Source: a virus. From it: a DNA stretch of 20,955 bases. The first letter of the stretch is position 1. Every line of letters starts with the position of its first letter. Where the stretch lies: IMG/VR virus record IMGVR_UViG_3300043419_000119, positions 1 through 20,955 of that record. One strand, written 5' to 3'. The notes below the pieces were generated by a model, which made no database searches, had not been told where the DNA came from, and saw only the letters and a program-made list of their open reading frames with translations. Position numbers and translations under genes: made by a program. This document shows, piece after piece, positions 1 through 20,955 of the stretch.

Positions 1-124
1 TGTGACGACTGGCTTGTTCCAAATACTTTTGCAGTTCAGCGATCTGTTGTGCTTGCAATTCATTTTGTTCAACAAGTCTTTGTAGAGCCTCTAAAGGATC
101 AAAATTTGGGTCAATCATTCTCAT
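1..124 (-). CDS. Small protein, C-terminus beyond window edge (partial)
   Basis: An open frame reads leftward from an ATG at 124 to the window edge (about 41 residues seen). The visible part is acidic and very rich in Gln, Glu and Leu (for example LVEQNELQAQQIAEL), so it is probably a coiled coil. The ATG overlaps the stop of the upstream gene as ATGA (121-124), which favours this start over the ATG at 118 and indicates translational coupling as the last visible cistron of the left operon. I do not recognise the family. The 3' end is missing, so neither length nor function can be judged. Confidence 0.6.
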   Translation of the reverse strand, partial: MRMIDPNFDPLEALQRLVEQNELQAQQIAELQKYLEQASRH

Positions 125-312
125 TGTGCGTCCTTGTGTAACATTGTTAGACCTTGAATCAACATTGGTATTGCACGATGATCAAAGTTTAATTCAACTG
201 AGTGACCTCTGATAATTTTAGTATAATCATGAAGTTGAATATAGGCCAAATTCTCGTCTTTGCGCAAAGTCATGTAAGGTGTGCCATCAGGCTTGGTTAA
301 TTCAATCTTCAT
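121..312 (-). CDS. Small hypothetical protein, 63 aa
   Basis: The product is a soluble 63-residue protein with no signal peptide, membrane segment or metal-binding motif. It starts at an ATG at 312 preceded by a good Shine-Dalgarno (GAGGACCTACA). Both ends overlap neighbouring genes by ATGA, so it is a coupled cistron inside the left operon that starts from the late-type promoter near 1005-1012. The alternation of charged and hydrophobic residues (TLRKDENLAYIQLHDYTKII) suggests a small beta-rich fold. I do not recognise a family. Confidence 0.7.
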   Translation of the reverse strand: MKIELTKPDGTPYMTLRKDENLAYIQLHDYTKIIRGHSVELNFDHRAIPMLIQGLTMLHKDAQ

Positions 313-617
313 TGTAGGTCCTCGTGACTCTTTTTACCACAGCGTTGCATGTGGTGTCTGCGTTCCATTAGTATGCAGTTGTCCTTGTGCCATGAATCTT
401 CTAAGTCCCAGCGTGTGAGACAAAGACTGTCAGCCAAGCGACCTCTGCGGTGATATTCTGTGCCCCACAATGACAGCCAAGTTTCAAAGTCCAATTCCCA
501 AGACTCTTTGCGGAACTGTGCTTGATTCTTTTGCTGTATGTAAGCGCGGTATTGACGATGGCGTTCTGGGTCTGGGCCACTGCGCCAAGTTTGTGGACGG
601 GGTGCTCGTTTAGGCAT
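309..617 (-). CDS. Hypothetical basic protein, 102 aa
   Basis: The frame is open further upstream, but the ATG at 617 (MPKRAPRPQTW) is chosen. It has an AAGGG ribosome site 6 nt ahead and gives only an 8-nt overlap with the upstream gene. The protein is basic and rich in Trp, Arg and His. Its C-terminal stretch (KDNCILMERRHHMQRCGK) recalls small phage DNA-binding or endonuclease-like proteins, but no catalytic motif is clear, so that is only a hint. It is the second gene of the left operon and its stop overlaps the next start by ATGA. Confidence 0.7.
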   Translation of the reverse strand: MPKRAPRPQTWRSGPDPERHRQYRAYIQQKNQAQFRKESWELDFETWLSLWGTEYHRRGRLADSLCLTRWDLEDSWHKDNCILMERRHHMQRCGKKSHEDLQ

Positions 618-981
618 CTGAACCCTTGAAAAAATCTTCAAAACTAGGACGCTTCGCGCTGTCTTGTCTGCGCCATTCATCCATGATAACTGCAATCATT
701 TCATCTTGGCTAGCGTGTTCCCAAGCAATAATAGGTTTGCTGTCAGCGTTGATAACATCATCGCGATCTTGCATTTTCTTTTTCTTTAGGCCAGTGAGAA
801 TAAAGCCATGTTCAGGACTGCGTAGAATATGACTCCAATACTTGTTGTTCATGTTAAGTGGATCAATCCAAGTAGTGTAGGGCAGTCTGTCATCTAGGCC
901 TACCATGGTGACTTCAGTGACCTCACCACCATGTCTGGATCTTTTTTGTTCTTGCTTTATGATTGCGTAATGTCGTGCCAT
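610..981 (-). CDS. Hypothetical protein, 123 aa, first gene of left operon
   Basis: It starts at an ATG at 981 behind a strong ribosome site (AAAGAGGAGATACACA), 19 nt downstream of the transcription start predicted from the ATAAATAC box at 1005-1012. This makes it the promoter-proximal gene of the leftward operon. It is a soluble, highly charged protein with a lysine cluster near the middle (GLKKKKMQDRDD) and an acidic/aromatic C-terminus (SFEDFFKGSD). No signal peptide, membrane segment or known domain is recognised. It overlaps the following gene by 8 nt. Confidence 0.75.
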   Translation of the reverse strand: MARHYAIIKQEQKRSRHGGEVTEVTMVGLDDRLPYTTWIDPLNMNNKYWSHILRSPEHGFILTGLKKKKMQDRDDVINADSKPIIAWEHASQDEMIAVIMDEWRRQDSAKRPSFEDFFKGSDA

Positions 982-1004
982 TGTGTATCTCCTCTTTAGA
1001 CAGT

Positions 1005-1012
1005 GTATTTAT
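1005..1012 (-). promoter_or_regulatory. Late-type promoter box ATAAATAC (left operon)
   Basis: Reading leftward the sequence is ATAAATAC, identical to the box at 2289-2296 on the plus strand. If it behaves like the T4 late box (last A of ATAAATA at -6), transcription would start at about 1000. That leaves a 19-nt leader containing the Shine-Dalgarno of the 123-aa gene. No -35-like hexamer is seen 16-18 nt upstream. Confidence 0.55.
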
Positions 1013-1028
1013 GTCTGCAATAAAAAAC

Positions 1029-1268
1029 TTACCTTTTTCCGGATTGAATAACACTCACAGTGTTGCCTACGCGATTGACAACATAGGTAGAGTTGTTGGT
1101 AATCACTGTAGAGGTCGATGTTCTAATGTCACTGACACCATTGCTAGGTGCTTGTGGCATTTGGTAAACAACGGGACCTTTGTCCAACAATGCTGTGCCA
1201 TAGTCCCAACCACTTTGCGTTGCACAACCAGTCAATGACAGTGTAGCAAGAATTAGAATCAATTTCAT
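1029..1268 (-). CDS. Small phage lipoprotein, 79 aa
   Basis: The N-terminus is a textbook lipoprotein signal: one basic residue, a hydrophobic core and a lipobox LTGC with the lipidated cysteine at residue 15. The mature part is about 65 residues, rich in Ser, Thr and Asn, with no further membrane segment. Phage lipoproteins of this size act as outer-membrane spanins (Rz1-like) or superinfection-exclusion factors. The absence of a partner Rz gene and the early-type promoter lean toward host modification or exclusion, but this is inference. A sigma-70 promoter at 1348-1376 and a structured leader at 1293-1341 precede it. Its ribosome site is AAAGG, 5 nt before the ATG. Confidence 0.75.
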   Translation of the reverse strand: MKLILILATLSLTGCATQSGWDYGTALLDKGPVVYQMPQAPSNGVSDIRTSTSTVITNNSTYVVNRVGNTVSVIQSGKR

Positions 1269-1292
1269 ATCAGCCTTTCTGTGTGTAAAAGT

Positions 1293-1341
1293 AAGTCCAC
1301 TTTGAGGAGCCCCAATCCTTTCGAGTTGTTGCAGTGGACTT
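1293..1341 (-). promoter_or_regulatory. Structured 5' leader of the lipoprotein mRNA
   Basis: A perfect 8-bp inverted repeat (AAGTCCAC at 1341-1334 and GTGGACTT at 1300-1293, reading leftward) encloses 33 nt. The transcription start predicted from the promoter at 1348-1376 falls at about 1341, so the RNA would begin with the 5' arm of this stem. It could be a stability element or a regulatory leader. It matches no riboswitch I recognise. Confidence 0.5.
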
Positions 1342-1347
1342 GTGTTT

Positions 1348-1376
1348 ATTATACAATATTTCGCACTCGCTGTCTA
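1348..1376 (-). promoter_or_regulatory. Sigma-70 promoter for the lipoprotein
   Basis: Reading leftward: TAGACA (1376-1371), a 17-nt spacer, then TATAAT (1353-1348). The bases between and after the hexamers closely resemble those of the plus-strand promoter at 1985-2013 (GACAGCGAGT after the -35, TATAATAAACACA at the -10), so the two appear to be copies of one promoter. Confidence 0.75.
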
Positions 1377-1385
1377 GTGCTTTTG

Positions 1386-1420
1386 ATAAAAAAGCGCACT
1401 CGTTAAAATGCGCTTTTTTG
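1386..1420 (-). terminator. Terminator after the 84-aa gene
   Basis: A perfect 11-bp stem (AAAAAAGCGCA at 1388-1398 with TGCGCTTTTTT at 1409-1419) and a 10-nt loop, with A and T runs on both flanks. It begins 3 nt past the stop of the leftward gene at 1423. The stem is symmetrical and could work in both directions, also insulating the lipoprotein promoter. The GCGCA/TGCGC core is shared with the terminator at 2248-2282. Confidence 0.8.
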
Positions 1421-1422
1421 TG

Positions 1423-1677
1423 TTAAACTTTTACAAAACGGTCACGCTTGCTGTCATACTGCAATGTAAAAGCATATTTGTAGACTTCGTAAGTAAGTTC
1501 GTTTTGTTGGCCTTTGAATGGGGCCATGTGTGCGTAGGGCACTGTGTCTTGTGCTAGTGTCTCTTTAATGCGCTTAATGCGTTGTTTTACATTATTTGTA
1601 TGACTATAAAAATGGGGTTTGTCTTCTAAATTTTTGTTAACTGCACGAATAACAAATGTTGTTTTTTGCTTTTGCAT
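1423..1677 (-). CDS. Small basic hypothetical protein, 84 aa (early)
   Basis: This is a lysine-rich soluble protein (MQKQKTTFVIRAVNKN) with no recognised domain. It starts at an ATG at 1677 with an AGAGAGA-type ribosome site. Its 24-nt start region is repeated with one mismatch, in inverted orientation, at the start of the 52-aa gene at 2068. It is transcribed leftward from a near-consensus sigma-70 promoter (1731-1759) and ends at a strong terminator, so it is a single-gene unit. Host-type promoter, small size and basic character suggest an early host-takeover or regulatory role; this is inference from context only. Confidence 0.75.
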   Translation of the reverse strand: MQKQKTTFVIRAVNKNLEDKPHFYSHTNNVKQRIKRIKETLAQDTVPYAHMAPFKGQQNELTYEVYKYAFTLQYDSKRDRFVKV

Positions 1678-1696
1678 TTTGGTCTCTCTAAGTTAA
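1673..1696. repeat. Inverted copy of a gene-start region (partner 2049-2072)
   Basis: The 24 nt covering the ribosome site and first codons of the leftward gene at 1677 match 2049-2072 of the rightward gene in 23 of 24 positions, in inverted orientation. The proteins differ after the first two residues, so only the translation-start module was duplicated or maintained. Confidence 0.8.
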
Positions 1697-1697
1697 G

Positions 1698-1727
1698 TTT
1701 TGTAACAGCATTATTGCTACTACAAAA
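1698..1727. repeat. Two-part palindrome in the leader of the 84-aa gene
   Basis: TTTTGTA (1698-1704) and TACAAAA (1721-1727) flank a second inverted pair AGCA (1707-1710) and TGCT (1715-1718). It lies between the leftward promoter and its ribosome site, so it could be an operator or an RNA hairpin in the leader. Confidence 0.6.
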
Positions 1728-1730
1728 ACA

Positions 1731-1759
1731 ATTATATGGCCAAACAGTGTTTTGGTCAA
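1731..1759 (-). promoter_or_regulatory. Sigma-70 promoter, leftward, for the 84-aa gene
   Basis: Reading leftward: TTGACC (1759-1754), 17-nt spacer, TATAAT (1736-1731). The last 14 bases, TTTGGCCATATAAT, are identical to those ending the divergent plus-strand promoter at 1894-1922. An ACACTGT half-site (1750-1744 on this strand) lies in the spacer. Confidence 0.8.
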
Positions 1760-1772
1760 GTGTTTTTTACAG

Positions 1773-1791
1773 TTGTTGCAAAAATACAACA
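1773..1791. repeat. TGTTG-N8-CAACA palindromic site, copy 1
   Basis: A 19-nt sequence, TTGTTGCAAAAATACAACA, recurs exactly at 1957-1975. A third site with the same arms and the same 8-nt spacing but a different spacer sequence lies at 1863-1880. All three sit among the divergent promoters, which suggests operator sites for a dimeric DNA-binding protein. The rest of 1760-1860 holds no gene that I can support. Confidence 0.7.
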
Positions 1792-1862
1792 CGCACATAA
1801 AGAGTGCAAAAGACCTTACAGTTAACAGGGTTATTATGTTAGTAAGCACTAACTAACTCAGA

Positions 1863-1880
1863 TGTTGCATAAAAACAACA
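1863..1880. repeat. TGTTG-N8-CAACA palindromic site, copy 2
   Basis: TGTTG (1863-1867), eight bases, CAACA (1876-1880). It abuts and partly overlaps the larger palindrome at 1876-1896, which covers the -35 of the first rightward promoter. Confidence 0.6.
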
Positions 1881-1896
1881 CTGTAATACAGTGTTG
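1876..1896. promoter_or_regulatory. Operator-like palindrome over the -35 of promoter P1(+)
   Basis: A perfect 9-bp inverted repeat, CAACACTGT-AAT-ACAGTGTTG, whose right arm includes the first three bases of the TTGACA at 1894-1899. The ACACTGT half-site also occurs just past the -10 at 1927-1933 and, inverted, inside the leftward promoter at 1744-1750. This arrangement is typical of repressor control. Confidence 0.65.
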
Positions 1897-1922
1897 ACAA
1901 TAGCATATTTTGGCCATATAAT
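1894..1922 (+). promoter_or_regulatory. Consensus sigma-70 promoter P1(+)
   Basis: TTGACA (1894-1899), 17-nt spacer, TATAAT (1917-1922), a perfect match to the consensus. Expected start is near 1929. It points toward the 52-aa gene at 2068, in tandem with P2(+). Confidence 0.85.
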
Positions 1923-1956
1923 AGTGACACTGTTTAGCAATAGTGCAAGACAAAAC

Positions 1957-1975
1957 TTGTTGCAAAAATACAACA
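1957..1975. repeat. TGTTG-N8-CAACA palindromic site, copy 3
   Basis: Exact 19-nt copy of 1773-1791, ending 9 bases before the -35 of P2(+) at 1985. The position fits an operator or activator site for the second rightward promoter. Confidence 0.7.
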
Positions 1976-1984
1976 AAAAAGTTG

Positions 1985-2013
1985 TTGACAGCGAGTCCAA
2001 AATGCACTATAAT
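1985..2013 (+). promoter_or_regulatory. Consensus sigma-70 promoter P2(+)
   Basis: TTGACA (1985-1990), 17-nt spacer, TATAAT (2008-2013), again a perfect consensus. Expected start is near 2020, giving a leader of about 48 nt for the 52-aa gene. The spacer and downstream bases resemble the lipoprotein promoter at 1348-1376. Confidence 0.85.
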
Positions 2014-2048
2014 AAACACATACACAGCAATAATGCAGTGTATATTTT

Positions 2049-2072
2049 TTAACTTAGAGAGAGCAAAATGCA
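2049..2072. repeat. Inverted copy of a gene-start region (partner 1673-1696)
   Basis: It covers the ribosome site and the first codons of the 52-aa gene. It matches the start region of the divergent 84-aa gene with a single mismatch over 24 nt. Confidence 0.8.
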
Positions 2073-2226
2073 ACACTACACACAATTACTTTTTATTGAA
2101 GACCAAAAACGAATGCTTGAACGCTTGCGAGTGCGCTTAACTGAGGTCACTAGCGACAAAGTTAAACGACAAATTAAACGACAAATTAAAAGCATAGAGG
2201 CCTATCTAGCAAAAATGGACGCTTAA
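2068..2226 (+). CDS. Small basic helical protein, 52 aa (early)
   Basis: The ATG at 2068 is preceded by an AGAGAGAG ribosome site, two consensus sigma-70 promoters and palindromic sites, and the frame ends shortly before a terminator at 2248-2282, so it is a complete single-gene unit. The 52 residues are mostly charged with heptad-like leucines (LLFIEDQKRMLERLRVRL), consistent with a short coiled coil. A 12-nt direct repeat inside the gene duplicates KRQI (KRQIKRQIKS). It could be an early regulator or host-takeover peptide. No family is recognised. Confidence 0.7.
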   Translation: MQHYTQLLFIEDQKRMLERLRVRLTEVTSDKVKRQIKRQIKSIEAYLAKMDA

Positions 2227-2247
2227 TTAAACGCAAAGTAAAACACT

Positions 2248-2282
2248 AAAAGCGCATTCTACAACGAGTGCGCTATTTTTTG
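2248..2282 (+). terminator. Terminator after the 52-aa gene
   Basis: Stem AGCGCA (2251-2256) with TGCGCT (2269-2274), 12-nt loop, then A and six T residues. It ends the early rightward unit just before the late-type box at 2289. This separates the early gene from the metabolic cassette and rules out the GTG at 2268 as a start for the oxidoreductase. Confidence 0.75.
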
Positions 2283-2288
2283 TTTATC

Positions 2289-2296
2289 ATAAATAC
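2289..2296 (+). promoter_or_regulatory. Late-type promoter box ATAAATAC (metabolic cassette)
   Basis: CATAAATAC occurs directly after the terminator, with no -35 hexamer at the expected distance. Predicted start is near 2301, leaving an 18-nt leader that contains AAAAGGAA ahead of the ATG at 2319. It is the only member of this box family on the plus strand in the window. Confidence 0.55.
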
Positions 2297-2318
2297 AAGA
2301 CAGCAAAAGGAACTTAAA

Positions 2319-3188
2319 ATGAAATACAGCCTAGTAGTAGGACTTGGTAATTTTGGCCGAGTCTACAAAACAATCTTAGAACAAATGAAACACCGTGTTT
2401 ACACAGTGGACCCTTATAACGCGAGTGCAGATTTTAGCAGTATTGCAGAAACTATAAACATAGAATTTGAAACAGCACACATCTGCACTCCAAATTACAG
2501 TCATTATGCACTAGCACGCCAGGCCGCAGTAAACAGTCGAATCGTTTTTGTAGAAAAGCCTGGATTCGAAAGCGCAGAACATTGGTCAAGCATACAAGAT
2601 GAGTTTCCCGGGACTCGTTTTACAATGACCAAAAATAATCAATATAGAAGCAACATAAAAGAATTAAAACAACTTGCCCGCGAGTGCAAGAACATTCACT
2701 TGCATTGGATTAACTATGACAGAGTTCCAGGTCCAGGCAGTTGGTTCACTAACCAAGATCTCGCATTTGGAGGCGTTAGCAAAGATTTGGCTCCCCATAT
2801 GTTTAGTCTTGTTGCAGTGTTAGAACCTAACTATAAAAATATCGCGTGGAGCAATCCAATTACATTTAGAAATTGGCGCTTGAATGATCTCACAACAACT
2901 GCCTATGGCCAGATAAACGAAAAGGGTGTCTACGATGTGGATGATCGTTTTGAAATCTCGGGCACTTTAAATCGACAGCGACAGTATCATGTTCGCACAG
3001 ATTGGCGTAGCATGACACACACAGATGTAGGCATACATTTTGGTGAGCATTTTGTAGAACTGGGATTGTGTCCAGAAGATGCTTATGTTAAAATGATTGA
3101 CACAGCCATGCAAAATTTTGATAATCAAGCATTTTGGAATGAACAAAGAGCACAAGACCAATGGATACAAAAACTCATAACAATCTAA
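2319..3188 (+). CDS. Gfo/Idh/MocA-family NAD(P)-dependent oxidoreductase
   Basis: The 289-residue protein starts with a Rossmann strand and G-x-G-x-x-G motif (VGLGNFG, residues 7-13). It continues with the family signature CTPNYSHYALA (56-66) and the EKP motif (E79-K80-P81) whose lysine is catalytic in this family. The substrate domain has GGVSKDLAPH (D156, H160). Relatives oxidise or reduce sugars, inositol or nucleotide sugars. The substrate cannot be read here. The start at 2319 is supported by AAAAGGAA, and the upstream extension of the frame is a terminator stem. It overlaps the dehydrogenase gene by 28 nt, so the two are probably coupled in one pathway. Confidence 0.88.
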   Translation: MKYSLVVGLGNFGRVYKTILEQMKHRVYTVDPYNASADFSSIAETINIEFETAHICTPNYSHYALARQAAVNSRIVFVEKPGFESAEHWSSIQDEFPGTRFTMTKNNQYRSNIKELKQLARECKNIHLHWINYDRVPGPGSWFTNQDLAFGGVSKDLAPHMFSLVAVLEPNYKNIAWSNPITFRNWRLNDLTTTAYGQINEKGVYDVDDRFEISGTLNRQRQYHVRTDWRSMTHTDVGIHFGEHFVELGLCPEDAYVKMIDTAMQNFDNQAFWNEQRAQDQWIQKLITI

Positions 3189-4063
3189 CAGTTTTATACA
3201 CTAGTGGACAAGGCCATTTTGAACAACGGCCTTGGCAATGTCCTAATCCCAAACACGATGAGATTCGTGTTGCTAGTGTTTACACTGGAGTTTGTCGCAG
3301 TGACATAGACATGATGCAGGGCAATTTTGGACCTTTGCCTATACATATGATGGGTCACGAAGGTGTTGCAGAAGTTATAGAACTAGGCGTCAGTGTCACA
3401 GATGTTAAAATTGGAGACTATGTTGCCACTAGAGGCGAGCCCGCTTATGCAGAACAGTATTGTGTTCGCAGTAAAGAATATGTAAAGATTCCTGAGTGCG
3501 ATCCAAAATACATTTTAGAGCCCGTGGCTTGTGGTATTAACTGCATTACACAAAATCTAGACTTAATCAAATCTAAACAACGAGGAAGAATGTTAATAAA
3601 CGGCACGGGCTTCTTGGCTCGTGTTATTGACCAAACCCTTAGGAACTTAGACTTAACATTTGAAATAGAAGTCCTAGGCACACATAATCAAGAATACTGG
3701 GGTTCACTACTTGTTAAACAAGCACGAGGCCATTATGATGTCGTCATTGATCTCAGTGCAAGAGACTTAGTTAATCAAGACATATTTGCCGCTAATGCAG
3801 TCTATGTCTATGCTAGTCAAAAGACCATGACCACAGATCTGCGTTACTTGCTTTGGAATGCAGTTACAGTAATTTGCCCTAGTCCTAGAACAGATAACTT
3901 TTATTCAGCAATGTTATTGGCCCGTGACTGGGTGCAAGCAAATAGTCTAGATGTCCAGGACTTTTGGACTCAAGCATACACAAGAGAGAATTTTCAAGAG
4001 GCCTTTTCTGATGGCCTAAATAGAAGCAACAATTACTCAAGAGGATATATCAAATGGCGTTAA
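3161..4063 (+). CDS. Zinc-dependent medium-chain alcohol dehydrogenase-like protein
   Basis: The 300-residue protein has the MDR layout: GVCRSDID with the catalytic zinc cysteine C45, GHEG with H66 and E67, IGDYV at 84-88, and the fourth-ligand region LEPVACG around E120. The nucleotide-binding loop is degenerate (NGTGFLARV at 147-155), and the four-cysteine structural zinc lobe of classical alcohol dehydrogenases is missing. It is somewhat shorter than typical members (about 340-360 residues). In bacteria, MDR and Gfo/Idh enzymes are found together, sometimes fused, in polysaccharide or nucleotide-sugar clusters. That and the overlaps on both sides suggest a shared carbohydrate pathway. Confidence 0.85.
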   Translation: MDTKTHNNLTVLYTSGQGHFEQRPWQCPNPKHDEIRVASVYTGVCRSDIDMMQGNFGPLPIHMMGHEGVAEVIELGVSVTDVKIGDYVATRGEPAYAEQYCVRSKEYVKIPECDPKYILEPVACGINCITQNLDLIKSKQRGRMLINGTGFLARVIDQTLRNLDLTFEIEVLGTHNQEYWGSLLVKQARGHYDVVIDLSARDLVNQDIFAANAVYVYASQKTMTTDLRYLLWNAVTVICPSPRTDNFYSAMLLARDWVQANSLDVQDFWTQAYTRENFQEAFSDGLNRSNNYSRGYIKWR

Positions 4064-4548
4064 GCACAGAACAAAGACAGCAAATCAAATACTTTACCGG
4101 AACAGAAGTAGAGCACACAGATATGTTGGGTGCTAAAACATTGTTTGTGGTCAGTGTGCAACCAGTTAAAGAAATCATCCGACAAGCCCAAGACTGCCAG
4201 CACATTTATCTAGGCACTAGTCAAAGTTTTCCTGGACAGCACAGTATGAAGGAATGGACGCTAATGATTGAACAATTATTGTCTTGGGGTTACACAGTTA
4301 CCCTGGACTATGATTGCCAATATGCAGAACAAGTTACAAAACAAACCTGGAGCCAACATGCTAACTTTGTCAACATGGTCAGTGTATGCTTGCCTTACAT
4401 TGAAAAAATGTCCGCAAGAACATTCATCAAACTAGATGATCAAACATGGGGTGCTACCAATCCAGGAGTATGGGTGCATAAGTTGCGGGATCTCAAAGAT
4501 TACTCTGTGTTCACTGGTTGGAATGAATATCAACAAGACGGTGAATAA
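4054..4548 (+). CDS. Unknown protein of the metabolic cassette, 164 aa
   Basis: The start overlaps the dehydrogenase stop by 10 nt, so it is the third coupled cistron, and a bidirectional terminator follows immediately. The protein is soluble with an alpha/beta look: a strand such as KTLFVVSVQP, then HIYLGTSQSF, then a helix and GYTVTLDYDC. The C-terminal part carries FIKLDDQTWGATNPGVW, which looks conserved or functional because of its Asp, Asn and Trp residues. I do not recognise the family. By context it should act with the two oxidoreductases, perhaps as a partner or next enzyme, but no reaction can be assigned. Confidence 0.75.
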   Translation: MALSTEQRQQIKYFTGTEVEHTDMLGAKTLFVVSVQPVKEIIRQAQDCQHIYLGTSQSFPGQHSMKEWTLMIEQLLSWGYTVTLDYDCQYAEQVTKQTWSQHANFVNMVSVCLPYIEKMSARTFIKLDDQTWGATNPGVWVHKLRDLKDYSVFTGWNEYQQDGE

Positions 4549-4552
4549 GAAA

Positions 4553-4579
4553 ACCCCCCAAGGATTGCTCCCTGGGGGT
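4553..4579. terminator. Bidirectional terminator between convergent units
   Basis: CCCCC-A-A-GG pairs with CC-C-T-GGGGG around ATTGCT, with one internal mismatch. Leftward it is followed by GTTTTCTTATT, the better U-tract; rightward by TATTCTTTT. It ends both the plus-strand cassette (stop at 4548) and the leftward transcripts from the TerS region and the sRNA promoter. Confidence 0.75.
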
Positions 4580-4617
4580 ATTCTTTTAACTTAGGAAGTG
4601 AACTATGCCTAATTCAC
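4553..4617 (-). ncRNA. Predicted small RNA of about 65 nt
   Basis: A sigma-70 promoter at 4624-4652 predicts a start at about 4617, and the terminator lies 40-65 nt downstream, with no leftward coding frame between. The RNA would begin with a hairpin, GUGAA (4617-4613) paired with UUCAC (4602-4598), followed by an A-rich linker and the GC-rich terminator stem. Its 3' end abuts the stop of the convergent 164-aa gene, and read-through would be antisense to that mRNA. It could equally be a decoy or processed end. Confidence 0.5.
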
Positions 4618-4623
4618 AAGTGT

Positions 4624-4652
4624 ATTATATCATATTCAGCGAGAATAATCAA
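4624..4652 (-). promoter_or_regulatory. Sigma-70 promoter for the small RNA
   Basis: Reading leftward: TTGATT (4652-4647), exactly 17 nt, TATAAT (4629-4624). It sits just downstream of the stop of the 64-aa gene with no leftward coding gene before the terminator. Confidence 0.65.
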
Positions 4653-4663
4653 GCGATATTGGA

Positions 4664-4858
4664 CTAAATGTTCTGCAATGATAACCAAAAGTCACTTTTC
4701 GAATTTTTCTTTACCCAAAAGCAATCACAGCGTATGTCCCACCAACATTCTTCTTGGGGTAAGTTGTGAAAACGGTCAGCCCTGATGCCTAAATTGATTA
4801 GTGTGAGTGCATCAATGCAACGCCATTGTTCTTGGCTGTAATCTCTTAGTCTTGCCAT
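4664..4858 (-). CDS. Small Trp/Cys-rich hypothetical protein, 64 aa
   Basis: The ATG at 4858 lies inside the end of the TerS-like gene (13-nt overlap), implying coupled translation. The protein is soluble and compact, with many Trp residues and three Cys (WRCIDALTLINLG, CWWDIRCDCFW). The cysteines could bind metal, but the spacing matches no known finger. No family is recognised. As partner of a putative terminase small subunit it might act in packaging, which is inference from position alone. Confidence 0.65.
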   Translation of the reverse strand: MARLRDYSQEQWRCIDALTLINLGIRADRFHNLPQEECWWDIRCDCFWVKKNSKSDFWLSLQNI

Positions 4859-5295
4859 GGAAGTGGTTTTTGGTCTTCACCGTTAGTAGGCGTTTCTTGT
4901 TGACCCAATATGTTCTTTCCTAACCAAATCAACATCACAGCATTGCCGCTGAGTGCTAGTTTGATCTGAGCACGTCGTAGACTATGCTTTAGGTCTTCTC
5001 TGCCCTTTTGCATTATATCCGCAAAATTATAGCGTAAAGTGTCTTCGTTGATGTCAAACCACTGTGCAATTTCTCTGTCACTGCAACCTAATGCGGCTAA
5101 TTCATAGACATCTTTTGGCACTACCACACGCTTACGCAAGCCACGACCTACTTCGTAGCCCATGACTTCTACTGCCTTTAATTTCTTGCCTTTGGGACCA
5201 GTTTTGCTTGGATCTTCTTGGACTTCGACAAGAGACAATACTTCGTAGTCCAATTCAGGATCTAGATCACTGCTGTTTTCGGGAATCATTTCCAT
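4846..5295 (-). CDS. Terminase small subunit-like DNA-binding protein
   Basis: The 149-residue protein has an acidic N-terminus, a basic middle segment and a clear helix-turn-helix (LAALGCSDREIAQWFDIN, roughly residues 67-84). After it comes the helical GREDLKHSLRRAQIKLALSG and the tail NAVMLIWLGKNILGQ. This order is typical of phage small terminases and related HTH proteins that recognise the packaging site, though a transcription factor is possible and no large terminase gene is in the window. The predicted transcript from the box at 5300-5307 begins almost at the ATG, so translation may be leaderless. An in-frame ATG at 5289 is an alternative start. Confidence 0.65.
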   Translation of the reverse strand: MEMIPENSSDLDPELDYEVLSLVEVQEDPSKTGPKGKKLKAVEVMGYEVGRGLRKRVVVPKDVYELAALGCSDREIAQWFDINEDTLRYNFADIMQKGREDLKHSLRRAQIKLALSGNAVMLIWLGKNILGQQETPTNGEDQKPLPWQD

Positions 5296-5299
5296 ACTA

Positions 5300-5307
5300 G
5301 TATTTAT
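5300..5307 (-). promoter_or_regulatory. Late-type promoter box ATAAATAC (TerS-like gene)
   Basis: Reading leftward: AAATAAATAC then TAGT and the ATG at 5295. The T4-type spacing predicts a start at about 5295, leaving no room for a ribosome site. Confidence 0.5.
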
Positions 5308-5354
5308 TTAGGCACAAAAAAGCACTAGGGAAACTGGGCTCTTTGTTAGCGTTT

Positions 5355-5387
5355 TTGGACTTGTGCTACACTAGGGAATTTAACTAT
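5355..5387. repeat. 33-bp direct repeat, copy A (non-coding)
   Basis: An exact 33-nt copy of 6120-6152. Copy A lies 3' of the palm-protein stop codon, while copy B is inside that gene and encodes IVKFPSVAQVQ. A shorter piece, CACTAGGGAA, recurs once more near 5323-5332. The pattern points to a past duplication or recombination joint between this gene and the TerS unit. The remaining bases of 5308-5393 hold no gene. Confidence 0.9.
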
Positions 5388-5393
5388 GTAATA

Positions 5394-6437
5394 TCAATAT
5401 ATAATTCTCACACAATCAAATTCAACTGAATATCCAGTTCTCTTTTTCACTGCTAATCTCAAATCATACTCATTGACATGACTATCACATCTCCACCCAT
5501 CATGCTCTAAGAAATACCTCACAGATAACTTATTCAGTTCAGTTCTAACTACATTCATCACACTTCGCTCTAGTTCGAAGTAAATCATCCACTTATCACG
5601 ACTGCGTAATCTCAATGACTTCTCTGAACTCTTTATGGCATCCCAACATTTCTTGATGTCTTTGCGTAGTTCTTTGATCCAAGTGTTGTTCTTTAAGATT
5701 GCGAGTTTAGCCATGTCATTGTTCAATACATCAGCAATGGCATTGCCTGGACCTAACTTAGCACCACTGAACAATGCTGTGATTATCTGTTTGGCTTGTT
5801 GCTCAGTGCAGTCAAGTCGTTCTGACAGGGCTTGTCTGTATAACTGACGATCTTCTAAAAATGCTGTCAGTGTGGGTGTAGGACGAGTCATGCCCTCATT
5901 GCGAGCCTTTTGGTATATCAGTGTAGGCGCACAAGCACGGATGTCATACTCCCAATGATAACCTTGTTCAGCAAACAATGGTCTGCGGATTTCTGTGGGC
6001 AAGCGTTGAATGTCATTCCAAAGGCGATTTGACTTGTCCTTGTATTCAAATACACCACTTTGGATTTGTGTGCCGTATTGCTCTTTGGCCCAAGCAATAC
6101 CCGTATTTTGGACTATTTCTTGGACTTGTGCTACACTAGGGAATTTAACTATATTAACAACATTATATAATTCTTGCAAAGCCAACACACCCTCAATGTT
6201 CAGTGTGTATTGCTTGCATAGCCCTTGATCCATGCTGTATCTATCTGAGTCTTTGACTAATAACTTTGACCTCAGCCACTTACTCAAGTCATGATTCTGT
6301 GTTCCAAAATGACGATCTAGTTCTACGCGAGCCCAAGCACGACCTTTGTTCTCACTGAGACTTGAACAAGCAAATCCCAAGGCTCTACGGATTCTCTTTT
6401 TGACTCTAGGATCATTGAGGTTAGGAGTATAAGTCAT
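5394..6437 (-). CDS. Putative polymerase-palm-like protein, 347 aa
   Basis: The ATG at 6437 overlaps the upstream stop as ATGA and has AAGGAG 9 nt before it; a TTG at 6443 is less likely. Three spaced motifs recall A-family DNA polymerases and T7-like RNA polymerases. YDIRACAPTLI (D165) fits motif A. KQIITALFSGA (K216) has the K-x5-L-x2-G spacing of motif B. LEHDGWRCDS (H312-D313-G314) fits motif C. At 347 residues it is much shorter than those enzymes and lacks obvious exonuclease domains. It may be a replication primase/polymerase or a decayed relative. This is motif-level inference. It is the last gene of a three-gene operon; codons for IVKFPSVAQVQ are duplicated downstream. Confidence 0.55.
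   Translation of the reverse strand: MTYTPNLNDPRVKKRIRRALGFACSSLSENKGRAWARVELDRHFGTQNHDLSKWLRSKLLVKDSDRYSMDQGLCKQYTLNIEGVLALQELYNVVNIVKFPSVAQVQEIVQNTGIAWAKEQYGTQIQSGVFEYKDKSNRLWNDIQRLPTEIRRPLFAEQGYHWEYDIRACAPTLIYQKARNEGMTRPTPTLTAFLEDRQLYRQALSERLDCTEQQAKQIITALFSGAKLGPGNAIADVLNNDMAKLAILKNNTWIKELRKDIKKCWDAIKSSEKSLRLRSRDKWMIYFELERSVMNVVRTELNKLSVRYFLEHDGWRCDSHVNEYDLRLAVKKRTGYSVEFDCVRIIY
6120..6152. repeat. 33-bp direct repeat, copy B (inside the palm-like gene)
   Basis: Exact match to 5355-5387. Here it is in frame as part of the palm-like gene, so this copy is probably the ancestral one. Confidence 0.9.
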
Positions 6438-6661
6438 AGCCAAATTCTCCTTTGTTGTTTAGGAGTGTTAGGGCTTTTCATTCTATGCGAACTAATTTTG
6501 ACACCTAACTTCTTAATTTCTTCTACATCTGATTTGTGTAGCCATTGGATGTGCTTGTTGCAGTCTTTACATCTAAGACTAGCATAATGATTAATCAATG
6601 TGTAGTATTCCATTTGAACATAGACTTCATGGCTGTCGTGATCAGTGATTCGAGTAATCAT
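6434..6661 (-). CDS. Small CxxC protein, 75 aa
   Basis: This basic 75-residue protein contains CKDCNKHIQWL (CxxC near the middle), plus histidines that could complete a zinc site. The motif, a CxxC followed by a hydrophobic WL and a charged helix, is seen in small phage proteins of unknown role that often lie near replication genes. Both ends overlap neighbours by ATGA (start at 6661, stop at 6434), so it is translationally coupled to the 54-aa gene before it and the palm-like gene after it. A nucleic-acid-binding accessory role is plausible but unproven. Confidence 0.7.
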   Translation of the reverse strand: MITRITDHDSHEVYVQMEYYTLINHYASLRCKDCNKHIQWLHKSDVEEIKKLGVKISSHRMKSPNTPKQQRRIWL

Positions 6662-6822
6662 TTGCTCTCCAATGCATCTGCTATGCGTTTAAGTTGCCAA
6701 CTGATACTGCTGAGTTGACGCACAATAGTATTGTAATCTTCTTGAGGTTCTTGCTTGGGGGTTAAAAAGTCTCGGGCTTCTGCATTATTTTGTGCGGCCA
6801 GGAATTCTTTAAGTTTTGACAT
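6658..6822 (-). CDS. Small helical protein, 54 aa, first gene of the operon
   Basis: The ATG at 6822 has a strong GGAG ribosome site 6 nt ahead and the frame ends in an ATGA overlap with the CxxC gene. The 54 residues include an acidic linker (PKQEPQEDYN) and a C-terminal amphipathic helix (IVRQLSSISWQLKRIADAL), suggesting oligomerisation through a coiled coil. No family is recognised. It is promoter-proximal behind the late-type box at 6865-6872 and a hairpin leader. Confidence 0.7.
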   Translation of the reverse strand: MSKLKEFLAAQNNAEARDFLTPKQEPQEDYNTIVRQLSSISWQLKRIADALESK

Positions 6823-6839
6823 TGTATTCTCCAATTATG

Positions 6840-6863
6840 TTACACGGGCTGTCGTTCGTGTAA
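6840..6863 (-). promoter_or_regulatory. Leader hairpin of the 54-aa gene operon
   Basis: A perfect 7-bp inverted repeat, TTACACG (6863-6857 leftward) with CGTGTAA (6846-6840), and a 10-nt loop. It lies at the very 5' end of the transcript predicted from the box at 6865-6872 and ends 11 nt before the GGAG ribosome site. It could stabilise the mRNA or serve as a protein site. Confidence 0.5.
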
Positions 6864-6864
6864 T

Positions 6865-6872
6865 GTATTTAG
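6865..6872 (-). promoter_or_regulatory. Late-type promoter box CTAAATAC (palm-protein operon)
   Basis: The 11-mer ACTAAATACAT here is identical to that at the box at 20242-20249. The predicted start is near 6860, so the mRNA would begin in the hairpin at 6840-6863. Confidence 0.5.
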
Positions 6873-6906
6873 TGTAGCACAAATAAAACGGGTGTCAAAT
6901 TGAATC

Positions 6907-6979
6907 TTACCAAATATCATTTTGGTAATGACTGGTTTGGCATTTGGATAAGTGTTTTTTCGCTAGGCCAGTCATTACC
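6907..6979. repeat. Competing hairpins between the ncRNA and the next operon
   Basis: TTACCAAA (6907-6914) pairs with TTTGGTAA (6921-6928). The same central segment, GGTAATGACTGG (6924-6935), pairs perfectly over 12 bp with CCAGTCATTACC (6968-6979) across a 32-nt loop. The two helices are mutually exclusive, as in an attenuator, or the repeats may be protein sites on DNA. No gene is seen in 6873-6990. Confidence 0.7.
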
Positions 6980-6990
6980 GAAATATAGCC

Positions 6991-7026
6991 AAAAAAAAAA
7001 GCCCCGGTCTTTTGGACTAGGGCTTT
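6991..7026 (-). terminator. Strong terminator of the structured ncRNA
   Basis: Leftward, AAAGCCC (7026-7020) pairs with GGGCTTT (7004-6998), then after one mismatch a further 4-bp helix closes the loop. The stem is followed by an uninterrupted run of ten T residues. This T-run exists only for leftward transcription, which fixes the strand of the ncRNA. Confidence 0.85.
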
Positions 7027-7194
7027 AAACAGCGTTGCACTGTTTTACTTGTTTCTACTATGACAAAGTCCTTGGTGACAGCCTAGGAGAAATAACAACG
7101 GAACTAGAAACAAGTTGCGGGCAGTATTGTGAGGAACCACTATGGCGTGTGGAAGGTTTCTTTTGAGTAATAAAGGAAAGCCCTTACTGCCCGC
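6991..7194 (-). ncRNA. Novel structured phage ncRNA of about 200 nt
   Basis: No coding frame is supported on either strand, yet the interval folds into consecutive helices. P1 is a perfect 11-bp pair (7185-7195 with 7116-7126) enclosing 58 nt, with CCAC/GTGG inside. P2 is a perfect 11-bp pair (7105-7115 with 7047-7057) that abuts P1 with no spacer and holds an inner TCCT-a-GG/CC-a-AGGA hairpin. P3 is AAACAG/CTGTTT (7027-7032 with 7040-7045). The terminator is last. The start predicted from the box at 7199-7206 is about 7194, inside the first arm of P1. It matches no RNA class I recognise: no tRNA T-loop and no tmRNA features. Function is unknown. Confidence 0.75.
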
Positions 7195-7198
7195 ACAA

Positions 7199-7206
7199 TT
7201 ATTTAT
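7199..7206 (-). promoter_or_regulatory. Late-type promoter box ATAAATAA (ncRNA)
   Basis: Reading leftward: GTGATAAATAATTGTGCGGG. With T4-type spacing the start falls at G7194, the second base of the P1 stem. It lies between the stop of the upstream gene at 7222 and the ncRNA. Confidence 0.55.
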
Positions 7207-7221
7207 CACTGACAAAAAACA

Positions 7222-7878
7222 TCAGGGAGATTTAGGCACAAACACACGGGTAATTGAATCCTCAGTTTCGTGTGTTACCCAATGACCTTCATTGATGATT
7301 TTTTCTACCAATTGGCTTTTGGTTAATTTACTAGGTGCTCGTTGCCTAGTTGCTTTTGGTGCAGTTTCTTTGTCCAACTTGGGCTGATACTTGCTTTTAT
7401 ACTTGCCTAGTTTGGGTTTGTAGAACTGCGTGAAGTATTGGTGGCTGACTTCTTTGTTTACTGTAAACAAGCCAGTCAATGGATCTTTGAAATGCTCACA
7501 GACTTCACAGTATTCGCGCCAATGACGCCCGCCACTTTCGTGTAGTTTACGCTGTGTTCTACGACCTTGTGGACAATGACGCCCGCAGTCATCACAGTCA
7601 CGGGCTTGGACCTTAACTTTTAGTATTTCTGGAGGCACACTTTCATTGGGCTGTGCTTCACGCCAAGCCATTAAACGGTCATAGTAGCGTTTGACTTCTG
7701 AGTCCGTCATTTCTTCTAGTTCTTGTTCTGTGATTACGCCTGGATGTTCAATGCTTTTGGCTTTGGCACCTTTGACCACTGAATAACAACCATTAGGACC
7801 TGTTTGTGGTCTATGCCATTCTGAAACTTCTGAGAGTCGTTTGAGGAATTCTTTTTCGTTCATAACACTATCTATCAT
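7222..7878 (-). CDS. Zinc-ribbon-like hypothetical protein, 218 aa
   Basis: The middle of the protein carries two paired-cysteine knuckles, CDDCGRHC (C95, C98, C102) and CEVC (C124, C127), separated by a basic, His-rich segment. This arrangement suggests a zinc ribbon or a diverged HNH-type domain. The C-terminal third is highly basic (YKPKLGKYKSKYQPKLDK), fitting nucleic-acid binding. The start is uncertain: ATGs at 7878 and 7863 both lack a clear Shine-Dalgarno. It follows a terminator at 7955-7977, and the ncRNA promoter comes 15 nt after its stop. No precise function is assigned. Confidence 0.7.
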   Translation of the reverse strand: MIDSVMNEKEFLKRLSEVSEWHRPQTGPNGCYSVVKGAKAKSIEHPGVITEQELEEMTDSEVKRYYDRLMAWREAQPNESVPPEILKVKVQARDCDDCGRHCPQGRRTQRKLHESGGRHWREYCEVCEHFKDPLTGLFTVNKEVSHQYFTQFYKPKLGKYKSKYQPKLDKETAPKATRQRAPSKLTKSQLVEKIINEGHWVTHETEDSITRVFVPKSP

Positions 7879-7954
7879 TTCTATAAATCGCCATCTAGGA
7901 TTTTGGCTAGAAAAAACCTCAATGTTTACGCGGGGTTACAAGCGTTAAAAAACA

Positions 7955-7977
7955 AAAAACCGCCTTTGTTGGCGGTT
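7955..7977 (-). terminator. Terminator of the tail-fibre/holin unit
   Basis: AACCGCC (7977-7971 leftward) pairs perfectly with GGCGGTT (7964-7958) around a 6-nt loop and is followed by TTTTGTTTTTT. It lies 24 nt past the stop at 8001 and closes the late structural transcript. Confidence 0.85.
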
Positions 7978-8000
7978 ATGTGTCTATGTATATGGAGGGC

Positions 8001-8240
8001 TTACAATTTTGTCAATAAAACGCCAATTAAACCCAATATGCCACAGACCACAGTTCCAGCACTGGTTATAACCACTGTGCTGATACTAGAACTAGATTTT
8101 TTGATGCTTTCGCTGAGTCCGTCAACTTTGGCTTCAACTGTTGTGAGTCTTTTTTCCAATAACAAATACCGCTGAGCGCAGAGGTCAACATGGAGGTCCA
8201 AATTAGTGCGTTCTGCTTCAACGGTATGAATGTCATTCAT
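8001..8240 (-). CDS. XhlA-like membrane protein (putative holin component)
   Basis: The 79-residue protein has an N-terminal helical, coiled-coil-like part (EKRLTTVEAKVDGLSESIKK). One C-terminal membrane segment follows, from about residue 54 to 77 (VVITSAGTVVCGILGLIGVL), ending in a short basic tail. Length and order match the haemolysin XhlA family, whose phage members assist lysis at the inner membrane. No endolysin is visible nearby, so a lysis role is probable rather than shown. Its start overlaps the stop of the fibre-like gene by ATGA and a terminator follows. Confidence 0.65.
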   Translation of the reverse strand: MNDIHTVEAERTNLDLHVDLCAQRYLLLEKRLTTVEAKVDGLSESIKKSSSSISTVVITSAGTVVCGILGLIGVLLTKL

Positions 8241-8662
8241 GATAAGAATCCTAGTGAACTAAGGCTTAGTGTGCGCCAGTCATCGCCATCATAGATGCAA
8301 AGTGCTGGTGCTGTTGAATCTCCATCAGTGGCAAATGCAATGTCTCCGGCCACTGGTGTAGCCAATGCCAAAATGTCTACTGTGGTCATTTGTTGCAAAC
8401 GCAGAACATCACGAATGTTTACAATGCCATCAACTGGATTGATGACTTGCACACCAGCAGCCAATGTAATTTGGTTTGGAACTGCACTAGCGGGTATTTT
8501 ACCACTGCCAGTTAAAACACATACACCATTGGCTTCGTTGGCCTCGTCGATGATTGTGTTTAGTTTTTGCACTGCATCTAACAGGTCAGCCCTAGCATTG
8601 GCTGGACTATCACTACTGCTGTCCAAATTTGTGGTGTTAACTGGTGTTGTTGGAAATGTCAT
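8237..8662 (-). CDS. Putative tail fibre/virion structural protein, 141 aa
   Basis: The sequence is low in Lys and rich in Thr, Ala and Asp. It has a helical middle (DLLDAVQKLNTIIDEANEA), a repeated beta-rich part, and a C-terminal GDIAFATDGDSTAPALCIYD followed by DDW, a pattern common in short phage tail or fibre proteins. It is first in a unit driven by the ATAAATAT box at 8678-8685 and coupled to the XhlA-like gene. The leader has AGAGA as ribosome site. It may be an adhesion or decoration protein; the exact position in the virion cannot be told. Confidence 0.6.
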   Translation of the reverse strand: MTFPTTPVNTTNLDSSSDSPANARADLLDAVQKLNTIIDEANEANGVCVLTGSGKIPASAVPNQITLAAGVQVINPVDGIVNIRDVLRLQQMTTVDILALATPVAGDIAFATDGDSTAPALCIYDGDDWRTLSLSSLGFLS

Positions 8663-8677
8663 TTTTAATCTCTCTCA

Positions 8678-8685
8678 ATATTTAT
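8678..8685 (-). promoter_or_regulatory. Late-type promoter box ATAAATAT (fibre/holin unit)
   Basis: Reading leftward: CAAATAAATATTGAGAGAG. The predicted start is about 8673, giving an 11-nt leader with AGAGA before the ATG at 8662. It lies in the 41-nt gap after the 240-aa structural gene. Confidence 0.5.
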
Positions 8686-8703
8686 TTGTTCTAGAAAAAA
8701 CCA

Positions 8704-9426
8704 TTATCTTACACGGAGGTTTCTGCCATCCATATACATTTCTGGAAGGTATTCTATAAGTATGTCTACTACAGCATCACGGGGTTGATTATCTAGCCCA
8801 TAAAGTGCAAAACTAATGCTGTCACTGGTTTTGTTAGTAACATGAGGTATAACCAAAGTAGATGTAGGCGCATCTGTTACATATACATCAAGTTGAAATG
8901 GCGTTACTTCTTGTGGAGTAATCTGCACATTGGTAATTGTGCCTACACTGCGGTTAAATGGCACAACATAACCTTGTGTTGATCCGTCATTGATGTCTAC
9001 TGTGTTTAAATCATTGATAGCAAATTTGTTTTTGCCTTCAATGACACGAACTTCAATGCCAGTTATTTCTTGTGGATCAACCAAGCGTTCTACTCTAACA
9101 CCAATTTGATAAAATCTAGTGTTAAAAGCCGCAATGCCTGAACTGCCTTCTAGTATTTGTGTTTCTAGTTCTTCTCCACTAAACACACCAGTGTCACTGG
9201 TATAGACATAGTAATCAACAATGCCATTAGCCTGTGTGTTTATGGTCAAGCAAAACTGTTTTACTTCAAATAAGTCTACTGGATCTAATAACCAATACAT
9301 GTAATCATCAGTGGCTGTAGTCCAAGTAGTCCAAGATTCCCATGTAGACAAACTGCCCCAAGTGCCAGTGTCTGGAGCAGTAACTCGTTGATTTTCAAAA
9401 TCAAATACGCCGTTGGCAGTTATCAT
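8704..9426 (-). CDS. Tail tip-associated structural protein, 240 aa
   Basis: The ATG overlaps the stop of the J-like gene (ATGA), so it is made together with the tail tip. The protein is acidic and beta-rich, with Trp/Thr repeats near the N-terminus (STWESWTTWTTATDDYMYW), no membrane segment, and a C-terminus DILIEYLPEMYMDGRNLRV. I associate this ending with phage tail proteins, but I cannot name the family with certainty. A role in the tip or side fibres, possibly receptor contact, fits its place after J. Confidence 0.7.
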   Translation of the reverse strand: MITANGVFDFENQRVTAPDTGTWGSLSTWESWTTWTTATDDYMYWLLDPVDLFEVKQFCLTINTQANGIVDYYVYTSDTGVFSGEELETQILEGSSGIAAFNTRFYQIGVRVERLVDPQEITGIEVRVIEGKNKFAINDLNTVDINDGSTQGYVVPFNRSVGTITNVQITPQEVTPFQLDVYVTDAPTSTLVIPHVTNKTSDSISFALYGLDNQPRDAVVDILIEYLPEMYMDGRNLRVR

Positions 9427-12400
9427 ATAATTGCTGATCCTCTATTTGCTGTTGGTGCTGTGTATGTAGCACTTGAAGAATTTGTAGTTAACAAATTACC
9501 ATTTGCTAGACTTGCACGACTACCATTGTTGGTATCAGGTGTAATGTTACGCTGATAACCTGCATCAAATCCATCATAGGTTACTAATGGCACTGTCTGT
9601 GGCAGTTCTGTTGTAGTTGTTGCTGTGCCAGCAATCACTGGCAAACGAACGCACTGTGCTGATGTTCCACCACTGGTAGAAACAACCACAACATAATCCC
9701 AACCAGTTGCTGGTGTTGTTGAATTACCAAGACTACCACTTAGTGTTCTAAGAATCTTTTTGTTAGTAACTGCGGCCCATTGACCTAATGCGTTCAATAA
9801 ATTTGCTCTAGCAGTTGCACTGGCAGTAGGCACTTGATAGGCTGAATTAAATTCTTCATGGCCTATAGGTCCACGCAAGTTTACCAATACATTACCGCTG
9901 GCCAATGTTGTTGCATTTGTGCCAGGCACAACATCAACATATTCCCAACGACCATAATTGTAATATTTGGCTAGATTGTTTGTGATAGTGCCATAACCAC
10001 TGCCAGTGTTAGATCTACGATAAATTCTAACACCAGATAAACCTACAACATGGCTGACATTGTATTCAAGTTCAAAATACACATTGTTAGGTGTGTTGTT
10101 TGTGGTGTTGAACTTAAACACTTTGCGCCATAAGTTAATCACTGCTATAGGATCACTTGTTGGGAATGGAGTTGTTTGAATCGTAGACACTTCGCTGGTG
10201 TTAATGGTCTGCATTTTCATTCTTGAAGTCCAATCACCGTTGCTAGGATAATCTAAAGCACTTTGACGATTGTGAATCTTACCTTGCTGTAGAATACTGC
10301 GATATGCTTCTGTTTTAGCACCGCTATAACGAACTATCGGAGTCAACACAAATTGATATTCAACATCATAATTTACGGGATGACGAATTTGCCAAATGCC
10401 CGCGGTGGGTTGATTTACTGGTAGATAGTCAACAGTTTCAAAATTACTGGCATTGCCACCACCTAAAGGCACTGTTCTTGTTCTTACACGCACACCATAC
10501 CAATTACTGCGATTGCTGATGTCTGGTGGATTAATTTCCCAAACAATAAAATTACCGCTAAGTGCATTGCCAGTGGTCTTTACATTGATTTCAATTTCGC
10601 GTGTGTCAACAACACTGGCTGGATCTTCTGGTTGTGGAGTATAGGCTGTGCTGAGTTCATTTAAAGCCAACACTGGTGAGCCACTGCCAATGCCAAAGCC
10701 AAACACAACAGCGTCAGTGGTGTTTTCAATGTCAGCGTTGACAAAACGAATTTGTCGTGTGCCTTCGCCGCCATCAGCATAGACAAATCTAAACACAAAG
10801 TCATAGTTGTCAGTGCTGTCATCAGGATTAGGATATGTTCTAACACCTAGATCTAATGCGGGTGTAAATGTATATGTTTCGCCTGGAAAATAACTGCTGT
10901 CAAAGTATTCAGTGTGTGATTTAAAGCCACTAGCACTGGTTTGTTTGTAATAAATTTTGACGCCTTTAATTTGATCCGTGAATGCTGAAGCATTGATGTC
11001 TTGACTGACAATAATGTTTAGACCTCTATCACTAGTAGGCACACCTGCTGATGCGTAAGTTGGACGTGCTTGAATAAAATCAAACAATGTGTCTTTTTGT
11101 GTTGGGTTAGGTGTAGTGCTAGGAGGTGCCCATCCACTTTGAACAATTTCTTCAAAGTCCGCGGGATTCTCTGTGCTGACTGCACCATTGACATTTAAGG
11201 CAAATCTTGTAATCACAGTAGAACTATTGCCATTGGTATACTTTACTCTAGCAATTACTGTATAAGGTGTTGAGCCTTTGATAAGTCCAGAAATAGTATG
11301 ACGCACTAATCGACCACTGCCTGGAATATCGGTGTTAGTGACTAATCTATAAGTTGTTTCTGTGGAAATGTTACGCTTGAACCAAAAGTCCACACCAGCA
11401 TAACTTGGACTATCTGGCTGTAAAAATTCAATATCAGCACTAACCAAATTGCCATTGGCAGTATATGAAGCCTTGTCAATCTGTATGTAATGATTAAACA
11501 CTTCTACAACCGCTGGTGGAGGTGGAGGAGGAACTGTTACTGGGTTTTGATTCTGTTCGCCGTTTTGGTCACCAACACCACCGCCAGTTGGTCCAGTTGG
11601 GTCAGTGGCACCAGGAGGATTCAATGGGCTTGTAATTGTGCCACCGCCAATATAGGCAAAACTTGGTGGATACAAACTGAGGTCATAGTCAGTGTATGGG
11701 TAAATGATGCTTTCATACTTTGGAATATATGGAGGCAAAATAATGTCACGCTCACCAGCACGAGCATGTGGATAAATGCTGTCTGGGTTTAACACGCAAC
11801 CTAGATCAAAACTGTAGTCATCATTGGCACGAATACTGACAATGCGCCAAGGAGTTGCACTAGGACCAGTTTGGAATGTTAGTATGTTGCCTTCGACTTG
11901 AATGTTGTCACCTGGCTCTAGTTCCATGGCTTGGCTAGTAACTTTGAGGTTCAGTGTTTCTTGTGTTCTGCTCTTAAAGAACAACAAGCGAGCCATGTCA
12001 TAGGCCATAGCGTAGTTTGTAATTGTTGGCAATGTGGTTGAACCTTTGTTTACACGACCACCATCAATGACTTGGTATTCTAAACGCTCTGCTTCTGTTG
12101 TTGGATATGTGGCTGTGTTTGTTGCCCACTTGTTTAATGGATCAACATAAGTTACTTCATATTCAGTGTAAACACTGTCACGAGGCACACCACCCCATGC
12201 AATGTCACCAACAATATTGTCAGGTGTAAATGTTTGTGCAACCACAGCACTGCCACTTAGAATGTCTGTTGGGTTGCCAGCATCTTCTACTCGAAGTTTG
12301 TAAGTGCCTTGCACATATGGCATGTAACTGCGGCAACCTTGCAAAATAGTTTTGACATTGCTCATTAATGTTGCGCCAGTGTCTAGCACCATGTTGCAAG

Positions 12401-13337
12401 TTAAGATAGGACCCTTAACACCATTAACATAGGTTACATCTTGATTGTATTTGTCACGGGCTTTTTCAAAACTATCCCAGTCAATTTCCGTGTTGCTAAG
12501 GCCTTTGCCATAAAATGGATTACGCAAATAATCCAATAAGATGTCTGCTGGGTTTGTTGAATAACGCTCACGACCTGCATTGACATCAGTGATGTAATCA
12601 CGGCTTTGAGCAGTGCCATCAATTGGAAGAACTCTGCGTCCTAGCAAATTAACTTTGACCATTGGAATTTGGCCAGTGAATGGATTGTTGTCAGCATCTT
12701 CTTGTGTTGTTACTTGGCGCCACTCATAACGCACAAACAATGTGGCCAAGCCATTGTAAGCATCAGTGGTTCTCCAACCTGGTGCTTCTTTCATAAACGC
12801 ATTGTCACCTACTGGACTTGAACTTGCATTTGTGCCATATTGTTTGCCATACCAAAACTGCATCTTAACGCGGTCTTTATACTTGCCAGTGGTAACATTG
12901 ACTTGTTCGCCTCTGTTCAATGCGCCAATAATTTCTGGTGTAGTAATGTCATTGTCATCAATCAGTAACTGGTGAATGCCTTCTACTGGGCCTTCGCTTA
13001 ACACATAAGCCACCCATAGGTATTTGTTTTTGTCACTGCCAGTTGTGGCAAATGTAATAACACCACCTACTTGTCTAAATCCATAGACCACAGGAATGTT
13101 TACAGTGCCGCCACCTTGTTTTGTGATAACAACACCTTCTTCACGCTGTGCGTTACCAGCGCCATCATTGGGCACACCAAATGCACCCAGGAATGGTTTA
13201 GTAACGAATTCTAATACTTTGTTGACAATCTTATCGCCAACCTTGGTTGCACCAATACCAGCACCAATGGCTGCTCCTACTGGACCACCAATAAAGAAGC
13301 CAACTACGCCACCAATGATAGAACTAAACAATCCCAT
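9423..13337 (-). CDS. Central tail tip protein (lambda gpJ-like host specificity)
   Basis: The 1304-residue product is the longest in the window. It begins with a Gly/Ala-rich hydrophobic stretch (VVGFFIGGPVGAAIGAGIGA). A gpJ-type hub region follows (VNIPVVYGFRQVGG, YVLSEGPVEGIHQLLIDD, DILLDYLRNPFYGKGLS). A proline run lies near residues 602-608 as a hinge, then several fibronectin-like or beta-sandwich repeats lead to a variable Ser/Thr/Asn-rich C-terminus, the likely receptor-binding part. In lambda and relatives this trimer closes the tail and decides the host. The start has AAGGAA ahead and lies 2 nt after the GNAT stop. The final 4 bases overlap the next gene. Confidence 0.9.
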   Translation of the reverse strand: MGLFSSIIGGVVGFFIGGPVGAAIGAGIGATKVGDKIVNKVLEFVTKPFLGAFGVPNDGAGNAQREEGVVITKQGGGTVNIPVVYGFRQVGGVITFATTGSDKNKYLWVAYVLSEGPVEGIHQLLIDDNDITTPEIIGALNRGEQVNVTTGKYKDRVKMQFWYGKQYGTNASSSPVGDNAFMKEAPGWRTTDAYNGLATLFVRYEWRQVTTQEDADNNPFTGQIPMVKVNLLGRRVLPIDGTAQSRDYITDVNAGRERYSTNPADILLDYLRNPFYGKGLSNTEIDWDSFEKARDKYNQDVTYVNGVKGPILTCNMVLDTGATLMSNVKTILQGCRSYMPYVQGTYKLRVEDAGNPTDILSGSAVVAQTFTPDNIVGDIAWGGVPRDSVYTEYEVTYVDPLNKWATNTATYPTTEAERLEYQVIDGGRVNKGSTTLPTITNYAMAYDMARLLFFKSRTQETLNLKVTSQAMELEPGDNIQVEGNILTFQTGPSATPWRIVSIRANDDYSFDLGCVLNPDSIYPHARAGERDIILPPYIPKYESIIYPYTDYDLSLYPPSFAYIGGGTITSPLNPPGATDPTGPTGGGVGDQNGEQNQNPVTVPPPPPPAVVEVFNHYIQIDKASYTANGNLVSADIEFLQPDSPSYAGVDFWFKRNISTETTYRLVTNTDIPGSGRLVRHTISGLIKGSTPYTVIARVKYTNGNSSTVITRFALNVNGAVSTENPADFEEIVQSGWAPPSTTPNPTQKDTLFDFIQARPTYASAGVPTSDRGLNIIVSQDINASAFTDQIKGVKIYYKQTSASGFKSHTEYFDSSYFPGETYTFTPALDLGVRTYPNPDDSTDNYDFVFRFVYADGGEGTRQIRFVNADIENTTDAVVFGFGIGSGSPVLALNELSTAYTPQPEDPASVVDTREIEINVKTTGNALSGNFIVWEINPPDISNRSNWYGVRVRTRTVPLGGGNASNFETVDYLPVNQPTAGIWQIRHPVNYDVEYQFVLTPIVRYSGAKTEAYRSILQQGKIHNRQSALDYPSNGDWTSRMKMQTINTSEVSTIQTTPFPTSDPIAVINLWRKVFKFNTTNNTPNNVYFELEYNVSHVVGLSGVRIYRRSNTGSGYGTITNNLAKYYNYGRWEYVDVVPGTNATTLASGNVLVNLRGPIGHEEFNSAYQVPTASATARANLLNALGQWAAVTNKKILRTLSGSLGNSTTPATGWDYVVVVSTSGGTSAQCVRLPVIAGTATTTTELPQTVPLVTYDGFDAGYQRNITPDTNNGSRASLANGNLLTTNSSSATYTAPTANRGSAII

Positions 13338-13339
13338 GG

Positions 13340-13762
13340 TTATTCCTTAATCCAAATATTTTTCTTTGCAAAGCCCAGTGAATCAAAAACATTGTTGTAG
13401 TCAACATTGATGTCACCACCTACAATCTGTTTACATTCAACTGTCTTTGCCCATAACTCAAACTCTTCTAATAACTGTTTTTCTAAGCCTTGATTTTGAT
13501 GTGTTGGCAAAACATAAAAGAAGTTCACAATGGCAAACCTATCTCCAGTCCAATTGTCTTGAGCCACACAACCACCAATTACGCCTACAGGGCGTGTGCC
13601 TTGGTAAGCATTGAGCCAACAGTGTGTTGCACGGCTCATGTGTGTTTTTACTGTTTGTATGAGATTGTTTTCATCGTAGTCAATGTTTTGTTCACTGACT
13701 TGGTAATCTAATACAACAAGTGTAGATTCAAGTTCTTGTGGATTTGGTTTGCGTATGATCAT
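13340..13762 (-). CDS. GNAT-family N-acetyltransferase
   Basis: The 140-residue protein has the GNAT order: N-terminal helices, a central strand region (PVGVIGGCVAQ), then the acetyl-CoA-binding motif A (IVNFFYVLPTHQNQGLEKQL). The Q-x-x-G-x-[GA] loop is degenerate, with Glu at the last position. A C-terminal strand and the FDSLGFAK motif typical of GNAT ends follow. The target could be a host or phage protein or a small molecule. It is embedded in the tail operon by ATGA overlap with the gene upstream and a 2-nt gap to J, at the place where lambda-like phages carry the gpK peptidase and gpI. That makes virion-associated action possible. Confidence 0.82.
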   Translation of the reverse strand: MIIRKPNPQELESTLVVLDYQVSEQNIDYDENNLIQTVKTHMSRATHCWLNAYQGTRPVGVIGGCVAQDNWTGDRFAIVNFFYVLPTHQNQGLEKQLLEEFELWAKTVECKQIVGGDINVDYNNVFDSLGFAKKNIWIKE

Positions 13763-14358
13763 AGTCTGCCCCAGCGGTATTCAGTGTTTGCAACAATACC
13801 AGCCTTTTCTAGGCTAGTGTCATACTTAACACCTTGGAACAACCAATTACTTTCATTATTGGTCTTGCGTCCAGCAGTGCGTTCAAAGTCCGCAAAAATG
13901 CTTGAACAGTCAATGGTAATTGACGCAGTTCTTGGTGCTTCAATGGCTTGAAAGTTATAGATCTGTCCATCAAAGACCATAAGTGGGGTGTCTAAGATAG
14001 CCCCAGTTGTTTTACTTAGAAATGCCTTCCACACAACAACACGACTGCCTTGAATATAGTTGCTGAGTAGACTTTGTTTTGTGTTTTCGTCTAAGGCACT
14101 TATTACAATGCTAAACTTGCCTACCTTAACATCAATGTTTTCTTCTACAGTGTTAAAACCAATAAAGTCACCTTGGCTGGTATAGGTAATTGTGCCGCTT
14201 GTTGGTGCAGTAGAACTATCCCATTCAATGTCATATCCACCATTGCAAAAATAAAGTGGATCACCAGCAAGATGCAATTCTACTAGGTCAACACTAAAAA
14301 ACGCATCACTGTAAAATGCGTTGCGAGCATTAGGATGTGTTACTGAGTAATTCTTCAT
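13759..14358 (-). CDS. Minor tail protein (gpL/DUF2163-like), 199 aa
   Basis: The start is the ATG at 14358, which overlaps the preceding TAA (TAATG); the frame can be extended only to a TTG at 14364. The sequence is beta-rich with a hub-like C-terminus (SSIFADFERTAGRKTNNESN, then a Phe/Gly/Tyr segment). It resembles the DUF2163/gpL-type proteins that sit between the distal tail and the tip in siphoviruses and gene transfer agents. Location after the distal-tail gene and before J agrees. Assignment rests on pattern and order, not on a search. A metal or iron-sulphur site as in lambda gpL is not apparent. Confidence 0.65.
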   Translation of the reverse strand: MKNYSVTHPNARNAFYSDAFFSVDLVELHLAGDPLYFCNGGYDIEWDSSTAPTSGTITYTSQGDFIGFNTVEENIDVKVGKFSIVISALDENTKQSLLSNYIQGSRVVVWKAFLSKTTGAILDTPLMVFDGQIYNFQAIEAPRTASITIDCSSIFADFERTAGRKTNNESNWLFQGVKYDTSLEKAGIVANTEYRWGRL

Positions 14359-14969
14359 TACCAAACTTCCCTAAATGACACTTCAATGCTAGTCATGCCA
14401 CCAACACCTATACTCCACTCATCTGCTTCTTGGTCAAGTATAACTGTGAATGGCACTGCGTTTATGGTTAATACTTCATCTACTACAACATTGGCTACAA
14501 GTTTACCACTGAAATATAGGGTTGCTTCACCACTGCCATTACTGGTAACATCATCAGTGACCATGTAGACTTTGCTGTGATTAGCAAATTTAAAATAGTC
14601 ACCGGCTTTAAAAATGGCCTTGTTGTTGCCAAGACCTTTTAGTGCTACACTGAATGCGCCCTTGCTGGCAGCAGTTTTAACCTTGGCGTTGCCTACGGCT
14701 TGTGCGTAATCAGCGGCTTTGTTGTAACTGATCTTTGGCAACACAATTTGAAAACTTTCTAACTGACCGTATTGCTTGGCAATGAATGCTTGAATAGGTG
14801 CAACTTGACTTGGAGTCAACATTGAATACTTGCCATCAAATGTGTAAAAACTTGTGCCAAAGCCAGCACGGCGTTTACGACCATTTACAGTTTCTGTTGT
14901 TTGCGTTGGTGTGTTGACTCTAAAATCAACACTGGTAAACTCTGGGCTACTTGGGTATGTTCCACTCAT
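14358..14969 (-). CDS. Distal tail/minor tail protein (gpM-position), 203 aa
   Basis: It directly follows the tape measure gene (2-nt gap), the classical place of the distal tail or gpM protein that joins the tube to the tip. The N-terminus contains GKYSMLTPSQVAPIQAFIAK, then a long beta-rich insert (FKAGDYFKFANHSKVYMVTD), and the protein ends in a strand SIEVSFREVW, as Dit-like proteins do. The ribosome site is AGGA before TATTAAA and the ATG. The family is not certain. The tail-structure assignment relies on position and beta-rich sequence. Confidence 0.65.
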   Translation of the reverse strand: MSGTYPSSPEFTSVDFRVNTPTQTTETVNGRKRRAGFGTSFYTFDGKYSMLTPSQVAPIQAFIAKQYGQLESFQIVLPKISYNKAADYAQAVGNAKVKTAASKGAFSVALKGLGNNKAIFKAGDYFKFANHSKVYMVTDDVTSNGSGEATLYFSGKLVANVVVDEVLTINAVPFTVILDQEADEWSIGVGGMTSIEVSFREVW

Positions 14970-14970
14970 T

Positions 14971-17415
14971 TTAATATCCTCTTCTTCCTGACTCTAGCAT
15001 TGCATCACTGATCACTGAGCGGATCAGTCCTCTGCGACTTAACAACAAGTCATCAAAGCCAGCAGTGTCATTGGCAGTGATGTTGAATGTAACATTGACT
15101 GCGCCACCGCCACCTAGGTCTCCATTTCTAGTTATAGATCCAGTGGTGTTAGGTGTAAACAATTCTGGTCCGTTCTCACCAACCATGTATGTTTGACCGC
15201 CCATAACTGGACCACCTAATTGACGTCCACTGTATTGTTGACTGCGGATCTGTGCAACTTGTGCCATACCCATGGCCACTGCCGCACCTGCCGCAATAAT
15301 ACTGAATGGGAATGGATAACTTGCCAGTGCCTTTGTAGCCGCCATGTAGGTGTTCATGATAGCATTGGCAATGTTAAATGCCTTTGCGGCTTCAAATGCT
15401 TTCTTGTTTTGTGCGCCTAGTGCTGAGAACATTTGTCCGGCTTGCTCTAAGGCAAACTGTGCTTTTTGCTCTTCAGTTTTCATCATAAACTCAGCGTAGG
15501 TCTTGGCTTGCTCTTGTGTTTTGCCTAGACGCATTTGTTCTGCTTGAATTGCAGTTTCACGCTGTTGGCGTTCTGTTTGAATTTGGCTAATGTAAAGTTG
15601 ATTCTGTTGATCAGCGTAGTTGCGTTTTAACTGCAAGACTTGACGCTGATATTCTTCTTCATTGATTAACTTAGCATCAAGGTGTGCTTGCAATGCTTCC
15701 ATGTCCATTTGGTATTCTCTACCAGCCGCAGACATTGGATTTAATTTTTGTTGAACACCAACACCACGCTGAACTGCTTCAATCTTGGTCATTTCACCTA
15801 AGACTTGACGGCGTGCTTGTTCAATGGCCAATGTTTCTCTGTTTTGTCTTGTAAGATCTGCGGCACGACGAACTTGTGCTTCTTCTTCACGTGTCAAGGC
15901 ACGCTTTAATTCTAGTCTGCGTTGATCAACGGCTTCTTGTTCTGCACGAGCATTCAAGTCCATAATGGTCAAGCGTTGTGCTTCCATCATGGCTTGTGTG
16001 TTTGTTCTAGCCACATCTTCCATGACTTTAGCAGTTAATTTTCTTGCTTCTGTTTCACGGATAATGTTTTCAATGGTCTTTAATTGACCAGCACTGGCTT
16101 GTCCTTCTAACTGTTTCTTAATGGTTAGAAGTTGATTTTGAATTTGGTATTCGTCGCTGGTTAGGCCACTGATGGATAACTGTGCGTTTAGATCTTTGAG
16201 AATGTCTTTGTATTTGGCCGCAACACCACTTAACTGTGTGGCTTGCTTGCCAGTTTCTTGTTGTGCTTGCTGTGTGGCTTGATTTAGTTGCTGTTGACCT
16301 TGTGTAACATTGGCAAGAGCAGTAGTGGCTTTGTTGTCAAATTCTTCTAAAGACTTATTGTAGGCAGTAAATGGATTATCTCCACTAACAGCGGCCTTGA
16401 TTGCCGCACCAAGTCCTACCAGTCTCTTTATTAGAGCAGCCATGGCTGCTTCAGCGGCATCAACCACTGGTTTTAATACTGGACCTAATACATCTGCAAA
16501 ATACAATGCCGCAGCCGAAGCCGCCGCAAACAAACTAATCACTGGAGCAAAATAAATGGCCAATGCACCTAGTGCAACACCAATGACTTTAATCACAGGA
16601 ATTAAGTTTTCACCGTTGCTGGCAATCTTGTTAGCAATGTTGGCAAATGTTTCACCAAAGCCACTGGCATTGTCTATGGCCAGCACTGTGGTTGCAAAAG
16701 CATTTTGAATCCTTTGCATACTTTGACCAATGGTCTGACTGGTCTTGCCACTCATCTTGTCTAGGTCACTCATGCTACGAATCAACGCATCAGTGAAGTC
16801 CTTGGCACCAATCAATCCCTTTTCTTTGAGTTTGATTAATTCAGCAGTGGTTACACCCATGTTCTTGGCAACAAGATCCATAACTGGACCGCCCAAGTTT
16901 TCCATGATAGTTGTAAATTCATCACCGTTGACCACACCCTTAGCAAGGATCTGACTGAACTGATACATAACACTGGCACTGCCTTGAGCACTAGCACCAC
17001 TGACCTTTAAGGCTGTGGCCATGGCATTTGTAACTGTGGTTACTTGTGCTTGACTATAACCCATCTTGTCAGCGTTCTTGGCCACTGAAGCATATAAGTC
17101 ACCAGTGGCGCTTAGACTTTGACCTGTCTTGTCAGCAATGGCTCTAATGTTTGACATGGCCATGTTGAAATCTTCTTGACTGCTGGTAGCCACACGCAGT
17201 TTATTCTGCATGTTTTGAAGATTATCAACAAATGATATCAATGATGATCCAGCAAGCGCAGAAACAATACCACCTAGTGCAGTTTGCATACTGTTAAGGC
17301 TTCGATTGGCCTTGCTGACTGCTCCTTCAATAGAAGATAGCCTGTCTGTGAGACCTCTTATTGCGGCTTGTGCTTGCGCGGTATCCGCCGTTATTCTAAT
17401 TTGACTATCTGCCAC
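14971..17415 (-). CDS. Tail tape measure protein, 814 aa
   Basis: The N-terminal region has the phage tape measure signature. It runs from helical coiled coil (RGLTDRLSSIEGAVSKANRS) to the conserved block with YQFSQILAKGVVNGDEFTTI and IMENLGGPVMDLVAKNMG. A hydrophobic segment around residues 278-310, a long Gln/Glu/Arg-rich coiled coil and a second hydrophobic patch near the C-terminus follow. At the family rule of about 1.5 angstrom per residue, the tail would be near 120 nm. The start is a GTG at 17415 with a strong AAGGAG 5 nt ahead; the last codons of the GT frame overlap it by 11 nt. The product sets tail length and helps DNA entry. Confidence 0.92.
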   Translation of the reverse strand: MADSQIRITADTAQAQAAIRGLTDRLSSIEGAVSKANRSLNSMQTALGGIVSALAGSSLISFVDNLQNMQNKLRVATSSQEDFNMAMSNIRAIADKTGQSLSATGDLYASVAKNADKMGYSQAQVTTVTNAMATALKVSGASAQGSASVMYQFSQILAKGVVNGDEFTTIMENLGGPVMDLVAKNMGVTTAELIKLKEKGLIGAKDFTDALIRSMSDLDKMSGKTSQTIGQSMQRIQNAFATTVLAIDNASGFGETFANIANKIASNGENLIPVIKVIGVALGALAIYFAPVISLFAAASAAALYFADVLGPVLKPVVDAAEAAMAALIKRLVGLGAAIKAAVSGDNPFTAYNKSLEEFDNKATTALANVTQGQQQLNQATQQAQQETGKQATQLSGVAAKYKDILKDLNAQLSISGLTSDEYQIQNQLLTIKKQLEGQASAGQLKTIENIIRETEARKLTAKVMEDVARTNTQAMMEAQRLTIMDLNARAEQEAVDQRRLELKRALTREEEAQVRRAADLTRQNRETLAIEQARRQVLGEMTKIEAVQRGVGVQQKLNPMSAAGREYQMDMEALQAHLDAKLINEEEYQRQVLQLKRNYADQQNQLYISQIQTERQQRETAIQAEQMRLGKTQEQAKTYAEFMMKTEEQKAQFALEQAGQMFSALGAQNKKAFEAAKAFNIANAIMNTYMAATKALASYPFPFSIIAAGAAVAMGMAQVAQIRSQQYSGRQLGGPVMGGQTYMVGENGPELFTPNTTGSITRNGDLGGGGAVNVTFNITANDTAGFDDLLLSRRGLIRSVISDAMLESGRRGY

Positions 17416-17925
17416 CTTTGCTCCTTTGCATCATCTTTTTATGCTCTTCGTGTTCCATTTTGTAGAATACCAGCCAACCCGCAAACTCTGCTGTGGTCAT
17501 CTCCAAAATTTCTTCAACTGTGCGACCCAGATCTTTTGCCAGTCTATAGGCAAACATCAAGTCTGGATCGCTTTTTAGTTTTTTTCTACTTCTGCCTGGT
17601 CACTGAACTGCATATTTGCAATGTTCATTTCGCCAACAACACGAATCACAACATTAGGATCAACTTCGTTCATGAACACAATTTTATCCATAGGAGTAAA
17701 CATCTTAGTGCCATCAGCATTGCGTGCCTTGACAATCAGTGTTTCTACTAATGCTTCAACTGTTTTGCCTTGCTGTGCAAGTTCAATTAGTTTGGCTTCT
17801 TCTTTAAGAGTGTTGCTTTCTTTGAAGTAAATGTCTGTTTCCCATTCAGGAACATTAACTTTCTTCATATCTCCGCTGATCTTTGTGCGAAAATGCGCTG
17901 TTGCTTTTTCAATAACTTTTGACAT
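17405..17925 (-). CDS. Tail assembly chaperone GT fusion (-1 frameshift product)
   Basis: Ribosomes that slip -1 at A-AAA-AAC (17584-17578) leave the G frame one codon before its TAA and read on to a TAG at 17405. This adds 57 residues to the 116 of G, for 173 in all. The added part (PDLMFAYRLAKDLGRTVEEI, then MTTAEFAGWLVFYKMEHEEH) has the look of known T domains that bind the tape measure and tail-tube subunits. The T frame has no start codon of its own near the junction and no stop, and it overlaps the tape measure start. In lambda a fixed G:GT ratio is needed for tail assembly. Confidence 0.88.
17521..17584 (-). promoter_or_regulatory. Programmed -1 frameshift signal
   Basis: The slippery heptamer A-AAA-AAC (17584-17578) is in the correct phase and directly precedes the zero-frame TAA. 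After a 6-nt spacer there is a 10-bp stem, GCGATCCAGA (17571-17562) with TCTGGGTCGC (17531-17522), containing one G-U pair. A nested 6-bp hairpin lies in its loop (GGCAAA/TTTGCC, arms 17554-17549 and 17540-17535). This is the full architecture of an efficient frameshift site, richer than the lambda one. Confidence 0.85.
17575..17925 (-). CDS. Tail assembly chaperone G, 116 aa
   Basis: The zero-frame product lies immediately before the tape measure, the canonical place of lambda gpG. It has a charged, mainly helical N-terminus with a conserved-looking middle (SNTLKEEAKLIELAQQGKTV) and ends EVEKN at the slippery site. The protein coats the tape measure during tail assembly and is not in the virion. 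The ATG at 17925 overlaps nothing but follows the HK97 gp10-like stop by one base, with AGGAAG as ribosome site inside that gene's end. Confidence 0.88.
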   Translation of the reverse strand: MSKVIEKATAHFRTKISGDMKKVNVPEWETDIYFKESNTLKEEAKLIELAQQGKTVEALVETLIVKARNADGTKMFTPMDKIVFMNEVDPNVVIRVVGEMNIANMQFSDQAEVEKN

Positions 17926-18243
17926 TTAATTCTTCCTTTTGATTTCTGTTAAACTTGGTCCAACGATACCTCGTGGTGCTTGTTTTGATCCACGCATACC
18001 ACGAGGTGTCATATGTCGCCCCTTATCTAAGACGGGCACATAAGGCACTTTGTTTTCAATAACAAAATTGTCTTTGCCCACCTTCTTGCTCCAACCTTTT
18101 CTTGCAGTGCCTGTATCTACTGGTGTTCTTCGCTGAACAGTAGAATACAGGTCTTCAGCAAGACGACTCACGGCGCTCCCGAGTTCTTTGTCTACTTGAT
18201 TAATCATTGCAGACAAACCAACCAATTGGACTTTAAAAGTCAT
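17926..18243 (-). CDS. HK97 gp10-like neck/tail completion protein, 105 aa
   Basis: The sequence shows the family pattern: an N-terminal helix (SAMINQVDKELGSAVSRLAE) and the signature RRTPVDTGTARKGW, then VIENKVPYVPVLDKGRH with the conserved Tyr/Asp/Gly. The Arg/Lys-rich C-terminus is shorter than in many relatives. Family members join head and tail or complete the tail end. The position after the tail-tube genes instead of before them is less usual, since in HK97 gp10 precedes the major tail protein. The ATG at 18243 overlaps the previous TAA (TAATG). Confidence 0.85.
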   Translation of the reverse strand: MTFKVQLVGLSAMINQVDKELGSAVSRLAEDLYSTVQRRTPVDTGTARKGWSKKVGKDNFVIENKVPYVPVLDKGRHMTPRGMRGSKQAPRGIVGPSLTEIKRKN

Positions 18244-18653
18244 TATGCCCAGCCTAGACTTCCAGTGCCTTGGAATGAAATACTTGCTTCAATCATTCCA
18301 TCAAAACTACCATTAACTGTGTAACCAGTAACGATAACTTCACCACTCCACTTAGAGCCAGTGCCTTCTGGGTAGATTTCTAGTGTAACAACTTTGTTTG
18401 TTGCACCAACACTACCAGCAGTTGGATTTGCATCTACTGTGGCAAAATGTGCTGGATCCCAATAGACATCAGCAGTTCCACTGAATGTAGAAACACCTTT
18501 GACATATTGACGTGTTGAATTACCCATAACGGTTTTTTCAATTGTGTCAGCAGTTGATTCAATTGAATAACTGCGAACTTCTGCTACTGTTTGAATTGTT
18601 CCAGTGTCGTCATCTAATTTAACAACACCAGCATTACCTGTATAAACTGCCAT
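18243..18653 (-). CDS. Tail tube protein paralogue 2, 136 aa
   Basis: It is closely similar to the next gene upstream (18666-19082): both share AEVRSYSIE, ADTIE, VMG, STRQYVKG, FSGTADVYWDPAHF and the C-terminal NGSFDGMIEASISFQGTG. The fold should be a tail-tube beta-sandwich that stacks as hexameric rings. The divergent middle loop (HFATVDANPTAGSVGATNKV) suggests different surface exposure. The ribosome site AGGAG is strong. It is uncertain which of the two forms the main tube; one may be a minor, capping or decoration subunit. Confidence 0.85.
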   Translation of the reverse strand: MAVYTGNAGVVKLDDDTGTIQTVAEVRSYSIESTADTIEKTVMGNSTRQYVKGVSTFSGTADVYWDPAHFATVDANPTAGSVGATNKVVTLEIYPEGTGSKWSGEVIVTGYTVNGSFDGMIEASISFQGTGSLGWA

Positions 18654-18665
18654 GTTAGTCTCCTA

Positions 18666-19082
18666 TTAACCGTTGGTTGCGTATGTTAGTGCGCCAGTTC
18701 CTTGGAAACTGATGCTGGCTTCGATCATACCATCAAAACTACCGTTGATTGTATAACCAGTGATGATAATGTCACCGCTCATGATCTTGTCAGAGCCACC
18801 AGTTTCACCTTCTGGATAAACTGCTAGAGTTGCACCACTATCACCAACACTGGCAAAAATTTCACCGTCAATGTTGTTTGTGCCAGTAAAGTGTGCTGGA
18901 TCCCAATACACGTCTGCTGTGCCACTGAAACTGCTTAGACCTTTTACATACTGACGAGTAGAATCACCCATTACAGTCTGCTCAATTGTATCAGCAGTCA
19001 TTTCGATACTATAACTTCTTACTTCTGCTACGGCCGCCCCATTGATTTTGATGGCACCCGCGTTGCCTACGAATGATGACAT
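18666..19082 (-). CDS. Tail tube (major tail) protein paralogue 1, 138 aa
   Basis: It begins MSSFVGNAGAIKINGAAVAE and shares all conserved blocks with its downstream neighbour, differing mainly in the middle loop and C-terminus. Its AAAGGAG ribosome site before ATTAATT and the ATG is the best in the tail operon, so it is the likelier abundant tube subunit. There is a 2-nt gap from the 72-aa gene upstream and a 12-nt gap to the paralogue. The pair arose by tandem duplication followed by divergence of exposed loops. Confidence 0.85.
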   Translation of the reverse strand: MSSFVGNAGAIKINGAAVAEVRSYSIEMTADTIEQTVMGDSTRQYVKGLSSFSGTADVYWDPAHFTGTNNIDGEIFASVGDSGATLAVYPEGETGGSDKIMSGDIIITGYTINGSFDGMIEASISFQGTGALTYATNG

Positions 19083-19084
19083 AA

Positions 19085-19303
19085 TTAATCTCCTTTAATG
19101 TCTTCTGTGCCAACCTCTTCAACTGAGGAAACTTCCTCAACGGCGGGTTTGGGCTTAGCCGTTTTCTTTGGGGGTTTCAATGTTGCAGTAATTTCTACAA
19201 CCACTGGCTCCCATCCATATTGACGATAAAAGTCAACCTTGTCAACTTCTACCATTTGTGTTTTGTTAGTGCCTGGTTTATGCACTTTGATATATTTTTC
19301 CAT
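19085..19303 (-). CDS. Small hypothetical protein of the tail operon, 72 aa
   Basis: Its start overlaps the previous stop (TAATG) and it ends 2 nt before the tail-tube gene. The N-terminal half is compact (MEKYIKVHKPGTNKTQMVEV, then DFYRQYGWEPV). The second half is a Lys/Pro then acidic low-complexity tail (PPKKTAKPKPAVEE, ending GTEDIKGD), probably disordered. Small genes at this place in siphovirus tails are usually uncharacterised. A chaperone or assembly role for the tube is conceivable but not supported by any motif. Confidence 0.7.
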   Translation of the reverse strand: MEKYIKVHKPGTNKTQMVEVDKVDFYRQYGWEPVVVEITATLKPPKKTAKPKPAVEEVSSVEEVGTEDIKGD

Positions 19304-19749
19304 TAGTTGTTACCTCTTGTGTAATTGTAACGAACTTCTAATCTAATCAGTATTTCTGCCAATGGCGGCATGCGATCAATTACTTCAATGTTGGTAATTT
19401 GACTGTCCATGACACCGCTGGTGCGTAGACCAAAATAACGATCTTTTTCTAGTTGTTCTTCTAGTGCTTCTAGTAATTCATTGCGTTTTGTGTCTAGGTC
19501 ATTGCCACGAACATAAGCACGGACTTCAAAACGAATATTGCCAGTTCTGCGCCCTACACTGGGTGCTCCAAGTGTAACTGTTTCGCGTGTTTCTTCACGC
19601 ATGGTAACTAGAACTGCGGGGAATTGTGTGATGGCAATCTCAAGCACATTGAATGGCTCAACAGTAACAAATGCTACTCTTGGCTCTTCTATTTCTTTGA
19701 TTGCTGTGACTAGATAATCAGCGATTTGCTGTCTTAGACTTTGACTCAT
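19303..19749 (-). CDS. Tail terminator/tail completion protein (gpU-like), 148 aa
   Basis: The product has an N-terminal helix (LRQQIADYLVTAIKEI), beta strands (AVLVTMREETRETVTLG), the segment RTGNIRFEVRAYVRGNDLDTKRNELLEALE, and a last beta strand ending in RLEVRYNYTRG. This alpha-beta order is typical of gpU/HK97-type tail terminator proteins that cap the tube at the head-proximal end. Its location between the connector and the tail-tube genes agrees. Start and stop overlap neighbours (ATGA with the connector, TAATG with the 72-aa gene). Confidence 0.72.
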   Translation of the reverse strand: MSQSLRQQIADYLVTAIKEIEEPRVAFVTVEPFNVLEIAITQFPAVLVTMREETRETVTLGAPSVGRRTGNIRFEVRAYVRGNDLDTKRNELLEALEEQLEKDRYFGLRTSGVMDSQITNIEVIDRMPPLAEILIRLEVRYNYTRGNN

Positions 19750-20180
19750 CTGCGTAGCCTCTGTGTATCACGACCTTGAACTTCTGTTTTGTATTCATAA
19801 GTGCTGTCACCGTCAGCGTCATATTTGACACCTTCGCGCAACACTAGATCCATTTCGTGTTCAAAGCGGCCTTGATAGTATTCCATCATTACTTGGAACT
19901 TATCTGGCTCCGCACCACTAAACTGTGTTAGTTTAGAGCAAATGTGATATGCTAGTGCGTGATATACAGTGGCTTGAGTCCATTGAGTTTCGTCAAGTTT
20001 GTCGAAATCAATGTCTGTGGTAATACCTCTTGCTTTGGCATAGGCCAGCCACCAACGCACTTTAAGGACTCGTTTGACTTCAGTTTCGCTTCGTTGGAGT
20101 TCAGCATCAAAGTCTAGGACTCCATAGTCCTGTATTGTGGGTTCGACCTGTAATAGGTCATCAAGGGTAGCAAATGCCAT
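19746..20180 (-). CDS. Head-tail connector (HK97 gp6-like adaptor), 144 aa
   Basis: It is mostly alpha-helical with no membrane segment. It opens with MAFATLDDLLQVEPTIQDYG, as adaptor proteins do, and has a long helix (DAELQRSETEVKRVLKVRWW) and a Gln/Arg-rich C-terminal tail. Such adaptors form the ring that extends the portal. It is the first gene of the connector/tail operon behind the late-type box at 20242-20249, and its leader folds into two hairpins, one with the AAGGA ribosome site in the loop. The identification rests on helical content, size and order. Confidence 0.68.
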   Translation of the reverse strand: MAFATLDDLLQVEPTIQDYGVLDFDAELQRSETEVKRVLKVRWWLAYAKARGITTDIDFDKLDETQWTQATVYHALAYHICSKLTQFSGAEPDKFQVMMEYYQGRFEHEMDLVLREGVKYDADGDSTYEYKTEVQGRDTQRLRR

Positions 20181-20184
20181 GTCA

Positions 20185-20232
20185 AGAAGTCCTTCTTCTG
20201 TTAGTTAGACGCGAGTGAAGTCCTACTTCACT
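20185..20232 (-). promoter_or_regulatory. Two leader hairpins of the connector gene
   Basis: AGTGAAGT/ACTTCACT (20232-20225 with 20221-20214) is a perfect 8-bp stem with a 3-nt loop at the 5' end of the predicted transcript. AGAAG/CTTCT (20199-20195 with 20189-20185) presents the Shine-Dalgarno AAGGA in its loop, ending 4 nt before the ATG. The two hairpins share GGACTTC. The arrangement suggests control of translation or mRNA stability. Confidence 0.6.
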
Positions 20233-20241
20233 GCTATAGAT

Positions 20242-20249
20242 GTATTTAG
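20242..20249 (-). promoter_or_regulatory. Late-type promoter box CTAAATAC (connector/tail operon)
   Basis: ACTAAATACAT leftward is identical to the box of the palm-protein operon (6865-6872). Predicted start is near 20237, next to the leader hairpin. It follows the HNH terminator, so tail genes have a promoter independent of the HNH insert. Confidence 0.5.
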
Positions 20250-20276
20250 TCCAAGCCTAAAAAAAGCCAAGAAAAA

Positions 20277-20310
20277 GCCCAGGAATCTGTGTTAGTAGCA
20301 CAGCCTGGGC
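20277..20310 (-). terminator. Terminator after the HNH gene
   Basis: GCCCAGG (20310-20304 leftward) pairs with CCTGGGC (20283-20277), with an inner CTGTG/CACAG helix, and TTTTTC follows. A second smaller hairpin (GTAGTT/AACTAC, 20315-20331) lies next to the stop codon. Bases 20250-20276 show a T-rich tract and no gene. Confidence 0.8.
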
Positions 20311-20332
20311 AAAGGTAGTTGTCAGAACTACT

Positions 20333-20782
20333 TTATAGACTTCTTAATGAGTCCTTTATAATTTTTGCTATTGTTTTTTTCGGAACATTAAATTTTATAG
20401 ACAACTGTTTAATCATTCCATGTTTTTTATTTGCTGAATTGTATTCACTTTCAATTTGATCTAATAAATGAGCATACTTTTTTGATTTATGAGGTTTTGG
20501 AAAATTGTGCCTACCTTTAGCAATCATGTCTTGTATGTTATCTTGTTGAGTGCCAATCCATAAGTGATCAGGATTAACACATACAGGATTATCGCACCTA
20601 TGACAGACACATTCTTTTGGGTTTAAAGAAATGTTGTTATGATATTCATAACTCCATCTGTGTGCTTTAACATCTTTGCCTTTGAAAGAAAAAACACCGT
20701 AACCTTTTGTGTTTTTGGCTGCTTGCCATTCCCAACAATCATTAACAGTATTGACTTTAACTTTGTTAAAAAATCTATCCAT
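20333..20782 (-). CDS. HNH endonuclease (HNH_3-type), probable mobile gene
   Basis: The protein starts with a short helix, then CWEWQAAKNTKGYGVFSFKG and the family's AHRWSYEY. The catalytic ββα-metal region is CHRCDNPVCVNPDHL (C60, H61, C63, C68, N70, H73). After it comes a DNA-contact motif TQQDNIQDMIAKGRH and a C-terminal part that looks like a helix-turn-helix (LSIKFNVPKKTIAKII). This is a free-standing homing-type endonuclease. The gene is visibly richer in A and T than its neighbours, lies between terminators and has a -10-like TATAAT so close to its ATG that the mRNA would be leaderless. These features suggest a recent insert between the capsid and connector genes. Confidence 0.85.
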   Translation of the reverse strand: MDRFFNKVKVNTVNDCWEWQAAKNTKGYGVFSFKGKDVKAHRWSYEYHNNISLNPKECVCHRCDNPVCVNPDHLWIGTQQDNIQDMIAKGRHNFPKPHKSKKYAHLLDQIESEYNSANKKHGMIKQLSIKFNVPKKTIAKIIKDSLRSL

Positions 20783-20788
20783 ATGCTG

Positions 20789-20817
20789 ATTATATAGTCA
20801 AACAAAAAGGACCACAA
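20789..20817 (-). promoter_or_regulatory. Putative promoter of the HNH gene
   Basis: TTGTGG (20817-20812), 17-nt spacer, TATAAT (20794-20789), reading leftward. The start would be at about 20782, the A of the ATG, giving a leaderless transcript. The -35 falls in the loop of the capsid terminator. Confidence 0.5.
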
Positions 20818-20829
20818 AGATCCTTTTTG
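20803..20829 (-). terminator. Terminator after the capsid gene
   Basis: CAAAAAGGA (leftward 20829-20821) pairs perfectly over 9 bp with TCCTTTTTG (20811-20803), 9-nt loop, T run within the 3' arm. It follows the capsid stop (20851) by 21 nt. Confidence 0.7.
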
Positions 20830-20850
20830 CCAATCTAATGATTACTTAGA

Positions 20851-20955
20851 TTACGCTGGGTCTACTAATGAACTATCAGCAGTGATTTTCACACCGTATG
20901 TGTCATATAGTTCGCCAACGCCATAGTGAGCAGATGCCACGATGTCGTCACCAAC
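20851..20955 (-). CDS. Major capsid protein, C-terminal end (partial)
   Basis: Only the last 34 residues are inside the window (from VGDDIVASAHYGVGELYDTY onward, stop TAA at 20851). The HYGV segment and hydrophobic strands match the C-terminal end of HK97-fold major capsid proteins, where it ends an A-domain strand. The position before the connector/tail operon fits. The strong terminator behind it is consistent with separate, high expression of capsid. With so little sequence the call depends on context; a capsid-associated structural protein is the alternative. Confidence 0.6.
   Translation of the reverse strand, partial: VGDDIVASAHYGVGELYDTYGVKITADSSLVDPA

Follow-up and report, generated by a model that had tools for sequence, protein, structure and literature searches.

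A conserved family of structured phage RNAs upstream of a DNA polymerase operon, with complementarity to the operon start and a possible antisense role

The C4 RNA and its target are encoded on one strand, with the RNA upstream, and the sar RNA is encoded opposite its target. In the C4 RNA of phages P1 and P7, which is about 77 nt long and processed by RNase P, one loop is reported to cover the ribosome-binding site and another to bind an upstream sequence for specificity (PMC5320573). On plasmids, RNAII of pMV158 inhibits the translation of repB (PMC4485353). The sar RNA of P22 and the OOP RNA of lambda are phage antisense RNAs directed at early regulatory mRNAs, and the lambda PreS RNA is a small phage RNA with an effect on DNA replication (PMC12197685). 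In a limited term search of that recent review, no mention was found of a phage small RNA acting on phage DNA polymerase or replication genes.

The window analysed here is the whole 20,955-base stretch of a virus record (IMGVR_UViG_3300043419_000119), in which an RNA element is located where the structural genes end, with tail genes on one side, directly upstream of a replication operon and on the same strand. Judging from predicted structure and complementarity, it is reasonably likely that this RNA exerts antisense control on the phage's own replication (DNA polymerase) operon. It would probably work like C4 RNA and the plasmid copy-control RNAs while being a member of neither group. Like C4, it is a structured RNA encoded by a phage, upstream of its proposed target and in the same orientation, and the pairing blocks predicted here would resemble the two-loop antisense pairing reported for C4. 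In contrast to C4, it is about 205 nt long with a separate predicted late-type box and its own terminator, and its proposed target is a replication/DNA polymerase operon, whereas the C4 target is an antirepressor. The Rfam C4 model (RF01695) gave no gathering-score match in the window or in 16 relatives, and none up to an E value of 5 within 6850-7330. RNAII of pMV158 and CopA of R1 are likewise small structured RNAs inhibiting the translation of replication genes, but both are opposite-strand countertranscripts with full complementarity, whereas the RNA here shares a strand with its proposed target, lies upstream of it and is partially complementary to it. With a DNA polymerase operon as its proposed target, it differs from sar and OOP, which are encoded opposite ant and cII, respectively, and the operon on which it appears to act belongs to the phage, whereas the PreS target is the host dnaN message, with Hfq taking part.

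The minus strand from 7206 to 6991 folded at -67.4 kcal/mol, compared with -45.5 +/- 4.6 kcal/mol for 200 shuffled sequences (z -4.82), none of which folded as well. An earlier note, made from the letters alone, had described two abutting perfect 11-bp helices (P1 and P2), a third hairpin of 6 bp (P3) and a terminator with a 10-T run; all of these were recovered where the note had placed them, and P1 and P2 in the window phage each reached p 0.010 in the shuffle control, which is the floor of the test for P1 (Table 1). The absence of a coding frame also held, with no ORF of at least 60 aa on the minus strand between 6661 and 7222. The note had recognised no RNA family, and the Rfam covariance-model search returned no match at the gathering score in the window or in the RNAs of 16 relatives; the best sub-threshold match was NsiR1 (26.6 bits, with 39 needed), driven mainly by the terminator. 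No match was obtained in a tRNA search over the interval or in a sequence similarity search of the RNA against an annotated phage collection. A plus-strand peptide (RBS-ATGGC at 7142) was rejected, since two relatives, L027 and L021, read ATG GCG TAG there (by eye).

Table 1. Features of the RNA element and of the operon behind it, in window positions.
Feature	Position	Strand	Basis
ATAAATAA box, predicted phage late-type promoter (T4-like TATAAATA); predicted start 7194-7195	7199-7206	-	sequence; box-then-P1 layout in relatives; enrichment before genes
Predicted ncRNA, about 205 nt	6991-7195	-	fold (z -4.82); family in related phages
P1 5' arm	7185-7195	-	fold, shuffle controls, pair table over relatives
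Hairpin within P1, loop ACGCCAUA	7137-7152	-	fold; GCCAU complementary to AUGGC
UUCCUC single strand, anti-Shine-Dalgarno-like	7131-7136	-	TCCTT enrichment in RNA set
P1 3' arm	7116-7126	-	fold, shuffle controls, pair table over relatives
P2 5' arm	7105-7115	-	fold, shuffle controls
Candidate antisense segment within P2, CCGUUGUUAUUUCUCCUAGGCUGUC	7077-7101	-	three-block pairing with 6819-6852, -19.6 kcal/mol
P2 3' arm	7047-7057	-	fold, shuffle controls
P3 hairpin AAACAG-UGCAACG-CUGUUU, 6 bp, loop type YGCAAYG	7027-7045	-	fold; hairpin counts in RNAs and elsewhere
Intrinsic terminator: stem 7001-7026, then 10 T at 7000-6991	6991-7026	-	sequence, fold
Predicted sigma-70 promoter of downstream operon, TTGACA-16-TACACT with TG	6871-6898	-	sequence
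Leader hairpin TTACACG-AACGACAGCC-CGTGTAA, loop complementary to RNA GGCUGUC	6840-6863	-	sequence
Predicted target: leader loop, Shine-Dalgarno GGAGAA (6827-6832) and start codon (6820-6822)	6819-6852	-	pairing prediction
54-aa ORF, first of downstream operon, function unknown	6658-6822	-	
75-aa ORF, weak DUF5651 match	6434-6661	-	
349-aa compact family-A DNA polymerase-like protein	5394-6443	-	AlphaFold2 model, structure matches

The box that the note had placed ahead of P1 is present, and a promoter and a transcript are predicted from it. In the related phages, 59% of ATAAATA boxes lay at most 120 nt upstream of a gene start, compared with 15-26% for control words; the median distance to the gene start was 31 nt, and no -35 element was found before the boxes. 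Since they are enriched before genes and lack a -35 element, the boxes look like T4 late promoters, and they may be used late. Further ATAAATA boxes precede window genes at 1006, 5301 and 8679 on the minus strand and at 2289 on the plus strand, in a genome with siphovirus-type tail genes.

For the 349-aa product of the operon, no clear Pfam or PHROG match was obtained. Its AlphaFold2 model (pLDDT 87.5) found Pol I fragments as the best matches in a PDB structure search (E 2e-4 to 6e-4) and gave a Z of 13.1 against T7 DNA polymerase, and on these structure matches it is most likely a compact family-A DNA polymerase. Its relatives were found in about 100 viral contigs and in bacterial assemblies (a Legionella MAG, Caballeronia and Janthinobacterium), and three queries found none among named phages; its viral structure matches include virophage and Zamilon replication proteins. 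No relatives were found for the 218-aa upstream gene. A 17-nt inverted repeat (94% complementary, arms 32 nt apart, 6919-6984) lies between the RNA terminator and the operon promoter and was not found by eye in the relatives' leaders. Elsewhere in the window, two overlapping oxidoreductase-like genes (Gfo/Idh/MocA and alcohol dehydrogenase N-domain; 2268-4548, plus strand) stand beside an unknown ORF on the opposite strand, and the 2268-4548 set may represent auxiliary metabolic genes.

The viral contigs carrying relatives of the polymerase (L numbers) were taken as relatives, and the region upstream of the polymerase was inspected in them. A recurrent layout was observed, consisting of a TAAATA box, 8-12 nt, a perfect P1, other elements, a terminator and the polymerase operon. 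Because a MAFFT alignment of 16 RNAs left the P1 3' arms unaligned, P1 was assessed by a stem search against control words and shuffles. P1 stems scoring at least 16 followed 10 of the 283 TAAATA sites and none of the 1,093 sites of five control words, words overlapping the box (AATAAT, TATAAA and AAATAA) having been excluded from this count. Over 29 phages, the P1 sequence differs in almost every phage while the pairing is kept, with three to six base-pair types at each of the first ten positions; the table of pair types was built from stems selected as paired, and the statistical weight lies in the comparisons with control words and with shuffles. Between L005 and L006, the flanks are almost the same but the P1 sequences differ, both of them being paired, and the nearest relative (L071, polymerase 60% identical) carries a full P1, an abutting P2, a P3 and a terminator-like hairpin, with different sequences.

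P2 and P3 are confined to subsets of the relatives. P2 was significant against shuffles only in the window phage, L071, L063, L115 and L067, and P3-type hairpins with a YGCAAYG loop numbered eight in the RNAs (1.66 per kb) and two elsewhere (0.005 per kb). The compensatory changes that the earlier note had looked to in homologues were thus present in full for P1 (29 phages) and only in a subset for P2, and its reading of the interval, as a structured ncRNA of the phage that has a box and a terminator to itself, is supported by the recurrence at the equivalent site in at least about 29 related phages. Given this layout and the P1 pairing kept despite sequence change, the RNA is almost certainly a real conserved structured family. 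Under the strict detection rule, no RNA was found in many relatives. In L116 (4785) and L117 (4805), from the bacterial assemblies of Caballeronia and Janthinobacterium, a box and a hairpin or stem of shorter length precede the polymerase relative, with a P3-like hairpin GTACGTGCAACGCGTAC in L116; in L034, a COG2908 RNA (RF02939) at 168-212 directly follows the RNA.

A late-type box, a length of about 200 nt and a terminator would also be expected if the RNA were the short leader, ended by a terminator, of a late transcription unit (compare the 6S RNA of lambda pR'-tR') and had no pairing role, but the compensatory change in P1 and the complementarity to the downstream leader described below make this highly improbable. 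Conservation of the fold with little conservation of sequence, together with the conserved P3 loop, the adjoining family-A polymerase and a weak terminase small subunit match near the RNA, is consistent with a protein-binding structural RNA, for example one for DNA packaging like the phi29 pRNA, or with a replication primer RNA beside the Pol I-like polymerase. We consider such roles very unlikely, as no such Rfam family was matched and the leader complementarity would be left unexplained.

A variant with a P1 of 20-26 bp upstream of the polymerase gene was observed in L066 (2402), L179 (3925) and L185 (4332), in which no terminator was detected and the P1 loop can pair with sequence just 3' of P1 (GTGGTGGC/GCCACCAC in L066 and L185, GCCGCCAC/GTGGCGGC in L179; by eye). 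This variant, and the position of the RNA immediately upstream on the same strand, would fit a cis-acting leader, in which pairing within read-through transcripts from the late promoter silences the replication genes and no free RNA acts in trans. The strong terminator between RNA and target in most members, and the predicted promoter that the window operon has of its own, argue against this explanation, which is regarded as unlikely.

The preferred reading, antisense control of the operon, draws on complementarity between each RNA and the start of the operon behind it, where the first gene is in many relatives the polymerase gene itself. The pairing hypothesis was formed from the first 26 RNAs. 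In the 160 nt 3' of the terminator, a fixed window, pairing scored 11.8 for own sequences and 10.2 for foreign ones (permutation p<5e-5) and gave p 5e-6 against own windows elsewhere in the locus, with a direct-repeat control of p 0.14. In the start region of the first gene (23 phages), own duplexes averaged -18.2 kcal/mol compared with -15.3 kcal/mol for foreign ones (permutation p<2e-5), the comparison with dinucleotide-shuffled RNAs gave p 4e-8 and 7e-8, and the mean rank of this region among the phage's own start regions was 0.29-0.31 (p<=5e-5), four start positions having been hand-corrected in these three tests, a choice that the 160-nt test does not involve. The strongest duplexes were found in L047 (-26.7 kcal/mol), L115 (-25.3), L020 (-23.0), L059 (-22.6) and L027 (-21.6).

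Ten further RNAs, from contigs unused before and with the detection rules fixed, served as a held-out set, in which L223 and L224 are near-identical and hence not independent. The pairing was replicated in two of three tests, with a gapped p of 0.0012 and a permutation p of 0.022 (direct-repeat control 0.82); the ungapped test was not significant (p 0.11). In L223, it is the polymerase gene whose Shine-Dalgarno sequence and start codon are complementary to the RNA.

The anti-Shine-Dalgarno word TCCTT occurred in 13 of 22 RNAs (5.5 expected) and GCCAT, the complement of AUGGC, in 11 of 22 (2.9 expected), which would be expected of a general anti-Shine-Dalgarno RNA that mimics the anti-SD of the ribosome and the initiator anticodon and dampens many phage and host start sites. 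Such an RNA would also account for the duplex energies within the same locus, by which the own first gene was not distinct from the other start regions (p 0.42), and for the result over all start sites of each phage, where the preference for the own genome was not significant (p 0.18). However, the rank test favoured the first downstream gene over other own start sites, own leaders were favoured over foreign ones, and in many RNAs (L115, L047 and L177) the matches run past the Shine-Dalgarno sequence and AUG into phage-specific sequence, so that this explanation is considered doubtful. When whole RNAs were paired with all start sites by duplex energy, the results were long bulged artefacts, and own sites were not preferred. 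The other words enriched in the RNAs were CGCAA/GCAAT, from the P3 loop, and TTGTAG, from the start of P1.

In the window phage, the best predicted pairing consists of three blocks, in which GGCUGU would pair with the loop of the leader hairpin, UUCUCC with the Shine-Dalgarno sequence and CGUUGU with ACAAUG at the start codon. Opening costs of 7.3 kcal/mol for the RNA and 1.6 to 9.0 kcal/mol for the leader reduce the duplex total of -19.6 kcal/mol to a net of about -3 to -11 kcal/mol. Cofolding of the RNA with the leader did not choose this pairing, and in this phage alone it was not significant (shuffle p 0.14-0.16; rank 7-8 of 24). Taken alone, the pairing is suggestive, and the case for an antisense role in the window phage therefore rests on the family.

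For the antisense control preferred here, the following course may be proposed, in which we infer the expression of the RNA, its timing and the sign of its effect (repression). Transcription of the RNA would begin at the phage late-type promoter, where the structural genes end, and stop at the RNA's own terminator. Its rigid helices would present short segments, which would pair with the 5' leader, the Shine-Dalgarno region and the start codon of the operon's first gene. This pairing would block ribosome binding, and the early replication operon would be shut down at late times. The earlier note had mentioned regulation and virion or host-takeover roles as frequent among phage structured RNAs of this size. 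Of these, the pairing evidence favours regulation, through an antisense action on the replication operon, over a virion or host-takeover role.

We give an even chance to the whole proposal, namely that this is a widespread undescribed phage RNA family whose members are antisense RNAs made late, evolve together with the DNA polymerase operon of the same phage and turn it off. A role has been proposed for few phage RNAs of this size. If true, such a circuit would be a copy-number-type control in tailed phages and would couple late transcription directly to the shut-off of replication at the level of translation, with almost every base of the RNA changing between phages while the fold and the target are kept. 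The RNA family provides naturally occurring compensatory variants, ready to be tested, and a conserved marker beside an unannotated polymerase family.
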